DNA from: Shouchella hunanensis
Lineage (GTDB): Bacteria > Bacillota > Bacilli > Bacillales > Bacillaceae_D
Assembly (NCBI RefSeq): GCF_028735875.1
Contig: NZ_CP117834.1
Location: forward strand, 3,646,001 to 3,710,000
DNA: 64,000 bases
Direction of reading: 5' to 3'
Shown here: positions 1 to 64,000 of the stretch, one piece after another
Numbering within the stretch: position 1 is the first letter of the stretch
Layout of the letters: the number at the start of each line of letters is the position of its first letter
Program-made: the position numbers and the translations under genes
The notes under the pieces: model-generated
What the model saw: the letters and a program-made list of their open reading frames with translations, nothing else
Told to the model about the DNA's origin: nothing
The model's database searches: none

Positions 1-92
1 TACCATAAATGGCTCAGTAGCGCTAAACAAAACACACCGACTAAAACCACTCCAGCGAGTGCATAAAGCCAACTGCTTCTTTGTTCTTTCAA
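1..92 (-). CDS. Partial small membrane protein, N-terminal end
   Basis: An open frame on the minus strand runs off the left edge of the window. From a TTG at 90-92 it reads about 30 residues: a short charged start (KEQRSS) followed by a hydrophobic stretch (WLYALAGVVLVGVFCLALLS) that would form one membrane helix. A purine-rich AGAAAGG lies about 11 nt before the TTG. The frame is open upstream to about position 165, but I see no ATG there. The family cannot be told from this fragment, and the start is uncertain. Confidence 0.4.
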   Translation of the reverse strand, partial: MKEQRSSWLYALAGVVLVGVFCLALLSHLW

Positions 93-201
93 CCTACATT
101 CAACCTTTCTTTGATGCTTATCGTTTAAAAGCAGTTTAACGAAGTTTCGATTTTTTGTCCACTTTTAATAAGAAAGGCTCATGCTTACATGCCGAACCGA
201 T

Positions 202-816
202 TTAGCCACGTAATGTGTCATACCAGCGTTTTGCTTCGTCAATTTCTTCGCGTAGCAATTGATGGCCACCTGTTGTCCAATAGCTTTCAACAGATGCCCC
301 TGCTTGTTGTAAATCTGTAATGAGGGTGTTCGTTTGCTCAGCTGGAATCATAGGATCATTTTTTCCTGCGCCAACAAACACAGCCGTTTCGCTTAAATTC
401 GGTAATTGTTGCTTTTCTTGCGGAACCATTGCATGGAACAAAAATACGCCTTTAAAAACAGAGCCGTGTTCATATAGAAGATTAGCGGCGATGTTGGCAC
501 CATTTGAGTAGCCAATCGCATATACATCTTGACCTTGAAACTTGTACTGAGAAGCTACTTGTTGTAAAAAATCGTTTAATTCATCCGTACGCTTCTTTAA
601 ATCTTCCATATCAAAAACACCTTCTTGCAAACGGCGGAAAAAGCGAGGCATTCCATTCTCTAAGACATTTCCGCGAACACCTAGTACATTGGCTTTATCA
701 TCGATCATCTTTGCGAGAGGCAACAAATCGCTTTCATTCCCACCAGTTCCATGAAGCAGCACAAAAGTCGGTTCACCGTTCTCTTTTTCTTGAAATACAT
801 GTTTATGTTCGCTCAT
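202..816 (-). CDS. Alpha/beta-hydrolase, MhqD/YodD-like carboxylesterase
   Basis: This 204-residue cytoplasmic serine hydrolase belongs to the phospholipase/carboxylesterase branch that includes B. subtilis MhqD. The oxyanion loop HGTGG is at 22-26, the nucleophile elbow GYSNG places Ser104, Asp154 sits in GKNDP, and His185 in GGHQL, so the catalytic triad is complete. The ATG at 816 was chosen because GGAGGAAT lies 7 nt upstream; the frame extends further but has no better ribosome site. MhqD relatives are linked to resistance to quinones and other thiol-reactive electrophiles; that role is inferred from the family only. It is monocistronic and shares a hairpin region with the next small gene. 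Confidence 0.85.
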   Translation of the reverse strand: MSEHKHVFQEKENGEPTFVLLHGTGGNESDLLPLAKMIDDKANVLGVRGNVLENGMPRFFRRLQEGVFDMEDLKKRTDELNDFLQQVASQYKFQGQDVYAIGYSNGANIAANLLYEHGSVFKGVFLFHAMVPQEKQQLPNLSETAVFVGAGKNDPMIPAEQTNTLITDLQQAGASVESYWTTGGHQLLREEIDEAKRWYDTLRG

Positions 817-894
817 GTTTATTCCTCCATACACATTTTTGTTTCCTTTACTATAACAAAGAAGATAATAGTTTACCACTAAACTGTACTCAAT

Positions 895-923
895 AAAAAA
901 AGAATTAGCCACAGGACTAATCC
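895..923 (-). terminator. Rho-independent terminator
   Basis: On the minus strand the sequence folds into a 9-bp stem (902-910 with 914-923, two wobble pairs) followed by seven U residues (895-901). The stop codon of the 53-residue gene lies inside the stem. A T-run at 924-930 on the plus strand makes it potentially bidirectional. Confidence 0.75.
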
Positions 924-1078
924 TTTTTTTCGTTTTTAAGCGCGTCAATTTCTTCTTCTAAAACAGAGACGTATTCTTCGTAAATCTCAATAAAAGCTTC
1001 TCGTCGGTATTGTTCTTCTTCTTTTCGCATTTCGTCAATTTTAAAACGGTATTCTTCTTTTGAAGGTGTAAAGCTCAT
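917..1078 (-). CDS. Small charged coiled-coil protein, function unknown
   Basis: This 53-residue protein starts MSFTPSKEEY and is almost entirely Glu/Lys/Arg-rich helix (roughly residues 8-50), so a short coiled coil is likely. There is no signal peptide and no cysteine. The start at 1078 has a near-perfect GGAGGAGAG ribosome site 5-6 nt upstream. A candidate SigB promoter lies about 150 nt upstream and a hairpin terminator overlaps its stop codon, so it appears to be a one-gene stress unit. I do not recognise the family. Confidence 0.75.
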   Translation of the reverse strand: MSFTPSKEEYRFKIDEMRKEEEQYRREAFIEIYEEYVSVLEEEIDALKNEKKD

Positions 1079-1230
1079 CTTCTCTCCTCCTTCATTCTTT
1101 TCAAACAATAAGTGCCCTACCTCTCACTCATCGTTACGGTTCCTAGACCGAGCCACTTGAATGAAAAAAATGTATGCCGTAAAGTCGCAAAATCAAAAAG
1201 CACCTCTCCTTTTCCGTGGACATTTATTCT

Positions 1231-1256
1231 ATACCCGCTCTATCTGTTTTAAAAAC
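1231..1256 (-). promoter_or_regulatory. Candidate SigB-type promoter
   Basis: On the minus strand GTTTTT (1251-1256) and GGGTAT (1231-1236) are 14 nt apart. This matches the general-stress SigB pattern (GTTTaa, 12-15 nt, GGGTAt), with a perfect -10 half. The next good ribosome site downstream in this direction belongs to the 53-residue coiled-coil gene; an AAGGAGAGG at about 1203-1211 could also serve a very short upstream reading frame. Confidence 0.5.
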
Positions 1257-1289
1257 AATCATTTATAAGAATCTGTATTACTACACAAC

Positions 1290-1310
1290 AAAAAAAGAGC
1301 CAAGAGGCTC
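1290..1310 (-). terminator. Terminator of the 27-codon gene
   Basis: GAGCC (1306-1310 on the minus strand), loop TCTT, GGCTC (1297-1301), then seven U residues. It begins one base after the stop codon at 1312, so the transcript ends directly behind the microprotein gene. Confidence 0.8.
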
Positions 1311-1311
1311 A

Positions 1312-1395
1312 TTAGGCATAATAGCTATTAATCATGTCTAAAATCGTTATATCCTCTTCTTGTTCATTACGCTGCGAGTCTTTTTCAGTTGCCAT
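1312..1395 (-). CDS. 27-residue microprotein with its own promoter and terminator
   Basis: ATG at 1395 is preceded by GGAGGAG with a 5-7 nt gap. The product is 27 residues: an acidic, polar first half (MATEKDSQRNEQEEDI) and a more hydrophobic end (TILDMINSYYA). A TTGACT-N17-TATAGT promoter lies upstream and a hairpin plus U-run starts right after the stop, so promoter, ribosome site, frame and terminator are all present and aligned. I do not recognise the peptide. It lacks the SQELD motif of the Spo0E family. It could be a regulatory peptide, a small membrane-associated effector, or a translated leader. Confidence 0.65.
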   Translation of the reverse strand: MATEKDSQRNEQEEDITILDMINSYYA

Positions 1396-1431
1396 AGTAT
1401 CTCCTCCTGAAATTGATTGTGCTTACTACAT

Positions 1432-1460
1432 ACTATATGCCATTGTATTATAACAGTCAA
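1432..1460 (-). promoter_or_regulatory. SigA-type promoter for the 27-codon gene
   Basis: TTGACT (1455-1460) and TATAGT (1432-1437) on the minus strand are separated by exactly 17 nt and lie about 35 nt upstream of the start codon. Confidence 0.7.
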
Positions 1461-1550
1461 TACTTTTTTCGTTTGTTTTATAACAATTGTTTTTGAATAA
1501 ACCGTATTTTTTATCACAAACTAAAAAAAACGAGACAGAGGAGCTTTTAC

Positions 1551-2075
1551 ATGACACGTTTATTTAAAGTGTGCGTCACGTTCATACTTGTTGTATTAGT
1601 AGCAACTGGTTGTGTGCAAGGTCATACACCACAAAAACAAAGTGAGGACATAAAGAAGTTATCAAATCGTCAAGATGTTAATCACGTCAAGCTGGAACAA
1701 ACAACAGAGAGTGAAGTCTATGCAACTGAAATTGAAACCTATTTAGGCTCTGTTTACTCATTACTTCCGGGCCTTGGAACAGAAGTAGATAATGGGATTC
1801 ATGGCGGAGTAAATCAACTTGATACTCTTTTAACAAAAGCGGAAGAGTTTGAAGCCATTCCATCGGTAGAACCATTTCACAAGTTAAAGGATTTACATCA
1901 TTCTTACCTTGTTGCGTTAGAAGAATTGGATGCTGCAAAAGATGAAAATGATGCTCGGCTTCATTATAGTTATGCGACATTAACAATTCGCTTATATGCA
2001 ATGGAATATCAATCACTGGCAGCCGAGAATGGCATTAAAGCGACAAAAGATTTTGATATGTCGAGAATTGACTAA
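1551..2075 (+). CDS. Lipoprotein, function unknown
   Basis: This 174-residue protein begins with a lipoprotein signal: basic MTRLFK, a hydrophobic core, then a lipobox ending VATGC with the modified Cys21. The mature part is soluble, helical and acidic and should sit on the outer face of the cytoplasmic membrane. AGAGGAGC lies 7-8 nt before the ATG. No catalytic motif is visible and I do not recognise the family. The next gene downstream encodes a Spo0E-like protein on the same strand. Confidence 0.8.
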   Translation: MTRLFKVCVTFILVVLVATGCVQGHTPQKQSEDIKKLSNRQDVNHVKLEQTTESEVYATEIETYLGSVYSLLPGLGTEVDNGIHGGVNQLDTLLTKAEEFEAIPSVEPFHKLKDLHHSYLVALEELDAAKDENDARLHYSYATLTIRLYAMEYQSLAAENGIKATKDFDMSRID

Positions 2076-2172
2076 GAAAAGAACTATTTGACTAGTTTTG
2101 AATAAAGCTTTTTCTTAGCAGAAATTCACGCTATAATACATCTTGTACTAATTCCATAGGTGGAGTGAAACT

Positions 2173-2325
2173 ATGATTCATATTGATATAGAAGTAAAAC
2201 GAAGTGAAATGCACATGATCGCAAAGAAATTCGGTTTAGGCGCTACTAAAACCGTTAAGTGTTCTCAAGAGCTTGATTCACTATTGAATTGTCTTCAACA
2301 ACATCGAGGGAAATTTCATCGCTAA
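2173..2325 (+). CDS. Spo0E-like aspartyl-phosphate phosphatase
   Basis: This 50-residue protein carries the Spo0E-family signature: a first helix with EMHMIAKKFGL, a turn, and a second helix with CSQELDSLLN (residues 30-39), where SQELD is the conserved core. Family members dephosphorylate Spo0A-phosphate and delay sporulation. A GGTGGAG ribosome site precedes the ATG by 7 nt. Unusually, cysteines flank the SQELD helix (Cys30, Cys40); whether that matters is unknown. It is short enough to be missed by standard gene calling. The target (Spo0A or another response regulator) is inferred from the family. Confidence 0.8.
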   Translation: MIHIDIEVKRSEMHMIAKKFGLGATKTVKCSQELDSLLNCLQQHRGKFHR

Positions 2326-2377
2326 CCTTGCTTTATGCGAGTAATTTTGGTATGGTAAAGCCATATTAATTGAACAG

Positions 2378-2550
2378 ATTTATAGTAGAGGCGCATGATC
2401 AAAGAGTACGTTCACTGAAGGATTAGGCCTGTCGATGTGGATGGAAAGGTGTGATTGCCGAAATAAGGAATGACCTACTTTCATTCTTTATTGGGGCTGT
2501 TTCTGAACAAGAGCAGTACTGTCATACATTTGTATGGGGGGCTACATGAA
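2378..2550 (+). promoter_or_regulatory. Lysine riboswitch (L-box) aptamer
   Basis: The leader of the dapA gene carries L-box landmarks in order: AGAGGCGCA near 2387, AAGAGTA near 2400, GAAGGAT near 2418, GGAAAGGTGTGATTGCCG near 2443, a stem formed by ATAAGGAATGA and TCATTCTTTAT, then ACTGTCAT near 2517 and GGGGGGCTACA near 2536. GTAG at 2385-2388 pairs with CTAC at 2542-2545 as part of the closing helix. Lysine binding is expected to favour the terminator that follows. Confidence 0.88.
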
Positions 2551-2567
2551 GGTAGGTACGACCTATG

Positions 2568-2597
2568 CAGCAATGGACTTGTCATTGTTGTTTTTTT
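2568..2597 (+). terminator. Riboswitch-controlled terminator before dapA
   Basis: CAGCAATG (2568-2575) pairs with CATTGTTG (2583-2590), one wobble, followed by seven T (2591-2597). It lies between the lysine aptamer and the dapA ribosome site, as expected for premature termination when lysine is abundant. Confidence 0.85.
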
Positions 2598-2629
2598 ATT
2601 CCTCTCTACTGTTCATAAGGAGGATTTTT

Positions 2630-3526
2630 ATGCATTTCGGACAATTATTAACCGCAATGATCACACCATTTTCACAAGATGGTTCCATTGACAAAGAAGG
2701 CACTTATTCACTTATTCAGCATTTAGCAAATACAGGAACGGATACCCTTGTTGTTAACGGTACGACAGCTGAGTCACCTGTTCTAACCGCTTCTGAACGA
2801 AAAGATATGTTAAAGCTGGCGATTCAGGCAACAAATAAACAAATGAAGGTTATTGCTGGTGTCGGTTCTAATAATACGGCTCACACAATTGAGTTGGCAA
2901 AAGAAGCAGAGGCTCTCGGAGCTGATGGCATAATGGTTGTTACACCATACTACAATAAACCTTCACAGGAAGGAATTTATCAGCACATGCTTCAAGTGGC
3001 CACTGCCGTCTCTCTTCCCGTTATGCTCTACAATGTACCTGGAAGAACTGGAGCCGATATGTCAGTGGATACAGCGATACGGTTATCGTTGATTCCTAAT
3101 ATTGTTGCACTTAAAGAAGCGAGCGGAGACGTTGATAAAGTAACCGAGATTGTTTCGCAAACGACGGACCATTTCCAAGTGTATAGTGGTGACGATTCCT
3201 TGACGCTACCGATGATGGCAGTTGGTGCTACTGGTGTAGTCTCTGTTGCCTCTCATATAGTTGGACGTGAAATGAAAGAAATGATTTATGCACTTCATCA
3301 TGGTGAATTCCAGCGTGCAAAAGCCATTCACCAAAGCATTTATCCTGTTATGAAGGGGTTATTTATGGCTCCTAACCCTACAGCAGTAAAAGCAGCACTA
3401 ACTGCATTTAATTTACCTGCTGGCTCGGTTCGCCTTCCACTCATTCCGTTAACGGACGAAGAACATCATGCACTTCATGTACTTTTGCAACCTTTTCTTC
3501 CGCAAACAACGTTATATGCAAATTAA
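2630..3526 (+). CDS. dapA: 4-hydroxy-tetrahydrodipicolinate synthase
   Basis: This 298-residue enzyme condenses pyruvate with aspartate semialdehyde in the first committed step of lysine/diaminopimelate synthesis, which also supplies dipicolinate for spores. Family residues are present: Thr45-Thr46 in NGTTAES, Tyr134 and Arg139 in LYNVPGRTG, and the Schiff-base Lys162 in LKEAS. The ATG at 2630 has AAGGAGG 6 nt upstream; upstream in-frame codons lie inside the riboswitch leader and were rejected. The gene stands alone behind a lysine riboswitch and ahead of a strong terminator, away from dapB at 49 kb, so it may be a second, lysine-repressed copy. Confidence 0.93.
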   Translation: MHFGQLLTAMITPFSQDGSIDKEGTYSLIQHLANTGTDTLVVNGTTAESPVLTASERKDMLKLAIQATNKQMKVIAGVGSNNTAHTIELAKEAEALGADGIMVVTPYYNKPSQEGIYQHMLQVATAVSLPVMLYNVPGRTGADMSVDTAIRLSLIPNIVALKEASGDVDKVTEIVSQTTDHFQVYSGDDSLTLPMMAVGATGVVSVASHIVGREMKEMIYALHHGEFQRAKAIHQSIYPVMKGLFMAPNPTAVKAALTAFNLPAGSVRLPLIPLTDEEHHALHVLLQPFLPQTTLYAN

Positions 3527-3533
3527 TAATCCA

Positions 3534-3565
3534 AAAAGCGTATGTTCTATTGAACATACGCTTTT
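3534..3565. terminator. Bidirectional terminator between dapA and kapB
   Basis: A perfect 14-bp stem AAAAGCGTATGTTC (3534-3547) and its complement (3552-3565) with loop TATT. A/T runs on both sides let it end dapA on the plus strand and kapB on the minus strand. Confidence 0.85.
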
Positions 3566-3576
3566 GAATTGCTTCG

Positions 3577-3948
3577 TTAAAAAGAATAATCTTGCCGTAA
3601 ATCATCTAACAAGTGGAGACTCTTTTTCGCCCATTCTGAATCATCTTGCGCTATGGATTCATAGGCAGTACGCCATGCCTCACGCAAAGAGACGTTGTAG
3701 TCAGGTGCCTCTTCTTCTTCAAAAGGTTTGACCGTTGTATAAGGTACCCACGCTTTTTCTAAATAAGCAAGCGCTTTTCGCTGATGAAAATAAGCAACGT
3801 CTACTTGTTTTGGATTATGTAAATCCCCTTGTTTCGGATGGGTTACTACAGCTAACACTTTAAAAAGCGCACGATTTTGATCTTCTTGCACTTCAATAAG
3901 TTCTCCAATATAAATACCTGTTTTGTACTTTGCTTTTACTAAACCCAT
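3577..3948 (-). CDS. kapB: Kinase-associated protein KapB
   Basis: This 123-residue protein matches the B. subtilis KapB pattern along its length: YKTGIYIGE near the start, VVTHPKQGDLHNPKQVDV in the middle, FHQRKALAY, then SEWAKKSLHLLDDL and a C-terminal DYSF. In B. subtilis KapB is needed for full KinB signalling into the Spo0A phosphorelay. No signal peptide or lipobox is visible here. The start at 3948 gives the family length; its ribosome site is weak. It is the last gene of a three-gene minus-strand group with two small membrane proteins. Confidence 0.88.
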   Translation of the reverse strand: MGLVKAKYKTGIYIGELIEVQEDQNRALFKVLAVVTHPKQGDLHNPKQVDVAYFHQRKALAYLEKAWVPYTTVKPFEEEEAPDYNVSLREAWRTAYESIAQDDSEWAKKSLHLLDDLRQDYSF

Positions 3949-3965
3949 CTTTACACCAACCCTTT

Positions 3966-4151
3966 TTATAGAAGAAACGTAAACATCATAACAATAAATA
4001 GCAGTGCACATACGAATGCCAATGGAATACTCCAGTATAGAGGTTTTTTATTGCCCTTTAACGCCGAAGCTAACGCAATTCCGCCAAAAATACCGGCTAC
4101 GATAAAACAAACAATAAAAAACGCAAGAAACCCTATGTCTTGACTACTCAT
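3966..4151 (-). CDS. Small two-helix membrane protein
   Basis: This 61-residue protein has two predicted membrane segments (about 7-30 and 38-60) separated by a short basic loop (KGNKK). The ATG lies 7 nt after the stop of the preceding gene and lacks a strong ribosome site, which suggests translational coupling. No family recognised. Its place next to kapB, whose B. subtilis partner kinase KinB is a membrane protein, is suggestive only. Confidence 0.65.
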   Translation of the reverse strand: MSSQDIGFLAFFIVCFIVAGIFGGIALASALKGNKKPLYWSIPLAFVCALLFIVMMFTFLL

Positions 4152-4157
4152 AACTAG

Positions 4158-4412
4158 TTATAAACCTGGCACAAGTCGAGTAAATAAGTCCCATAAAAAC
4201 TCTGAGGCCGGCACTAAATACTGTTCATTCATCGTTCTTAAGCTATCATTATCCATAAACAATTCGAGTACAATGAGCGTAAAAGTTCCTGTCATCGTTA
4301 AAATGGCCGAAGCAAGTACGAGCACTAATAAACCAATATAGGCAAATACAATTCGTAAGAGCCACTTAAGCCAAGTCGGCCTTTGTTGTCTGCCTTTGTT
4401 TTCCGCTTCCAT
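4158..4412 (-). CDS. Small membrane protein, function unknown
   Basis: This 84-residue protein has a hydrophilic N-terminus (MEAENKGRQQR), a strong membrane segment at about 20-48, and an amphipathic C-terminal part ending LVPGL. The ATG at 4412 was chosen because AAGGAG lies 8 nt upstream; the longer in-frame extension has no ribosome site. It heads the group that continues into the 61-residue membrane protein and kapB. Not recognised. Confidence 0.65.
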   Translation of the reverse strand: MEAENKGRQQRPTWLKWLLRIVFAYIGLLVLVLASAILTMTGTFTLIVLELFMDNDSLRTMNEQYLVPASEFLWDLFTRLVPGL

Positions 4413-4506
4413 TAACCATACTCCTTTTTTCGTTGGTATACCTCTACTGTACCAAAAGATTCGATAAAAAGAGAACAAAAATACGAAAAAAGAACGACTT
4501 TTTTAT

Positions 4507-4548
4507 AGAAAACGAACCTCACGCTTGATAAAGCGGAGGTTCGTTTTT
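4507..4548. terminator. Long hairpin at the end of ypjP
   Basis: AAAACGAACCTC plus CGCTT pairs with AAGCG plus GAGGTTCGTTTT across a GATA loop, giving a stem of about 16-17 bp. The last codons of the ypjP-like gene are part of it. The T-run is better on the plus-strand side (TTTTTT at 4544-4549) than on the minus side. Confidence 0.6.
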
Positions 4549-5169
4549 TCCCCAATAGATAGAGCCTAGTTCATAATGTTCATTAAAGTTATCTTCATAC
4601 GAGTGATAGTGGAATTGAAATACATGACCTGTCTTTGGCGGTCGATCAATGCGAACGTGAAACCGTAGTAAATCATCGCCTGTTTTTGCATGAACGATGT
4701 GCATAATCTTTTCACCCCGTCCAGTAGAAGATGCTTCTGTCATGCTAATTTCTTGCCACATATTACGGTCACTCGTTTCCAACACTGTTGCCACTGCTTG
4801 TTTCAGTTCTGGCAAAATTTCATCTTTATAAGCAGCTTCAATTTTTTGTCCGATTCGTTGACCAAACTTCTTCATACCTTGGCGATACGCTTCATCCATG
4901 ATCATAATCTCAGTCAGCCAGTGTGATTCTAGCTCGACATGCTCATATTGCGTCGGCGAACCGACAACAAACGGGAGCAACGTGTATTCTTTATCATTTG
5001 TTTGATACACATTTGATTTCGAGTCATTCCACTGCCATGCTTTCACTGTAGATAGTTCTCCAGAGTCCGCTTTTTCTACCGAAGGATCCATAATTGAAAG
5101 ATTAATAGAAAAGAAGCCAACGAGCACCATCATCATATGTTTTAAATACGTTGTGACCATTTTCATCAT
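4519..5169 (-). CDS. ypjP: YpjP-family protein
   Basis: This 216-residue protein has a hydrophobic N-terminal segment (about 8-25) that looks like a signal peptide or anchor, followed by a soluble domain. Features shared with Bacillus YpjP are the central ILPEL and NMWQEIS stretches and the C-terminal FQFHYHSYEDNF. Three closely spaced ATG codons (5169, 5166, 5160) leave the start uncertain by up to three residues. Function is not known in any species I can name. Confidence 0.75.
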   Translation of the reverse strand: MMKMVTTYLKHMMMVLVGFFSINLSIMDPSVEKADSGELSTVKAWQWNDSKSNVYQTNDKEYTLLPFVVGSPTQYEHVELESHWLTEIMIMDEAYRQGMKKFGQRIGQKIEAAYKDEILPELKQAVATVLETSDRNMWQEISMTEASSTGRGEKIMHIVHAKTGDDLLRFHVRIDRPPKTGHVFQFHYHSYEDNFNEHYELGSIYWGKNEPPLYQA

Positions 5170-5232
5170 CCCATTGGCTTTTTTCTTATTATGACACGGA
5201 GCGAAGCTGTCGGTCTAGAACATTTTCACCAA

Positions 5233-6717
5233 TTAAGGCAATTGGCTACTTCCCATTAAGAAACGATCACATTCACGGGCTGCTTCTCTTCCTTCGTGAA
5301 TAGCCCAAACCACTAAACTTTGACCGCGACGATTATCTCCAGCAGCAAATACGTGGGCTTGATTCGTTTGATAACGCCCATATTCAGCGTCAATGGTTTG
5401 ACGATTTGTTTGCTTAATATTCATTTGTTCAAGTAGTTTCCGCTCCGGTCCAGTGAACCCAACTGCAAGTAAAACAAGATCTGCTTCCCATAATTTCGTT
5501 GAATCTGAAACAGGATGACGAACCTTTTTTCCATCTTCTAAAGTAGTATTCACTTCAATTGTTTCAAGACCGACCAACTCGCCTTTTTCATTACCAACGA
5601 ATTTCGCGGTTTGCAGTTTATAGCTGCGCGGATCACGACCGTAAACCGCTTTAGCCTCTTTATGGGCATCTTCTTCACTATAGACATTTGGAAATAGCGG
5701 CCATGGATTTTGAATGTGACGAATCGTTTGCTTTTGTTCATTAATATCAAACTGAGTAACCGAACGTGCTCCATGACGAATAGATGTCGTTATGCAATCC
5801 GCTCCCGTATCACCACCACCGATTACAATGACATCCTTACCTTTTGCAGAGATATAATCATCGTCTTGATGATTTGAATTTAACAAACTTTTCGTATTCG
5901 CTGTTAAAAAGTCCATAGCATAATGAATGCCTGTTAACTCTCGGCCCTCTTGATCAACATCTCTTGGCATCGTTGCGCCTGTTGCCAAGATAATAGCGTC
6001 GAATTCATGATCCAATTCCTCCGCTGTTACATCAACACCGACCTCCACATTGGTTTGAAATACAATTCCTTCTTCTTTCAAAAGTGTAATACGGCGATCA
6101 ACAATTTTATAAGCGAGCTTCACATCCGGGATACCGTAGGTTAATAAACCACCTGGACGATCCTCTCGTTCAAATACAGTTACGAGATGCCCTGCTTTAT
6201 TAAGCTGAGCCGCACTCGCTAATCCAGCAGGTCCTGAACCAATAACGGCAACTTTTTTACCTGTTCGCTCCTTAGGAGGATTGGGTTTAATCCAACCTTC
6301 TTTAAAGCCTTTTTCTACAATGCTGTACTCAATCGATTTAATTGTAACTGGCTCATCACTGATGGCTACTGTGCAAGAACCCTCACATGGTGCAGGGCAA
6401 ACTCTGCCTGTGAATTCTGGGAAGTTGTTCGTCTTATGAAGACGGTCGAGGGCTTCCTTCCACTTCCCACGGTACACGAGCTCATTCCACTCTGGAATGA
6501 GGTTGTAAACTGGACAGCCAATTTCGTTTGACCCCGGCATGGTTGTACCTGCTTGACAGAACGGGATGCCGCAATCCATACAGCGAGCCCCTTGACGCTT
6601 TAACTGTTGCTCTGGCATAACAATTTGAAATTCCTTCCAGTTCTTTACACGAGCCATTGGATCCTTTTTTCTAGGCGCCTCTCGCTTGTAATCCATAAAC
6701 CCCGTTGGCTTTCCCAT
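5233..6717 (-). CDS. gltD: Glutamate synthase (NADPH), small subunit
   Basis: This 494-residue flavoprotein passes electrons from NADPH to the large subunit. The N-terminal part has the Fe-S cysteine clusters CMDCGIPFC (46-54) and CPAPCEGSC (107-115), then an FAD site GSGPAG (161-166) and a second dinucleotide site GGGDTG near 300. Length is normal for the family; it is called gltB in B. subtilis nomenclature. It follows the large-subunit gene after 67 nt, and that gap contains a weak hairpin (GAGAGTG/CACTCTT) that could tune the ratio of subunits. Confidence 0.95.
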   Translation of the reverse strand: MGKPTGFMDYKREAPRKKDPMARVKNWKEFQIVMPEQQLKRQGARCMDCGIPFCQAGTTMPGSNEIGCPVYNLIPEWNELVYRGKWKEALDRLHKTNNFPEFTGRVCPAPCEGSCTVAISDEPVTIKSIEYSIVEKGFKEGWIKPNPPKERTGKKVAVIGSGPAGLASAAQLNKAGHLVTVFEREDRPGGLLTYGIPDVKLAYKIVDRRITLLKEEGIVFQTNVEVGVDVTAEELDHEFDAIILATGATMPRDVDQEGRELTGIHYAMDFLTANTKSLLNSNHQDDDYISAKGKDVIVIGGGDTGADCITTSIRHGARSVTQFDINEQKQTIRHIQNPWPLFPNVYSEEDAHKEAKAVYGRDPRSYKLQTAKFVGNEKGELVGLETIEVNTTLEDGKKVRHPVSDSTKLWEADLVLLAVGFTGPERKLLEQMNIKQTNRQTIDAEYGRYQTNQAHVFAAGDNRRGQSLVVWAIHEGREAARECDRFLMGSSQLP

Positions 6718-6784
6718 CGTTTGCTCACTCCTTACTTAACTCGATTGAAGGAAGAGTGTGATTACCCACTCTCCCTTTTCTCTA

Positions 6785-9700
6785 TTAAACATTTGATAGT
6801 TTCGTTATTTTTTCATCGAAGGCAGCGAGTGCCGCTTCATCATCATTTAATCCTTCTTGCTTGCGACGCTCAATGGCAGAAAGCATTTGCTTGTAATCTT
6901 TAGGAATAATTTTCACGAAATGCTGTTTCTGCTCTTCCCAATTTGCAAGAATCATCTCTCCATGGGTGCTGTTTGTAAAATAAACGTGCTCTTCAATAAG
7001 CGATTTCACCAACGTTTCATCATTTGCTGCTAACGATTCCAGCAGAATCATTTCATGGTTGCTTTTTTCCGCAATTGATGTATCTAGGTCATACACATAA
7101 GCTGTTCCACCGGACATACCAGCTGCGAAGTTTTTGCCGACATTACCTAAGTTAATACAAATCCCACCAGTCATATACTCAAGGCCATGGTCACCCATTC
7201 CTTCAATCACGACTTTTGCACCGGAATTACGTACGCCAAAGCGTTCTCCTGCTTGGCCTGCGATAAATGCTTTCCCACTCGTCGCCCCGTAAAACGAGGT
7301 ATTTCCTATAATAACGTTATCTTTCGCTACAAACGTCGCTTCCTTAGGTGGATACACATTGATTTGACCACCTGATAAGCCTTTTCCTGTGTAATCATTG
7401 GCATCCCCTTCGAGAGTTAACGTCACACCTTTTGGAATAAACGCGCCAAAGCTTTGACCTGCTGAGCCTGTAAAACGGAATTGAATGGTATGCTCATTTA
7501 ATCCAGCTGATCCGAAAGCTTTGCTTACCTCACTGCCAACAATCGTCCCAACAACGCGGTCAGTGTTACGAATTGTCGTTTGATACGATACCGTTTCACC
7601 TTTTTCAATAGCCAGTTGTGCTTGTTCAAGTAATTCGCGGACGTCAAGAGACTGATCCAATTTATGATTTTGTTCAACTTGTTTTATTTGCTGCTGCTCA
7701 TTTGTATTTGCTGGACGATATAGCACACTCGATAAATCAATGGAATTTGCTTTCTCATTTGTTGTTACCCGTTGAGTCAATAAGTCAGAGCGGCCAACTA
7801 GTTCGTCAATGGTTTTAATCCCTAATGACGCCATAATTTCACGCATCTCTTCAGCGATATACGTCATGAATGTAACAATTTGGTCAGCTTCACCAGTATA
7901 CTTTTTTCGTAATTCAGGGTTTTGTGTAGCAATTCCAACTGGACAAGTATCTAGATGGCAAACACGCATAACGACACAGCCAAGTACAACAAGTGGTGCA
8001 GTCGAAAAAGCAAATTCCTCTGCACCTAATAGCGCAGCAATAACAACGTCTTTTCCTGTCATTAATTTCCCGTCTGTTTCAAGAGTTACTCGGTTACGTA
8101 GATTATTTAACAATAAAGTCTGATGGGTTTCTGCAAGACCGATTTCCCACGGTAAGCCAGTATGTTTAATACTCGTGCGTGCTGCTGCACCTGTTCCACC
8201 ATCATAACCACTAATAATAATCCCGTCTGCACTTCCCTTTGCAACACCCGCGGCAATAGTGCCTACCCCAGTGCCTGCAACAAGTTTTACGCTTACTTTG
8301 GCAGAAGGATTCGCATTCTTTAAATCATGAATTAATTCTGCTAAATCTTCTATTGAATAGATATCATGATGCGGCGGCGGTGATATTAACCCTACGCCAG
8401 TCGTTGAACCCCTTACTTCTGCAACCCACGGATACACTTTTTGACCAGGTAATTGCCCACCTTCACCAGGTTTCGCACCTTGTGCAACTTTAATTTGTAT
8501 TTCATCTGCGTTTACCAAATAATGACTCGTTACACCAAAACGACCTGAAGCAACTTGTTTGATAGCACTTCTACGTAAATCACCGTTTTTATCTGGTGTG
8601 AAACGAGATGGGTCTTCTCCACCTTCACCAGTATTGCTCTTAGCCCCTAATCGATTCATTGCGATAGCAAGGGTCTCATGCGCTTCTTTAGAAATCGAAC
8701 CAAACGACATCGCTCCAGTGCGGAAACGCTTAACGATAGACGAAGCTGGCTCAACTTCTTCAATGGAAATAGGTGTCGTTTGTTTAAACGCTAAAAGACC
8801 ACGTAAAGATGTCTGCTTCTCGTCTTGTGTATTGATTGCACTTGTATAATGTTTAAATAAAGTGTAATCAGCCGTTCGACAAGCTTGTTGCAGCATGTGA
8901 ATTGTATGAGGATTGTATTGATGCGCTTCCCCATCTCTTCGCCACTGTAAATCATCACCAGAGTCAAGCTGGTCATCATCGCCAGCACGAGTCGTAAATC
9001 CACGGCTATGACGAACGAGTACTTCTTTTGCAATGTCTTTTAACTGAATACCACCAATACGAGACGGTGTCCAAGTAAAATGCTGATCGATTACATCTGG
9101 GTGAATGCCGATTGCTTCAAAAATTTGTGCTCCTCTATAACTATGAATCGTTGAAATCCCCATTTTTGATAGTACTTTCATTAGTCCTTTTGTTATACCG
9201 TTCACATAACGGCTACACGCTTCAACATAATGGTATTCTGTCAACAATTCTTCTTGAATCCATTCGTCAATTGTATCAAATACAAGATAAGGATTAATGC
9301 CCTCCGCTCCGTAACCGATTAACAAAGCATGATGATGAACCTCTCTCGGTTCTCCTGATTCAATAAGTAAACTGACGTCTGTTCGTTTCCCTGTACGAAT
9401 AAGATGATGGTGCAGACTCGACACCGCTAATAATGCAGGAATCGGTGCTTCATCAGCTGATACATCTCGATCACTTAAAATAAGGAGGGTTTTCCCTGCC
9501 TCAATCGCTTGATCTGCTAGCGTACATAGTGTTTTTAAACCTTCTGCTAGCCCTGCTTCATTAGCTGGAAAAAGCATAGGGATCGTTTCAGCTTCAAATC
9601 CAGCTAGTTGATTGGAGCGCAATTTTGCTAATTCTTCATTATTTAAAATAGGTGTAGGTAAGTGGATATGCTGACAGCTTTCTTTTTTAGGATCTAATAA

Positions 9701-11335
9701 GTTTCCTTCTTTTCCAATTGTCGTTCCTTGCGCTGTTACCACTTTTTCCCGAATGGCATCAATAGGTGGATTCGTCACTTGCGCAAATAGTTGCTTAAAA
9801 TAATTGTACAAAAGTTGAGGCTTCTTTGAGAGCACCGCCAGTGGCGAATCATAGCCCATCGAACCAACTGGATCATTTTCTTCTTTCACAAGGGGCATCA
9901 TCATTTTATTTAACTCTTCGTACGTATAGCCAAAAATAAATTGACGTAAGCGGATGTGCTCAAATTCTGTTTCTGGAACGTCTGCTGTTTCTAAAACATC
10001 ATCAATATGGCGTAACCCATCACGCACCCATTCTTCATAAGGATGTTCAGTGGCAATGGATTGTTTAATTTCTTCGTCAGGAATAAGACGCCCCTCTTCA
10101 AGGTCAATAAGCAATAATTGACCTGGATGAAGACGTTCTTTTTTCACAATGGTGTGAGACGGTAATTCAAGAACCCCTACTTCGGAACTCATCACAATCA
10201 TGTCGTCAGTTGTTAGATAATACCGTGACGGTCTTAATCCATTTCGGTCAAGGGTTGCACCAATTTTTGTTCCATCTGTAAACACGATTGCTGTTGGTCC
10301 GTCCCATGGTTCCATCAGCGTACTATGATATTGGTAAAAAGCTCGCCTCGCTGTATCCATTTGCGCGTTATTCTGCCACGGCTCAGGCACCATCATCATT
10401 GCTGCATGTGCAAGGGATCTACCTGACAGCGATAAAAATTCTAACGTGTTGTCAAACATGGAAGAGTCACTACCATCCTGATCAATAATAGGATGTAATT
10501 TTTGTAAATCGTTTCCAAACACATGCGTTTCAAATTTCGCTTCACGTGCATGCATCCAGTTAACATTTCCTTTTATCGTGTTAATTTCGCCATTATGGAT
10601 CATGTAGCGATTCGGGTGAGCACGCTCCCAGCTAGGAAATGTGTTTGTACTAAATCTTGAATGAACGAGTGCCAGTGCGGAAGTAAACATAGGGTCATTC
10701 AAATCTAAGTAAAATAGACTTAATTGCGCTGTTGTCAACATTCCTTTATACACAATAGTCCGACTAGAGAAACTAGCAAAATAAAATGAATGCTCTGACG
10801 ACATATGGACCTCATGTTCAGCTCTTTTTCGAATGACATATAGCTTTCGTTCTAAGTCCACACCTGTCAGACTTGTTTTCGGCGATACAAACAGTTGTTC
10901 AATAACTGGCATAGATTGCAAAGCCGCATTTCCGAGGGAAGACGAATCAGTAGGAACATCGCGCCACTGAATAAGATCAACTTCTTCTTCTGCTACGATC
11001 GCTTCAATTTGTTTTTTCACTTCCGCTCTCGTTTGTTTATGCCGAGGAAGGAAGACCATGCCAACAGCATATTCGCCTTTTTCCCTTTGAATAAATCCTT
11101 TTTCACGAAAAAACTCATGTGGGATTTGTGTTAAAATTCCAGCGCCATCTCCAGTGTTTTCTTCGTCTCCTTGACCACCACGGTGTTCGAGGTTTTCAAG
11201 TAAAAGAAGCGCATCCTTTACTGTTTTATGTGTCGCTTTTCCCTTTACATTAGCTAAAAAACCAATGCCGCAGTTATCATGTTCAAAATTCGGATCGTAT
11301 AACCCTTGTTTTTTTGGTAAGTATGGGACTCGCAT
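6785..11335 (-). CDS. gltB: Glutamate synthase (NADPH), large subunit
   Basis: This 1516-residue enzyme makes two glutamates from glutamine and 2-oxoglutarate. The first 21 residues are a propeptide: the amidotransferase nucleophile Cys22 lies in DNCGIGF. The class II amidotransferase domain covers about 22-430, the FMN-binding synthase barrel about 800-1200, with the 3Fe-4S cysteines in CHLDTCPVG near 1120-1135, and the GXGXG beta-helix domain fills the C-terminus. Called gltA in B. subtilis. The gene is divergent from telA across a 400-nt spacer with a candidate operator dyad. The LysR regulator gltC is not adjacent. Confidence 0.95.
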
Positions 11336-11436
11336 GGTTTCACCCTCTCTCTTATAAACTCTCTCCAGTAAACATTTTTTTGTTTAGCACATCGTAACGC
11401 ACATATTCACAAGTTAAAATTGTATAAAAACCAAAA

Positions 11437-11460
11437 CAATCGCATAAAAATTCACGATTG
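11437..11460. promoter_or_regulatory. Dyad upstream of glutamate synthase genes
   Basis: CAATCG-N12-CGATTG is a perfect interrupted inverted repeat about 100-120 nt upstream of the gltB start codon and just upstream of a possible -10 box for that gene. Its geometry would suit a LysR-type activator such as GltC. The regulator assignment is inference. Confidence 0.4.
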
Positions 11461-11669
11461 CTTACTAAAAGAATTGTCCGTCATGGAAACACAAGTGTGC
11501 AAAGACGAACATTTTGAAATAACCTAAAAAAATTATTCTGTGTTTGAAGTTTAGCGATTTTTTTGTTATTCGTCAAGATTGAAGTGCATTTTTGTTAAGA
11601 TAATTCCCGATTTACCTGCAAATAAATTGCTTAACATTGCATTTTCGTTCATAATAGAAAGATAAAAAA

Positions 11670-11695
11670 TGAAACGTTTTTCATTCCATTTCGTA
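11670..11695 (+). promoter_or_regulatory. SigW-type ECF promoter before telA-xpaC
   Basis: TGAAAC (11670-11675) and CGTA (11692-11695) are separated by exactly 16 nt, the SigW consensus of Bacillus. The start codon of telA is 41 nt downstream. SigW responds to cell-envelope stress and antimicrobial peptides. Confidence 0.75.
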
Positions 11696-11736
11696 TTTAA
11701 AGAAAACGAAACTATTAACCTGCTGGAGGTTCCACT

Positions 11737-12792
11737 ATGAGTGATAAATCATTACAAAATCATAACCAAGACGAAGCATTACAGTCTTCTGAAGGTATAG
11801 ACAACCAATCATCAAATCTTCCATCAATGGAAAGTGAAACGGATTTAAATGACCTGTTAAAAAAGCTCGACACCTTAGGAGAAGCAGAGCAACGTGAAGC
11901 TGGTGAATCGTTAGAAGCATTAAAACGTCCTGTTCGAGAAATGATGGGTGATGAATCAAATACATTGCCAAAACAACTACATGAACTGCGAGAAGTTGTC
12001 GGGCAGCTTGAGCCTGACCACCTAAAAGATTCACAAATGAAGAAACTGTTTAATCGCCTTATTCGCCGTAACCCAATTGAACAATACGTTCGACGCTATC
12101 AAACTGTTGAAGCACAAGTTGATCACATTGTAGAAGGTTTGTTGACAGGAAAAGATAAGCTCCAAGAAGATAACGTTATGTTGAAAGAACTAAAAGTTGT
12201 CGCAAGAGAGCGGATCGGTAATTTAAACGAACAAATCACTATGGGTAAAGAACTGCATGCAATGCTTGAAAAAGAGATGACGTCAGAAAAATGGGCTGAC
12301 AATGCCAACGAATTGAAAAAAGGTCAGCTAAAAGTGACTACGCGAATGAAAAACATGCAGCAAGCCGTTATGGTGTTGCAGCAATCTCTTGCATCTGTCG
12401 ATCTTATAATGGAAAATAATGAAAAGCTTGAGGAAGCCATTTTTAATGCGATTACGATGACGAAGAATATTATTACAGTGACAGCTTCTATTCAGCTCGC
12501 GTTAACGAATCAGAAAAAGGTTATTTCTGCTGTACAAAATGTTAATCAAGCAACCGAGTCTATGTTGCTATCAAATGCTGAACTGTTAAAACAAAATACA
12601 GAAGAAACGCTCAAAACGTTAGAAGAGCCTGCGATTGCCCTTGATGCATTCCGTAAAGCATACGATAATGTCTACAAAGCCATCGAACTTACGGAAGAAT
12701 CAAATGAGCGTATTGTTTCAAGCGGCAAGCAATTTATAGAAGAAATGGATAAATTAAACTCAGAAATGCAAACGAAATTGTTAAATCGCTAA
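11737..12792 (+). CDS. telA: TelA/YaaN-family toxic anion resistance protein
   Basis: This 351-residue, mostly helical cytoplasmic protein has the TelA core: RRNPIEQYVRRYQ near 115, LKELKVVARER near 148, and a C-terminal helical bundle with LEEAIFNAITMTKNII (about 230-245). An acidic, glutamine-rich N-terminal extension of about 40 residues precedes it. TelA proteins are linked to tellurite and antimicrobial (nisin-type) tolerance; the mechanism is not settled. CTGGAGG precedes the ATG by 8 nt. It forms a two-gene operon with the XpaC-like gene behind a SigW-type promoter, the usual yaaN-xpaC pairing. Confidence 0.88.
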   Translation: MSDKSLQNHNQDEALQSSEGIDNQSSNLPSMESETDLNDLLKKLDTLGEAEQREAGESLEALKRPVREMMGDESNTLPKQLHELREVVGQLEPDHLKDSQMKKLFNRLIRRNPIEQYVRRYQTVEAQVDHIVEGLLTGKDKLQEDNVMLKELKVVARERIGNLNEQITMGKELHAMLEKEMTSEKWADNANELKKGQLKVTTRMKNMQQAVMVLQQSLASVDLIMENNEKLEEAIFNAITMTKNIITVTASIQLALTNQKKVISAVQNVNQATESMLLSNAELLKQNTEETLKTLEEPAIALDAFRKAYDNVYKAIELTEESNERIVSSGKQFIEEMDKLNSEMQTKLLNR

Positions 12793-12813
12793 AACTGCAG
12801 GAGGTAGAGATGT

Positions 12814-13734
12814 GTGAAATTCTTTTCTACGACAGGACTACTTGATTTCTTCACACCTGCTTATAAGCGGCCTGTTGATGATCATATTATACAAGACGAG
12901 ACAACGACTCGCTTAATAAACGATACGGAACGATTATTAAAACGAATGACTGAAAACGCAACGGGTAAAAATGAACGAAAAAATATTCGGCGTCGTCAGA
13001 AAGACTGGGATATTCGTGTCAAAATTAATTACAACTATATTCGTCTTATTGTAGCCGACACAAAAAACTCCCGTTCCCCCATTCATAAACGATTACGAAT
13101 TGTTTGTTACCGAAAGTATATTAAATCGTCAAATGGAATGGGTAAAATTAAAGAAGCTACGATTCATTATTTAAAAGATGGGCGGACGCATGTACGCTCT
13201 CTCTTGAACGTCTCACACTTTAAAGGCATATTATACGGTATTCATCAATTAGACCTAGCGTATGTTGGAACAAAATCAACAGAAGTTTCACTAGAACGAT
13301 TGAGTGGTCATGAGCAACAGTTGAAAAGTGAACACGCAAATGACATTCGTGTGCTCGTGCAGGAAGCTAAGCGCTATGTACAGGCAATGGACACCCTTTC
13401 GATTGATCCTATGCTCGATAATCGCTTGCAACGTATTTTAACCCATGTCGGCAAACTTGAAGATGATTTTCAGTTATTTGATTTTGAAGACAAACACACT
13501 GTTCGTCGATTGTTACGAGAAGACATCCCTAATTTAATGGGGGCATTCTTTGCACTATCTAAACAAAATCAACTTGAACAACGTGACAACGTCTTTGTAT
13601 CCCTTTCTAAAATGGAATTATCACTTATCCGTCTACTAGAAGAACTTGAGAAAACGAAAATTGAGCGGATGAACCATGTGATGCGCTTACAAGAATTACG
13701 CTATGGTGCTACTGAGAAGCTGAATGACGAATAA
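12814..13734 (+). CDS. XpaC-like protein, TelA partner
   Basis: This 306-residue protein follows telA by 21 nt and starts at a GTG with GGAGG 9 nt upstream; an overlapping ATG at 12810 is out of frame. The first half is basic (RKNIRRRQKDW, IHKRLRIVCYRKYI) and the second half helical. It resembles the family annotated as 5-bromo-4-chloroindolyl phosphate hydrolysis proteins (XpaC), mainly in the C-terminal helices, but is longer than B. subtilis XpaC and lacks the usual N-terminal membrane segments. The assignment rests on the telA pairing and general shape, so it is moderate. Confidence 0.6.
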   Translation: MKFFSTTGLLDFFTPAYKRPVDDHIIQDETTTRLINDTERLLKRMTENATGKNERKNIRRRQKDWDIRVKINYNYIRLIVADTKNSRSPIHKRLRIVCYRKYIKSSNGMGKIKEATIHYLKDGRTHVRSLLNVSHFKGILYGIHQLDLAYVGTKSTEVSLERLSGHEQQLKSEHANDIRVLVQEAKRYVQAMDTLSIDPMLDNRLQRILTHVGKLEDDFQLFDFEDKHTVRRLLREDIPNLMGAFFALSKQNQLEQRDNVFVSLSKMELSLIRLLEELEKTKIERMNHVMRLQELRYGATEKLNDE

Positions 13735-13751
13735 CGATTTAAGCGCTACAC

Positions 13752-13781
13752 TTGCAGGAGTGTGGCGCTGTTCGTTATAAT
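13752..13781 (+). promoter_or_regulatory. Promoter for the 337-residue gene
   Basis: TTGCAG (13752-13757) and TATAAT (13776-13781), 18 nt apart, lie 36 nt upstream of the next start codon. The -35 box sits in the loop of a hairpin AGCGCTACACT/AGTGTGGCGCT (13742-13769) that probably ends the telA-xpaC transcript, although its T-run is poor. Confidence 0.55.
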
Positions 13782-13816
13782 AGCAATAAGATTTTAATGA
13801 TAAAGGTGAGGATGAA

Positions 13817-14830
13817 ATGGATCGATATGAAGCGCAACAACAAATTGGCAGCCTTCTCGTCATCGATCTCGGTGAAAAGGGAACTTACTTAGGTGAGCTA
13901 CTATCGGTACTAACCGAGCCAAAAAGACCGTGGCGCGGACGCATTCAAATTAAATCTGTCGTAACGCTGCCTGAATTTATTTTTCAAAAAGAAACGATCG
14001 CCATTCATGAAATTCCTTATTCGGAAGATGATGTTGATACATTTGCTAGTCAATATTTAAAAGCAAGGTCGCCGCATATTCATGTGGAGTCCTATATTGA
14101 TTCGATCTTAACGGACTTAAAAAAACGTCACATCCGGTTGAAAAATAGCGGTGCGCCTTCATCTGTAGAGCTTGAAGCACTGGAAGTCTATATTAAAACA
14201 ATGACGAGTCAAAAGCGTAAAAAGAACCGACTTGTAACAAGTGATCAACAAGATCAAGAGCAAGCCCCATCGTTCGTTGAATATACCTTCCATGTAAAAG
14301 GTGACCATTATTTTCTGCAGGATCATAAAGGCGAACAACTTCCGTTGACTGTTTCTCATTTTCATTACACTTGGAACCAACAAGGTCAGCTTGTCACTGG
14401 TCGTTACGAAGGTGACGGTATTTTTATTCGAGAGAACGGTAGCCGCTTCATTCCAAATGAAGGTGACTTCATTCTAATTGATAAAGAACAGTTTAATCCG
14501 TACTCTATTTTCCGAACAGAATTAGAGCCAGCTGCCTTACAAGGCTTTGAGCACAACTTGGCTATGCATCATGTATCTCATAAAGACTTGATTCATTGCT
14601 ATAACGCTCTTATTGATCAACTTTTTCATTCTGAATCAACGACAACGTTTCGAGGGGTTAATTTTTTAACCTATCAAACCGATGATCAGTTTGTTTTAGT
14701 TCAGCATCATTTTAAAAGGGAGCTTCGTTCACAGCAGCACCAAACAAAAGACACTGTCTACGATCGGTTTGAATTTACGACGGATAAAGGAAAACGAACG
14801 ATCGCCCTTTATACAAATGCTTACCAATAA
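13817..14830 (+). CDS. Conserved-looking protein, function unknown
   Basis: This 337-residue soluble protein has no signal peptide or membrane segment. The first 90 residues look like a small beta domain (IGSLLVIDLGEKGTYLGELL), a basic linker (KRKKNR) lies near 132, and a second beta-rich region follows (HYFLQDHKGEQLPL, GRYEGDGIFIRENGSRFIP). I could not assign it; it may belong to a Bacillus-specific DUF family. It lies between telA-xpaC and the ydbS/ydbT pair, has its own promoter, GGTGAGG before the ATG, and a strong terminator behind it. Confidence 0.75.
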   Translation: MDRYEAQQQIGSLLVIDLGEKGTYLGELLSVLTEPKRPWRGRIQIKSVVTLPEFIFQKETIAIHEIPYSEDDVDTFASQYLKARSPHIHVESYIDSILTDLKKRHIRLKNSGAPSSVELEALEVYIKTMTSQKRKKNRLVTSDQQDQEQAPSFVEYTFHVKGDHYFLQDHKGEQLPLTVSHFHYTWNQQGQLVTGRYEGDGIFIRENGSRFIPNEGDFILIDKEQFNPYSIFRTELEPAALQGFEHNLAMHHVSHKDLIHCYNALIDQLFHSESTTTFRGVNFLTYQTDDQFVLVQHHFKRELRSQQHQTKDTVYDRFEFTTDKGKRTIALYTNAYQ

Positions 14831-14864
14831 AAAGTGTAGCCCTCAGGGGACTACACTTTTTTTG
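14829..14864. terminator. Bidirectional terminator
   Basis: AAAAAGTGTAG plus CCC pairs with GGG plus CTACACTTTTT around a TCA loop, with T-runs on both strands. It ends the 337-residue gene on the plus strand and ydbT on the minus strand. Confidence 0.8.
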
Positions 14865-16320
14865 TTGAATCATGGCTATTTTGATAAGAATACCATTTAT
14901 ATAGTTCGTCACTCGTATTTTGACTAATATCTTTTACTGCAAAAGACTTTCCTGCCATACTTGATTGCACGTTTAATTCAAACGTTGCTAATTCTTTACG
15001 CTTTTGTAGCCAAGAAACTTGTTTCGCAATGGACTGAATTTTCCTTTTCCGTGAAATGATTAAGGCTTGCCCGATTGTTCGATAGCGTAGCCAGACAAAT
15101 TCTCCTTGCGCACCGGCACCCGCATCTTTGTATTGAAACCAAGCTAGAATGCTTGCTACAGCGATAACAATAAGTCCAAGAGAACCGATCCAACCCCAGA
15201 GGTACACTGCGCCAGCTGTTAACAACACGGGGAGCACCAGCATGCGGATAAAGAAGCGTTTCGCCGCGCGTGAAGGAGCTGCAGTTAAAGGCGTTTCAAT
15301 GGCATAGTCAGGGACGATCGTTTCCAAAAAATCGTGTAAATCCCTTTTATGAATGAGGGGCACGAGTAAGGTCGATCCTTGTTCATTGTTATTACCTCCT
15401 CCTGCCGACTCCACATACACAGAAACAAAACCAAATGGCTGTCGGATAACACTTCGAATGACTCGAATCGCTGTAATCCGACTGTACGCTAATGTTAATT
15501 GCCGTTTTTCTAACAATCCTCTTTGAATAACCATCTCTTTATCGTAAGTTTCAATATGAAAGTTTCCATAGGTAACAATAGTAATAATGCTTGAAATAAA
15601 CCACGAAAGAATAAGAACAATGATGGCCATTCCAATTAACAACAACATACTTAAACTAACGACTGTTTCAACTGTATCTTCATAAATGGAATCCGGAATA
15701 AATTGAGCCGTTTGCGAAAGCAACGCAACAACAGCAGATAAAACCAGACCAACACTACTTGAGGTGAGCGCAGTGTAAACTAATCGCCTTTTACCTAATT
15801 GCCAAACGGTACGGGGGTTCTGTTCGATTTCATCAGACGGCTCTCCCTCACCATCAATTTGTTCTTCTTCTTCGTTGTGACCTGCTGAACGCGGCTCTTT
15901 TAATAGAAGCGAGCGAATAGAATCTGCCTCTTTCTTTGTAACAGCAACAAGCTCTACTTCTGCTTCCATTCCACCGCCAGCTGTATCAATATTGACTTTC
16001 ACAAGTCCAAAAATTCGCTGTAAAACGCCAGCCGAAATATTGATGGCTTGCACACGCTTTTTTTGAATGTATCGTTTTTTCTTGACAAAGATACCTTGTT
16101 CCACGTACAGCTCGCCTTCTTCAAGAGAGTAGCGAAACTTATACCAGCTCAGCCAGCTAAAGCCAATCGATACGAGTATTAACCCAGCTAACGCCAGGAA
16201 AAAAATCCACAATATCCCTTGAAAAAAAGCCACAATGGCAAACGGAACTGCAATTTGAGTAAGTCCTTTAGCAGCATTGATAAAAATTGCTGCTACATGT
16301 TGTCGCTTTAACTCATTCAT
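14851..16320 (-). CDS. ydbT: YdbT-like membrane protein with PH (bPH2) domains
   Basis: This protein of about 489 residues has membrane helix pairs (near 10-50, 175-245 and 355-390) alternating with three bacterial PH domains, each with the RRYIQKKRVQAI or LTLAYSRITAIRV type of motif and the AGGG turn (DTAGGGMEAE; VESAGGGNNNE). In B. subtilis ydbS-ydbT is a SigW operon that protects against antimicrobial peptides such as amylocyclicin. The start at 16320 overlaps the end of ydbS by 8 nt; an ATG two codons earlier is also possible. Confidence 0.85.
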   Translation of the reverse strand: MNELKRQHVAAIFINAAKGLTQIAVPFAIVAFFQGILWIFFLALAGLILVSIGFSWLSWYKFRYSLEEGELYVEQGIFVKKKRYIQKKRVQAINISAGVLQRIFGLVKVNIDTAGGGMEAEVELVAVTKKEADSIRSLLLKEPRSAGHNEEEEQIDGEGEPSDEIEQNPRTVWQLGKRRLVYTALTSSSVGLVLSAVVALLSQTAQFIPDSIYEDTVETVVSLSMLLLIGMAIIVLILSWFISSIITIVTYGNFHIETYDKEMVIQRGLLEKRQLTLAYSRITAIRVIRSVIRQPFGFVSVYVESAGGGNNNEQGSTLLVPLIHKRDLHDFLETIVPDYAIETPLTAAPSRAAKRFFIRMLVLPVLLTAGAVYLWGWIGSLGLIVIAVASILAWFQYKDAGAGAQGEFVWLRYRTIGQALIISRKRKIQSIAKQVSWLQKRKELATFELNVQSSMAGKSFAVKDISQNTSDELYKWYSYQNSHDSTKKV

Positions 16321-16795
16321 CTTCATGCACCGATGCAAGGGACGCAATCTGATCTCGTAATGCATCTGCATCTTCCGTATTAAGTGTTGGAATTTGATGA
16401 GTTGTTGCGGCTGTTGTAATCGAGACCGCTGCCATTTTGTATCGTCTTAAAATCGGACCTTGCTCTGTATCAACATGCTGCACTCGAACCATTGGCACAA
16501 GCGTTCTTCTTACGATTAAAACACCTTGTTGAATATCAATTTCATCGTCAAACACTTCGTATCGAAAACGGTACCATTGAATTGTTGGCCAAATCAAGAC
16601 ACGCGTTACACCATATAGAACAACCAAACCGGCTAACACCCACGTTATCCATGTAAAGAAACGTTCAAATATGTATGCTTGCACAAAAAAGTAGATAACT
16701 GGAACAAGGGCAAAAAATAATGTATCAAATAGATTCTGGATGCGCCATACTTGAATCGCTTTTTTTGGTAATCGTAACTCAGGCTGCTTTCGCAT
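16313..16795 (-). CDS. ydbS: YdbS-like membrane protein with PH domain
   Basis: This 160-residue partner of YdbT has two membrane helices (about 22-42 and 48-70) followed by one PH domain: YRFRYEVFDDEIDIQQG, VPMVRVQHVDTEQGPILRRY, then SITTAATTH. GAGGGGG precedes the ATG by 5-6 nt. It overlaps ydbT by 8 nt, so the two are translationally coupled. I see no SigW motif in the 47 nt directly upstream, so transcription may read through from the upstream gene. Confidence 0.85.
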   Translation of the reverse strand: MRKQPELRLPKKAIQVWRIQNLFDTLFFALVPVIYFFVQAYIFERFFTWITWVLAGLVVLYGVTRVLIWPTIQWYRFRYEVFDDEIDIQQGVLIVRRTLVPMVRVQHVDTEQGPILRRYKMAAVSITTAATTHQIPTLNTEDADALRDQIASLASVHEDE

Positions 16796-16818
16796 GTCAT
16801 TCCCCCTCTTTTAATAAA

Positions 16819-16849
16819 GGAATAACATGTCATGATGACATGCTATTCC
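16819..16849 (-). terminator. Hairpin between the 72-residue gene and ydbS
   Basis: GGAATA and CATGTCA arms pair with TGACATG and TATTCC (one bulge), followed on the minus strand by only a short T-rich stretch. It overlaps the stop codon of the upstream gene. It may be a leaky terminator or a processing site. Confidence 0.5.
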
Positions 16850-17061
16850 TCCTCATCGGTAACTTCAGTAATTGTTACACCTTGCTCTTCTAACCACGTT
16901 AACAACTGTTTATTTTCTTCCTGATCGTACAATAAGCCAATTGAGGGTACAATCTCGACCTCTTCTAAATGACCTTTGGCTGCATCATCAATAATTTCGA
17001 CAATGTCCTCTTTACCTTCTCGCTCTAGCTTTTCCCTTAGAGCCGTTATTATCGGTGTCAT
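16843..17061 (-). CDS. Small acidic protein, function unknown
   Basis: This 72-residue cytoplasmic protein is rich in Glu, Ile and Leu (TALREKLEREGKEDIVEIID; LLTWLEEQGVTITEV) with no cysteine and no membrane segment. It reads as two or three helices. AGGAGTT precedes the ATG by 5 nt. It is 13 nt behind the HEAT/Nfu-like gene and probably co-transcribed. Not recognised. Confidence 0.7.
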   Translation of the reverse strand: MTPIITALREKLEREGKEDIVEIIDDAAKGHLEEVEIVPSIGLLYDQEENKQLLTWLEEQGVTITEVTDEEE

Positions 17062-17074
17062 GGTTTAACTCCTT

Positions 17075-18190
17075 TTATTTGTTTCGTGCTTCTGTCATTT
17101 GTTTCCAAACAGAGCCTTTTGCTTCTTCGCCACCTTGAATACGTTCTAACGCCATTTTGACTTGTAGCGCTACTTCAAATTCAGGGTCATCTTCAGCTGC
17201 CTGCAAAGCCGGAATCGCTTCGTCTGTCCCAACTTCATAAAGAAACATAGCAGCACGCCAACGAACAATTTTACTTGAATCTTGTAAAGAAGCTATCATA
17301 GCTGGAATCCCTTTTTCTGAACCAATATCAGACATACAATCCCCAGCTGTACGTCGTACCGTTACAGAAGGATCGTTTAACGCTTGTTCAAGAAGAGGTA
17401 GTACACTTTCTGTTTCGATCATCCCTAAATACATTGTTGCTAGTCGACGAATTGACGCCTTTTCATCTTGTAAAGCAAGCTCTAATACAGGAAGATCCTT
17501 TTCTTTGGGATCCATTTGTTCTAGAGATGCGTATCGGTTACGCCAATCTGGATCTTCAAGCATGTCTTTTGTTACTTCTTTAAAACGTGCAGCAAACGCT
17601 TCTGCGGCTTCTTTTTCTCCTTGGGCAAGCTTCACTAAGCTATCTAATCGAGTTTCTGAATAAGCCGCTTCTAACTCCGCTGTTACTTCATCAGCCACCT
17701 GCTCTAGCTCACCATAACGAGGCGCTTGGTCGTCCCATTTCCGCTCAAGCACGACGTTATCCCCTTCTTGTTCAGCATTTCCAATCGCTTGCACAAAGCG
17801 TTCAGGTAACGCTCTTCTTACTTCTCTTTCATCGTCCGTTACTTTTACTTGCATAGGAATTCCTTTAAACATCTGTACTTGAACACGGACTTCACCAAAG
17901 CCTTCTTGAACAGCCGCTTCTTGATTGTGATCTGAGGCTTCGCCAAATAACGCTCGAATTTCTGGTAAGACCACTTTCCAATCTGCTTTTGGAAGCCGAT
18001 CAACGGCTAAAAAATCACCAACATGAAAAACGGCTTTTATGCCTTCTACAGCTAGTATAGCTTGAATAAATGACGGTGCTTGATCTTTATTTTTCTCGCT
18101 ATACGTGGTGCTAGCTCCGTCATGCGCTTCACTTAAATTTAATTTCATCGTATTTGGACTAGGTGTCGGTTCAATGGAACGAATATGCAT
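17075..18190 (-). CDS. HEAT-repeat protein with Nfu-N-like domain (YpgR/CvfC type)
   Basis: This 371-residue protein has two parts. Residues 1-90 resemble the N-terminal domain of NifU/Nfu scaffold proteins (SIEPTPSPNTMKLNL, then VEGIKAVFHVGDFLAV). Residues 200-355 are HEAT-like repeats (DLPVLELALQDEKASIRRLA; ESVLPLLEQALNDPSVTVRR; KGIPAMIASLQDSSKIVRW). The same arrangement is found in B. subtilis YpgR and S. aureus conserved virulence factor C. No Fe-S cysteines are visible, so a scaffold role is not shown. GGAGG precedes the ATG by about 10 nt. Confidence 0.8.
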   Translation of the reverse strand: MHIRSIEPTPSPNTMKLNLSEAHDGASTTYSEKNKDQAPSFIQAILAVEGIKAVFHVGDFLAVDRLPKADWKVVLPEIRALFGEASDHNQEAAVQEGFGEVRVQVQMFKGIPMQVKVTDDEREVRRALPERFVQAIGNAEQEGDNVVLERKWDDQAPRYGELEQVADEVTAELEAAYSETRLDSLVKLAQGEKEAAEAFAARFKEVTKDMLEDPDWRNRYASLEQMDPKEKDLPVLELALQDEKASIRRLATMYLGMIETESVLPLLEQALNDPSVTVRRTAGDCMSDIGSEKGIPAMIASLQDSSKIVRWRAAMFLYEVGTDEAIPALQAAEDDPEFEVALQVKMALERIQGGEEAKGSVWKQMTEARNK

Positions 18191-18336
18191 ACGTACGTTT
18201 CCTCCTTGAGGCTTTATTCTCAGCTAAATTTTAACATGACTACTGTGCCTTTACCAGTCGAACGCCTCTCTCTATCATTCTAGTTCCCTAACTACTGGTC
18301 CATCTGTTACAATACAAGAAAGGAGGCTTCATAACG

Positions 18337-19062
18337 ATGAGATTTGCTTTTTTATCAGATATCCATGGTAATGCAACAGCTTTGGAAGCGGTTTTAAATG
18401 ACTTGCAAGGACAACAGATTGATCAGATTTACATACTTGGTGACCTTTGTTTTAGAGGTCCTGAACCAAAGCGTGTGCTTGAGCTTGTTCAAGGCTCTGG
18501 AGCAAAAGTTCTAAAAGGCAACGCAGATGAATGGTTAATTCGAGGATTTAAAGACGGAGAAATCCCGAAGGAACGTCTTGAACTGTTTCAAAAAGAGAGA
18601 GACTGGACGTTAAGCCGTTTAGATCAAGAAGATCTTGACTACTTAAAAAACCTTCCAACAGAGTTTCTTATTGACGATGGGCAAGATTTAATCGTTCACG
18701 CCTTTCACGCAACACCAGCTAGTTTATTTGATGCAGTCCCAGTTGATGACTCTGCTAAAATTGAAAATGACATTATGATTCGCGATGAAGCAGATATTTA
18801 CATTTATGGACATACGCATCATCCTTATATTCGGAGTATCCACGGCAAAAATGTTGTTAACACTGGTTCAGTAGGGATGCCTTTCGATGGTCATCCACTC
18901 TCTTCCTATGTCATTATTGATATCGAAGACGGGAATCATTCCATTCAATTAAAACGTGTTCCGTACAACCGAGAGCATGTTGTAGAAATTTATAAGCAAA
19001 GCGGCTATCCGAACATTGAAGAAATGGGTGCCGTTGTCTACTACGCAGTTCAGCCAAAATAA
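18337..19062 (+). CDS. Calcineurin-like metallophosphoesterase (YfcE/MJ0936 type)
   Basis: This 241-residue phosphoesterase has the dinuclear metal motifs: SDIHGN (7-12), GDLCFRGP (near 35), GNADE (near 61), and GHTHHPY (near 153). The family hydrolyses phosphodiesters in the cytoplasm; the substrate cannot be told from sequence. GAAAGGAGG precedes the ATG. It is a single-gene unit between divergent genes, closed by a bidirectional terminator. Confidence 0.85.
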   Translation: MRFAFLSDIHGNATALEAVLNDLQGQQIDQIYILGDLCFRGPEPKRVLELVQGSGAKVLKGNADEWLIRGFKDGEIPKERLELFQKERDWTLSRLDQEDLDYLKNLPTEFLIDDGQDLIVHAFHATPASLFDAVPVDDSAKIENDIMIRDEADIYIYGHTHHPYIRSIHGKNVVNTGSVGMPFDGHPLSSYVIIDIEDGNHSIQLKRVPYNREHVVEIYKQSGYPNIEEMGAVVYYAVQPK

Positions 19063-19068
19063 AACAAG

Positions 19069-19113
19069 AATAGACTTAGCTTTCCTTTTATGGACAAGCT
19101 AAGTCTATTTTTT
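19069..19113. terminator. Bidirectional terminator
   Basis: AATAGACTTAGCTT (19069-19082) pairs perfectly with AAGCTAAGTCTATT (19096-19109), followed by a T-run on the plus strand. It lies between the metallophosphoesterase and the convergent thioredoxin-like gene. Confidence 0.8.
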
Positions 19114-19519
19114 AAACAATGGTTGTTAAACTAGCCATAATGGAGGCCATCGAAGTATTTTCTCCGAACGTATTCGTAACGCGTAGTTCTTTATTTAACA
19201 ATACAGTTGTTGGTACCCCTTCACAGCCAAACTGATCGTAAACAGTTGTTCCTTCATCTTTTAGCACGAGGAACTGGTGATTGTGCTGTTTGAGCCACTC
19301 TTGCAAATCGACTTCACCTTCACGCCCTGTTACATTGATAGTAACAAAACAAAGTTGATTCTCGTCCATCGTTTGATAGAGCGGTCTTTTAGCAGCTAGA
19401 TCTTTATAAGAATCTGGGCACCAAGACGTCCAAAAGGTGAGCATGACTGGACGCCCGTTTGCCTCTTTTTTCAATTCCCAACGATCTCCAGTACGTAATT
19501 CGTTTAATTCGAAATTCAT
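19112..19519 (-). CDS. Thioredoxin-like protein with a CPDS active site
   Basis: This 135-residue thioredoxin-fold protein resembles TlpA/ResA-type proteins (MLTFWTSWCPDS, then the cis-Pro loop GVPTTVLL). The usual second active-site cysteine is Ser37, leaving Cys34 as the only attacking thiol, and there is no signal peptide. It would therefore act as a monothiol redox protein or thiol-binding protein in the cytoplasm. GAGGTG precedes the ATG at 19519; the longer in-frame extension has no ribosome site. It lies behind the bacilliredoxin gene but a terminator separates them. Confidence 0.78.
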   Translation of the reverse strand: MNFELNELRTGDRWELKKEANGRPVMLTFWTSWCPDSYKDLAAKRPLYQTMDENQLCFVTINVTGREGEVDLQEWLKQHNHQFLVLKDEGTTVYDQFGCEGVPTTVLLNKELRVTNTFGENTSMASIMASLTTIV

Positions 19520-19536
19520 AAAAACACCTCTAAGAA

Positions 19537-19564
19537 AAAAACGTTCTCTGTAAAAAGAACGTTT
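19537..19564 (-). terminator. Terminator of the bacilliredoxin gene
   Basis: AAACGTTCT and AGAACGTTT arms (19539-19547, 19556-19564) followed by a T-run on the minus strand. The stop codon of the bacilliredoxin gene overlaps the stem. Confidence 0.7.
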
Positions 19565-19994
19565 AACAATGTTCGTTGTATGCTGTCGCCAAGTTACGAA
19601 TAATGGCTTCAGGTTCTGCTCCTTCGATCTCTTCTCTAGGAATAAAATGAACCACTTCATTTCCTTTTAGCAATGCCATTGAAGGAGATGATGGCGCATA
19701 CTCTGGAAACTTCGAGCGCATCTGCGCTGTCGCGTCCCGGTCTTGACCTGCAAATACGGTAACAAGTTGGTCAGGTGTTCGATCATGTTTTAATGAATAA
19801 ATTGCTGATGGACGTGCAAGTCCTGCCGCACAACCACAAACTGAGTTGATAAACACAAGGGTTGTTCCTTCTGCATCAGCCATAAACGCATCCACTTCAT
19901 CAACTGTTTTTAATTCTTCAAAGCCAGCGTCCGTTAATTCTTTCCGCATCGGTAAAACGACTTGGCGCATATATTCTTCATATGCTGTTGACAT
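19563..19994 (-). CDS. brxA: Bacilliredoxin (BrxA/BrxB family)
   Basis: This 143-residue protein carries the CGC active site (53-55) in NSVCGCAAGLARP, the family signatures TVFAGQDRDATAQMR and SSPSMALLKG, and ends in Cys143. Bacilliredoxins remove bacillithiol from S-bacillithiolated proteins. It matches YphP (BrxA) and YqiW (BrxB) about equally by eye, so the A/B assignment is tentative. The start overlaps the upstream thioredoxin-like gene by 17 nt. bshA and bshB1 for bacillithiol synthesis are in the same window. Confidence 0.9.
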   Translation of the reverse strand: MSTAYEEYMRQVVLPMRKELTDAGFEELKTVDEVDAFMADAEGTTLVFINSVCGCAAGLARPSAIYSLKHDRTPDQLVTVFAGQDRDATAQMRSKFPEYAPSSPSMALLKGNEVVHFIPREEIEGAEPEAIIRNLATAYNEHC

Positions 19995-20307
19995 TAGTAG
20001 TAACCTCCTTTAAATGGTGCTGCAAATCGATAACAGATTTAAATTGATACGATAAGCGCCTATTTCTTCCATCTTTATAATAAATCATCGCTGGTACACT
20101 TTCAATTCGATTGCTCATCGCAAATTCAGGCGCTAGCTGTAGATTAAGTTTTAAAATAGGTTGCGTAAACTCTTGAAGGCTCTCAACAACGTGAAGCATT
20201 TGTTCTGCCACTTGACACGTACCACAAAATGGTGAGGAAACATAAACCCAACCTGTCCAGTTCTGTTGTAGGCGCTTGTTAAGCTCCACAATGGAAGTTT
20301 CAATCAT
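19978..20307 (-). CDS. Thioredoxin-like protein, CGTC active site
   Basis: This 109-residue cytoplasmic thioredoxin-fold protein has an active site CGTC (28-31) in SSPFCGTCQVAEQML and a cis-Pro loop SVPAMIYY. It resembles small YusE/YtpP-type thioredoxins rather than TrxA (WCGPC). It overlaps rnz upstream by 8 nt and the bacilliredoxin gene downstream by 17 nt, so all three are tightly coupled. A role in reducing the bacilliredoxin is a reasonable guess from the coupling. Confidence 0.82.
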   Translation of the reverse strand: MIETSIVELNKRLQQNWTGWVYVSSPFCGTCQVAEQMLHVVESLQEFTQPILKLNLQLAPEFAMSNRIESVPAMIYYKDGRNRRLSYQFKSVIDLQHHLKEVTTNVNSI

Positions 20308-21241
20308 GAGTTGTTAATTCACCTTTCTTAGATAAGTTCAATACAAGCATATCTTCTGCCACAATAACTGAAGAGAATGCAGCCTTAGCCTCCTGAAGAT
20401 AAAACAGTTCATTTTGGGCATAACGTGATGAGATGTGGGTTAAAACAAGGTGTTTTACACCGGCCGAAGTCGCTAACTTTGCCACATCTTCAATAGTTGA
20501 ATGTCCAAAGTCACCTGCATGGGCTTGATGATCGGAAGCAAATGTTGCTTCATGAACAAGTACATCGGCTTCTTTTGCCTGTACACTCACTTCCTCCACA
20601 GGGGCCGTATCTCCACAAATAACGACCGTTCTACCTTTTATCGGTTCCTCAACGTATCGGGAGCCGTCAAGCCACTCTCCATTTTCAAGCTGTACATGCT
20701 CACCCTTTTTAATTGCCGCATACAAAGGTCCAGGGGAGATGCCTTTTTCGCGTAATGCTTCTACATTCAGCTTGCCAGGCTTTGCTTTTTCTTCTATACG
20801 GAAGCCAAAACTTTGAACCGGGTGTTGTAAGGAAAACACCGAAATGGCACAGTCTTCGTGTTCAAATTGACAAGAACCAGCTAATTCAACAATCGTAAAC
20901 GGGTATTTTAAAACCGTATTCGTTGCCGCTAAAGAGTGCTCAATATACGCTTTAATCCCTTTCGGGCCATATATCGTTAATGGAGTCTTCCCACCTTGAA
21001 AAGAACGACTACTTAACAATCCAGGCAATCCATACACGTGATCACCGTGAAGATGGCTTATAAAAATTGTCGAAATTGCCGGTATTGACAATGCTGAGTG
21101 AAGAAATTGGTGCTGTGTTGCTTCTCCACAATCGAATAACCAAACGCCTCTTTTTTGTTCTAAAAACCGTAAAGCAAGTGCACTAACGTTTCGTTTTTTT
21201 GCCGGAACACCTGCCCCTGTTCCTAAAAAATGAAATTCCAT
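20300..21241 (-). CDS. rnz: Ribonuclease Z
   Basis: This 313-residue metallo-beta-lactamase-fold endonuclease trims tRNA 3' ends. The zinc motif HLHGDH is at 63-68, with the PxKxG-like flexible-arm region GPLYAAIKKGE and the downstream HEATF and LTHIS metal ligands. Length is normal. It lies 3 nt after the DJ-1 gene and overlaps the thioredoxin-like gene by 8 nt. Confidence 0.93.
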   Translation of the reverse strand: MEFHFLGTGAGVPAKKRNVSALALRFLEQKRGVWLFDCGEATQHQFLHSALSIPAISTIFISHLHGDHVYGLPGLLSSRSFQGGKTPLTIYGPKGIKAYIEHSLAATNTVLKYPFTIVELAGSCQFEHEDCAISVFSLQHPVQSFGFRIEEKAKPGKLNVEALREKGISPGPLYAAIKKGEHVQLENGEWLDGSRYVEEPIKGRTVVICGDTAPVEEVSVQAKEADVLVHEATFASDHQAHAGDFGHSTIEDVAKLATSAGVKHLVLTHISSRYAQNELFYLQEAKAAFSSVIVAEDMLVLNLSKKGELTTHD

Positions 21242-21244
21242 CGT

Positions 21245-21769
21245 TTACTGTTCCGCCAACTTATCCGCAAATGCTTTAGCATAGGGTGGCAAATCCGGCG
21301 GTCGTCTGCTTGAGATAATATGGCCATCACCGATAACAGCCGTATCGTGCCACGTAGCTCCTGCATTCACCATATCGTCTTTAATGCCTGGAGTGCTTGT
21401 CACATTTCTCCCTTGTAAAATATTAGCAGAGATTAATACCCAGCCAGCATGGCAAATTTGTCCGATTGGCTTTTGATCTTGATCCATTTCCTTGACAATG
21501 GATAGCAACGTTTCATAGCGACGTAACTTGTCTGGTGCCCATCCACCTGGAATCAAGATACCGTCATATTGGGAAGCTTGCACTTCATCAAATGCGTACG
21601 CCGCAGTTGCCGGCACTCCATATTTACCGATATATGTCTTTCCTTTTTCTTGTCCAACAAGATCGACAATGGCGCCTTCTTCTTGTAAGCGGAGAATCGG
21701 ATACCAAAGTTCTAAGTCTTCAAATTCTTCATCTACCGCGGCTATAATCTTCTTTCCTTTTAACCTCAT
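21245..21769 (-). CDS. DJ-1/PfpI family protein
   Basis: This 174-residue protein of the class I glutamine-amidotransferase fold has the nucleophile elbow GQICHAGW with Cys106 and His107, and the acidic residue in AAVDEEFEDLE near the N-terminus, as in PfpI/YfkM-type proteins. Members are described as chaperones, deglycases or proteases; activity here is not known. AGAGGTGA precedes the ATG at 21769; the upstream codons MVRRGDN are rejected on that ground. It lies between ilvA and rnz. Confidence 0.82.
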   Translation of the reverse strand: MRLKGKKIIAAVDEEFEDLELWYPILRLQEEGAIVDLVGQEKGKTYIGKYGVPATAAYAFDEVQASQYDGILIPGGWAPDKLRRYETLLSIVKEMDQDQKPIGQICHAGWVLISANILQGRNVTSTPGIKDDMVNAGATWHDTAVIGDGHIISSRRPPDLPPYAKAFADKLAEQ

Positions 21770-21790
21770 ATTATCACCTCTTCTTACCAT

Positions 21791-23035
21791 TTAAATTAAT
21801 AATGAAAATAGACTTTCATTTTTATTTACTTCTTCGTAACCGAACCCTAGCTCGTCCATTCGCTGAATGAGCCCCTCATAATCTTTATTCGATTTTAATT
21901 CTATACCGATTAACACCGGTCCGCTTGACTTATTATTTTTCTTTGTATATTCAAAACGAGTAATATCGTCTTCAGGTCCAAGTACATAAAGAATGAATTC
22001 TTTTAATGCTCCGGCTCGTTGAGGAAACTCAATAATAAAGTAATGCTGTAGTCCTTCATATACGAGGGAACGTTCACGTATTTCTTCCATACGGCCAATA
22101 TCGTTATTTCCCCCACTGACTACGCAAACGACAGATTTCCCTTTTATTTTATCAGCATAAAGATCAAGAGCTGCAATTGGCATCGCTCCAGCAGGCTCGG
22201 CAACAATCGCATTTTCATTGTACAGTTTTAGAATCGTCGTACAGATTTTTCCTTCGGGGACTAAAATAATATCATCTAAATACTGTTTACAGATGTTGTA
22301 CGTTTTCTCACCGACACGCTTTACCGCAGCTCCATCTACAAACTTATTAATTTCAGGAAGCTCTACTACACCACCTTGCTTAATCGCTTCCTTCATAGAT
22401 GCGGCGCCAGCTGGCTCACAGCCAATCATTTTTGTGGCTGGACTAATGCTTTTAATATATGTAGAAATGCCACTAATCAATCCGCCACCGCCAATAGATG
22501 AAAAGATATAATCAGGGGTTTCTTCCATATCATTTAATATCTCCAAACCAACCGTTCCTTGCCCAGCAATAATATGGTCTTGATCAAATGGATGAATAAA
22601 CGCCAAATTATGCTCGTCACGGTAACGCATGGCCTCTGCATAGGAATCATCAAACGTATCGCCCGTTAATCGAACATCAACATAATCTCTGCCGAAAAAT
22701 TCTACTTGCGCGACTTTTTGCTTCGGCGTTGTTGACGGCATAAAAATGACACCTTTAATTTTTAATGCTTGGCAAGAATACGCAACACCTTGGGCATGAT
22801 TTCCTGCACTTGCACATACAACACCAGCGTCTAATTCTTCTTTTGAAAGCGAAGAAATTTGGTAATACGCCCCTCGAATTTTAAAGGAACGGACGACTTG
22901 AAGGTCTTCGCGTTTTAAATACACCGTACAGCCGTATCGCTCTGAAAGCACTTGATCCTTTTGCAATGGCGTATGAGTAATAATGTCTTTAAGCATTTGA
23001 TTTGCTCGAATAATATCTTGTAGGGTTGTCGCCAT
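21791..23035 (-). CDS. ilvA: Threonine dehydratase, biosynthetic
   Basis: This 414-residue PLP enzyme makes 2-oxobutyrate from threonine, the first step to isoleucine. The Schiff-base Lys52 lies in RSFKIRGAY, the phosphate loop is SIGGGGLISG near 180, and SGGNND lies near 310. A single shortened ACT-like regulatory domain (about 330-414) follows, as in Bacillus IlvA. The start at 23035 has AAAGGACG about 11 nt upstream; a start nine codons earlier cannot be excluded. Confidence 0.92.
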   Translation of the reverse strand: MATTLQDIIRANQMLKDIITHTPLQKDQVLSERYGCTVYLKREDLQVVRSFKIRGAYYQISSLSKEELDAGVVCASAGNHAQGVAYSCQALKIKGVIFMPSTTPKQKVAQVEFFGRDYVDVRLTGDTFDDSYAEAMRYRDEHNLAFIHPFDQDHIIAGQGTVGLEILNDMEETPDYIFSSIGGGGLISGISTYIKSISPATKMIGCEPAGAASMKEAIKQGGVVELPEINKFVDGAAVKRVGEKTYNICKQYLDDIILVPEGKICTTILKLYNENAIVAEPAGAMPIAALDLYADKIKGKSVVCVVSGGNNDIGRMEEIRERSLVYEGLQHYFIIEFPQRAGALKEFILYVLGPEDDITRFEYTKKNNKSSGPVLIGIELKSNKDYEGLIQRMDELGFGYEEVNKNESLFSLLI

Positions 23036-23135
23036 TCTACTACGTCCTTTCAGCTTAAACATTTACACATAAAATACATCTTATAATGAAATAATCTTAC
23101 CATAGTGTCGTTCAAATAGAAATGGAATAGTGCGC

Positions 23136-23164
23136 TTGCACAAGGAGCCGTCATCTTTTATAAT
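23136..23164 (+). promoter_or_regulatory. Promoter for the 65-residue membrane protein
   Basis: TTGCAC (23136-23141) and a perfect TATAAT (23159-23164) with a 17-nt spacer, 67 nt before the start codon. Confidence 0.6.
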
Positions 23165-23230
23165 AAGAAGTGTGAACGTTTGCACGTCCTATACATAGTT
23201 AAAAACCGTCAATAAAAAGGAGGTTATGTC

Positions 23231-23428
23231 GTGTTCAAAAAAAGCATTGTTGCTCTTATTATGATTGCTATTTTATCTGTTCTTGTCTATGAACCAACTG
23301 CTTTAGCTGCCGCTGCAGAGGCTAGTGAAGGCGATAGTCCGGATACGATGTTACGATGGACGCTAAATATACTGTCTATTGCTACTCTAGGATTTTTATC
23401 GTATTTAATTATTTTTGACCGTAATTAA
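23231..23428 (+). CDS. Small secreted/membrane protein, function unknown
   Basis: This 65-residue protein starts at GTG with AAAGGAGG 8 nt upstream. It has a signal-like N-terminal hydrophobic segment (about 5-30, ending near ALA-AAAEA), a short polar stretch, then a second membrane helix (about 43-61) and a basic end. It has its own promoter and a perfect terminator. No family recognised. Confidence 0.75.
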   Translation: MFKKSIVALIMIAILSVLVYEPTALAAAAEASEGDSPDTMLRWTLNILSIATLGFLSYLIIFDRN

Positions 23429-23458
23429 TCCAATTAAGCGATCTTAATTGGATTTTTT
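23429..23458 (+). terminator. Terminator of the 65-residue gene
   Basis: TCCAATTAAG and CTTAATTGGA form a 10-bp stem with a CGAT loop, followed by six T. Confidence 0.88.
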
Positions 23459-23465
23459 AGCGCAA

Positions 23466-23503
23466 AAAACCATCCGACTAACGATCGTTAGTCGGATGGT
23501 TTT
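23466..23503 (-). terminator. 38-bp perfect palindrome ending yppE
   Basis: The palindrome is centred on CGATCG at 23482-23487 and is perfect over 19 bp on each side. It continues into a T-run on the minus strand. The last three codons of the yppE-like gene are inside it. It sits back to back with the preceding plus-strand terminator. Confidence 0.82.
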
Positions 23504-23871
23504 GTTGTCTGCGCTAGCTTAATTTCTTCTAAAACCGTATCCAGCACAAACGTAACAGATTTAAACGTCTCTCGTTGTCTTCTCATGCCAGAGGATGGAT
23601 AAAAAGACTTTATAGCGACAACATCTAAGTTTTCAACAGTTTGTTCAACTTGGCTCACATGGACAAGCTTTGTATAATGCTGCATAAGAAACGGCTTCAC
23701 TAAGCTCGCCCATTCTTGTGCCAGCGGCTGCACTTGATCAGCAAAGGGCTTTACTTTCCCATAAAAATCAACTTCATAATTAGAATCCTTTTTTACAACG
23801 TTTATATAAAACGCTTCTGCCTCTTTCGTAAGCGCACGTAGCGCTTCTGTGGTCTGTTTTAACCTATCCAT
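23488..23871 (-). CDS. yppE: YppE-like protein (DUF1798)
   Basis: This 127-residue helical cytoplasmic protein is similar in layout to B. subtilis YppE: DFYGKVKPFADQV, then AQEWASLVKPFL, and a C-terminal FKSVTFVLDTVLEEIK. No enzymatic motif is visible. The ATG at 23871 has GAGGTG 8 nt upstream; a GTG three codons earlier overlaps that ribosome site. Its position close to sspM, yppC, recU and ponA matches the B. subtilis order. Confidence 0.75.
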   Translation of the reverse strand: MDRLKQTTEALRALTKEAEAFYINVVKKDSNYEVDFYGKVKPFADQVQPLAQEWASLVKPFLMQHYTKLVHVSQVEQTVENLDVVAIKSFYPSSGMRRQRETFKSVTFVLDTVLEEIKLAQTTKPSD

Positions 23872-23913
23872 TCGTAACACCTCGACTGTTAGTGTAGCAA
23901 GGAATAACGAATT

Positions 23914-24438
23914 TTAAAAGCTAAAAAAAGACAAAATGGCTTTCCATGTCCGATGGGGATAGCGCCTTGGCTCTTTATACGACCTACCAGTATCATCGTT
24001 CTCTTGTTGATAGCGCTCTTCCATTTGTATTAAGCGATTTTCAAGCCGATCCAATACTTTCATCATATCGTCTAGTTCTGAGCGATGCTTTAAAAGCTGA
24101 TAGCTAACAACATCATCTGCTTTCGTCTCTAATCGTTGCTCTAGAACGTGAACTTGTTGGTACATTTGCTCTAATTTTGCATCATATTGCTTTTTTGGAA
24201 CCGATGGGATACGCTTTTCTTTCTCTTGCTTAGAATCAAGTGAAATGTCTTTTAACTTCTTCCCTGCTCGTAATTGTTCCTGTATGGCGCGAAATAATGG
24301 TAAATGTTCATCTGTATATAAGAAATGTCCCTGTTCATTCACATCGCACGAAATTTTAAAGAACTTTGTCCAGCGTTGAATGGTCGTTGGATTGACGCCT
24401 AGCTCCATTGATACTTCCTTTGTTTTATAGCTCGCCAT
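23914..24438 (-). CDS. racA: RacA-like MerR-type DNA-binding protein
   Basis: This 174-residue protein has an N-terminal MerR-like helix-turn-helix (YKTKEVSMELGVNPTTIQRW, then GHFLYTDEHLPLF, about 1-65). A basic linker and a coiled coil follow (about 85-150), and the C-terminus is basic-aromatic (KAILSFFSF) and could touch the membrane. This order is that of RacA, which anchors the chromosome origin at the cell pole during sporulation. The assignment rests on architecture; another MerR-coiled-coil protein is possible. The ATG at 24438 follows GAGGAG by about 11 nt. Confidence 0.65.
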   Translation of the reverse strand: MASYKTKEVSMELGVNPTTIQRWTKFFKISCDVNEQGHFLYTDEHLPLFRAIQEQLRAGKKLKDISLDSKQEKEKRIPSVPKKQYDAKLEQMYQQVHVLEQRLETKADDVVSYQLLKHRSELDDMMKVLDRLENRLIQMEERYQQENDDTGRSYKEPRRYPHRTWKAILSFFSF

Positions 24439-24572
24439 GTTCGGTTCACTCCTCAACATATTATCGTTGCTATACACATTCTCTCTTCACTTTGTTATTC
24501 CTACAAGGCTGACAAAACTAGTTTTCATTCAACAAAGATTGTAGGAATCCGTTTTATCCGCATTTATTCGAC

Positions 24573-24602
24573 GGATAATTTGCGATTTGTTGCCTCATAC
24601 TG
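24573..24602 (+). promoter_or_regulatory. Possible forespore SigG-type promoter for sspM
   Basis: GGATA (24573-24577) and CATACTG (24596-24602) are 18 nt apart, each one base from the SigG pattern (gHATR, 18 nt, CATwhTA). The site lies about 20 nt before the sspM start, and sspM genes are forespore-expressed. Confidence 0.35.
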
Positions 24603-24622
24603 TTGCTAAGGGGGTGATTTTG

Positions 24623-24733
24623 TTGAAAGAGAAAAAACAACGACAAAAAGAATCAAAGAAAACAACGAAAAGAGAGCATACTACTTCGGAATTAGACAAA
24701 AAACTTGGTGGTCCAAATCGACCAGCGGAATAA
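24623..24733 (+). CDS. sspM: Small acid-soluble spore protein SspM
   Basis: This 36-residue protein starts at TTG with GGGGGTG 6 nt upstream (a second TTG lies one codon earlier). It is Lys/Arg-rich and ends ELDKKLGGPNRPAE, matching the DKKLGGPNRP ending of B. subtilis SspM. It is a minor component of the dormant spore core with unknown function. Its place between yppC and yppE also matches B. subtilis. A terminator follows directly. Confidence 0.88.
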   Translation: MKEKKQRQKESKKTTKREHTTSELDKKLGGPNRPAE

Positions 24734-24737
24734 ATAA

Positions 24738-24764
24738 AAAAAGCTGTTTCACACAGCTTTTTTT
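24738..24764. terminator. Bidirectional terminator
   Basis: AAAGCTGT and ACAGCTTT arms with loop TTCAC and A/T runs on both sides, between sspM and the convergent yppC gene. Confidence 0.85.
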
Positions 24765-25665
24765 ATTTGTCTTTCTTTAGCCAGTTCAAACAAGCCAATT
24801 CCATTTGTGCAATGTATGGGTTAATTGTTTTGGGCTTACATACTTCTAAAGGCGTAAAAAGCCGCTCCACTTTCTCCGGTTGCCTCGATTCATACCAATC
24901 AGTTGGCTCAACGTTAGCATGTGAACAACGTGGATAAACAACACGAAGGGGCAAACTTTTTTTCACAGCACCATAATCCCCTCTTGAGCCAGTCGGTTCT
25001 ACTTCATCCATAAATTGATGAAATTGATACTGTAGCGTTGGATGATACAGTAGATGTGCTAATCGTTTCCCTAGTTCAATTCTTTTTATCGGATTTGCAA
25101 AGTCTTTAACGCATTCACCATACATTGTTTTCCTCGTACATGGCATTTGCGGAAAAAGAACATGGCTAAAATGAAGGTAAGACTCCATTTTATATAAAGC
25201 CGATTGAAAAAATGCTTCTACTTTTGACCGTTGAAACAAGTGCTCCTCTACCATCATTTGTTCATTAATAATGAGTGCATTCATAAGACGCCATTCATCT
25301 TTTTCTTCAATAAACCGATTCCATTCTCGTAGCATGAATAAAGAAACACCATATTCCTGTAGTGGTAACACATTCCACTTCCCAGTTCGTTTATATTTTT
25401 CGTACATCAGTAGCTGAGGATAGGCGTCTCGAAAAATAAGCCAGTTTGCCCGTTCATAAATCCAAGCAATGTTCTGACGTGTTGAACGAGTCAATAAAGA
25501 CTGAAATGGTTCAGTTGTTAAATCCGTTAAATTCCAGCCTGCATTACGAGACACCATCCCTGCTAAACGTGCCCAACGTATTTCTGGATGCTTACGTCCA
25601 AATTGCTCATACGCCTTTGTTCGTGCTATATTGTCAACATTAAAAGTAGCTACTCGTCGATCCAT
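24763..25665 (-). CDS. yppC: YppC-like protein (DUF2515)
   Basis: This 300-residue cytoplasmic protein has the DUF2515 pattern: NIARTKAYEQFGRKHPEIRW near the start, GMVSRNAGWNLTDL near 36-49, ANWLIFRDAYPQLL near 73-86, and TGSRGDY near the C-terminal third. Function is unknown. It is divergent from recU, as in B. subtilis. The ATG at 25665 has only a distant GAGGG, so the start is less certain than the frame. Confidence 0.85.
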   Translation of the reverse strand: MDRRVATFNVDNIARTKAYEQFGRKHPEIRWARLAGMVSRNAGWNLTDLTTEPFQSLLTRSTRQNIAWIYERANWLIFRDAYPQLLMYEKYKRTGKWNVLPLQEYGVSLFMLREWNRFIEEKDEWRLMNALIINEQMMVEEHLFQRSKVEAFFQSALYKMESYLHFSHVLFPQMPCTRKTMYGECVKDFANPIKRIELGKRLAHLLYHPTLQYQFHQFMDEVEPTGSRGDYGAVKKSLPLRVVYPRCSHANVEPTDWYESRQPEKVERLFTPLEVCKPKTINPYIAQMELACLNWLKKDK

Positions 25666-25827
25666 TTCATGTTTTCCCTCATTTTTTCATTAATTTTTCA
25701 ACAGATCGCGTGTTCTCTTCCGTTACTTTTTTCCATTGTATGTTAAACTATAGATTGGCTTACTAATTACCTTTCCTCGATCTCTTTAAAACCATGCGAA
25801 CAATTTTACCGGGAAGGTTGTGAGAAC

Positions 25828-26421
25828 TTGTCAATTCAATATCCTAATGGGAAACGCTATCGAACAAAACAAGAAATAAATAAGCCAAGTGCCTCTATTG
25901 CTTATGGTGGAAGAGGAATGTCTTTTGAAGCGGACATCGATGAATCGAATCAATTTTACTTAATGAAAGAAAAAGCAGTCATTCATAAAAAACCTACGCC
26001 AATTCAAATTGTTCAAGTGGATTACCCAAAGCGAAGTGCAGCGGTTATTAAAGAGGCCTATTTTAAACAAGCGTCTACCACCGATTATAATGGCGTATAT
26101 AAAGGTCGTTACATTGATTTTGAAGCAAAGGAGACAAAAAATAAGACGTCATTCCCTTTGCAAAATATCCATTCACATCAAGTCGATCATATGCGAACGG
26201 TTGTTCAACAACATGGAATTTGCTTTTTATTGATCCGGTTTTTCTATACGAAAGAAGTCTACTTGCTCGATGCAACCATGCTGATTTCTTTTTATGATAA
26301 CCAAAAAGAGCGAAAGTCTATAAAAAAAGCAGATATTGAAACATACGGTCATATTGTTCATACAGGATATCAGCCATTTGTTGATTATTTACGAACGGTC
26401 GATGAACTCTATATTAAGTAA
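25828..26421 (+). CDS. recU: Holliday junction resolvase RecU
   Basis: This 197-residue nuclease cuts four-way junctions during recombination and chromosome segregation. It shows the family signatures [36 protein letters not shown], and the catalytic [19 protein letters not shown] with Asp and Glu of the metal site. The N-terminus (YPNGKRY) matches B. subtilis RecU, which supports the TTG start at 25828. It is 20 nt upstream of ponA, the standard recU-ponA operon. Confidence 0.95.
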
Positions 26422-26441
26422 GCATCAAAGGGGAGAAAAAG

Positions 26442-29120
26442 ATGGCAGATGAATACAAATCACGCCAAGAGCGAAAAACTGCGCAAACAACAAGTAAAAA
26501 AAGTAAAAAGTCAGCTGGAAACGGTGGAAATGGAGGCAATAAGCCAAAAAGGTCATTGCTAAAGAAAATGGTGCTTGCCTGTCTTATTTTGTTCGGTGTC
26601 GGCTTAATTGGTGGCGGTGTTGCCGTCGGCGTTATTCTTGCAAACGCACCTGACATTGAAAGAGAAAAGTTACTGCTTCCTCAATCCTTACAAGTACATG
26701 ATATGGATGATGAGCTTGTGTTCACGTTAACCGGCGGTGAGAATCGTATTAATGCAGACATTAACGACATGCCTGATCACCTTCAAAACGCATTTTTAGC
26801 GATTGAAGACCATCGCTTTCGTGACCACTTCGGTGTTGACGTCCGCCGTTTAGGTGGAGCCGTACTTGCCAATCTTCGAGAAGGGTTTGGTGCAGAAGGT
26901 GGTTCTACCATTACACAGCAGTTAGTGAAGAACTTATTCCTTTCACAAGATAAACAGTTAACAAGAAAAATTCAAGAAGCGTATTTAGCGATACAGCTTG
27001 AACGAATGTACTCAAAAGACGAGATCTTAGAGATGTACTTAAATCAAATTAACTTAGGCCCATCTGCAGGGTACGGAGTTCAGCTTGCTGCTGAAGCTTA
27101 TTTCGGGAAAGATGACTTACAAGACTTAACGATTGCAGACGCTGCTGTACTCGCTGCTATTCCGCAACGACCACGTGACTTTGACCCTGTAAGAAATCCA
27201 GAAACAAATGAACAGCGTCGTAACGTCGTTATTGACCGAATGGAACGGGAAGGGTTTATTTCAGCTGAAGAAGCTGAAGAAGCACGCAACACAGATATAA
27301 ATGATCAAATCAATTATACCGAAACAGAAAACTCAGGTTGGTATACATTTTATGATGAAGTGTTAAAAGAGCTTGACGACCTTGGGTTTACAACCGATGA
27401 GATTTACCATTCAGGTTTAAAAGTGTATACAACACTCGACACTGAAGCACAGGACTTGGTAGACGCTGTCTTAAAATCTGGTGAGTATGAAGGGTTACCG
27501 TTTCCAGACAACGAAGACTTTCGTGTTGGCGTCACTTTACTTGATACGAAATCAGGTGCTGTTCGGGCTATGGGAAATGGAACAGAAGAAAATGATGCCC
27601 GGGTAAACAACTACGCTTCTATTCAAACGAATCATGGCTCGGTTATGAAGCCACTACTTGGCTACGGACCGGTTATTGAAGAAGAACAATGGTCAACTGG
27701 TCATATTATTGCCGATGAGCCTTATAACTATGAAGTTGATGGCTCTCCTGTCAGAAATTATGATAATCAATTTAGAGGCAATATGCGCATGCGGCAAGCA
27801 TTAGCCGATTCACGAAACATCCCTGCTGTAAAAGCACTAAATGAAGTTGGACCAGATGCAGCTTTTGAGTTTTTGGAACGAATGTTTACGCCTAACTCTA
27901 ACGGTAATAATGAATCCGGTGTTCTTGGGACAGCAGAAGGATCGACAAAAGAAATTGCCGCAGCATATGCTGCCTTCGGAAACAACGGTGCTTATACTGA
28001 TCCGTACACGATTCGTAAAATCGTCTATCCAGATGGACGCGAAATTGACGTTCAGCCTGAAACAGAACAAGTAATGGAAGACTACACTGGTTATATGGTT
28101 ACGGATATGTTGAAATCAGTGATGACAGATGGAACCGGTACAAGTGCACAAGTGCCAAATGTGCCCATTGCTGGAAAAACTGGTACAGCAAACTTTACCA
28201 ATGATGAATTTGCCAACCTTAATGTAGCACCAGGTGATGGAGCATTCCCCGCCTCTGCTTTTACTGGTTACAGTACAGAATATACGTTGTCTACTTGGAT
28301 TGGCTTTACCGATCGACGTGGAGATAATTATTTAACAAACGACCACAATCAAATTACGCGTACTATTTTCCGCCATATTATGACGGGAGTCCACCAAGGG
28401 GTTCAAGCATCTGACTTTACAATGCCAGATTCGGTGGAACGTATTAGCGTTGAACGTGGAACAGGACAGTTACCAAGTGCAGGTACACCAAGTAGCGAAA
28501 TTGTCTCTGAGTTATTCGTGCGTGGAACAGGACCTTCTCAAGTATCGGAAGAGTTTGCCCAAGATATTCCTGACCCAAGCGGACTTGATTACAGTTACGA
28601 TGAAGACGCTGGCACACTAACCTTCTCTTGGTCCTACCCTGCTGATTTATTAGATAATGTTGAGTTTGAAACCTCTATTAGTTCAGGTTCATTAGATGTT
28701 TCACCAGATTCGTTAACTGCTACTGTTAGCGGCGTAAGTCCAGGAAGCTATACCTTTAGCATCCGTGCCCGAGCAACTGACGGAACGAGTGGTGCCAGTT
28801 CCTCGGTTTCAATAACCGCTACAATTGAAGACGAAGAAGAGAATGAAGAGGAAGAAGAAATTGAAGAGGAAGAAGAAATCGAAGAGGAACCACCAGAAGA
28901 AGAAGAGCCATCTCAAGATGAAGATAGTAATGGCGATGACACGAACGGTGAAAACGACAATGGTTCAACAGATGATGACTCTTCTAATGAAGACTCTTCC
29001 CCAGATGATGGTTCAAGCGATGGTGACGATACAGGTTCTGGAGAGCCAGCTGATCCTGGGAACGAAACGGGTGATACGGATTCAAACACTGACCAACAAG
29101 ATACAAATGAAGATGATTAA
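26442..29120 (+). CDS. ponA: Penicillin-binding protein 1A with long acidic tail
   Basis: This 892-residue bifunctional peptidoglycan synthase has a basic, Gly-rich cytoplasmic N-terminus, a membrane helix (43-66), a glycosyltransferase domain (catalytic Glu122 in AIEDHRF, then GGSTITQQLVKNL) and a transpeptidase domain (Ser400 in SVMKP, then SRN near 450, KTG at 579-581). A fibronectin-III-like domain follows (about 705-790). The last 100 residues are nearly all Glu, Asp, Ser, Gly and Asn and contain almost no basic residues. GGGGAG precedes the ATG. The tail should lie outside the cell, which would suit high pH or salt; that is inference. Confidence 0.95.
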   Translation: MADEYKSRQERKTAQTTSKKSKKSAGNGGNGGNKPKRSLLKKMVLACLILFGVGLIGGGVAVGVILANAPDIEREKLLLPQSLQVHDMDDELVFTLTGGENRINADINDMPDHLQNAFLAIEDHRFRDHFGVDVRRLGGAVLANLREGFGAEGGSTITQQLVKNLFLSQDKQLTRKIQEAYLAIQLERMYSKDEILEMYLNQINLGPSAGYGVQLAAEAYFGKDDLQDLTIADAAVLAAIPQRPRDFDPVRNPETNEQRRNVVIDRMEREGFISAEEAEEARNTDINDQINYTETENSGWYTFYDEVLKELDDLGFTTDEIYHSGLKVYTTLDTEAQDLVDAVLKSGEYEGLPFPDNEDFRVGVTLLDTKSGAVRAMGNGTEENDARVNNYASIQTNHGSVMKPLLGYGPVIEEEQWSTGHIIADEPYNYEVDGSPVRNYDNQFRGNMRMRQALADSRNIPAVKALNEVGPDAAFEFLERMFTPNSNGNNESGVLGTAEGSTKEIAAAYAAFGNNGAYTDPYTIRKIVYPDGREIDVQPETEQVMEDYTGYMVTDMLKSVMTDGTGTSAQVPNVPIAGKTGTANFTNDEFANLNVAPGDGAFPASAFTGYSTEYTLSTWIGFTDRRGDNYLTNDHNQITRTIFRHIMTGVHQGVQASDFTMPDSVERISVERGTGQLPSAGTPSSEIVSELFVRGTGPSQVSEEFAQDIPDPSGLDYSYDEDAGTLTFSWSYPADLLDNVEFETSISSGSLDVSPDSLTATVSGVSPGSYTFSIRARATDGTSGASSSVSITATIEDEEENEEEEEIEEEEEIEEEPPEEEEPSQDEDSNGDDTNGENDNGSTDDDSSNEDSSPDDGSSDGDDTGSGEPADPGNETGDTDSNTDQQDTNEDD

Positions 29121-29127
29121 GAATAGC

Positions 29128-29159
29128 AAAAAGCATAGGGGTTCATCCCTATGCTTTTT
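29128..29159. terminator. Bidirectional terminator between ponA and dynA
   Basis: AAAAAGCATAGGG (29128-29140) and CCCTATGCTTTTT (29147-29159) with loop GTTCAT. It overlaps the 3' end of the convergent dynamin gene. Confidence 0.87.
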
Positions 29160-32100
29160 CATTTACCCATCGTTGTAAGGTAGCGCGTTCTGCTTGAATG
29201 CTTTCTTGCATCGTATCTGTATGAAGCTGTCTGCGCTTCGTGATTTCTGCAGCGACCTTTCCTTCTAACAGTTGAGCTTGTTTCTCGAATAAGTGCTTCG
29301 TTACTCCATTTAGTGTTTGTTGAGTATGTTCCTCTTCTTCCCTTAAACCTGCACGCATTTGTTGAACGAGCTCTTCTACTAACGTTTCCTTCACTTGTTT
29401 CACACGACCGCCTTCAAAAAAATCTTTAAGCGATTGAAATGAACCAACATTTGACTGAATAGACAGTGTTGTTGTTAACGTCGCCTGTAGTGTCTCGAGT
29501 TGAATAGATTGTTTGGCATGTGGAAATTGAAAGCCGGGTACGGTTGCTTGAATGGATTGTTGCCATTCTTTTTTCCACTGCTCAAATGCCCGTTGGAGCA
29601 TCAGACTAATGCGCGTCATCGTTGCTTTTAATTCTTGATTAACATAAAAAACACTATCTTCATTCCATGTTGCTAATTGGGTGGCTAATACTTCCTTCTG
29701 TTTTTTTCGAGATGGGCCAACAATCGTAGCCACATTAACAAATTCAATGAAACGATCACGACTTACATAAGGAATGCGCTCTCGTAAATAAGCAAACAAT
29801 TCACTTGCCTCTTGCTCCACTTTCATATGAAATGATTTCCCATAATCTTGCTTAAATGAATCCAGCATCGTAGTTAGCTGCTGTTCAAATTGCTGTTGTT
29901 GCGCTTGCTTCTCTTCGTCCTTAAGCGCTGTAAACACTTCTGCTTCCTGCAAATACAGAAGATACTGTTTTACATTTGCCACAAATGACGTTCGGTTGGC
30001 TTCCTTTAACGACGTTAATAAGGGGCCATAAAGCTCTTGTTTAAAATCATTAAAGTCTGTTGATGCGGCTTCTTCTTCAAATACATTTTTACTTGAAAGA
30101 GAAAACAGTGCAGGTTGATCAATTCCTGCTTCTTCAAGTGAACGCATGACAAATGACTCCACACCGAGACGCTCTTGTTCATTTGCCGCTAAATCAATCG
30201 CATTTAAAACAAAATAGAGTTTTTTAGAGGCAAACTGCTTATTCATTTTCCCTAATTGCTCAATAAACTGTGCATCGGCTCGTGAAAAGGAATGGTTATA
30301 GTACGTTACATACAAAATCGCATCTGATGCTTTTACTTGTTCATAAGCGACATTTGTATGTCGACCATTAATGGAATTGACTCCAGGCGTATCCACTAAC
30401 GTCAAGCCTCGTTTCGTCCACTCACACTCATAATAGATGGTCGCATTAGCAATCAAACAAGCAACATCTTCATTCACAATTTTTTCACTTAAATCAGCCA
30501 GAGATACCACTTCAGCTTGCTCGATAAAGGACTCGAAGCGTTTCATACTTTTCTGTAACGTTTCAATATAGGACAAGGCTTGTTTTTTAGCTGCCGTTGT
30601 TGCCTGATACGTTTTCGTCCGAAAGCGTTGAAACTGTTCTAGCGTAAGTGACACGTCTAATAGCTGTGAAATCGATGCTAATTCACCGCGTAATTGTTCA
30701 TACGTTTTGTATTGAACAAAGACATCCCCATTTGCATAAGTCGATGTTGGCCGGGTTACGGTAGTCACCGTCGCCGTTGTTGGATGAGGAGAAGCTGGTA
30801 ATACTTTTTCACCTAATAATGCGTTTGCCAAACTTGATTTCCCTGCACTAAAAGCACCAAATAATGACAATGTGAATTGCTCTGTCTGAATATGCTTTAT
30901 TTCTTGCTCAAGCTGTTCATGCCAATCTTGGGTGTAGGCTGTTTTTTCAAATTGATTCATTACTGTTTGCACTTGTGCAATCGCTTCATCTGTTACACGA
31001 ATGCGTTCATTCGTCAGTCGACGCTCGGTTTTAGTAGTTGGTAGAAGTGTGGTTTCAGCATTTTGTTTCACTTGCTCTTTCCAAGACGAAGGGCTGTCTT
31101 CAAAATGAACCGTTTTTGTCATCATTTCCTTTAACGCATTAGAAAAAGCTCCTTTATCATCTCTTCGGTTTGCTTCCTTCACTAACCCACGAATGATGGT
31201 TTCTTTGCGCTCTTTAGCAGAGAGATAGTTTGACACATACGGCTTCATTGCATCAAGTTGCTGCCGCCTCTTATGTGCTTCTTGCTTTTTTCTTTCATCA
31301 TAAGCCTGCAATTGCTCTTCTGCGATGGTAAGCACGTCTAGGGCTTGCTTCTTCAACTGCCGCTTTATTTCTTCTGTTCGCTCTTTTGTATACTGGTAGA
31401 CAAAAGAGTCAGCGAACGTCGTCTTCGGCACAGCTTCTTCTAAAAAAGAAGGCGTTGCTGTAAATGAAAGGGATTGAACAGCTTCTAAAAAGACAGGTTG
31501 GTTTGTCATTTCTCCTAAAGGAAGCGATTGCAGAGATTGTCTGATGTGAAACACAAGCTGCTTGTTTATTTGGTCGTTAAGTTCATGTAATACCTCTTTT
31601 TGACGGTGGATTTTTTCCTGTGCAACCTTTCGCTTAGATGCAAAAAGACCGATTTTGAAATTCGGTCGCATGGCTTCAAGCCAGTTACCTGTTTTTTCTG
31701 TTAAGATTGAATTGAATACGGTTGCTTGTCGAAACAAATCGTCCCATTCCTGTAAATAATGCTGATGTCGAGCTGCTGAACCTTGCTCAGCTTGAGACAC
31801 TTTTTCAACATGTTGATCGTAATTCTCAATATCTGTTAACTGATAACCTTCTTCTTGGAGTGTTTCAGCAAAACGGGTGCGCTCTTCTATCCAATCATCC
31901 TCGACTCTTCGCTGAACCGATTTAAAAAAACTATATTCAATTTTTGTTTTTCCTGCTTCGACTAACTCATTTCCATAAAAAAACAGCGATAATAAAGCTG
32001 CTTTTAAACGCTCAAGTTCATCGTATGGGGACTGTTTAATTGTTGTAAAAAATAAGTCGTGATACGCAATTCCCCATTCCGCAAGTGTATCTAAAATACT

Positions 32101-32697
32101 TTGTTTGTAGCTTTGAAAAGACAACTCAGCATCATGATGTTTATCCACTTGGTTGACGACTATAAATAGGGGCTTTCCCTCATCAGAAAGTTGCTTTAAA
32201 AAGCCTAAATTGGTTTCGGACTTAACATGGTTGTAATCCATGACATAGAGTAAAATATCAGTCGTAAAGAGTGCTTCTAATGTTACTTGTTGGTGAGTCG
32301 GATCTGTTGAATCAACACCTGGTGTATCGACTAAGCTACCTGCATGTTGCAAAAACGGTATGGGCGCATAGATCATTAGTTTTTCAACATTTGCCCCGTC
32401 CATGGCGTAACGTTTGATAGCTGTCCAGTCAATTAGCCCTTGAAAAGACTTTTCTGTACCATCTGTATGCACAACAACTACTTTTAGATCACCATGGGCA
32501 ATCGTAATTTGATTGGCACTCGTTGGAATTGGACTTGTAGGTAAAATTGGCACACCTGTCACATGATTAATTAAAGACGACTTTCCAGCAGAAAAATGGC
32601 CACTTAATGCAATGGACAACGTGTTTTTACTTTGAATTCGTTTCCACTGAAGCTGCTCATTATCTGTTAAATTCGCATGCTCTTTTACTTCATTCAC
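29149..32697 (-). CDS. dynA: Dynamin-like membrane-remodelling GTPase DynA
   Basis: This 1182-residue protein is an internal duplication of two bacterial dynamin units. P-loops GHFSAGKSS (33-41) and GAFSAGKSS (614-622), switch regions LVDTPGVDS and LVDTPGVNS, and the G4 motifs NQVDK and NAIDLA are all visible. Each GTPase head is followed by a long helical stalk. B. subtilis DynA (YpbR) has the same fused form and length; it tethers and fuses membranes, and contributes to membrane repair and phage tolerance. It overlaps ypoC by 4 nt, a linkage different from B. subtilis, where ypoC borders ponA. Confidence 0.93.
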   Translation of the reverse strand: MNEVKEHANLTDNEQLQWKRIQSKNTLSIALSGHFSAGKSSLINHVTGVPILPTSPIPTSANQITIAHGDLKVVVVHTDGTEKSFQGLIDWTAIKRYAMDGANVEKLMIYAPIPFLQHAGSLVDTPGVDSTDPTHQQVTLEALFTTDILLYVMDYNHVKSETNLGFLKQLSDEGKPLFIVVNQVDKHHDAELSFQSYKQSILDTLAEWGIAYHDLFFTTIKQSPYDELERLKAALLSLFFYGNELVEAGKTKIEYSFFKSVQRRVEDDWIEERTRFAETLQEEGYQLTDIENYDQHVEKVSQAEQGSAARHQHYLQEWDDLFRQATVFNSILTEKTGNWLEAMRPNFKIGLFASKRKVAQEKIHRQKEVLHELNDQINKQLVFHIRQSLQSLPLGEMTNQPVFLEAVQSLSFTATPSFLEEAVPKTTFADSFVYQYTKERTEEIKRQLKKQALDVLTIAEEQLQAYDERKKQEAHKRRQQLDAMKPYVSNYLSAKERKETIIRGLVKEANRRDDKGAFSNALKEMMTKTVHFEDSPSSWKEQVKQNAETTLLPTTKTERRLTNERIRVTDEAIAQVQTVMNQFEKTAYTQDWHEQLEQEIKHIQTEQFTLSLFGAFSAGKSSLANALLGEKVLPASPHPTTATVTTVTRPTSTYANGDVFVQYKTYEQLRGELASISQLLDVSLTLEQFQRFRTKTYQATTAAKKQALSYIETLQKSMKRFESFIEQAEVVSLADLSEKIVNEDVACLIANATIYYECEWTKRGLTLVDTPGVNSINGRHTNVAYEQVKASDAILYVTYYNHSFSRADAQFIEQLGKMNKQFASKKLYFVLNAIDLAANEQERLGVESFVMRSLEEAGIDQPALFSLSSKNVFEEEAASTDFNDFKQELYGPLLTSLKEANRTSFVANVKQYLLYLQEAEVFTALKDEEKQAQQQQFEQQLTTMLDSFKQDYGKSFHMKVEQEASELFAYLRERIPYVSRDRFIEFVNVATIVGPSRKKQKEVLATQLATWNEDSVFYVNQELKATMTRISLMLQRAFEQWKKEWQQSIQATVPGFQFPHAKQSIQLETLQATLTTTLSIQSNVGSFQSLKDFFEGGRVKQVKETLVEELVQQMRAGLREEEEHTQQTLNGVTKHLFEKQAQLLEGKVAAEITKRRQLHTDTMQESIQAERATLQRWVNEKA

Positions 32698-33209
32698 AGC
32701 TGACTTCCTCTCTTTGACAATTTCTTCAAAAGATCGACACGCTCATTCAGCTTATTGAGGTCTTCCATAAAGGAGCAAAGCTGAACAAAACCCCGGTCTC
32801 CTTGTCCATGTAAAATAAATAGCACACGATCCACTGCATTTAGAGGTGCATGAGTAAACGTATGTACATCATGTGCTATTTGCGTTAATTTTACTCTTTG
32901 ACCATTTAACCAGAAAAGACTTTGTAGCATTAACGCTTTCATAATAAGCTGTTCATGAGCAATCTCTTTACCCTTTCCTTCTTTTATTAGAGCCAGATAC
33001 CGATCTTTCTGACAAGTAAAAGAATGCTGGAGTTCACGGATTGCTTCTGTTGTGTTGACTTCCCATGGTTTCGTAAATACTGTTATATCTTCAAAGAAAG
33101 GAAGGCTTAGCTGACGCGTTATAAAATCTTGCTGTGCGTCTACATAAACCTCTTCTCCTTCCCTATAAAAAGGGGCCACACAAAAAGAGGAAGGAACCTT
33201 TTTATACAT
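32694..33209 (-). CDS. ypoC: YpoC-like protein
   Basis: This 171-residue helical protein is recognised mainly by place and pattern: it lies directly behind nth as in B. subtilis and contains LPFFEDITVFTKPWEVN and the conserved central ALMLQSLFWLNGQ. Function is unknown. It overlaps nth by 8 nt and dynA by 4 nt, so dnaD-nth-ypoC-dynA is one translationally coupled unit. Confidence 0.8.
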   Translation of the reverse strand: MYKKVPSSFCVAPFYREGEEVYVDAQQDFITRQLSLPFFEDITVFTKPWEVNTTEAIRELQHSFTCQKDRYLALIKEGKGKEIAHEQLIMKALMLQSLFWLNGQRVKLTQIAHDVHTFTHAPLNAVDRVLFILHGQGDRGFVQLCSFMEDLNKLNERVDLLKKLSKRGSQL

Positions 33210-33861
33210 GATCCTTCACTCCTTTTAACCGTTTTTTCCCTTCTCTACACATAAAGGCCAAAGGACATTGCTGGCATTGAGGATTTTGTGCTTTACAATG
33301 ATAACGGCCAAAGAAAATCATTCGGTGATGGGCATCAGACCAATCGGCTTTCTCAATTTTCTTCTCAAGGGTTCCCTCTACTTGTTTAACAGAGTCTTTC
33401 CAACGACAAATGCCTAGACGCTTTGACACACGCTCTACATGCGTATCAACAGCAATGGCTGGGATGTTAAACGCAACACTTGTAACGACATTGGCGGTTT
33501 TTCTTCCAACACCTGCAAGTGCCTCTAAATCTTCCCGAGCAGACGGAACCTCTCCATTATGATCATCGAGTAACGATTGAGCCATTTTTTTTATGTTTTT
33601 TGCTTTATTTCGATATAAGCCAATTGACCTTATATCCAATTGTAGTTCCTCTATTGGAACTGCACAGTAATCTTCGGGTGATCTATATTTAGCAAACAAA
33701 CTCGGTGTTACACGATTTACTAGCGCGTCTGTACATTGAGCAGATAGCATAACGGCTACGAGTAATTCAAACGGATTATCGTGAACCAGTTCACACTCTG
33801 CTTCAGGGAACATTTCTCCCATTTTATCAACGACAAATTGGGTATCTTTTTTCGATAACAT
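33202..33861 (-). CDS. nth: Endonuclease III
   Basis: This 219-residue base-excision repair glycosylase/AP lyase acts on oxidised pyrimidines. The helix-hairpin-helix LAGVGRKTANVV includes catalytic Lys121, and Asp139 lies in VDTHVERVSKRLG. The C-terminal 4Fe-4S ligands appear as CKAQNPQCQQCPLAFMC. Length is normal. The gene lies 10 nt after dnaD. Confidence 0.95.
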   Translation of the reverse strand: MLSKKDTQFVVDKMGEMFPEAECELVHDNPFELLVAVMLSAQCTDALVNRVTPSLFAKYRSPEDYCAVPIEELQLDIRSIGLYRNKAKNIKKMAQSLLDDHNGEVPSAREDLEALAGVGRKTANVVTSVAFNIPAIAVDTHVERVSKRLGICRWKDSVKQVEGTLEKKIEKADWSDAHHRMIFFGRYHCKAQNPQCQQCPLAFMCREGKKRLKGVKDHV

Positions 33862-33871
33862 CGTGCTCTCC

Positions 33872-34588
33872 TTACAAATTTTCTAACCAATTAAATCCCG
33901 GTATGTTTTCTGATTGTTTTGCAGTCTGGCGTTTTTCTTTGTTGACAGGTAAAGTGTTTTTCTTTCTAAACCGTTCGCTGTGGGCATGTGCCTGTTCAAC
34001 GGTTCGAATGCCATTGCGCTGCCATTCAAACAAAATGCGATCAATGTAGCGGAAATTCAATTTACCTGAGATTACAGCTTCCTTTAATGCGGCTTGAATT
34101 AATTCAACTGTATAGGTATCTTGGTCAATCCACATGGAAATCGTTTCTACTTCAATCGGGGATAGTGGTCTGGCAAACTCTTGTTCGAATTGCTGAAAAA
34201 GTTGCCCTTCTATTTCTTCTGTTTTCGTTCCTTCATTTTCACTTTGTTTTGTCTCTAAGTAATCGATTAATTGAAGCCATAGCGGGTCAAGTGAACAATA
34301 TTCATACACCATGTTCGTTTCGTCGTCGCGCTTGTTTTTAATTGACAATAACCGCTTACGGACGAGCTGACCAATTTTTTCAGCGCATTCTTCAATCGAA
34401 AGCGTCATTTGTTCACTTAACGTTTGCGGAGTTGGAAACGAATCACCGTTATCAATTAATCGTTGAATTTGTATAAGAAGAACAAGCTCCGTCTCGTTCA
34501 TATTTAACTCTGTATAATGCTTTAACAGTAAATGGGGCACAGTGACTTGCTTTTGCTGAACCCATTTTAATAAGACTGTATCATCCAC
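33872..34588 (-). CDS. dnaD: DNA replication initiation protein DnaD
   Basis: This 238-residue protein has an N-terminal winged-helix domain (TVPHLLLKHYTELNMNETE) and a C-terminal DDBH2 domain with FARPLSPIE, then LKEAVISGKLNFRYIDRIL, and the final FNWLE. It helps load helicase at oriC and at restart sites. The GTG at 34588 has AGAGGTGG 5 nt upstream; the TTG six codons earlier would place that ribosome site inside the gene, so I prefer the shorter start. The asnS-dnaD-nth order is as in B. subtilis. Confidence 0.92.
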   Translation of the reverse strand: MDDTVLLKWVQQKQVTVPHLLLKHYTELNMNETELVLLIQIQRLIDNGDSFPTPQTLSEQMTLSIEECAEKIGQLVRKRLLSIKNKRDDETNMVYEYCSLDPLWLQLIDYLETKQSENEGTKTEEIEGQLFQQFEQEFARPLSPIEVETISMWIDQDTYTVELIQAALKEAVISGKLNFRYIDRILFEWQRNGIRTVEQAHAHSERFRKKNTLPVNKEKRQTAKQSENIPGFNWLENL

Positions 34589-34686
34589 AACTACCACCTC
34601 TAACAACTCTTAGTATAACACGTTTACTTCTCTTGAAGCAGTAGAAAACAAGTAGTGATTTTAAGGAATTGCTCCTTTTTACAACT

Positions 34687-34732
34687 AAAAAACACCTTAC
34701 GTGCATTTTACTATGCGGTAAGGTGTTTTTTT
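34687..34732 (-). terminator. Terminator after asnS
   Basis: AAAAAACACCTTAC (34687-34700) pairs with GTAAGGTGTTTTTT (34718-34731), with an inner GCAT/ATGC stem. T-runs on both sides. It ends asnS before dnaD, so dnaD needs its own promoter or read-through. Confidence 0.82.
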
Positions 34733-34736
34733 ATTG

Positions 34737-36029
34737 TTACGGGTATAAACGATTTAACAAGCGTGGAAACGCAATCGTTTCTCGAACATGTTCAATGCCA
34801 GAAAGCCAAGCAACGGTACGCTCCAATCCTAATCCAAACCCTGAATGTGGAACTGAACCATATTTTCTTAAATCTAAATACCATTGATAAGCATCTAATG
34901 GTAAACCATGTGCTTCAATTTCTTGTTTTAACAAATCGTAGTCATGAATGCGTTCTGATCCACCAATAATTTCACCGTAGCCCTCTGGTGCAATTAAATC
35001 GGCACATAATACAACATCATCTCGATCTGGAGCTGGCTGCATGTAAAACGGCTTCAGAGATTTTGGGTAGCGTGTAATAAATACTGGTTTGTCGTAATGC
35101 TCTGCTAACGCTGTCTCATGAGGTGAACCAAAGTCATCGCCCCAGACAATATCGTCAAAGCCTTTCTTATGTAAGAGCTCTAACGCATCGTCGTATGTTA
35201 CGCGAGGAAACGGACCTTTAATTGCAGCAAGCTTCTCTTTGTCTCTTTCCAAAAGATCAAGTTCTAAATCACAATTCATTCGAACCTGCTCAGCTAAATA
35301 GCACACATACTCTTCTTGTAAATCTAAGCTTTCTTCGTGCTCAACAAAAGCCATTTCGGGTTCGATCATCCAAAATTCAATGAGATGGCGTCTCGTTTTT
35401 GATTTTTCCGCTCGAAAGGTTGGTCCAAACGTGAATACACGATTTAACGCCATTGCACCAGCTTCAGCGTAAAGTTGTCCACTTTGCGATAAAAACGCAT
35501 CTTCATCAAAATATTTCGTATGGAATAGCTCAGAAGTGCCCTCAGGTGAACTACCTGTTAAAATCGGTGAATCTAATTTTGTAAAACCTTTTGAAAAGAA
35601 AAAATCAAACGTTGATTTAATGATTTGGTTTCGAATTTTCATCACAGCATGCTGTTTTTTTGAACGAATCCATAAGTGACGATTGTCCATTAAAAACTCT
35701 GTTCCGTGGGCTTTAGGTGTAATTGGATACCCTTCTGCTTCATGAATAATGTCAATACCTGTTACTGTGAGCTCGTAGCCAAATGGGGAACGCTCATCTT
35801 CGCGAACAATGCCAGTAACATAAAGCGACGTTTCCTGAGTTAGTGCTTTTGCTTGCTGGAATAGTGCTTCTTCTACTTCTGCTTTTACCACTACACCTTG
35901 AATAAAACCTGTACCGTCTCGTAATTGCAGAAAAGCGATCTTTCCACTTGATCGTTTATTTGCAAGCCATGCTCCGATGGTTACTTCTTTGTCTACATAT
36001 TGACCTACTTGGGCAATCGTTGTTTTCAA
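34737..36029 (-). CDS. asnS: Asparaginyl-tRNA synthetase
   Basis: This 430-residue class II synthetase has an N-terminal OB-fold ([23 protein letters not shown] type), motif 2 [15 protein letters not shown], and motif 3 [12 protein letters not shown]. The TTG at 36029 is chosen: the product then begins [12 protein letters not shown] and has the same length as B. subtilis AsnS, and AGGAGG lies 10 nt upstream. The ATG three codons earlier touches the ribosome site and is too close. The aspB gene that lies between ypmB and asnS in B. subtilis is absent here. Confidence 0.95.
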
Positions 36030-36133
36030 AACTGTCATTCCTCCTGAACGTCTTTCTTTTCAAACGTTTCTTTTTCCGACTAACATTATAACTGACCGTG
36101 GGATGAAAGTCGATAGAAGCCCACTCTTCGCTC

Positions 36134-36628
36134 TTAAGCAGCTGTGTGAATACTGTAACTCTTTAAATACGCACCTGTTTCAAACAATGTATAGTAAAAA
36201 ACCCTTGAACCATTTGTTACGTATGTAAATTCATACACTGGTTGTCCATTTTCAACACCAAGTCGGATTGATTCAAAGGACGTTACGTTTAAGTCTTGTG
36301 ATACAGTATCAACCATTTCACTTTTTTCTACACCATCTGTAGGAGAAAGTAAATAATATTCATCCGATTCTTCATAGTCCTGATGCAAAAATAACAATTG
36401 GTCTTCTCCGTCATCATTGGTGCCTTCCAAGACCCAGTAACTGTCACCACCATAATAATGGGAGACATCGCTTACGGTAGATAATAAATTATAGTTTAGA
36501 GCAACCGTGCGTGCGTCTTCCCCTTCTGTTGCTAACGGTGCACGGATTGTACTGTACAGCCAAATACTCAAGCCACTAAGAAGAAACAAACTAACGAGTA
36601 GCGAAATAATAATTCCTTTTTTCTTCAT
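36134..36628 (-). CDS. ypmB: YpmB-like membrane-anchored protein
   Basis: This 164-residue protein has one N-terminal membrane helix (about 7-27) with a basic start (KKK) and an extracellular PepSY-like domain (DVSHYYGGDSYWVLEG; PVYEFTYV). It matches B. subtilis YpmB in size and place. Its ribosome site AGAGG overlaps the stop of ypmA, so the two are co-translated. Function unknown. Confidence 0.85.
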   Translation of the reverse strand: MKKKGIIISLLVSLFLLSGLSIWLYSTIRAPLATEGEDARTVALNYNLLSTVSDVSHYYGGDSYWVLEGTNDDGEDQLLFLHQDYEESDEYYLLSPTDGVEKSEMVDTVSQDLNVTSFESIRLGVENGQPVYEFTYVTNGSRVFYYTLFETGAYLKSYSIHTAA

Positions 36629-36637
36629 TTTTTTCCT

Positions 36638-36817
36638 CTACACTTCATAAATGGTAAAAACAATTTTTTCAGAGTCTTTGGCATCAAGAGCAAAACCAAA
36701 TGTTAATCCTTTTTCTTTTAACGTTCGATTTAATTGATCAACGACTTTGTAGAAATCATCTGTACGATCAATTGTCACTGTTGATAATACTTTCATTTTC
36801 ATATCGGTATTTTCCAT
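36638..36817 (-). CDS. ypmA: YpmA-like small protein
   Basis: This 59-residue protein starts MENTDMKMKVLSTVTIDRTD and ends FTIYEV. It follows B. subtilis YpmA in pattern: LSTV near the start, then VVDQLNRTLKEKGLTFGFALD and VFTIY at the end. Function is unknown. It is 9 nt upstream of ypmB. The ribosome site is modest (GAGGCGAG about 12 nt away), and a possible extended -10 promoter lies 25 nt upstream. Confidence 0.85.
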   Translation of the reverse strand: MENTDMKMKVLSTVTIDRTDDFYKVVDQLNRTLKEKGLTFGFALDAKDSEKIVFTIYEV

Positions 36818-36843
36818 TTTTCTTCACTCGCCTCTCCATTTAA

Positions 36844-36852
36844 AGTATACCA
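36844..36852 (-). promoter_or_regulatory. Extended -10 promoter for ypmA-ypmB
   Basis: On the minus strand TGGTATACT matches an extended -10 element (TGn-TATaaT). No good -35 box is visible. It lies 27 nt before the ypmA start codon. Confidence 0.4.
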
Positions 36853-36945
36853 ACCAAATTCTAGACTTCTCCACAATCTTTACTAAACATAGCTTGCCTT
36901 GTTCGTGGCAAAATACAAATACGCCAGAAGAAGGGGGGCGTTCAT

Positions 36946-37125
36946 ATGGAACAACATGGCTTAGCCGATTGGTTTCAGCATCAAAAGGACGAATGGTCCT
37001 TGCTTCGCAGAGGAAACCAAACGTTGGAGGACATATGCTGTTTTCCATTAAAGCAAACAGCGTTTCCTGCTGTGTTCTATCCACTATCTGCAAGTGCAGA
37101 GGATATGCAGGCTGAAATCGATTAA
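36946..37125 (+). CDS. Small plus-strand protein, function unknown
   Basis: This 59-residue frame starts MEQHGLADWFQHQKDEW, has a Cys pair (DICCFP, 31-32) and an aromatic, Pro-rich centre (AFPAVFYPL). AAGGGGGG lies 7 nt before the ATG and a hairpin terminator lies 45 nt after the stop. It stands alone on the plus strand between ypmA and mtaD, where B. subtilis has no gene. An overlapping minus-strand frame at 36824-37093 has no ribosome site and was rejected. Not recognised. Confidence 0.6.
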   Translation: MEQHGLADWFQHQKDEWSLLRRGNQTLEDICCFPLKQTAFPAVFYPLSASAEDMQAEID

Positions 37126-37170
37126 AAACCTTCTACCTACACCTCATTGACGCTGCAAAATCAGCGTTCT

Positions 37171-37198
37171 GCTTATCGACTAAGTCGATAAGCTTTTT
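37171..37198 (+). terminator. Terminator of the 59-residue plus-strand gene
   Basis: GCTTATCGACT and AGTCGATAAGC form a near-perfect palindromic stem, followed by five T on the plus strand. A second small hairpin (ACGCTG/CAGCGT) lies just upstream. Confidence 0.75.
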
Positions 37199-37212
37199 GT
37201 CAACAGACTGTT

Positions 37213-38505
37213 TTATTTAGAGATGGAACGAGCTTCTGCCATAATTTTTTCTTTATCCATCGTAACGAATTCTTTGTCGCGATACAATGGTTTTCCTTGA
37301 ACAAACACATCCGTAACGTCAGTTCCCTTAGCAGAGAAAACGAGATGAGATAGTACACGTTGTTCAGGCAAAAAGTGAGCTTGATGTGGAGAGAGCATAA
37401 TAAAATCGGCTTCATTGCCAGGCCGTAGTGCACCTACTTGATTGACATACGTTGCCTTCGAGCCATTTATTGTCGCCATTTTTAAGCCTTCGTATGTTTT
37501 AACAAGATCAGCCTGTTCATTTACACCACGCTGCAACAGTAACGCAAATCGCATTTCTTCAAACAAATCTAAATGATTATTTGATGCAACTGAGTCAGTT
37601 CCAATCGATACTGGAATACCATGCTTTAGCATGGATGCTACTGGGGCTATTCCTGATCCAAGTTTCATATTACTCATGGGATTGTGAGAGATCATTGATC
37701 CTCTTTGTTGAATTAGCTCAAAATGTTGCTCATACATATGAACACAATGGGCGAATAGCCATTTCGTACCTGCTAGCAATTCACGTTCTTCCAATAACTC
37801 CAACGGATGCATGCCGTGTTGATCCATAAAATCATGGATTTCTTTTCTCGTTTCTGCCAGATGCATATGAACAGGTAAATCAGCATCACGAGCGGCTTCT
37901 ACAATACGGTCAATATAGTCCGGTGGGCACGTGTAAGGGGCATGAGGGGCTAACATCGTTGTAATTCGTCCGTTTGCTTCACCGTGGAAGGCTGTCGCAA
38001 ACGAAAGGGACTCTGCTAGCTTTTCATCTTGTTCTTCCTTAGAACAAAGCCCAATTACCGAACGCATTAACGTTGCGCGTAAACCGACTTCTTTAATTCT
38101 GTTAGCAAAAGCCGGTAAGCCAAGATGATACATATCTACAAAAGCCGTTGTTCCAGAAGCAATCATTTCAATCATACTGACATCTCGTGCAACATGTAAA
38201 GTCCTTTCATTGAATTGTTGCTCTGCTGGCCAAATGGATTGTTCAAGCCACTCTTGTAGTGGCTGATCATCACTAATCCCTCTTAAAAGCGTCATACCTG
38301 GATGACCATGCGTATTAACAAGACCTGGCATGAGCCATTTCCCATTGGCATTTCGTTGTACAGTCCCCTCTTTTTCTTCTTGCGTCGGTTCTCCTTCCGC
38401 AATGGTCACAATACTTGCTTCATTAAAACGTATATAGCCACGATCAATAACCGTTTCTTCTTCATCCATTGTGATAATGGTTGCATTATAAATCAGTGTA
38501 TCCAC
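37213..38505 (-). CDS. mtaD: 5-methylthioadenosine/S-adenosylhomocysteine deaminase
   Basis: This 430-residue amidohydrolase deaminates adenosyl-type nucleosides of the methionine salvage route. Metal and substrate motifs are in order: PGLVNTHGHPGM near 60-70, HAPYTCP near 190, HMHLAET near 215, FAHCVH near 250, and GTDSVASNNHLD near 302. The family is broad (MtaD/SsnA/TrzN), so the substrate is likely but not certain. Its start overlaps the dinG stop by one base, an arrangement not found in B. subtilis. Confidence 0.85.
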   Translation of the reverse strand: MDTLIYNATIITMDEEETVIDRGYIRFNEASIVTIAEGEPTQEEKEGTVQRNANGKWLMPGLVNTHGHPGMTLLRGISDDQPLQEWLEQSIWPAEQQFNERTLHVARDVSMIEMIASGTTAFVDMYHLGLPAFANRIKEVGLRATLMRSVIGLCSKEEQDEKLAESLSFATAFHGEANGRITTMLAPHAPYTCPPDYIDRIVEAARDADLPVHMHLAETRKEIHDFMDQHGMHPLELLEERELLAGTKWLFAHCVHMYEQHFELIQQRGSMISHNPMSNMKLGSGIAPVASMLKHGIPVSIGTDSVASNNHLDLFEEMRFALLLQRGVNEQADLVKTYEGLKMATINGSKATYVNQVGALRPGNEADFIMLSPHQAHFLPEQRVLSHLVFSAKGTDVTDVFVQGKPLYRDKEFVTMDKEKIMAEARSISK

Positions 38506-41291
38506 TACTCTTCCTCCTGATTATGAATATGAGCTTCCAATAAGTGTTCGAATTTCCCTTCGTACACTGGTGTAGTCGGCAGTGAAGCTAAAAACGTCTT
38601 CCCATACCTCGTTGTGACAACACGGCGATCAAATATAAAGAAGTTGCCTTGATCCTTCGTTGTCCGGATTAAGCGCCCAAACCCTTGTCGAAACCGAATA
38701 ACCGCTTGAGGTAAAGAAAGGTCCGTAAACGGATTTTCACCGTTTTCCTTCGCAGCGTTAATTTGAGCCCGTGTAAGAGGTTGATTAGGAGGAGCGAACG
38801 GCAATCGTACAATAATTAAATGTTCTAGTGCATCACCAGCCAAATCAATCCCTTCCCAAAAACTATTAGTTCCAAGTAATATACTCGCTCCATTTGCTTG
38901 TCTAAACAGTTTTAAAAGGCGAGATCGTGATCCACTCGTTACGCCTTGACCAATAAGAGTTAGTTGCCCGTATTCATCAAGATCTTTTACGTACTGATAA
39001 ACTTGCTTGAGCATGTCATATGACGTAAATAGTACGAGTGCTTTTTTATTCGTTGATTCTGTTAAGCGCCATAATTTAATGGATACATCTTGGATGAACA
39101 ACTGATCATTATGAGCGCGCACATCTGGAATGTCGGTTGGTATAAATACTTTTAACTGTTTTTCATAGGAAAAAGGAGAGGCGATTTTTTGTGTACGCAC
39201 ACCAAAATCTTCTAATCCTAGTCGTTTTTGCGCATAGTCAAATGATTGATTAACAGTCAATGTCGCTGAAGTCAACACGACGCTATGTTTAGTTGCAAAA
39301 AAATCATCTGCTAACCTGTCGTTTACTCGAATCGGTTTTGCATATAAATAAATCGCATTTTTAGCACCCTTTGGCTCGGCTTCTATCCAATAAACAAATG
39401 CGTCATCATACTCTAAAAGTAATTCGTAGAGCTGTGTCACTTCTTCTTCAAATAATGCGATCATCGATTTAACATTTGCGATAAAGGAGCGCTCTTCGTA
39501 AGCAGGCTCATTGTCTTGTTCATGATCAACTGCCTTGTAAAGCTGTTCAATAATAGAAGAGCTGTTCATTTGCACACGCATCGCACATTCTAAAATCCCT
39601 TGCCATAAAACGCCTTCTTCTTGAAAACTATGATACACATAGCTCATGCGGCCAACATCCGTTGCTTCCGTCTGCCGTTCACTCACAAACGCGTGAAGCA
39701 TTCTAAATAATTCTTCCACATCTTCTTTTATCTCATTTAACACGCTGCTAATCTCTTCACTTGACTCATTTATAAACGACTTATCTTGATTAACAGATTG
39801 AACCAATCGCGACAAAGAAAAGCCAATGGATAAATAATTAACTGCCATTCCAAAATAATCGATGGCCGTTTCTTCTAAATGATGGGCTTCATCTATAACG
39901 GCGTGACTATATGTAGGAATAATGGCTCTTCGTTGATGTACATCCGTCATTAACAACGCATGATTAACAATGATAATATCCGCTTCCTTTGCTTGTTTAC
40001 GTGATCGATGATAAAAACAGCGCGAAAACCAAGGATTAAATCGACCTAAATCCGACGAAGCATCACTTTGTATCGTTTGCCAAAATAGCTGCCCACCACT
40101 GGATAAATTTAATTCTTCCACGTCACCTGTTCGGGTCTCCAACAACCAAATTAAGATTTGAGCTTTTGTTAGCTGGACATCGTATGAACCTTCTTCGCTG
40201 TACAATGCTGCCTCTTCAAATTTTCTTAAATCTAAATAATGTTGCCTTCCTTTTAACACTGCAACACGAATCTGCATACCTGACGCTTGTTTCATTAGCG
40301 CTAAGTCTTTACGAAGTAATTGCTCTTGTAAAGGGATAGAATATGTTGACAGTACAACCTTTTGGTTTGTTTGTTTCGCGTAATAAACACTAGGAATTAA
40401 ATAGCCAAGCGTCTTCCCAGTGCCTGTTCCCGCTTCTATAAGCGCATGGGCATGATCGGAAAAAGCTTCGTACACAGCTGTTGCCATTTCTTTTTGCCCT
40501 TCACGAATTTCATATTGCTCAAATTGAGACGCAAGTTTTCCTTTTTCAGAAAAAAAAGCCTGCTCAAAGCTTGAAAATGTTTCAGGTAGCTCTTCTTCAG
40601 TGAATTCTTCTTCTCCTTCAATTCGCTTTAACGCCAGCTGCCTGAACACATCAATCGACGCATCATCAAACTGTGTTTTTTGAAGAGCTTGATGAATACC
40701 TTCCTCAATTAAAAAATCCCAGTCACTTTTTAAGGAAGCCGTTATTTTCTTTAACGCCTGTAGCGTTGGTAACGGTAGTTGAAGTATTTTTTTATGTAAA
40801 TAAATAAACAGCTCAGCTGTCATTTCAGCATCACTGTCTGCTTGATGTGGTCGAGAATGATCCATATCAAAGTAAACGGTTAGATCTGAAAGCTTATAGC
40901 TATCTAATGTTGGTAACAAGCCTCGACTTAATTCTACCGTATCAAATGTATAACAGTTCGGAAACTGATAGCCCGCAAGCGCTAGCTGTTTCTTTAGGAA
41001 ACCTTTATCAAATGGAACGTTATGAGCTACAAAATGACTTCCATTTAAAAAGGTTAATACCTCTTCAGCAACCTCTTCAAATAGTGGTGCGCCACTAACA
41101 TCATTTTCTGTTATACCGGTTAATTCTGTGATAAAAGGTGGAATCTCACATTGGGGATCGACAAATGTTGAAAATCGATCCGTTATTTTGTGACCTTCCA
41201 CCTTAACCGCTCCAATTTGAATAATTCGCGCGCCTTGTTCTGGAGCGTTTCCTGTTGTCTCCAAATCAAGCACAACATAAGATTGTGACAC
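38505..41291 (-). CDS. dinG: DinG-family 3'-5' exonuclease/helicase
   Basis: This 928-residue protein is a fusion of an N-terminal DnaQ-like exonuclease (VLDLETTG with Asp9 and Glu11; HNVPFDKGF; HQADSDAEMT) and a C-terminal XPD/DinG-type superfamily 2 unit (Walker A AGTGTGKT near 286, DEAH near 470, RFRQGFGRLIRT near the end). No 4Fe-4S cysteine set is evident between the helicase motifs, as in Gram-positive DinG, which in S. aureus acts as a nuclease rather than a helicase. Start is GTG with GGGGTG upstream. Confidence 0.93.
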   Translation of the reverse strand: MSQSYVVLDLETTGNAPEQGARIIQIGAVKVEGHKITDRFSTFVDPQCEIPPFITELTGITENDVSGAPLFEEVAEEVLTFLNGSHFVAHNVPFDKGFLKKQLALAGYQFPNCYTFDTVELSRGLLPTLDSYKLSDLTVYFDMDHSRPHQADSDAEMTAELFIYLHKKILQLPLPTLQALKKITASLKSDWDFLIEEGIHQALQKTQFDDASIDVFRQLALKRIEGEEEFTEEELPETFSSFEQAFFSEKGKLASQFEQYEIREGQKEMATAVYEAFSDHAHALIEAGTGTGKTLGYLIPSVYYAKQTNQKVVLSTYSIPLQEQLLRKDLALMKQASGMQIRVAVLKGRQHYLDLRKFEEAALYSEEGSYDVQLTKAQILIWLLETRTGDVEELNLSSGGQLFWQTIQSDASSDLGRFNPWFSRCFYHRSRKQAKEADIIIVNHALLMTDVHQRRAIIPTYSHAVIDEAHHLEETAIDYFGMAVNYLSIGFSLSRLVQSVNQDKSFINESSEEISSVLNEIKEDVEELFRMLHAFVSERQTEATDVGRMSYVYHSFQEEGVLWQGILECAMRVQMNSSSIIEQLYKAVDHEQDNEPAYEERSFIANVKSMIALFEEEVTQLYELLLEYDDAFVYWIEAEPKGAKNAIYLYAKPIRVNDRLADDFFATKHSVVLTSATLTVNQSFDYAQKRLGLEDFGVRTQKIASPFSYEKQLKVFIPTDIPDVRAHNDQLFIQDVSIKLWRLTESTNKKALVLFTSYDMLKQVYQYVKDLDEYGQLTLIGQGVTSGSRSRLLKLFRQANGASILLGTNSFWEGIDLAGDALEHLIIVRLPFAPPNQPLTRAQINAAKENGENPFTDLSLPQAVIRFRQGFGRLIRTTKDQGNFFIFDRRVVTTRYGKTFLASLPTTPVYEGKFEHLLEAHIHNQEEE

Positions 41292-41306
41292 ACTGACACC
41301 CCGTTC

Positions 41307-42227
41307 TTACTTTACTGTTGCTTGTATCCACTCATAGGATTTTTTCGCTTCTGGATCAGTTTGACCAAGCTCCTCTAATAAGTGAATCGCTCTTTCGTCT
41401 CCTGCTAATGCTTTATTCCATGCAAATCCGTGTAACCAGCGCGGCTTTTTACCTGTTAGCAACATTAAATGCTCATAGGCATAACAGGCAAGCTCATGCT
41501 CACCAATCCACTCTACTAATTGAGCAACTGCTACTAAGTCAGCTTCATTCTCAACCGTTTCAATTACCTCTAGGAAAGCGGCTCTAGCTTCTTCGACTTC
41601 ACCTGCTTGCAAAAGCGCTAATCCTAATGCATAAAGACCATCGCTATCGTCTTTAACGTACGCGTAGCGTCTAAAGCACGTTACAGCATACGTGTAATTT
41701 TCTAGAGAAAAGTAACATACACCTAAATTATACATGACTTCATGATTTTCTGCTAAAGGTTGTGCTTTTTCTAAATACTGGATCGCTAATTCCAGTTTAT
41801 TTTGAAGCATAGCCACCAATCCTAAACCTTGGTAGACAAGATGAAGAATCAATGTCTGTCTACTAATGAACTGTACGTAGCGGAAATATTCTTCACTTGC
41901 TGTTACATCATTTGTATAGAGTAAAGCATATCCGAGGTATAAACAGCGAATGGCCTCTTGTTTCTCCCCACACTGTTCTTGTTTTAATTGAAAACAAGCT
42001 TGATCAAATTGACCTTGATCAAATAGAACCGTTCCTTTTGACTGGTATGCATATGGCTCATTTTCGTCTTTTAGCTTCTTTTTTAACTCTTGAAGCGCTT
42101 CATCTAACGATCCCCACGTCATGAGTAATTGCTGTGTTTTATTCTCTAATACCTCAACTTGATTATCAAGCGGTAATTCCCAAACAGATTGGTACAGGCT
42201 ATACCACTCGTCTATCCATTCCTTCAA
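41307..42227 (-). CDS. TPR-repeat protein
   Basis: This 306-residue cytoplasmic protein consists of tetratricopeptide-type helix pairs, best seen at QAFLYLGYALLYTNDVTASEE-like, LVYQGLGLVAMLQNKLELAI and VMYNLGVCYFSLENYTYAV (about 95-200). The TTG at 42227 has GGGAGGGG 5-6 nt upstream, giving MKEWIDEWYSLYQ as the start. It is inserted between panD and dinG, which are neighbours in B. subtilis, with 62 and 15 nt gaps. Role unknown; TPR proteins act as protein-binding scaffolds. Confidence 0.8.
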   Translation of the reverse strand: MKEWIDEWYSLYQSVWELPLDNQVEVLENKTQQLLMTWGSLDEALQELKKKLKDENEPYAYQSKGTVLFDQGQFDQACFQLKQEQCGEKQEAIRCLYLGYALLYTNDVTASEEYFRYVQFISRQTLILHLVYQGLGLVAMLQNKLELAIQYLEKAQPLAENHEVMYNLGVCYFSLENYTYAVTCFRRYAYVKDDSDGLYALGLALLQAGEVEEARAAFLEVIETVENEADLVAVAQLVEWIGEHELACYAYEHLMLLTGKKPRWLHGFAWNKALAGDERAIHLLEELGQTDPEAKKSYEWIQATVK

Positions 42228-42289
42228 AAAATCCCCTCCCATTCATGCGTTACTAACAGTTTGCATGTTTCTAGGAGGGAATATTCGAA

Positions 42290-42673
42290 TTAGTAAACGG
42301 TAGAAGCTGGTTCTGTTCCTAACATTTCTACAATCTGATTGCTTTCGTTAAGAATAGCCACGTTAGGCGTATGACGATGAGCCTCTTCGTTGCTAAGGAG
42401 AACATAGCTTAAAATGATAATCACATCACCAGGCTGCACTTTTCTAGCCGCAGCACCATTCAAACAAATGGCACCGCTGCCTCGTTCCCCTTTAATAATA
42501 TACGTTTCAAACCGCTCACCGTTATTGTTGTTAACAATTTGAACCTTTTCGTTTTCTAACAAGTCAACTGCATCAAGTAAATCTTCATCAATGGTAATAC
42601 TGCCAACATAATTTAAGTTTGACTCCGTTACTCGAGCGCGGTGTAATTTTGCTTTCATCATTGTTCGGAACAT
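42290..42673 (-). CDS. panD: Aspartate 1-decarboxylase precursor
   Basis: This 127-residue pyruvoyl enzyme makes beta-alanine from aspartate for pantothenate. The self-cleavage site is Gly-Ser in [10 protein letters not shown] (Ser near 26), with [14 protein letters not shown] and LNGAAARK as further family motifs. Start and length match B. subtilis PanD. It overlaps panC by 16 nt, with AGGTG 8 nt before the ATG. Confidence 0.95.
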
Positions 42674-43527
42674 GGTGTTTCACCTCGGTTGTTAAAATCC
42701 ATTACGATATGGTCAATTAAACGTGCTTTTTTAAACTGATAAGCGAACGCCACAATGATAAGGGCATTGGCTTCATTCACTTTTTTTAACGATGGGTATT
42801 CATAGGCTTCCACATAGTCAATCTCGCCGACTGGGATGGACGCAAGAGTAGCCTTAACGTCTGCTACGAGTATCGATGGATCTCTTTTTCCGGACGCTTG
42901 CGCTTTCTGAAGTGCTTTGTAAAGCAATGGCGCATAACGACGCTCTTCTGCCGTTAAGTAGACATTCCGTGAACTTCGTGCCAATCCATCTTCTTCTCGG
43001 ACAGTCGGACAACCTGTTACGGTAATTGGCAAGAAAAATTCTTTTACAAGCTGCTTGATGATCGCAAGCTGCTGGGCATCTTTTTCACCAAAAAATGCTT
43101 CATTTGGTTGAACAACAGAAAACAATTTTAAGACAACCGTTGCCACCCCATCAAAATGTCCAGGGCGACTTCTTCCACACATAACGTCTGCTCCTTGCTT
43201 AACATGAACCACTTGTGGAAAGCCATCTGGGTACATCTCTCCAACGGTTGGACAAAATAGGACGTCACAACCACTTTCTCTTGCTACTTGTTCATCAAGC
43301 GCTTGCTGCCTTGGATACGTTTCATAATCTTCTCCCGGGCCAAATTGAAGCGGATTGACAAAAATGGATACGACCACAACATCATGATGGTCTCTAGCTA
43401 CTGAGAAGAGCGACTGATGCCCTGCATGCAAGGCACCCATCGTTGGAACAAAGCCAATTGTTTGGTTATCAGAACGATACGGAGAGAGCACTTGCTGTAA
43501 TTCCTTTATGGTAGTCACAACAAGCAT
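42658..43527 (-). CDS. panC: Pantothenate synthetase
   Basis: This 289-residue ATP-dependent ligase joins pantoate and beta-alanine. The nucleotide motif HAGH (34-37) lies in [14 protein letters not shown], with [28 protein letters not shown] and the KMSKS-like RSSRNVYL following. The gene overlaps panB by one base and panD by 16 nt, making panB-panC-panD one coupled unit. Confidence 0.95.
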
Positions 43528-44363
43528 TACTTCGTTCCTCCGTAAAGGGTTAACCAGCCATCTTCTTTCATTGTGTACTGATGCTCTGGTGCAGGAAAAT
43601 CTCTTCCTTTTACTTCACGTACATACTGAATAAGCCCATCCTCAATGACCGGTGAAATCGATACATACTGTTTAACAAATTTCGGTACGCGAGGTGATTC
43701 ATATCCAATGACATCATGGTATACAAGCACTTGACCATCTGTTTGATTTCCAGCGCCAATCCCAATGATAGGTGCTGCTACTTGTTTTGACAAAATGGTT
43801 CCGAGCTGGTGAGGAATACACTCAGCAACAATGGCAAAAGCACCTGCCTCAGCGATTGCTTTTGCGTCCTCTACTAACTGCTCAGCGGTTTCTTGATCTT
43901 TTCCTTGCACTTTGTAGCCACCTAGTACACCTACTGATTGTGGTGTAAGACCAATATGACCAACAACGGGTACACCAGCCTGCACAAGTAAGCGAACCGT
44001 CTCAACGATCTCTTTTCCACCTTCGAGTTTAACAGCATCTGCACCTGCTTCTTGCATTAATCGACGCACATTAGCAGCTGTTTCAGAAAACGTACTATGG
44101 TACGCAAAAAACGGTAAATCAGTCACTACAAATGTGTCTTTCGCGCCTCTTTTAACCGATTTTGTGTGCAACACCATGTCGTCCATTGTTACTGGAACAG
44201 TAGAGTCATAACCAAGCATTACCATGCCTAGGGAGTCTCCAACCAAAATCATATCGACTCCAGCCCGCTCAGCAAGCTTAGCAGAAGGCGCGTCATAGGC
44301 CGTCAGCATGGCAATGGGTTCGTTGTCTTTTTTCATCTGTAAAAATTGGGTTGTTGTTTTCAT
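43527..44363 (-). CDS. panB: 3-methyl-2-oxobutanoate hydroxymethyltransferase
   Basis: This 278-residue TIM-barrel enzyme makes ketopantoate from 2-oxoisovalerate, first in the pantothenate branch. The motifs [23 protein letters not shown] (metal-binding Asp), DAVKLEGG and HIGLTPQS are present. GGAGG precedes the ATG by 7 nt. It is first in the operon, behind a structured leader of about 180 nt. Confidence 0.95.
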
Positions 44364-44544
44364 TTCTCATCCTCCGGTTTCATGTGTTCAAATGTTGAAC
44401 TGCATGAAACGGCGTAACCCCCCTTGCGCTTGCAAGGGGGGTTAAAAAACCTCATTATTGTCTCCGTTCTCAAAAGGAATCGAAGCAACAGACGCTTTTT
44501 TGCCCATCCATTCTTGGGTGCCGTTCTCGCAGATACAGCCCTTG
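44364..44544 (-). ncRNA. Structured panB leader with tandem pan-motif-like hairpins
   Basis: The leader transcribed from the promoter at 44552-44581 contains four stems. Two similar hairpins (44516-44541 and 44460-44493) each pair CTGT(T) with (A)ACGG, have a two-base bulge next to the outer stem, and share the 8-base word GAGAACGG. This fits the published pan RNA motif, which occurs in tandem before pan genes and has bulged adenosines. Then come a 12-bp C/G-rich hairpin (44416-44443) with no following T-run, and a stem GTTTCATG/CATGAAAC (44376-44411) whose base touches the ribosome site. The motif name is from memory of its shape, not from an alignment. Confidence 0.5.
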
Positions 44545-44551
44545 CTCCAAC

Positions 44552-44581
44552 AGTATAACAAGGGTTAAGAGGTTGTGTCGA
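44552..44581 (-). promoter_or_regulatory. Promoter for panBCD
   Basis: TCGACA (44576-44581) and TATACT (44552-44557) on the minus strand are 18 nt apart. The -35 box lies within the last codons of birA. Transcription would begin near 44544, giving a leader of about 180 nt before panB. Confidence 0.6.
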
Positions 44582-45536
44582 GTTCAATGTCTGCAGAATA
44601 GATCAAATGTTCTTGTCCATTATCTTCCCGTAATCGTAATTGCCCTTCGTCCGTAATGCCGTATGCAAATCCTGAAAAAGTTCCTTTCGGTGTGCGTGCA
44701 ATCACTCGTTGCTGTAACGAAAGGGCTCGAGCTTCCCATAACGTTTTTATTGCTTGAAAACCATCATTTACGTAGCTCTGATAAAGCCATTCAAATTCGT
44801 TCATCACTTCCGCAATCAATGTAGAACGATTTATCTTTTGTCCGCATTCAGCATAAATAGACGTTGCAACATCTTTCACTTGATTGTGAAACTCCATTTT
44901 TCCTTGATGACAGTTTATCCCAATCCCAACAATGACATAATGTAGTTGATCTGGATCTGCTGCCATTTCCGTTAGAATGCCAACAAGCTTTTTACCATTT
45001 ACCATTAAATCGTTTGGCCATTTAATTTCACAGTCGATAGGGGCTACCTTTTCAATCGCTCGTGCAACAGCAACTGCAGCAACAAGAGTAAGCTGCGGGG
45101 CGCGAGTAAGTGGAATAGTCGGTCTTAAAATAAGAGACATTGATATGGTTTGCTCTTTTTCGACAACCCATTCTCTTCCTAATCGCCCTCTTCCTTCTGT
45201 CTGTTCATTTGCTACGATTAGCGTGCCTTCATGACTGCCATTTGTTGCGGCTTGGTGCGCCATAGGTTGAGTAGACGGCACTGAATCGTATGCAATAACG
45301 TCTCTTCCAAAGGTTTTTGTTTGAACTCTTGCCTCAATATCGTGTGCGTAGACCGTGTCTGGTGCTTGCAATAGGTTGTAGCCTTTGTTTGTTGTTGATT
45401 GAATCGTGTACCCTTGTTCTTTTAATGCTTTAATTTGCTTCCAGACTGCCGTGCGACTCACATTTAATTGTTCACTTATGACTTCGCCGGAAACATAATC
45501 ACCTGCTAATAGCAGTCGCAAAAGTAATGACTTCAT
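44565..45536 (-). CDS. birA: Biotin ligase / biotin operon repressor
   Basis: This protein of about 323 residues has an N-terminal winged helix (SGEVISEQLNVSRTAVWKQIK) for DNA binding and a ligase core with GRGRLGREW near 118, KWPNDLMVNGKKLVGIL and GIGINCHQG. The C-terminal SH3-like domain ends in LIYSADIELD. It biotinylates carboxylases and represses biotin genes. Start choice is between a GTG at 45545 and the ATG at 45536; I prefer the ATG, two bases after the cca stop. Confidence 0.92.
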   Translation of the reverse strand: MKSLLLRLLLAGDYVSGEVISEQLNVSRTAVWKQIKALKEQGYTIQSTTNKGYNLLQAPDTVYAHDIEARVQTKTFGRDVIAYDSVPSTQPMAHQAATNGSHEGTLIVANEQTEGRGRLGREWVVEKEQTISMSLILRPTIPLTRAPQLTLVAAVAVARAIEKVAPIDCEIKWPNDLMVNGKKLVGILTEMAADPDQLHYVIVGIGINCHQGKMEFHNQVKDVATSIYAECGQKINRSTLIAEVMNEFEWLYQSYVNDGFQAIKTLWEARALSLQQRVIARTPKGTFSGFAYGITDEGQLRLREDNGQEHLIYSADIELDTTS

Positions 45537-45537
45537 T

Positions 45538-46656
45538 TTACTCACTCTCTCGCATGTAGTAATGGATTAGAGCGTCTCGTTCATTTGGAACAACCCGTTC
45601 AACTACAGCCTTTTGAAGTTGTTCTAGAGCCGCCTTTACCCATGGACCTGGGTTTTTGTTTAGTTCCTCAATTAAGTCTCTTCCCGTTAGATCTAAATCT
45701 GATTTTGATTGGATAGGCAATTCTTGGTAGCGATTTTTCATTTTCTCTAGTGCTTCAAAATCCATTCCTCGACCTTCCCGAATCTTCTCGACTTCTATTG
45801 CCATACTTAGTCCAGCCTGATACAATTCCCAATCTGACCATTGCTGATTCAGACGGTAATGATACATATGATAGCGTTGCTTCACTTGTTTTTTCACCTG
45901 CTTGGAAAACGGTAGAGCAGCCAGCATATCTGTTGTACCAGCAATTAGGCAATATTCCACTAACGCCCTTACATCCGAGTCCCACGAAACAGACTCATTC
46001 GATTTAAGTACATTATAGACGAAAGGATGAAGGGTTAAAAAAGGGAGTACTTCCTCTAAACGTATCGTTTCCAAAAAAGAAAATGCTTTATGTTTGTAAC
46101 CGCCTTTTAGTAACCCAACCCATTCTACTGCCATTCGCTCCCGTGCAACAGCGGTAAGACCATTGGCATACTTTTGACATGCTTGCAACGTTTCCTTTTC
46201 TACATGAAAGCCCAATGTACTGACAAACCGTGCCGCTCGAAGGATGCGAAGCGGATCGGACTGTAGGATCTCTTCAGGTCGATAGGACCGAATACACTTA
46301 TTAGTCAAGTCAGATGTTCCGTTTACCAAGTCCAATACGCCGTCTTTAAGGCTGTACGCTAAACTATTGATTGTGAAATCTCGTGCTTGAATATCATCGA
46401 CAAAGGTATGTCCTTTAAAGGTCGACACTTCTATTTGTACGTTACTTTGATAAACAAGCACCGTTTGAAAACGTTCATTAATTCGAATCGTTTTATGAAA
46501 ACACGCTTCAATTTGTTCAGGTGAAGCGCTTGTGGTGATATCAAAATCTTTTGGCTTAAGTCCTAGTAAGTAATCACGAACGGCTCCTCCAACTAGGTAT
46601 GCCTCATATCCCTTTTCATGTAGTGTTTGCAGGCATTGTTCAACGTGCTTATTCAT
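45538..46656 (-). CDS. cca: CCA-adding tRNA nucleotidyltransferase
   Basis: This enzyme of about 372 residues adds or repairs the tRNA CCA end. The class II motif [13 protein letters not shown] is followed by the catalytic KDFDITTSA, then [10 protein letters not shown] and [12 protein letters not shown]. The ATG at 46656 ([10 protein letters not shown]) overlaps the bshA end by 8 nt. Two ATG codons further upstream (46668, 46713) are possible but lie deeper in bshA. Confidence 0.93.
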
Positions 46657-47800
46657 CCATTGTCCCATCTTCCTGCAACATTTTTTCGTACAATCGCTCA
46701 TATTCACTAACAATCCGCTGCGAGTAGAATTCCTGCTTCACTCGCTTTAACGCACGTTCGCGAAAGCGTTGATGAGTGGCTTGGTCTTGAAGCAACTGAA
46801 GTACTCGCTCTGCAACAAATTCTACGTCACCTACAGGGACAAGGTAACCAGTCGCTCCATCTTCAATGACTTCTGGAATGCCACCAATTGCTGTACCTAC
46901 AACAGGTACACCACATGCCATGGCTTCTAATGCCACAAGCCCGAAGCTTTCTTTTTCACTTAATAAAAGCATAACGTCACTCATTGATAAAAGCTCAGCG
47001 ATATGTTTCTGATTACCTAAAACAAGTACATTTTCCTCAAGCCCATGTTCTTTTATGTATTGTCTGGCAATTGGTAATTCTGGGCCGTTTCCAATGAGCA
47101 GTAGTTTCGCTTTCGCTTTATTTAAAATAAGCGAAAAGCTTTTTAAGACGTCGAGAATGCGTTTAACAGGTCGGAAATTCGAGATGTGAATGAGAACACG
47201 TTCATCTCTTGAAATACCGTAATGAGCTGCGAGTCCTTCGACTGGTTTAGGGTAATACACATCTTCATCCACAAAATTGTATACCGTTTCAATTGATTTC
47301 GACGTTTCGACTAACTCTTTCGTTTGGCGAACTAAATCATGTGAGACTGCGGTTACACAATCCGATTGTTCAATCCCAAAGCGAATTAACGGTTGAAGAG
47401 ACGGATCAAAACCTAGTACGGTAATATCCGTGCCATGTAAAGTTGTCATAATTTTAATAGATCGTCCGCTCATTTGTTTTGCCAAAATGGCACAAACAGC
47501 GTGGGGAACAGCATAGTGAACATGTAAAATATCAAGTTCATGAGTGCGAATGACTTCTGCTAATTTACTTGCCGCTGTTAAATCGTGAGGTGGATGTTTA
47601 AAAACAGCATATTGGTTCACTTCCACCTCATGAAAAAAAATGTTCGGATAAACTTTATCGTCAAGACGAAACGGAATTTCTGTTGTAATAAAGTGAACTT
47701 CGTGTCCCCTTGAGGCGAGCTGCTTCCCTAATTCTGTTGCAACTACTCCTGAACCACCAACTGTAGGATAACAGCTAATGCCAATTTTCTTTGGTTTCAA
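46649..47800 (-). CDS. bshA: Bacillithiol glycosyltransferase BshA
   Basis: This 383-residue GT-B enzyme joins GlcNAc to L-malate, the first step of bacillithiol synthesis. The N-terminal [20 protein letters not shown], the central [17 protein letters not shown], and the donor-site [20 protein letters not shown] are all present. TTG at 47800 is chosen since AAGGTGA lies 8 nt upstream and the product then starts [12 protein letters not shown] as in B. subtilis. It is 7 nt behind bshB1. Confidence 0.95.
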
Positions 47801-47807
47801 TGTCCAT

Positions 47808-48506
47808 TCACCTTTCAAATAAATTTGCCATCTTTAAAGGGCGGTGCGTTTTAAACCCCTCTGCATAGGTTAAACCAACTTCTTTTGCAAACAAGCGATC
47901 TCGATCCATGACTGATTCAAGATAATCATCGGTTAACGGTGTTAAAACGCCATCTTTTGGATGAAATTGACTTTGATAGGCTTGTAAGGCAGCCATTTTT
48001 TCTTTATAGACTGTGCTAACATCCATTACAAAATCCGGTTGCGCAAAGCCATTTATAAAATAGCTAAAGCAAGCCTCAATTTTGTGCGGTTCGCTACCTG
48101 GTAAGCGATTTTTAATACCAGCATCGAAAATGGCTTCCTTCATAATCGTTGCACAGTTACCATGGTCTGGATGACGATCTTCTAAAGGGACAAAAATAAA
48201 ACGTGGTTTTTTTGCTCGAATGATTCTTATTAGTTCATTTTTGTCTTCATCAGTCATGCTTTTCAGACCGCGGTCCTTTACGTTCAATTGCACCCGATGT
48301 TGAACACCGAGTATGTTTGCTGCTGCCTCTGCTTCCTTTTGCCTTGTATAAACATCACCATTCGATGATAACTCCGCTCGTGTTAACGTTAAAAAATGAC
48401 ACTGATAGCCTTCCTTCACATATTTCGCAATTGTTCCACCCATGCCGATTTCGATGTCATCTGGATGAGCTCCAACTGCTAGTAAATCACAATGATAAGT
48501 CGACAT
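47808..48506 (-). CDS. bshB1: Bacillithiol deacetylase BshB1
   Basis: This 232-residue LmbE-like zinc hydrolase removes the acetyl group from GlcNAc-malate, the second bacillithiol step. The zinc motif AHPDD lies near the start ([14 protein letters not shown]), with the distal metal ligand in [16 protein letters not shown] precedes the ATG at 48506 by about 8 nt; an ATG two codons earlier is too close to it. bshC is not in the window. Confidence 0.94.
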
Positions 48507-48580
48507 GCCCATTCTCCCTTTCTATCGTCATGAAAAAAAGGGAAGACCGTATCTCTCCCTTTTTCTGGCAGGCGTAAAGA

Positions 48581-48994
48581 CTACAATGTTGGTCGATTGG
48601 TTTTTTGAACAGATCGAAATTCAAAATCACCACGCTCGAGTCCTTTTATAAGCACTTCTGCTGTACCAATATTGGTTGCAAGTGGAACAGCTTTAACATC
48701 ACATAGGCGAATGAGAGCTGTTACATCTGGCTCGTGGGGCTGTGCCGTTAACGGGTCGCGGAAAAATAAAATTAAATCAAATTCATCTTCTGCAACGAGC
48801 GCTCCAATTTGCTGGTCACCACCGAGGGGACCTGATTTAAAGCGAGTCACTTGTAGCTTCGTGGCTTCCATTATTCTTGAACCAGTTGTACCCGTTCCAT
48901 AAAGCTCATGGTTCACAAGGATTGGTTCATACGCAACGCAAAAGTTTACCATGTCTTGCTTTTTCTTATCGTGAGCAATTAACGCAACTTTCAA
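48581..48994 (-). CDS. mgsA: Methylglyoxal synthase
   Basis: This 137-residue enzyme converts dihydroxyacetone phosphate to methylglyoxal. Family motifs are [36 protein letters not shown] with the catalytic Asp, and [12 protein letters not shown]. The TTG at 48994 has AGAGGTGA 5 nt upstream and gives the family length; a GTG three codons earlier overlaps that ribosome site. Bacillithiol is used to detoxify methylglyoxal, so its position beside bshB1/bshA makes functional sense and is also the order in B. subtilis. Confidence 0.94.
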
Positions 48995-49006
48995 CTCTAT
49001 CACCTC

Positions 49007-49801
49007 TTAGTCAATTAAATTTTCAAGTCCATAAACAAGCGTATCTAGTTTGAGCACATGCTCAATGGATAGCTTCACACCAGGCATAAAGCTTCGGCGG
49101 TTTAATGAGTCATGTTTAATAGATAATAGTTGTCCTTCACCGCCAAAGAGCACTTCTTGATGTGCGACTCTGCCTGGAAGCCTAACACTATGAATGCGCA
49201 TCCCCTCAAAATTTGCTCCACGAGCACCAGCGAGGTCTTCTTTTTCATTTTTATGCCCTTGCTGCTTTTCTTCTCTTTCAGTGGCAATGAGTTGAGCGGT
49301 TTTAATCGCTGTTCCAGACGGAGCATCTAACTTTTGATCATGATGTTGTTCAATAATCTCCACATCGGTTAAATAGCGAGCAGCTAACTGCGAAAACTTC
49401 ATCATTAAAATCGCACCGATGGCGAAATTGGGGGCAATAATCGCTCCAAGCTCTTTCTCTTCAGCAAGCTGTGTTAATTCCTGAATGTCTGTATCTGTAA
49501 ATCCAGTTGTACCGACTACTGGTCGTATACCATGGGCAAGGGCGATCTGCATATGTTTTTTACCGAAAGCTGGTGTGGTTAGATCGACTAACACATCAAC
49601 TTCATGATTGCTAAAACACTCTTCCATATCCGAATAAATCGGTACTTCCAAATTACCAAACCCTTCTAATTCGTTTAACGTTCTCCCATTATGCTTTGAA
49701 TCAACGACTGCAACGAGGTTTAAGTCTTGATCTCTTTCACAAAGCTGAACAGCTTCATAGCCCATCTTTCCTCTAGGTCCAGCTACTACAATATTAATCA
49801 T
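49007..49801 (-). CDS. dapB: 4-hydroxy-tetrahydrodipicolinate reductase
   Basis: This 264-residue NAD(P)H-dependent enzyme is the second step of the diaminopimelate/lysine branch. The nucleotide site is GPRGKMG (8-14), then VGTTGFTD, and the catalytic pair lies in [18 protein letters not shown]. It overlaps mazG by 8 nt. dapA is 46 kb away under a lysine riboswitch; I see no such leader before this gene. Confidence 0.95.
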
Positions 49802-50144
49802 TCCGTTGATCTCCTTCTTCTATCTTTGTCCAACGATCAGCATCGCGGGTAGTAAATTTATTCATAACGCGTGTATGGGCTTCCTCTAAATCAATGTTCA
49901 ACGAGTTGGCGAGACAAATAAGAACGAACAAAACGTCGCCTACCTCTTCTTCCATTGCTTTTTCTTTTTCCGTTTCTTTTTTCGGCTTCTCGCCGTATGT
50001 ATGGTTTACTTCTCGCGCTAGTTCACCAAGTTCTTCTGTTAGTCTCGCCATCATGGCGAGTGGACTAAAATAACCTTCCTTAAATTGGCTAATATAGGCA
50101 TCGACTTCTTGCTGCATGTGTGCCATTGTTTTTTGATTATCCAT
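49794..50144 (-). CDS. MazG-like nucleotide pyrophosphohydrolase (YpjD)
   Basis: This 116-residue all-alpha NTP pyrophosphohydrolase has the metal motif [12 protein letters not shown] and a second cluster [11 protein letters not shown] (E-x-x-D). It probably hydrolyses non-canonical or damaged nucleotides. It is first in the mazG-dapB-mgsA-bshB1-bshA-cca-birA run, as ypjD is in B. subtilis. Confidence 0.88.
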
Positions 50145-50274
50145 ACGTCCACTTCCCTTCTACCTTATCCTAGCGAATTCGCGCTGAATCCGCAATTAAA
50201 ATTCATTGCCTGCTATCTTTTTTTCGTTCGTTTGAGTACACTAGTAGAGCACTGATTGTAAAGGAGACTGTTTT

Positions 50275-51141
50275 ATGAGTAAGCACATTAAGAACATTGT
50301 ATTTATCTTGCTCGGTACAGCATTAATGGCTTTTGGACTCGTTTATTTTAATATGCAGTACAATTTAGCTGATGGAGGCGTTACAGGCATTACGCTCCTG
50401 CTTTACTTTTTGTTTCAGTTTAATCCCGCTATTTCAAACTTACTTATTAACATCCCTTTGTTTTTTATTGGCTGGAAAATGCTTGGGCGGACGACATTCT
50501 TTTACACTCTCATTGGCACATTTAGTTTATCGCTTTTCTTAGACTTATTTCAACGTATTCCTTTCTCCACAGCACTGGCAGATGATTTAATGCTTGCTGC
50601 TTTGTTTGCAGGTGCTATCGTTGGGGTCGGTCTCGGTATCGTTTTCCGTTTTGGTGGTACAACTGGCGGAGCTGATATTATTGCAAAACTATGCTTGCGC
50701 TATTTCGGTTGGAGCATTGGCAGAACTTTCTTAGTATTTGATTCCTGTGTCATTGTGATTTCTCTTCTTTATCTTGATCTTAGAGAAGCCATGTATACAA
50801 TCGTTTATGTTTTTATCGCCGCCAAAGTCATCGATTTTATTCAACAAGGATCGTATTCCGCTAAGGCTGCTTTTATTATATCTGATGATTTAGAACAAAT
50901 ATCGGAAGCGATTTTGCGAGAGATGGGGCGAGGCGCTACCGCATTAAAGGGAAAAGGGTCCTTTACTGGTAACGATAAAGAAATCTTGTATTGTGTCGTT
51001 GCACGAAATGAAACCGTTCGCTTACGTTCTATCGTTCATCGAATTGATCCTCATGCGTTTATGGCAATCAATGATGTGACGGAAGCCGCTGGTGAAGGGT
51101 TTACCCTCGATGATAACAAGATGCCTTTACGCGTGGACTAA
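50275..51141 (+). CDS. YitT-family membrane protein (YpjC-like)
   Basis: This 288-residue protein has five or six membrane helices in the first 190 residues (DUF161-type repeats, DGGVTGITLLLYF and FGGTTGGADIIAKL) and a soluble DUF2179 domain at the C-terminus (MGRGATALKGKGSFTG). Substrate unknown. AAAGGAG precedes the ATG. It is divergent from mazG, as ypjC is in B. subtilis. Confidence 0.88.
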   Translation: MSKHIKNIVFILLGTALMAFGLVYFNMQYNLADGGVTGITLLLYFLFQFNPAISNLLINIPLFFIGWKMLGRTTFFYTLIGTFSLSLFLDLFQRIPFSTALADDLMLAALFAGAIVGVGLGIVFRFGGTTGGADIIAKLCLRYFGWSIGRTFLVFDSCVIVISLLYLDLREAMYTIVYVFIAAKVIDFIQQGSYSAKAAFIISDDLEQISEAILREMGRGATALKGKGSFTGNDKEILYCVVARNETVRLRSIVHRIDPHAFMAINDVTEAAGEGFTLDDNKMPLRVD

Positions 51142-51173
51142 AAAAACGCTAGCGACAGTCGCTAGCGTTTTTT
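51141..51173. terminator. Bidirectional terminator
   Basis: AAAAAACGCTAGCGA (51141-51155) pairs perfectly with TCGCTAGCGTTTTTT (51159-51173), loop CAG. It lies between the YitT-like gene and the convergent protease gene. Confidence 0.87.
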
Positions 51174-51181
51174 CTGGTTTG

Positions 51182-51877
51182 TTAGTCTCGTTGTGCCAAG
51201 TAAATTAAAATGAGACGAGCAAGCTCCATAACCGCTACAAGGGCTGCAGCAACATACGTCATCGCTGCGGCATTTAATACTTTCTTTGTCTCACGTTCTT
51301 CATCGTTACGAATAATGCCGCTCGATACCATTTGTGCCATTGCCTGGTTGGATGCATTAAACTCAACTGGTAACGTGACAATTTGAAACAGTACAGCAGC
51401 CGAGAACATGACAATTCCTGCTAGCAAAATAGTTGGGGATGCTGATCCAAAAAGGGTAATGAGCAAACCAATCATAATGAGCCACTGCCCTAAGCTCGTC
51501 CCAAGTTGAGCCGCTGGTACAAGTGCGCTACGAAATTTCAAAAAAGCATATTCTTCTGCATCTTGGATAGCGTGACCCACTTCGTGAGCGGCAATTGCCG
51601 CTGCTGCGACAGAAGGTTTATGATAATTATTTGTAGACAATCGAACGGTTTTCGCTTTCGGATCATAGTGATCAGAAAGTTCGCCTTTTGTTTCTTCAAT
51701 GGCTACGTCATGCAATCCGTTATCGTTCAAGATTTTTCTTGCTACTTCTGCTCCTGTCATTCCAGACGAATTGCGAATTTGTGAATACTTATTGTAAGCA
51801 CTTTTCACTTTTCCTTGTGCAATCATCGGAATAATGAGAAGAAGAGCGAGGTATATTAAATAACCACCTAAACTCAC
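51182..51877 (-). CDS. Membrane zinc metallopeptidase, YugP-like
   Basis: This 231-residue protein has an N-terminal membrane helix (about 4-20), a soluble zinc-protease region with HEVGH (98-102), two or three membrane helices (about 120-170), and a final helix near the C-terminus. It matches B. subtilis YugP in length and layout. Substrate is unknown. It is not at this position in B. subtilis. Confidence 0.87.
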   Translation of the reverse strand: MSLGGYLIYLALLLIIPMIAQGKVKSAYNKYSQIRNSSGMTGAEVARKILNDNGLHDVAIEETKGELSDHYDPKAKTVRLSTNNYHKPSVAAAAIAAHEVGHAIQDAEEYAFLKFRSALVPAAQLGTSLGQWLIMIGLLITLFGSASPTILLAGIVMFSAAVLFQIVTLPVEFNASNQAMAQMVSSGIIRNDEERETKKVLNAAAMTYVAAALVAVMELARLILIYLAQRD

Positions 51878-51957
51878 TATGAAGTCACCTCTTTAGCTTA
51901 ATAAATATAGTTCTATCATAAGATGAACGTCAAAATAAGTCAAACTAGACGCTCACT

Positions 51958-52734
51958 CTATTCGTTCTGTTTTACTTTCTTACGTTGCCCCTTAAATTTC
52001 CGAAACCCAACATAGCTCAGTGTTAAAAATACAGGTGTGCCAATAATAAACATGACCACATATAAGCCAGGGTCAACGGTTTCAACAGAGGAGAAAGCAA
52101 ATAGCGCTAAGTATTCATGGCGCATCACATCGAGATGATTGTCAATTTCAGCTTGAGACAGCTGTTGTTCTTGAAGCTTATGATGCATGGCATCAAGCTC
52201 ACTTACTTGCTCATACCCTTTTGAAATTAAAACAGCAGGACGAACCGTATCATACAGTTGTAACGTGCGATTGACCTCATACATATATTGTTGCGATTGA
52301 AACGGGTCATTCACTGCACTAATTCGATCTAAACTATCCAACAATTGTCGATCCATTTGATTCCACAACGGTTGATTTACTTGCTGAACAGCATCTGTAC
52401 TAAGCCTGAGCGCCATTGCCAAGCGCACTTGTTCCTCAACCGTGACATCCTCTGCAAACAGCGCATCATAAGCAGATTCAAACGTCGTTACTAGTGTGCG
52501 CATTGATGAAAGAGTCCATTCCTCTTCAGAGAAAGGATAGACATCCATCTCATCGGATAACACTAAAGCCGTTTGCTTTGCATCATCTATATCGCCTTGC
52601 TTTAGTTGTTGAAGTAATTGACCTGCTAAGCCATCAAATTCATTCCAAGTTGGGTTCTTGTCCTCAACTGCATCACTGAATACAGGCAACAACAAAACGC
52701 TCAAGATCACTGCTACTAAAATCGTTCGCCACAT
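51958..52734 (-). CDS. ypjB: Sporulation protein YpjB-like
   Basis: This 258-residue protein has a signal peptide (about 1-22, cut near SDA), a helical extracellular domain, and a C-terminal membrane helix (about 222-243) with a basic cytoplasmic tail (KFKGQRKK). The position next to ypjA and the layout match B. subtilis YpjB, which is annotated as sporulation-linked. Confidence 0.8.
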   Translation of the reverse strand: MWRTILVAVILSVLLLPVFSDAVEDKNPTWNEFDGLAGQLLQQLKQGDIDDAKQTALVLSDEMDVYPFSEEEWTLSSMRTLVTTFESAYDALFAEDVTVEEQVRLAMALRLSTDAVQQVNQPLWNQMDRQLLDSLDRISAVNDPFQSQQYMYEVNRTLQLYDTVRPAVLISKGYEQVSELDAMHHKLQEQQLSQAEIDNHLDVMRHEYLALFAFSSVETVDPGLYVVMFIIGTPVFLTLSYVGFRKFKGQRKKVKQNE

Positions 52735-52795
52735 CGCTCGTTCCCTCCTCTGATTGTTAGTCTATGAGAGGAAGGACAAGAGTAGACCTGTTGTA

Positions 52796-53395
52796 TTAAG
52801 GCAAGTTTAACCGAAGCGCACGTTTGCGAACATTTAATAAGTAGACAAGCATAACCGAAGCCAAACCTAATAAAAATGTAAATACACCAATCTGCTGTAT
52901 ATAAGGCATAATGACACTGCTAATCCAGGGGTGCATCCCGAAAACATAATCAATGACATCATTGACTACTGTCCAAGTAAGAGCAACCCCAAGGTGCCAT
53001 GCTTTAATCCGCATAAAGGGTAAGAAAAGAAGTGCTTGAAGCGCCATACCAGCGTGAGAAAGATTGAGCATTAGAATTTGCCAATGCATCGGTGCGCCTT
53101 CCATTACTTGAAACGTATTCATCACAACCGCCCAAATCCCATATTTCAGCAAAGTGACAGCAGCTAATGCTTCTATCAGACCTACGTTCTTTTTCATTAG
53201 AAATGCGACTAGTACAACAACAAAAAACAGGCTAGCTGTTGGACTATCTGGTACAAATGGTATAAAGTGCCAAGGTGTTTGTGCCAGTTGATTCCCATAC
53301 CAGTAAAAGCCGTAGATCGTCCCAAGAGCATTTACGACCAATAACAGCATTAGTGTTGACCTCTTAGTTAACCATCCAAATAAATACGCAAGCAT
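52796..53395 (-). CDS. ypjA: YpjA-like membrane protein (DUF1405)
   Basis: This 199-residue integral membrane protein has about six helices. DUF1405 signatures are GFYWYGNQLAQTPWHFIPFVPDSP-type sequence near 28-52, then LKYGIW near 83 and NDVIDYVFGMHPW near 145. Function unknown. It follows qcrC after a terminator, the same order as in B. subtilis. Confidence 0.88.
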   Translation of the reverse strand: MLAYLFGWLTKRSTLMLLLVVNALGTIYGFYWYGNQLAQTPWHFIPFVPDSPTASLFFVVVLVAFLMKKNVGLIEALAAVTLLKYGIWAVVMNTFQVMEGAPMHWQILMLNLSHAGMALQALLFLPFMRIKAWHLGVALTWTVVNDVIDYVFGMHPWISSVIMPYIQQIGVFTFLLGLASVMLVYLLNVRKRALRLNLP

Positions 53396-53410
53396 CTTTA
53401 CACCCCTATG

Positions 53411-53438
53411 TAAAAAGAGCCACCTCTAAGGTGGCTCT
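53411..53438 (-). terminator. Terminator of the qcr operon
   Basis: AGAGCCACCT and AGGTGGCTCT arms with a three-base loop, then five U on the minus strand, 9 nt after the qcrC stop. Confidence 0.87.
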
Positions 53439-53446
53439 CTCTAATC

Positions 53447-54232
53447 TTATTCCTCAGAATCTTGTCCGTGGTTCGCAATGAATTCTGCTAAAATTTCGAG
53501 CTCTTCATCGGTTCCTTCAAACAAGTCACCTGGCATAGCGCCTTGACCATTTACAATAACGTCCATCACTTCTTCAGCAGATTTCTCTGTCTCTAAGAGG
53601 TTTGGTGCACCTGCACCACCAGTCATCTGATCACCATGACAACTGATACAAGATTCGTTATTTGTATAGATTTCATACCCTTCAGCCTCGGTATCAAAAT
53701 CAACATCTTCCGCAATAACAAGCTGCCCTTGTTGTGCTGCTGTTTCCCAATCGTGCTGATCAACAGACTCCCACGTTAAAAAGATGACAGATGCTACACC
53801 AAGCAACATTAATGCTGTTGCAATTGGGCGTTTGTGCGGACGACGCTCTTTTGATGTGTCAAGCCATGGTGCAAGTAGTAAGGCACCAAATGCAATACCA
53901 GGAATGACAACCGTTCCTAATGTATTAAAATCTCCAGAAGCAAATTCATATTTAAGTAATTGATACAAAAATAAGAAATACCAGTCCGGTAACGGTATGT
54001 ATGCTTCTAACGGGTCGGCAATTGCCTCAAGAGGAGCTGGATGGGCTAGGGTTAAACAAAGAAACCCCATTAGAAAAACAGCACCAACCATCCATTCTCG
54101 AAGTAAAAAGTTCGGCCAAAACGCTTCAGTCTTACCCGGATATTCCGAGTAATCCTTTGGCACATTCACTTTACGTCCGTCTACTTTCACACGAGAATCG
54201 CCGACAAATTTCATCCCTTTGCCTCGATGCAT
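53447..54232 (-). CDS. qcrC: Menaquinol:cytochrome c reductase, cytochrome b/c subunit
   Basis: This 261-residue subunit of the Bacillus bc complex fuses a subunit-IV-like membrane part (three helices, about 50-170; PLPDWYFLFLYQLLKYEFASG) to a cytochrome c domain with the haem site CISCH near 193-197. The N-terminus MHRGKGMKFVGDSRV matches B. subtilis QcrC. The cytochrome domain is rich in Asp/Glu (ELEILAEFI, EEVMDVIV), as often seen in alkaliphiles. Confidence 0.95.
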   Translation of the reverse strand: MHRGKGMKFVGDSRVKVDGRKVNVPKDYSEYPGKTEAFWPNFLLREWMVGAVFLMGFLCLTLAHPAPLEAIADPLEAYIPLPDWYFLFLYQLLKYEFASGDFNTLGTVVIPGIAFGALLLAPWLDTSKERRPHKRPIATALMLLGVASVIFLTWESVDQHDWETAAQQGQLVIAEDVDFDTEAEGYEIYTNNESCISCHGDQMTGGAGAPNLLETEKSAEEVMDVIVNGQGAMPGDLFEGTDEELEILAEFIANHGQDSEE

Positions 54233-54267
54233 GAATTTCCCTCCTTTTTTATCAAATGTGGGTTCTC

Positions 54268-54939
54268 TTATAGAGGTCCAGAGATTCCCTGTCTACGAAT
54301 CATAATAAAGTGTGCACCTAATAGTCCAAGTAGTGCCGCTGGCAAGAAAAATACATGTATGGCAAAGAAACGTGTTAACGTCGCAGCACCAACGATGTCA
54401 CCACCAGCAAGTAACGCTTTTGTGAAGTCCCCGATAATCGGAACACTTTCAGCAATTTCAAGTGTTACAACGGTTGCAAAGTATGCTTTCATATCCCAAG
54501 GTAACAAGTAACCTGTTAAACCAAGCGCAAGCATAACGAAGAAAATCAATACACCAACCACCCAGTTTAACTCACGTGGTTTTTTATACGAACCAGTGAA
54601 GAATACACGTAAAGTATGTAGAAACATCATGACAATAACTAAACTCGCACCCCAGTGATGCATACCGCGAACAATTTGTCCCATCGCAACATCATTTTGT
54701 AAAAAATACACCGATGCATGGGCATTAACAATATCTGGTACGTAATACATTGTCAGAAACATTCCTGACAAAATTTGAATGACCGTTACGAAGAATGTTA
54801 ATCCACCGAAACAGTATATGAACGCCGAAAAGTGATGAGCCGGGTTAACGTGCTCAGGCACCTCGTGATCCGCAATATCACGCCACATAGGAGTAATATC
54901 TAGACGCTCGTCCACATAATCATAAATTTTTTGTAGCAT
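54268..54939 (-). CDS. qcrB: Menaquinol:cytochrome c reductase, cytochrome b subunit
   Basis: This 223-residue b6-type cytochrome has four membrane helices and the bis-histidine haem ligands in GMHHWGASL and FLHTLRVF, with a second His pair in FFAIHVFFLPAALLGLLGAH. It has the N-terminal Cys in FIYCFGG as in Bacillus. It lies 13 nt behind qcrA and 35 nt before qcrC. Confidence 0.95.
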   Translation of the reverse strand: MLQKIYDYVDERLDITPMWRDIADHEVPEHVNPAHHFSAFIYCFGGLTFFVTVIQILSGMFLTMYYVPDIVNAHASVYFLQNDVAMGQIVRGMHHWGASLVIVMMFLHTLRVFFTGSYKKPRELNWVVGVLIFFVMLALGLTGYLLPWDMKAYFATVVTLEIAESVPIIGDFTKALLAGGDIVGAATLTRFFAIHVFFLPAALLGLLGAHFIMIRRQGISGPL

Positions 54940-54952
54940 TTTTGCGTCCCTC

Positions 54953-55444
54953 CTAGTCTCTTCGGTTTACCTCTCCAAGGTATACGGTTCCATTTTCAAC
55001 ACTGACTTCAAACACATCTAACGGTCGACGTGGTGGTGTACCAGGTACGTTTGTACCATCCTCTGTAAATCGACCACCGTGGCACGGACACGCAAATTCG
55101 CTCTCATCTTCGTTATAAGCAATTGTACAACCTAAGTGTGTACAAACTGATGAAAGCGCGATAACGTCGTCGCCATCTAAATAGATGTATGCTTCTTGCT
55201 CAACGGTTGATTCATACCAAGAATCTTGTTGGCTAAAGCTCCATGTGAATCGCTGCGGCGTATCTGTTAAATCGTCTAGCTCGCATACCGCTTCCATAGA
55301 AGACTCAGCGCCTGCTTTTAATGCAGGATCAAGGGCAAAACGAACCATGGGCATTAACATACCTGCAGCCATAAATCCACCTACTCCTGTGAGCGTGTAC
55401 GATAAAAATTGCCGTCTCGAAACTTTGTGCTCTCTTTCGCTCAC
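54953..55444 (-). CDS. qcrA: Menaquinol:cytochrome c reductase, Rieske subunit
   Basis: This 163-residue protein has a twin-Arg type anchor (SRRQFLSYTLTGVGGFM) and the Rieske 2Fe-2S ligands CTHLGC and CPCHGG, followed by GTPPRRPLD. The start is GTG at 55444 with GGAGG 7 nt upstream; an upstream in-frame ATG is not supported by a ribosome site. It is first of the qcrA-qcrB-qcrC operon. Confidence 0.94.
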   Translation of the reverse strand: MSEREHKVSRRQFLSYTLTGVGGFMAAGMLMPMVRFALDPALKAGAESSMEAVCELDDLTDTPQRFTWSFSQQDSWYESTVEQEAYIYLDGDDVIALSSVCTHLGCTIAYNEDESEFACPCHGGRFTEDGTNVPGTPPRRPLDVFEVSVENGTVYLGEVNRRD

Positions 55445-55518
55445 TTCTAAACCTCCTAACAGTTCAAAATCGACCAAGTTTAGCTTGGTATCATACAGAT
55501 TAATACTAGGACGTTACT

Positions 55519-55547
55519 ATCATACTATAACCGCATACATTAAGCAA
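55519..55547 (-). promoter_or_regulatory. Promoter for qcrABC
   Basis: TTGCTT (55542-55547) and TATGAT (55519-55524) on the minus strand with a 17-nt spacer, about 75 nt upstream of the qcrA start codon. Confidence 0.55.
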
Positions 55548-55567
55548 TATGAGTTAGAATAGCGCTT

Positions 55568-56035
55568 TCAGCGTTTTTTTTGCCATAACCCCGTAATTAA
55601 CGGTAAAATTTGTTGCATTTGATCATCCATGACTTTTTTTCTGTTTTTTTGTTCAATGTATTCAAGAGCAATTGATGGTACGTACACCAATTGTAACGGC
55701 TCTAATGCTTGTTCATCCTGCTTCCAATTCGCATCTGATGTTAGCAAAATCATGTAGTTGAATCCAGCGCCCTCTAATTCCGTCTGCCAAAGGTGTAGCC
55801 GCTCTTTTTTCCCTTCGGCTGATTCGGTATCATGATAGCTAAATGGTGGGAACAGCATAACCCGTCCTCGAAATTGACGTTCCATTTCCTCACTCAAAAT
55901 TGTTGTAAATTCAGTCGCTTGAATGGTTGACTTAATATCTGCCGTTAACGATACTTTCACAAGGGGTACAATGGCTGTATCAACATAATCTCGGGATTGT
56001 AAATACGTATCGGTGTCTTCGGTTCTAAAGCGCAT
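55568..56035 (-). CDS. ypiF: YpiF-like protein (DUF2487)
   Basis: This 155-residue cytoplasmic protein shows the DUF2487 pattern: a start with MRFRTEDTDTYLQSRDYVDTAIVP-type sequence, VMLFPPFSY in the middle, and LVYVPSIALE before a basic C-terminus. Function unknown. It sits between qcrA and ypiB as in B. subtilis. Confidence 0.85.
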   Translation of the reverse strand: MRFRTEDTDTYLQSRDYVDTAIVPLVKVSLTADIKSTIQATEFTTILSEEMERQFRGRVMLFPPFSYHDTESAEGKKERLHLWQTELEGAGFNYMILLTSDANWKQDEQALEPLQLVYVPSIALEYIEQKNRKKVMDDQMQQILPLITGLWQKKR

Positions 56036-56067
56036 CTGACCACTTCCTTCCTCTTTTCTAGTATACC

Positions 56068-56097
56068 AAAAAAAACAGAGCCTTCGGGCTCTGTTTT
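56068..56097 (-). terminator. Terminator of ypiB, UUCG tetraloop
   Basis: AAAACAGAGCC and GGCTCTGTTTT form an 11-bp stem with a TTCG (CGAA on the minus strand) loop, then a T-run on the minus strand. Confidence 0.85.
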
Positions 56098-56644
56098 AGG
56101 AGTTTTTTAATAAATGATTTAGTTTTTCTGTTAAGGCGAGAAACGCGTCTTTATCATGCGCATCTAACGCTTGATTAATTTCCTCATTTATTTTTTTTAA
56201 CTGAAATTGGCGAATGCTTTCTGTTAAAACAACATCAGCCTCTGTTTCAAACCGTTGCTTTCGTTCTTTTGTTTCCGGTAAATACGGGTTGTCTTCAAGA
56301 ACCGCTAGGTACTGCGCATGAAGTTCTTGGTCTTTAAAATGAAGTTCAATGTAAATCTCTTCCGTATGATTTAAGCGAATATCATGAAACGCTTTTTCAC
56401 AGTCTGTTGTCACGTGATGCTGCTTTCGAAACGAAAATGGAACTGTGTCGATCCCTTGAGCAGAAATAACAAGTGCCTTTGGTGTTTCATCAGAACGATC
56501 TAAAAAATGAACTCGTTCCATTAAGCTATCATCGTTCATTAAATAATTTAGCAACCAAGCACACTCACGGCGTTTTAATTGATGTCGTTTGAGGAAACTA
56601 CGCAAAAAAGACTTTTTATCCATTACAGGAATAATGCTACCCAA
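56096..56644 (-). CDS. ypiB: YpiB-like protein (UPF0302)
   Basis: This 182-residue cytoplasmic protein has the UPF0302 signature LKRRECAWLLNYLMNDDSLMERVHF-type region near 22-46, then TTDCEKAFHDIRLN and VLEDNPYLP. The TTG at 56644 is chosen because GGGGAG lies 7 nt upstream and the N-terminus (IIPVMDKKSFL) aligns with VPVSEKKDFL of B. subtilis YpiB; an ATG seven codons later lacks a ribosome site. Function unknown. Confidence 0.87.
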   Translation of the reverse strand: MGSIIPVMDKKSFLRSFLKRHQLKRRECAWLLNYLMNDDSLMERVHFLDRSDETPKALVISAQGIDTVPFSFRKQHHVTTDCEKAFHDIRLNHTEEIYIELHFKDQELHAQYLAVLEDNPYLPETKERKQRFETEADVVLTESIRQFQLKKINEEINQALDAHDKDAFLALTEKLNHLLKNS

Positions 56645-56758
56645 TTGCTTTCTCCCCTTTCCTTTTATAAAAGCACCAAAAAAGATTCTCTTGTACTTTT
56701 CGCCTTAAGATACAGCATTCCCTTTTCTATCGACTTGAATTCTTTTCAACAAATCTTG

Positions 56759-58012
56759 TCATTCCTCGTGTTGGAGCTGGTCAATAAGCTCGATTAAGTC
56801 TGTTCTTGTCGGATCAACGTATAGCGCTTGTCTAAAGAACACAGCTGCTTTTTGACGTTTTCCTTCTTCTAAGAGAAAGTAGCCATATTCAATTAAAAAG
56901 TCAGCATCTTCCTTAAAAAACGGTTCCGCTTCTTCATATAATAGACGGGCTTCTTCATACGATTCCAATTGTGCTTTAGCAAAAGCGTGGTACCACGTTA
57001 GTACAGGATCATGTTCACCATGCTCTTGTACATATTCAATAAGCTCTTGTAGCTCTTCTGCTCTTTCTTCTTCCTTCAATAATGCAGCAAGTGCTTGTAT
57101 GCTAGTCATATTTGAAGGGTTTAACGCCAAAGCTTGTCGAAAGTATTGCTCAGCACCGACGAGGTCATTCATTTTTGTCAACACTTGACCAGCCATCATT
57201 GGGAGTTGGTCATTAAATTCATCCATTCGAATACCATCTTTCAACGTCTCAAATGCCTCATCTAAACGATTTTCAGCCTCATATGCTTTTGCAAGTGGCA
57301 CATAAACACTTGTAAAATCCGCATCTAAACTTTTTACCGCACCGAGCTGTTCAATAACAACTGGATAATCACCTTGTTGATAAGCAGTAAACCCAAAGCT
57401 GAATAACTGATCAGGCGTCATTTTATTTGTTTCCTGTTGATGATACAAATGCAAGGCCTCTTCAAATTGACCATTTCCGCTATATGCTTCTGCCAATGAT
57501 AATCCAACGTTCACTTCACCTAATTGAGCATGAAGAGATTGTTTTAAATACGGAATCGCCTTATTGTATGCCCCTTGATTTAAATAGAATTCACCTAGCG
57601 CATAAATAAGGATCATTTCTTCAGGGTCTTTTTGCAAGGCGGCAAGTAACTTCTGTTCGGCAACTTCATCAAGAGCTTGCAATTGATACAAATCGGCAAG
57701 CAATAGTTGTGCTTGTACGAAGCTGTCATCTTTTACGCCAACTTCTAATAGTAATTCAATGGCTGCATCCTCTTGATCTTCGTCAATCATCATTTCCGCT
57801 GAAAGAATGGCTAAAGAGCCTTCATCTGGATAAAGTGACCGAAGTTCTTCCACAATGGTTCGTGCTTCACGAATGTGCCCAAGTTCGTAATAGAGCTCAG
57901 CCACTTCAAACCGAATTTGGTGGTTGTCTGATAGAGCATGTTCAGCTAAATACGCTAAAGCAGCTTCAATGTTTCCAGCCTCTATTTTAGAAAAAACATG
58001 TTCTTTCAACAT
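56759..58012 (-). CDS. ypiA: TPR-repeat protein YpiA
   Basis: This 417-residue soluble protein is built of about ten tetratricopeptide repeats (for example ALGEFYLNQGAYNKAIPYLK and LSLAEAYSGNGQFEEALHLY) and is strongly acidic. It matches B. subtilis YpiA in size and place. AAAGGAG lies 10 nt before the ATG at 58012. Function unknown. Confidence 0.87.
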   Translation of the reverse strand: MLKEHVFSKIEAGNIEAALAYLAEHALSDNHQIRFEVAELYYELGHIREARTIVEELRSLYPDEGSLAILSAEMMIDEDQEDAAIELLLEVGVKDDSFVQAQLLLADLYQLQALDEVAEQKLLAALQKDPEEMILIYALGEFYLNQGAYNKAIPYLKQSLHAQLGEVNVGLSLAEAYSGNGQFEEALHLYHQQETNKMTPDQLFSFGFTAYQQGDYPVVIEQLGAVKSLDADFTSVYVPLAKAYEAENRLDEAFETLKDGIRMDEFNDQLPMMAGQVLTKMNDLVGAEQYFRQALALNPSNMTSIQALAALLKEEERAEELQELIEYVQEHGEHDPVLTWYHAFAKAQLESYEEARLLYEEAEPFFKEDADFLIEYGYFLLEEGKRQKAAVFFRQALYVDPTRTDLIELIDQLQHEE

Positions 58013-58054
58013 AAATGTTCTTGCTCCTTTTCGTAACAAACGATATATGTTTAT

Positions 58055-58082
58055 TTTATATGATCGCTCGTCGCAGGGGCAA
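58055..58082 (-). promoter_or_regulatory. Candidate promoter for ypiA
   Basis: TTGCCC (58077-58082) and TATAAA (58055-58060) on the minus strand, 16 nt apart and about 43 nt before the ypiA start codon. It is divergent from the small-RNA promoter at 58127-58155. Confidence 0.45.
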
Positions 58083-58126
58083 CCTTTCTGTTTCAGAAAA
58101 AAAACAAAAGATTTTTATGAATAGTA

Positions 58127-58155
58127 TTGACTTTGTAAGCGTTTTCTTTTATTAT
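58127..58155 (+). promoter_or_regulatory. Promoter with overlapping CcpA (cre) site
   Basis: TTGACT (58127-58132) and TATTAT (58150-58155) with a 17-nt spacer on the plus strand. The spacer contains TTGTAAGCGTTTTCTT (58133-58148), which matches the catabolite-responsive element consensus (WTGNNARCGNWWWCAW) at all but one position. No protein-coding gene follows on this strand. Confidence 0.6.
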
Positions 58156-58161
58156 CTAATT

Positions 58162-58254
58162 AGCGTATGGTTTCTCTCCACTCCTATCCATACATTTTAG
58201 CTTTTATAGCTAAACCCCCTTGAAAACGTAAGCGTTTTCAAGGGGGTTTTTTTT
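58162..58254 (+). ncRNA. Candidate small RNA, about 93 nt
   Basis: A promoter with a cre-like site points into a stretch that ends 93 nt later in a very strong terminator. The RNA could form a first hairpin GTATGG/CCATAC (58165-58192), a small TTTAGC/GCTAAA stem (58196-58214) and the terminator stem. An 18-codon frame within it has no ribosome site, so a non-coding RNA is more likely. It lies between ypiA and tyrA, where B. subtilis has aroE, and both flanking genes are on the other strand. CcpA control and the function are inference. Confidence 0.5.
58212..58254 (+). terminator. Strong terminator, plus strand
   Basis: AAACCCCCTTGAAAACG (58212-58228) pairs perfectly with CGTTTTCAAGGGGGTTT (58233-58249), loop TAAG, ending in eight T (58247-58254). 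The minus-strand side has only three T, so it serves plus-strand transcription. Confidence 0.85.
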
Positions 58255-58291
58255 ATACAAGCGCCTGACCTACTTGACCAGACGCTTGTCA

Positions 58292-59383
58292 CTATTGTTC
58301 GTAAATTTGATAATGCCGTTCCATTAGGACCGTCCGAGCGTGAGTTCGATCTTCTTCCGAGCGGAAGCTCAAACGTAAAACACCCATAATATCTTCTCTT
58401 GCCTCGAGAATTCGAATGTTGGTCAGATGAATTTTATTTTCTGCAAGGACATAGGTAACATCCGAAACGACTCCGAGATGATCCGGAACATCCACATATA
58501 AGTCGTAAAATGCCGGAATTGCCCCGCGAGACTTCTGCGGTAAACCTTCACGAACCTGACGGGCTCCTGCAAAGAAATGATAGATGCTCTCATGATCCTC
58601 GTTTTCAATTAATTCACGTATGCCATCCATATCTTGCTGCCACTCATTCATTAATCGAATCATTTCTTCTTTATTATGTACTAAAATATCACGCCACATA
58701 ATAGGGCTTGCTGAGGCAATTCTTGTAATGTCTTTAAAACCTCCAGCAGCAAGTGCAGTCACTTGATCATCTGTTGCTTGCATCTTTTCAAGTTGATGTA
58801 CGAGTCCAGCTGCTACAATGTGAGGAAAGTGGCTGACAACACCAACAAGTCGATCGTGTCGCTTTGCATCTAGTTCAATAAATCGCGCCTTCGTCAATTT
58901 TAGAATATTTTTCAATGAAATCAATTCATCCCGAGACGTCTCTGCGGTTGGTGTTAAAAGATAGAACGCATTTTCAAATAAATGTTCTTGTGCTGCCGTA
59001 ACACCAGACTTATGCGAGCCAGCCATCGGATGTCCACCAATAAAGCACACAGATGGTAACAGTCGCTCTGCTTGCTCGACGATTGTTCGTTTCGTCGAGC
59101 CTACATCTGTTAAGATGACGCCTTTTTTCAGTGCCATCGTACTTAGCTGTTCCATAATCTTTATTGTCACACCAACTGGCGTGGCAATAATAATGACGTC
59201 CGCACGTTCAGCACCATCCTGTAAACGTGTCACACGCTCATCAATAACCCCTAATTGATGTGCCATATTCGTTTCGTCCTCTGAAATATCATAGCCTAGC
59301 CGGTGAAAGGTTGAATCATTTTTCAAAGCAAGGGACAATGAGCCCCCAATTAGGCCCATACCAATGATAAAGATGTTCGTCAT
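58292..59383 (-). CDS. tyrA: Prephenate dehydrogenase
   Basis: This 363-residue enzyme makes 4-hydroxyphenylpyruvate for tyrosine. The NAD site is GMGLIGGSL (8-16), the catalytic region shows GGHPMAGSHKSG near 125, and a C-terminal ACT domain (about 293-363, DVPDHLGVVSDVTYVL) should sense tyrosine. It is 26 nt behind hisC at the end of the trp-his-tyr cluster. aroE, which follows tyrA in B. subtilis, is missing here. Confidence 0.95.
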   Translation of the reverse strand: MTNIFIIGMGLIGGSLSLALKNDSTFHRLGYDISEDETNMAHQLGVIDERVTRLQDGAERADVIIIATPVGVTIKIMEQLSTMALKKGVILTDVGSTKRTIVEQAERLLPSVCFIGGHPMAGSHKSGVTAAQEHLFENAFYLLTPTAETSRDELISLKNILKLTKARFIELDAKRHDRLVGVVSHFPHIVAAGLVHQLEKMQATDDQVTALAAGGFKDITRIASASPIMWRDILVHNKEEMIRLMNEWQQDMDGIRELIENEDHESIYHFFAGARQVREGLPQKSRGAIPAFYDLYVDVPDHLGVVSDVTYVLAENKIHLTNIRILEAREDIMGVLRLSFRSEEDRTHARTVLMERHYQIYEQ

Positions 59384-59409
59384 GCTGTGGTCCTCCCTGC
59401 ACTACTTCA

Positions 59410-60507
59410 TTAAGTTTTCCATGTGTTAAATATGGCCGGTGCCACTTTCAAAAAAGCATCATTTTCTTCCTTACTACCAATAGAAATCCGAATTCCAGTT
59501 GGATAACCTAATGCTTCACCGGATCGAAGAATAAACCCTTTTTCAAGAAACGCCTGAAAAAGTTGATTCCCTGGAATACTTGTTTCAACTAGAAGAAAAT
59601 TGGTTTCGGACGGATAAACGAAGAAACCCTCCTCTTCAAAATAAGTTCTTAAACGCTGCCTCTCTTGCTCGTTCTTTTCTTTGCATAATTGAATAAACCC
59701 TTCGTCTTCCAATGCAGCCAGAGCTGCTTGATGTGCTATCGCATTATTATTAAACGGAGGTCTAATAGGGTCAATCGCTTGCGCCACGCTTTCACTCGCA
59801 ATACCATAGCCTACTCGTAAACCAGCCAATCCGTATGCTTTGGAAAACGTACGTAACACAACTAGCTGCGGATAAGCAGAAAGCAGCGATACGCTATCAG
59901 GATAATCAGCCATTGTCACATATTCGTAGTAAGCCTCGTCTGAAACGACTAAGCACTCTTTAGGAACACGATCTAAAAAGTGGACAAACGCTTCCCGACT
60001 TAACGCAACACCGTTAGGATTATTTGGATTGCACACCCAAACGATGCGCGTTTGCTCGTTAATCGCTGCAAGCATCGCTTCTAAGTCATGATTTCCACTG
60101 TTTGTAACTGGAATCTCAACAATTTCAGCGGCTTCAATAGTTGCATTTAATTTATATTGTGAAAAAGAAGGCGTAGCCATAACCGTATTGGTATCAGCCG
60201 ATAAAAACCCTCGACATAGAAATTGTATGACTTCATCGGATCCATTGCCTAGAATAATTTGCTTTTCACTTACTTGATGTTTTGTTGCTAAAGCTTCCCG
60301 CAGCTCCGTTCCGTAGCCATCGGGATAAATAGCCGTTTCACTCGCAATCGTGGCGATTCTCTCAGCCACTTTTGGTGACGCACCATACGGATTTTCGTTT
60401 GATGCCATTTTTATAACATGATCTAATCCATATTCGCGCTTCACCTCAGCAATTGGTTTGCCTGGTGCATACGCAGGTAGACCACGAATTTGTTTCTTAA
60501 CGAGCAT
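59410..60507 (-). CDS. hisC: Histidinol-phosphate / aromatic aminotransferase
   Basis: This 365-residue class I PLP aminotransferase has SNENPYG near 35, NPNNPNG near 160, the Schiff-base region RTFSKAYGLAGLRVGY with its Lys near 222, and NFLL with the substrate Arg motif GIRISIG at the end. In B. subtilis HisC also transaminates phenylalanine and tyrosine precursors, which explains its place in this operon. The ATG at 60507 has TAGGTG 5 nt upstream; a GTG two codons earlier is less likely. Confidence 0.94.
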   Translation of the reverse strand: MLVKKQIRGLPAYAPGKPIAEVKREYGLDHVIKMASNENPYGASPKVAERIATIASETAIYPDGYGTELREALATKHQVSEKQIILGNGSDEVIQFLCRGFLSADTNTVMATPSFSQYKLNATIEAAEIVEIPVTNSGNHDLEAMLAAINEQTRIVWVCNPNNPNGVALSREAFVHFLDRVPKECLVVSDEAYYEYVTMADYPDSVSLLSAYPQLVVLRTFSKAYGLAGLRVGYGIASESVAQAIDPIRPPFNNNAIAHQAALAALEDEGFIQLCKEKNEQERQRLRTYFEEEGFFVYPSETNFLLVETSIPGNQLFQAFLEKGFILRSGEALGYPTGIRISIGSKEENDAFLKVAPAIFNTWKT

Positions 60508-60575
60508 GTCCACACCTACTTTCGATAATCTTACTAGTTATCCTACGAAAAAAGAGCTTCTTCTTCAACATTCTT

Positions 60576-61385
60576 TTAATAAGAGGCCGTATTTATTCCT
60601 TGAAGCTCACCAATATACTGTTCAATCTCAGCAAGCGCTGCTTCTTTTTCTCTTTTGCTTAAAAGTCGTTCTCCACGCTTTTCAATCTCTTTCACAATCG
60701 CACTCCCAATCACAACTCCATCAGCATACTGTTGGATAGCATCTACTTGCTCACGTTTATGAATACCGAATCCAACAACACAAGGAACTTGAGCATGCTG
60801 CTTTACTGTCTGAATAAAACGTTTTAAATCAGCAGGCAACTGATCACGAGCGCCCGTTACGCCTGTCGTTGATACACAATATAAAAAGCCGCTTGCAGAT
60901 GAAGCAATCTTTTTTATTCGTTCTCTAGAAGTTGGAGCTACCATTGAAATAAAAGACAAGCCGTTTGCTTTACATAGTGATGCCAACGTCTGTGCTTCTT
61001 CAAAAGGTAAATCCGGAACGAGTACACCGTCTACTTCAAAGGTCGACGCCTGTTCTACAAATGTTTCAAATCCGTATTGATAAAGAGGATTCGCATACGT
61101 AAACAAAATAATGGGTACATGCACACCTTTTTTTCGGGCCAGTGGAATCATTTCTAAAATTTGCGGCAAGGTCGTTCCTGCCTGGATTGCTCGAATAGAA
61201 GCAGCTTGTATCGTGGGGCCATCCGCTAAAGGATCAGAGTAGGGCACACCTAATTCAATGACATCGGCCCCTTGCTTTTGTAATGAAAGCAATAGCGCAA
61301 TCGTCACGTCAAGAGAAGGATCTCCTGCTGTAATAAATGGAATAAACAAATCATCCTTTTGTAACGCTTGGGTTAGTCTATTCAT
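60576..61385 (-). CDS. trpA: Tryptophan synthase alpha subunit
   Basis: This 269-residue TIM barrel cleaves indole-glycerol phosphate. The catalytic Glu44 lies in [11 protein letters not shown] and Asp55 in LADGPT; the phosphate loop is [12 protein letters not shown] and later [16 protein letters not shown] precedes the ATG at 61385, and the gene overlaps trpB by 8 nt. Confidence 0.95.
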
Positions 61386-62580
61386 GAGCGGATTCTCCTT
61401 CGACGTTTTTATAAATGGTATGCATGTCTTTGTCACCACGACCGGACAAACAAATTAAAATCGTTTCTTTTTTACCTGCTTTACTTTGTTTAATCGCTTG
61501 AGCAACAGCATGTGCTGATTCCAAAGCACAAATAATGCCCTCGTGTTCAGCAAGCATACGCAAAGCAGAGAGGGCATCTTCATCGGTTACCGCTTCATAC
61601 GTAACGCGACCTGAATCTGCTAGATACGCATGCTCCGGACCAATTCCAGGATAATCAAGTCCAGCTGAAATAGAATAGGGCTCTATAATTTGACCTACCT
61701 CGTCTTGCAGTAAATACGTTAATGAACCGTGAATGATTCCTTTTGTTCCTTTTGTTAACGTTGCAGCGTGATGAGGAGAATGGACGCCGAGGCCAGCTGC
61801 CTCAACACCGACTAATGAAACATCGTCTTCGATAAACGGATAAAACATCCCAATCGCATTACTTCCTCCACCGACGCATGCAATAATGGTATCCGGAAAT
61901 TCACCATAATCAGTAAGCATCTGCTCTTTTGCCTCGTCGCCAATGATCCGTTGAAATTGGCGAACCATTTTTGGGTAAGGGTGAGGACCAACGACAGAAC
62001 CGATAATGTAAAACGTATCGTCAGCATTGGTTACCCAGTGCCGAATCGCTTCATTTGTAGCATCTTTTAATGTTTTACTTCCGCTTGTCGCTGGGATAAC
62101 TTTCGCACCAAGAAGCTCCATTCGAAACACATTTAACTGCTGTCGCTCCATATCCGTTTCACCCATATAAATTAAACAGTCCATGCCAAATTTCGCAGCT
62201 ACGGTTGCGGTCGCTACACCATGCTGGCCAGCACCTGTTTCAGCAACAATTTTCTTTTTACCCATTCGTTTGGCTAACAGTACTTGCCCGAGAGCATTAT
62301 TTAGCTTGTGTGCGCCTGTGTGTACTAGATCTTCTCGCTTTAAATAAATGGAGACATTCCCTAGTGCTTTACTTAGCTGATCGGCAAATGTGATCGGAGT
62401 TTTTCGGCCTGCATAATTTGTTAACAATGTTGTTAATTCACTTGTAAACGCAGGGTCCGCTAATGCTTCATCCAAAGCCGCCTCTAATTCCTCAAGTGCA
62501 CTCATAATTGTCTCTGGCACATATTGTCCACCATACTCGCCGAAACGACCTTGCTCAGTTGGATAAAGATTTGTTTTCAT
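61378..62580 (-). CDS. trpB: Tryptophan synthase beta subunit
   Basis: This 400-residue PLP enzyme condenses indole with serine. Lys92 in [11 protein letters not shown] is the Schiff-base residue, the catalytic Glu lies in AETGAGQHG, and the phosphate loop is [12 protein letters not shown]. It overlaps trpF by 4 nt (ATGA). Confidence 0.96.
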
Positions 62581-63206
62581 CTCTCGATCACCTCTTCAAG
62601 CTCTTCTATTGCCCGTATATTTTTTCGTCCGTTGCGCTCTATTCCGCTCGATAAATCTAAGCCAAACACGTTATATTGTTGTGCATCTTGAATATTTTCT
62701 TTTTTTATTCCACCAGCAATAAACAGAGGCGTTTCATATCGATTTGCAACTTGTATAAATGTAGGAATGCGTTCCCAATCAAATGTTTGCCCCGTTCCAC
62801 CCCACGCTTGTGTGCTTTTTGTATCTAACAAAAGACCATCTACGTAAGGAGCATAACGATGAAGCTGCTCAACAGTACTATCATCAACATGGATCGCTTT
62901 CCAAAGTTCAATAGTTGGATAAGCATGTCGAACAGCTTTAACACTCTCCACGGACTCACTTCCATGAAGTTGAAGAACGTGGAAGATGTTCGCTTCAAAA
63001 AGGGGTTTTATTTGTTCTATTGTTGCATTTACAACAAGCGCAACATTTTTCTTTTCATGAGGAACAGACTGATTCCAATGCATCACATCATCAAGAAGTA
63101 CTTGACGTTTACTTTTTGCAAAAACATAACCAATGTAATCACACAATGAGTGAGCGACAACTTCTAGATCTTCTTTCGATTGAATCCCACAATATTTCGT
63201 CTTCAT
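62577..63206 (-). CDS. trpF: Phosphoribosylanthranilate isomerase
   Basis: This 209-residue barrel enzyme catalyses the Amadori step of tryptophan synthesis. It starts [14 protein letters not shown] with the general-base Cys near residue 6, has VLQLHGSES near 90, the general-acid Asp in [15 protein letters not shown], and the phosphate loops IAGGIKKEN and GLDLSSGIE. It overlaps trpC and trpB by 4 nt each. Confidence 0.95.
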
Positions 63207-63970
63207 TCCACTGTCCGCTCACTTGCAAACAAACTTTCAATGGCTTTAGAACGATCCGTCGCTTTCATTAATGTCTCACCCATTAACACACCATGAACAC
63301 CTAGTCTCTTTAAATAAGTAAGGTCTTCTTTTGTACGAATGCCACTTTCTGATACAAGAACCGATTCTTGTGAGAGCGATGGTAAAATTAATTCCGTCTG
63401 TTTAATGTTCGTTTGAAACGTTTTTAAATTCCGGTTATTCACACCAACGATTTCTGGCTTTATATACTGAAGCAATGTTTGCGCTTCTTGTTCATCATGT
63501 ACCTCTACTAGGCATTCAAGCCCTAATTCATATGCTTGTTCATAGAGCTCTCGTAGCTGGCTGTATTCAATAACACCTGCAATCAGCAAGATTGCATCCG
63601 CTCCGAGTCGATAGGACTCTTCAACTTGCTTCGCATCAATGATGAAGTCTTTGCGCAAAACCGGAAGATTAACCGTGTCTTTTACTTGCTTGATATATTC
63701 TTTCTTCCCTTTAAAATAGGGATAATCGGTTAGCACACTAATAGCAGACGCACCAGCAGCTTGATACGATAGCGCAATACGTTTTACATCGAGGGTTTCA
63801 ACCAAAAGACCTTTAGACGGAGACGCTTGTTTAATTTCTGCAATTAAACCGAGGTCATAAGTAGATTGAAGCAGGGCTTGTTTTAAACTCGTTCGCTTTA
63901 CCGCTACAGGAGCTGGCATTTCTAACACACGCACTTCTTCTTTTTTAGTTGCAATAATCTGATCAAGCAT
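63203..63970 (-). CDS. trpC: Indole-3-glycerol phosphate synthase
   Basis: This 255-residue barrel enzyme closes the indole ring. Motifs in order are LIAEIKQASPSKG (catalytic Lys), SVLTDYPYFKG, VLRKDFIID, LLIAGVIE, GVNNRNLKTF, and VSESGIRT. GAGAGGG precedes the ATG by about 8 nt. The expected trpE-trpD part of the operon lies outside the window to the right. Confidence 0.95.
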   Translation of the reverse strand: MLDQIIATKKEEVRVLEMPAPVAVKRTSLKQALLQSTYDLGLIAEIKQASPSKGLLVETLDVKRIALSYQAAGASAISVLTDYPYFKGKKEYIKQVKDTVNLPVLRKDFIIDAKQVEESYRLGADAILLIAGVIEYSQLRELYEQAYELGLECLVEVHDEQEAQTLLQYIKPEIVGVNNRNLKTFQTNIKQTELILPSLSQESVLVSESGIRTKEDLTYLKRLGVHGVLMGETLMKATDRSKAIESLFASERTVE

Positions 63971-64000
63971 GTTTTATCCCTCTCTTCTTTGATTGCAGCG
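63963..64000 (-). CDS. Partial 3' end of an upstream gene, probably trpD
   Basis: One minus-strand frame enters from the right edge, reads LQSKKRGIKHA and stops with TGA at 63963-63965, overlapping the trpC start by 8 nt. The overlap style matches the other trp genes, and trpD is expected here. The fragment is too short to identify by itself. Confidence 0.4.
   Translation of the reverse strand, partial: LQSKKRGIKHA

Follow-up and report, generated by a model that had tools for sequence, protein, structure and literature searches.

What does the gap between tyrA and the neighbouring TPR-protein gene of Shouchella hunanensis encode? It lies in the window, by which we mean the whole 64,000-nt stretch analysed (NZ_CP117834.1, positions 3,646,001 to 3,710,000). 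The original prediction placed here a candidate CcpA-controlled small RNA (sRNA) in the place of aroE, left behind by loss of that gene or inserted.

Architecture and conservation of the predicted small-RNA gene

The predicted elements are all present: TTGACT-N17-TATTAT on the plus strand, a cre-like site with one mismatch in its spacer, and a 17-bp stem with eight T (Table 1). The 57 nt originally given as the distance to the stem is correct when counted from the end of the −10 box; counted from the likely start, which the −10 box places at about 58162, it is about 50 nt. As had been noted, the cre-like word GTAAGCGTTTTC is found again in the terminator stem; there it lies within the palindrome TGAAAACGTAAGCGTTTTCA. 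The divergent gene we take to be ypiA, the name used in the original prediction.

Table 1. Features of the locus, in window coordinates
Feature	Position	Strand	Remarks
Promoter TTGACT - 17 nt - TATTAT	58127..58155	+	−35 58127-58132, −10 58150-58155; same layout in relatives
cre-like CcpA site TGTAAGCGTTTTCT	58134..58147	+	Inside promoter spacer; one mismatch to consensus
Predicted small RNA, ~93 nt	58162..58254	+	Start placed from the −10 box
Core hairpin GUAUGG-loop-CCAUAC	58165..58193	+	Identical in 30/30 family loci
17-nt seed loop UUUCUCUCCACUCCUAU	58171..58187	+	Single-stranded in predicted fold; complementary to start sites
Second small hairpin UUAGCU-5 nt-AGCUAA	58197..58213	+	From predicted fold
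Intrinsic terminator with T-run	58212..58254	+	17-pair stem 58212-58249, eight T 58247-58254
cre-like palindrome TGAAAACGTAAGCGTTTTCA	58221..58240	+	Within terminator stem
tyrA (prephenate dehydrogenase)	58292..59383	−	Convergent neighbour; NF005107, 529.8 bits
ypiA (TPR protein; name presumed)	56759..58039	−	Divergent neighbour; matches TPR families

The promoter match alone is unremarkable, as the 1.8 kb searched held 8 promoter-like sites against 4.8 ± 2.0 in shuffles. The stretch 58127-58260 folded at −38.9 kcal/mol (z −6.5, with 0 of 200 shuffles as good), largely through the contribution of the terminator. The 93-nt RNA was predicted to form three hairpins, namely the core hairpin with its 17-nt loop, the UUAGCU/AGCUAA hairpin and the terminator. 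Such single motifs are not rare alone; the decisive support for an sRNA gene comes from comparison with relatives. On that basis 58127-58254 (+) reads as a small-RNA gene made up of a promoter, an RNA of about 93 nt and an intrinsic terminator.

BLAST matches were obtained in 44 of the 60 genomes searched, including all 36 from the family of the window, and a covariance model placed the sRNA in 133 of 398 genomes of the class (54 of 146 genera). A scan of named genomes found an exact 24-mer of the sRNA in at least 118 named stretches; the genera among the matches listed are Shouchella, Halalkalibacter, Alkalihalobacterium, Alteribacillus, Marinococcus, Geomicrobium, Pseudalkalibacillus, Caldalkalibacillus, Paenibacillus, Cohnella, Brevibacillus, Aneurinibacillus, Thermoactinomyces, Melghirimyces and others. 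An identical 29-mer, GTATGGTTTCTCTCCACTCCTATCCATAC, occurs in all 30 family loci. Judged by eye, it is preceded in each by a −35 box of the TTGAC type with its −10 and followed by a stem resembling a terminator. Relatives keeping a terminator alone, which the original prediction had named as evidence against a gene, were thus not seen: promoter, body and terminator stand together in 30/30.

The loop UUUCUCUCCACUCCUAU is almost unchanged among diverging surroundings. Across 57 chosen sequences 11 of its 17 columns are invariant and the other six are at 90% or above; part of this conservation is due to selection, because the core served to find the loci. Over the same 57, the second hairpin and the terminator have next to nothing in common. 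In the distant set, where loops with up to three changes were accepted, 12 of 20 were unchanged over the 21 bases compared. In an alignment of 27 family sequences, 6 of the 18 consensus pairs change on both sides, one in the second hairpin (U-A to C-G in 5 of the 27) and five in the terminator. The first helix is invariant in these sequences and so says nothing for or against pairing.

We also considered a small peptide gene, as a frame MVSLHSYP begins at the core ATG in most sequences inspected. No ribosome site was seen, the frame ends very differently among 19 translated loci, its start is TTG or GTG in L485, L489 and L493, and the conservation is at the nucleotide level. This reading is therefore very improbable, in agreement with the earlier statement that no ribosome site or credible frame is present.

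Some genomes may carry more than one copy. Paenibacillus luteus (L082) has a decayed-looking second core near 2746, 255 nt after the first, and genomes G261 and G297 each gave two covariance-model matches.

Neighbourhood and predicted CcpA sites

We examined 168 loci (30 family, 118 listed named and 20 distant) and found tyrA/aroE beside the sRNA in 153 and none nearby in 15; in 131 of the 168 the 3' end of tyrA/aroE lies within 400 nt. All 30 family loci are convergent with tyrA/aroE. Among the 118 listed named loci, 89 are on the same strand, 18 are convergent and 11 are without such a neighbour, and the corresponding distant loci comprise 16 on the same strand and 4 without. The comparison indicates that the sRNA unit has kept its place at the end of the trp-hisC-tyrA-aroE genes and that its orientation was reversed.

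This setting bears on the proposed relation to aroE. The gene is gone, with tyrA next to the sRNA, in 8 of the 30 family loci including that of the window, and the other 22 still have aroE directly adjoining the sRNA, which contradicts the idea that the sRNA stands in the place of aroE. Because relatives keep aroE beside it, the sRNA predates the disappearance of that gene from the lineage of the window; it adjoins tyrA/aroE in many other families as well, so that neither origin through this loss nor insertion could be upheld. A remnant or replacement of aroE was ruled out on the same ground. Promoter-like matches are common by chance, and another reading would see here a mere spacer, remaining after aroE was lost and flanked fortuitously by a promoter and a terminator; the conservation of the sRNA beside intact aroE refutes this, and we give it next to no probability.

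A search for aroE elsewhere, recommended with the original prediction, succeeded as far as the protein family is concerned: the window genome has a PF00275 (EPSP-synthase family) gene of 456 aa (G000, C1:947174-948397), far from the aromatic operon, which suggests that another PF00275 copy replaced aroE in this genome. Second PF00275-like copies, of 458 aa, occur in G004, G008, G010 and G011, and these genomes also keep the copy beside the sRNA.

Two further features were seen around the sRNA. In several genera, though not in the window, a gene of about 320 aa (L086_U1, starting MVMYLLDKVIKIDEERNETRSYL) lies between the sRNA and ypiA; genes of this type were seen in L019-L022, L026 and other family loci. 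Alteribacillus iranensis (L077) has two Bacillaceae-1 RNAs (RF01690) nearby, at 5601-5668 and 6171-6238.

The consensus of cre, the operator of CcpA, is TGWAANCGNTNWCA. We searched for sites with at most one mismatch to this consensus in the promoter or in the 75 nt after the core, which are mostly terminator, with shuffles as control; the three groups of loci (29 distinct family, 117 distinct listed named and 20 distant) overlap in part. At least one cre was found in 29/29 family, 97/117 named and 8/20 distant loci, far above shuffles, and the remaining 12 of the 20 distant loci had none within one mismatch. Promoter sites were present in 14/29 family loci (0.05 expected), 81/117 named (0.90 expected) and 4/20 distant (0.05 expected), and downstream sites in 28/29 (0.15 expected), 22/117 (0.35 expected) and 4/20 (0.25 expected), respectively. 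In the window's family the cre is usually inside the terminator. By eye, Shouchella has both sites and Halalkalibacter mostly the terminator site; Paenibacillus has TGAAAACGTATACA in the spacer, and Brevibacillus has TTGACAAGCGCTTACA at the −35 and TGAATGCGCTTACA in the terminator. That the position of cre moves and the predicted control is kept argues for function. The CcpA control originally proposed thus gained support as a prediction, with cre-like sites at the gene in most lineages.

The frequent company of tyrA/aroE (153/168 loci) and the cre in the terminator of most family loci could also mean that the element acts mainly in cis at the end of the aromatic operon, as a terminator, a CcpA road-block or a source of transcription interference with tyrA/aroE. 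We consider this improbable, since the unit occurs in both orientations (convergent in 30/30 family and 18/118 listed named loci, on the same strand in 89/118 and in 16/20 distant loci), 15 of the 168 loci have no tyrA/aroE nearby, and it is the loop that is conserved, not the stem or terminator.

Three observations concern the spacer and terminator. In L003, a close relative, the terminator loop is GCTTAC, compared with GTAAGC in the window (58221-58240); the palindromic arms on either side are the same, so that the centre of the hairpin seems to have been inverted. The 2.6-Mb genome of Shouchella lonarensis (L065/G007) has lost the terminator cre and has an unfit aroA site (−8.8), with the core intact. 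In L036, L038, L072 and L492 (Caldalkalibacillus-like and one other lineage) the sequence between −35 and −10 is (G)GAGTGGAGAG or AGTGGAGAG, complementary to the sRNA's own loop.

Predicted pairing with start sites of amino-acid genes

We searched for the 17-mer complement of the loop with at most two mismatches and read 40 of the places found outside the sRNA gene. Many were ribosome sites of good quality belonging to unrelated genes, and the majority did not come up again. One strong match lay on the start of aroA (DAHP synthase/chorismate mutase) and led to the target tests, of which the 30-genome test includes the discovery genome. At the aroA start, genomes with the sRNA have GGGAGTGGAGA or a similar sequence, and many genomes without it have AAAGGATGA or a similar one.

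Duplex energies of the loop against the start region (−30 to +6) were then compared. In the first set, the mean for aroA was −21.1 in 30 genomes with the sRNA and −12.9 in 28 without (P=1.4e-8), two of 30 genomes without it (L300, L308) having been dropped because no start was found. A fresh set from distant families gave −18.1 in 27 genomes with and −11.7 in 6 without (P=0.009), after three of nine without (G063, G065, G074) had been dropped for the same reason; sites at −18.5 or below were found in 11/27 and 1/6, respectively. With all data reduced to family means, 24 families with the sRNA averaged −19.4 and 26 without −12.9 kcal/mol (P=1.4e-5); no family is in both groups. The use of family means lessens the effect of shared ancestry and does not remove it. 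Overall, 37 of 57 genomes with the sRNA reach −18.5, compared with 3 of 34 without, and among 1007 start sites from the window and listed named loci the background is 6.5%. The combined test omits seven paralogous loci of genomes with the sRNA (L504, L505, L507, L508, L511, L548 and L549) and also L509; the omitted loci are without the chorismate-mutase part, and the copy having that part was used instead. Absence of the sRNA from the 30 genomes was called by BLAST, covariance model and a further search (best E 0.03), and none of 10 loci inspected had a core at six substitutions or fewer; for the six genomes of the fresh set it was called by the covariance model with strict filters alone.

The association has exceptions on both sides. 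Six families (f37, f41, f51, f62, f76 and f77) have the sRNA and a weak aroA site, with means from −10.8 to −15.7, as does genome G007 at −8.8. Strong sites in genomes without the sRNA were found in G047 (−22.5), G046 (−20.4) and G072 (−18.7). Where the loop itself has changed (G066, G123, G209, G305), the aroA site does not clearly follow.

Could the CcpA-controlled RNA be real, with a loop whose main partner is a protein, the ribosome or a different RNA, and with start-site matches that merely reflect its likeness to the 16S tail? The loop does resemble that tail, and some families keep it without an aroA site. Shuffled loops, too, give stronger pairing where the sRNA is present (mean difference −2.4), as any C/U-rich loop pairs with Shine-Dalgarno sequences. 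The observed difference is −6.6, though, and 0 of 200 shuffled loops reach either the observed aroA difference or the observed mean. Moreover, genomes with and without the sRNA show no difference in the pairing of these aroA sites to the 16S tail (P=0.95), and the same genes recur in a gene-blind search. We therefore regard binding to another partner as unlikely and favour pairing with start sites.

The gene-blind search used the pattern GGAGTGGAGA-N0-9-ATG in 36 genomes with the sRNA, with the reversed pattern as control, and gave 149 places compared with 30; some excess is expected since the pattern is itself a Shine-Dalgarno sequence. We read 110 of the 149 places, and 94 had a frame. Recurrent among these were serC (8), hom (homoserine dehydrogenase, 8), a sorbitol-6-P dehydrogenase-like gene (5), folD (3) and a HAD hydrolase (3). 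Genes met once each include serA, EPSP synthase, isocitrate lyase and, in the window genome, pheA. By coordinates, six places are at aroA (G012, G015, G020, G022, G025 and G082).

The start sites of serC averaged −19.0 in 14 genomes with the sRNA and −11.1 in 10 without (P=0.0009), the gene being missing in G132 and four genomes without the sRNA and its start not found in G049. Those of hom averaged −20.5 in 15 with and −14.9 in 10 without (P=0.007), with no start found in G000 (the window genome), G036, G037, G042 and G052. By predicted pairing, serC and hom thus behave like aroA, more weakly. In the window genome the duplex energies are −22.6 for aroA and −26.5 for pheA, and co-folding of the whole sRNA with the 5' regions gains 15.0 and 13.7 kcal/mol, respectively; serC is not a target there (−10.7), and no typical hom was found. 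The modelled pairing supports aroA and pheA as targets in this genome.

Proposed mechanism and relation to known RNAs

Taken together, the most probable explanation, in which we have good though not full confidence, is a trans-acting sRNA repressed by CcpA that, in the absence of glucose, blocks ribosome binding at genes of aromatic, serine and threonine/methionine synthesis. Gene architecture, conservation, cre enrichment, the aromatic-gene neighbourhood and the co-occurrence of the sRNA with pairing sites are all read from sequence; expression, CcpA binding, repression as the direction, the physiology and independence of Hfq are what we infer.

With glucose, CcpA bound at the promoter cre, the terminator-stem cre or both would keep the sRNA low. 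Without it, CcpA would let go and the RNA of about 93 nt would be made. The open loop of 17 nt, which resembles the tail of 16S rRNA, would pair over the Shine-Dalgarno sequence and start codon of aroA, which encodes the PEP-using entry enzyme of the aromatic pathway, and would also cover pheA in the window genome and, in relatives, serC, hom and in places folD, serA and aroE. The block of translation would lower synthesis in the aromatic, serine and threonine/methionine branches and thereby spare central carbon; these pathways draw on PEP, erythrose-4-phosphate, 3-phosphoglycerate and aspartate. The terminator cre may simply be a second operator, or it may add a road-block. The predicted target sites are patchy in distant families, several of which lack the aroA site.

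Of the features that define a catabolite-controlled, start-site-blocking trans sRNA, its own promoter and an intrinsic terminator are recognisable, and a conserved seed complementary to the start sites of distant genes is present, with the weak aroA sites as exceptions. GcvB of E. coli, which uses Hfq, has similar targets; it belongs to another phylum and has another seed and another control, and no homology is claimed.

Membership of an Rfam family was rejected, with no family over its cut-off on the sRNA in the loci searched. None of five weak Rfam 15 matches in the sRNA stretch of the window reaches its gathering cut-off; the best, rli38 of Listeria (RF01470), scores 31.9 bits against a cut-off of 49, agrees mostly in the terminator and aligns the sRNA core to nothing conserved. 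Among 16 named loci, the only Rfam matches are the two Bacillaceae-1 RNAs of L077, neither on the core, and six distant loci gave no match up to E 1.

The nearest parallel in kind is RsaI/RsaOG of S. aureus (RF01775). PMC9266662 and PMC8383071 describe it as under CcpA repression that is lifted when glucose is missing, and as pairing with Shine-Dalgarno regions through an unpaired CU-rich segment. RsaI also has G-rich sponge regions, and its targets are glcU_2, fn3K and icaR. PMC8216469 calls it conserved in Staphylococcus and not in Bacilli. The sRNA of the window would resemble it in control, cre-like sites being strongly enriched at its gene, and its predicted unpaired loop is C/U-rich and fits Shine-Dalgarno sequences. 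Unlike RsaI, the predicted fold of the sRNA has no single-stranded G-rich stretch, its G-run sitting in the terminator stem. RsaOG gave no match up to E 1 in the sRNA stretch of the window or the six distant loci, nor any in five genomes of the order of G066, where the control genomes gave none either.

In B. subtilis, PMC8216469 and PMC8464778 describe RosA as a G-rich sponge for RoxS and FsrA (225/193/128/92 nt), and the former also as a stand-alone sRNA repressed by CcpA. CcpA repression, predicted for the sRNA of the window, would be common to both, whereas the latter is C/U-rich in its loop. Of RoxS/RsaE, FsrA, SR1 and RnaC, several have C-rich seeds and inhibit translation according to PMC8464778; their descriptions set them apart by size, targets and regulators. 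The same 2021 review counts, for B. subtilis, five trans sRNAs whose targets are known, and a 2015 abstract states that, 6S aside, RsaE is the one trans sRNA known from both S. aureus and B. subtilis. We found no paper describing the present sRNA in the open-licence PMC literature, which says little on subscription journals and supplements, and a sequence search of open-licence literature matched only an unrelated paper.

By this record the sRNA appears to be a new family of regulatory RNA, unusually wide and well kept, presumably expressed and presumably repressing. A bolder reading, which we offer tentatively and with some doubt, makes it an unrecognised ancient RNA family of the Bacilli with a near-frozen 17-nt loop in at least two dozen families, placed by the aromatic operon. 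CcpA would through it set amino-acid synthesis (aromatic, serine, threonine/methionine and one-carbon) post-transcriptionally, in a Gram-positive counterpart of GcvB tied to carbon, not glycine. In the window's family the terminator would also serve as an operator, through which CcpA could act from both ends, for example by road-blocking RNA polymerase inside the terminator.

If confirmed, the sRNA, which occurs in a third of the sampled class genomes (133/398), would rank with the most widely conserved trans sRNAs among Gram-positive bacteria. The terminator cre, a putative operator and a terminator in one, offers a clean test case. E. coli (GcvB) and Bacilli would have arrived independently at control by a single sRNA over DAHP synthase, serC and pheA, and CcpA would be tied to the supply of amino acids in genera of industrial use such as Paenibacillus, Brevibacillus and Shouchella.
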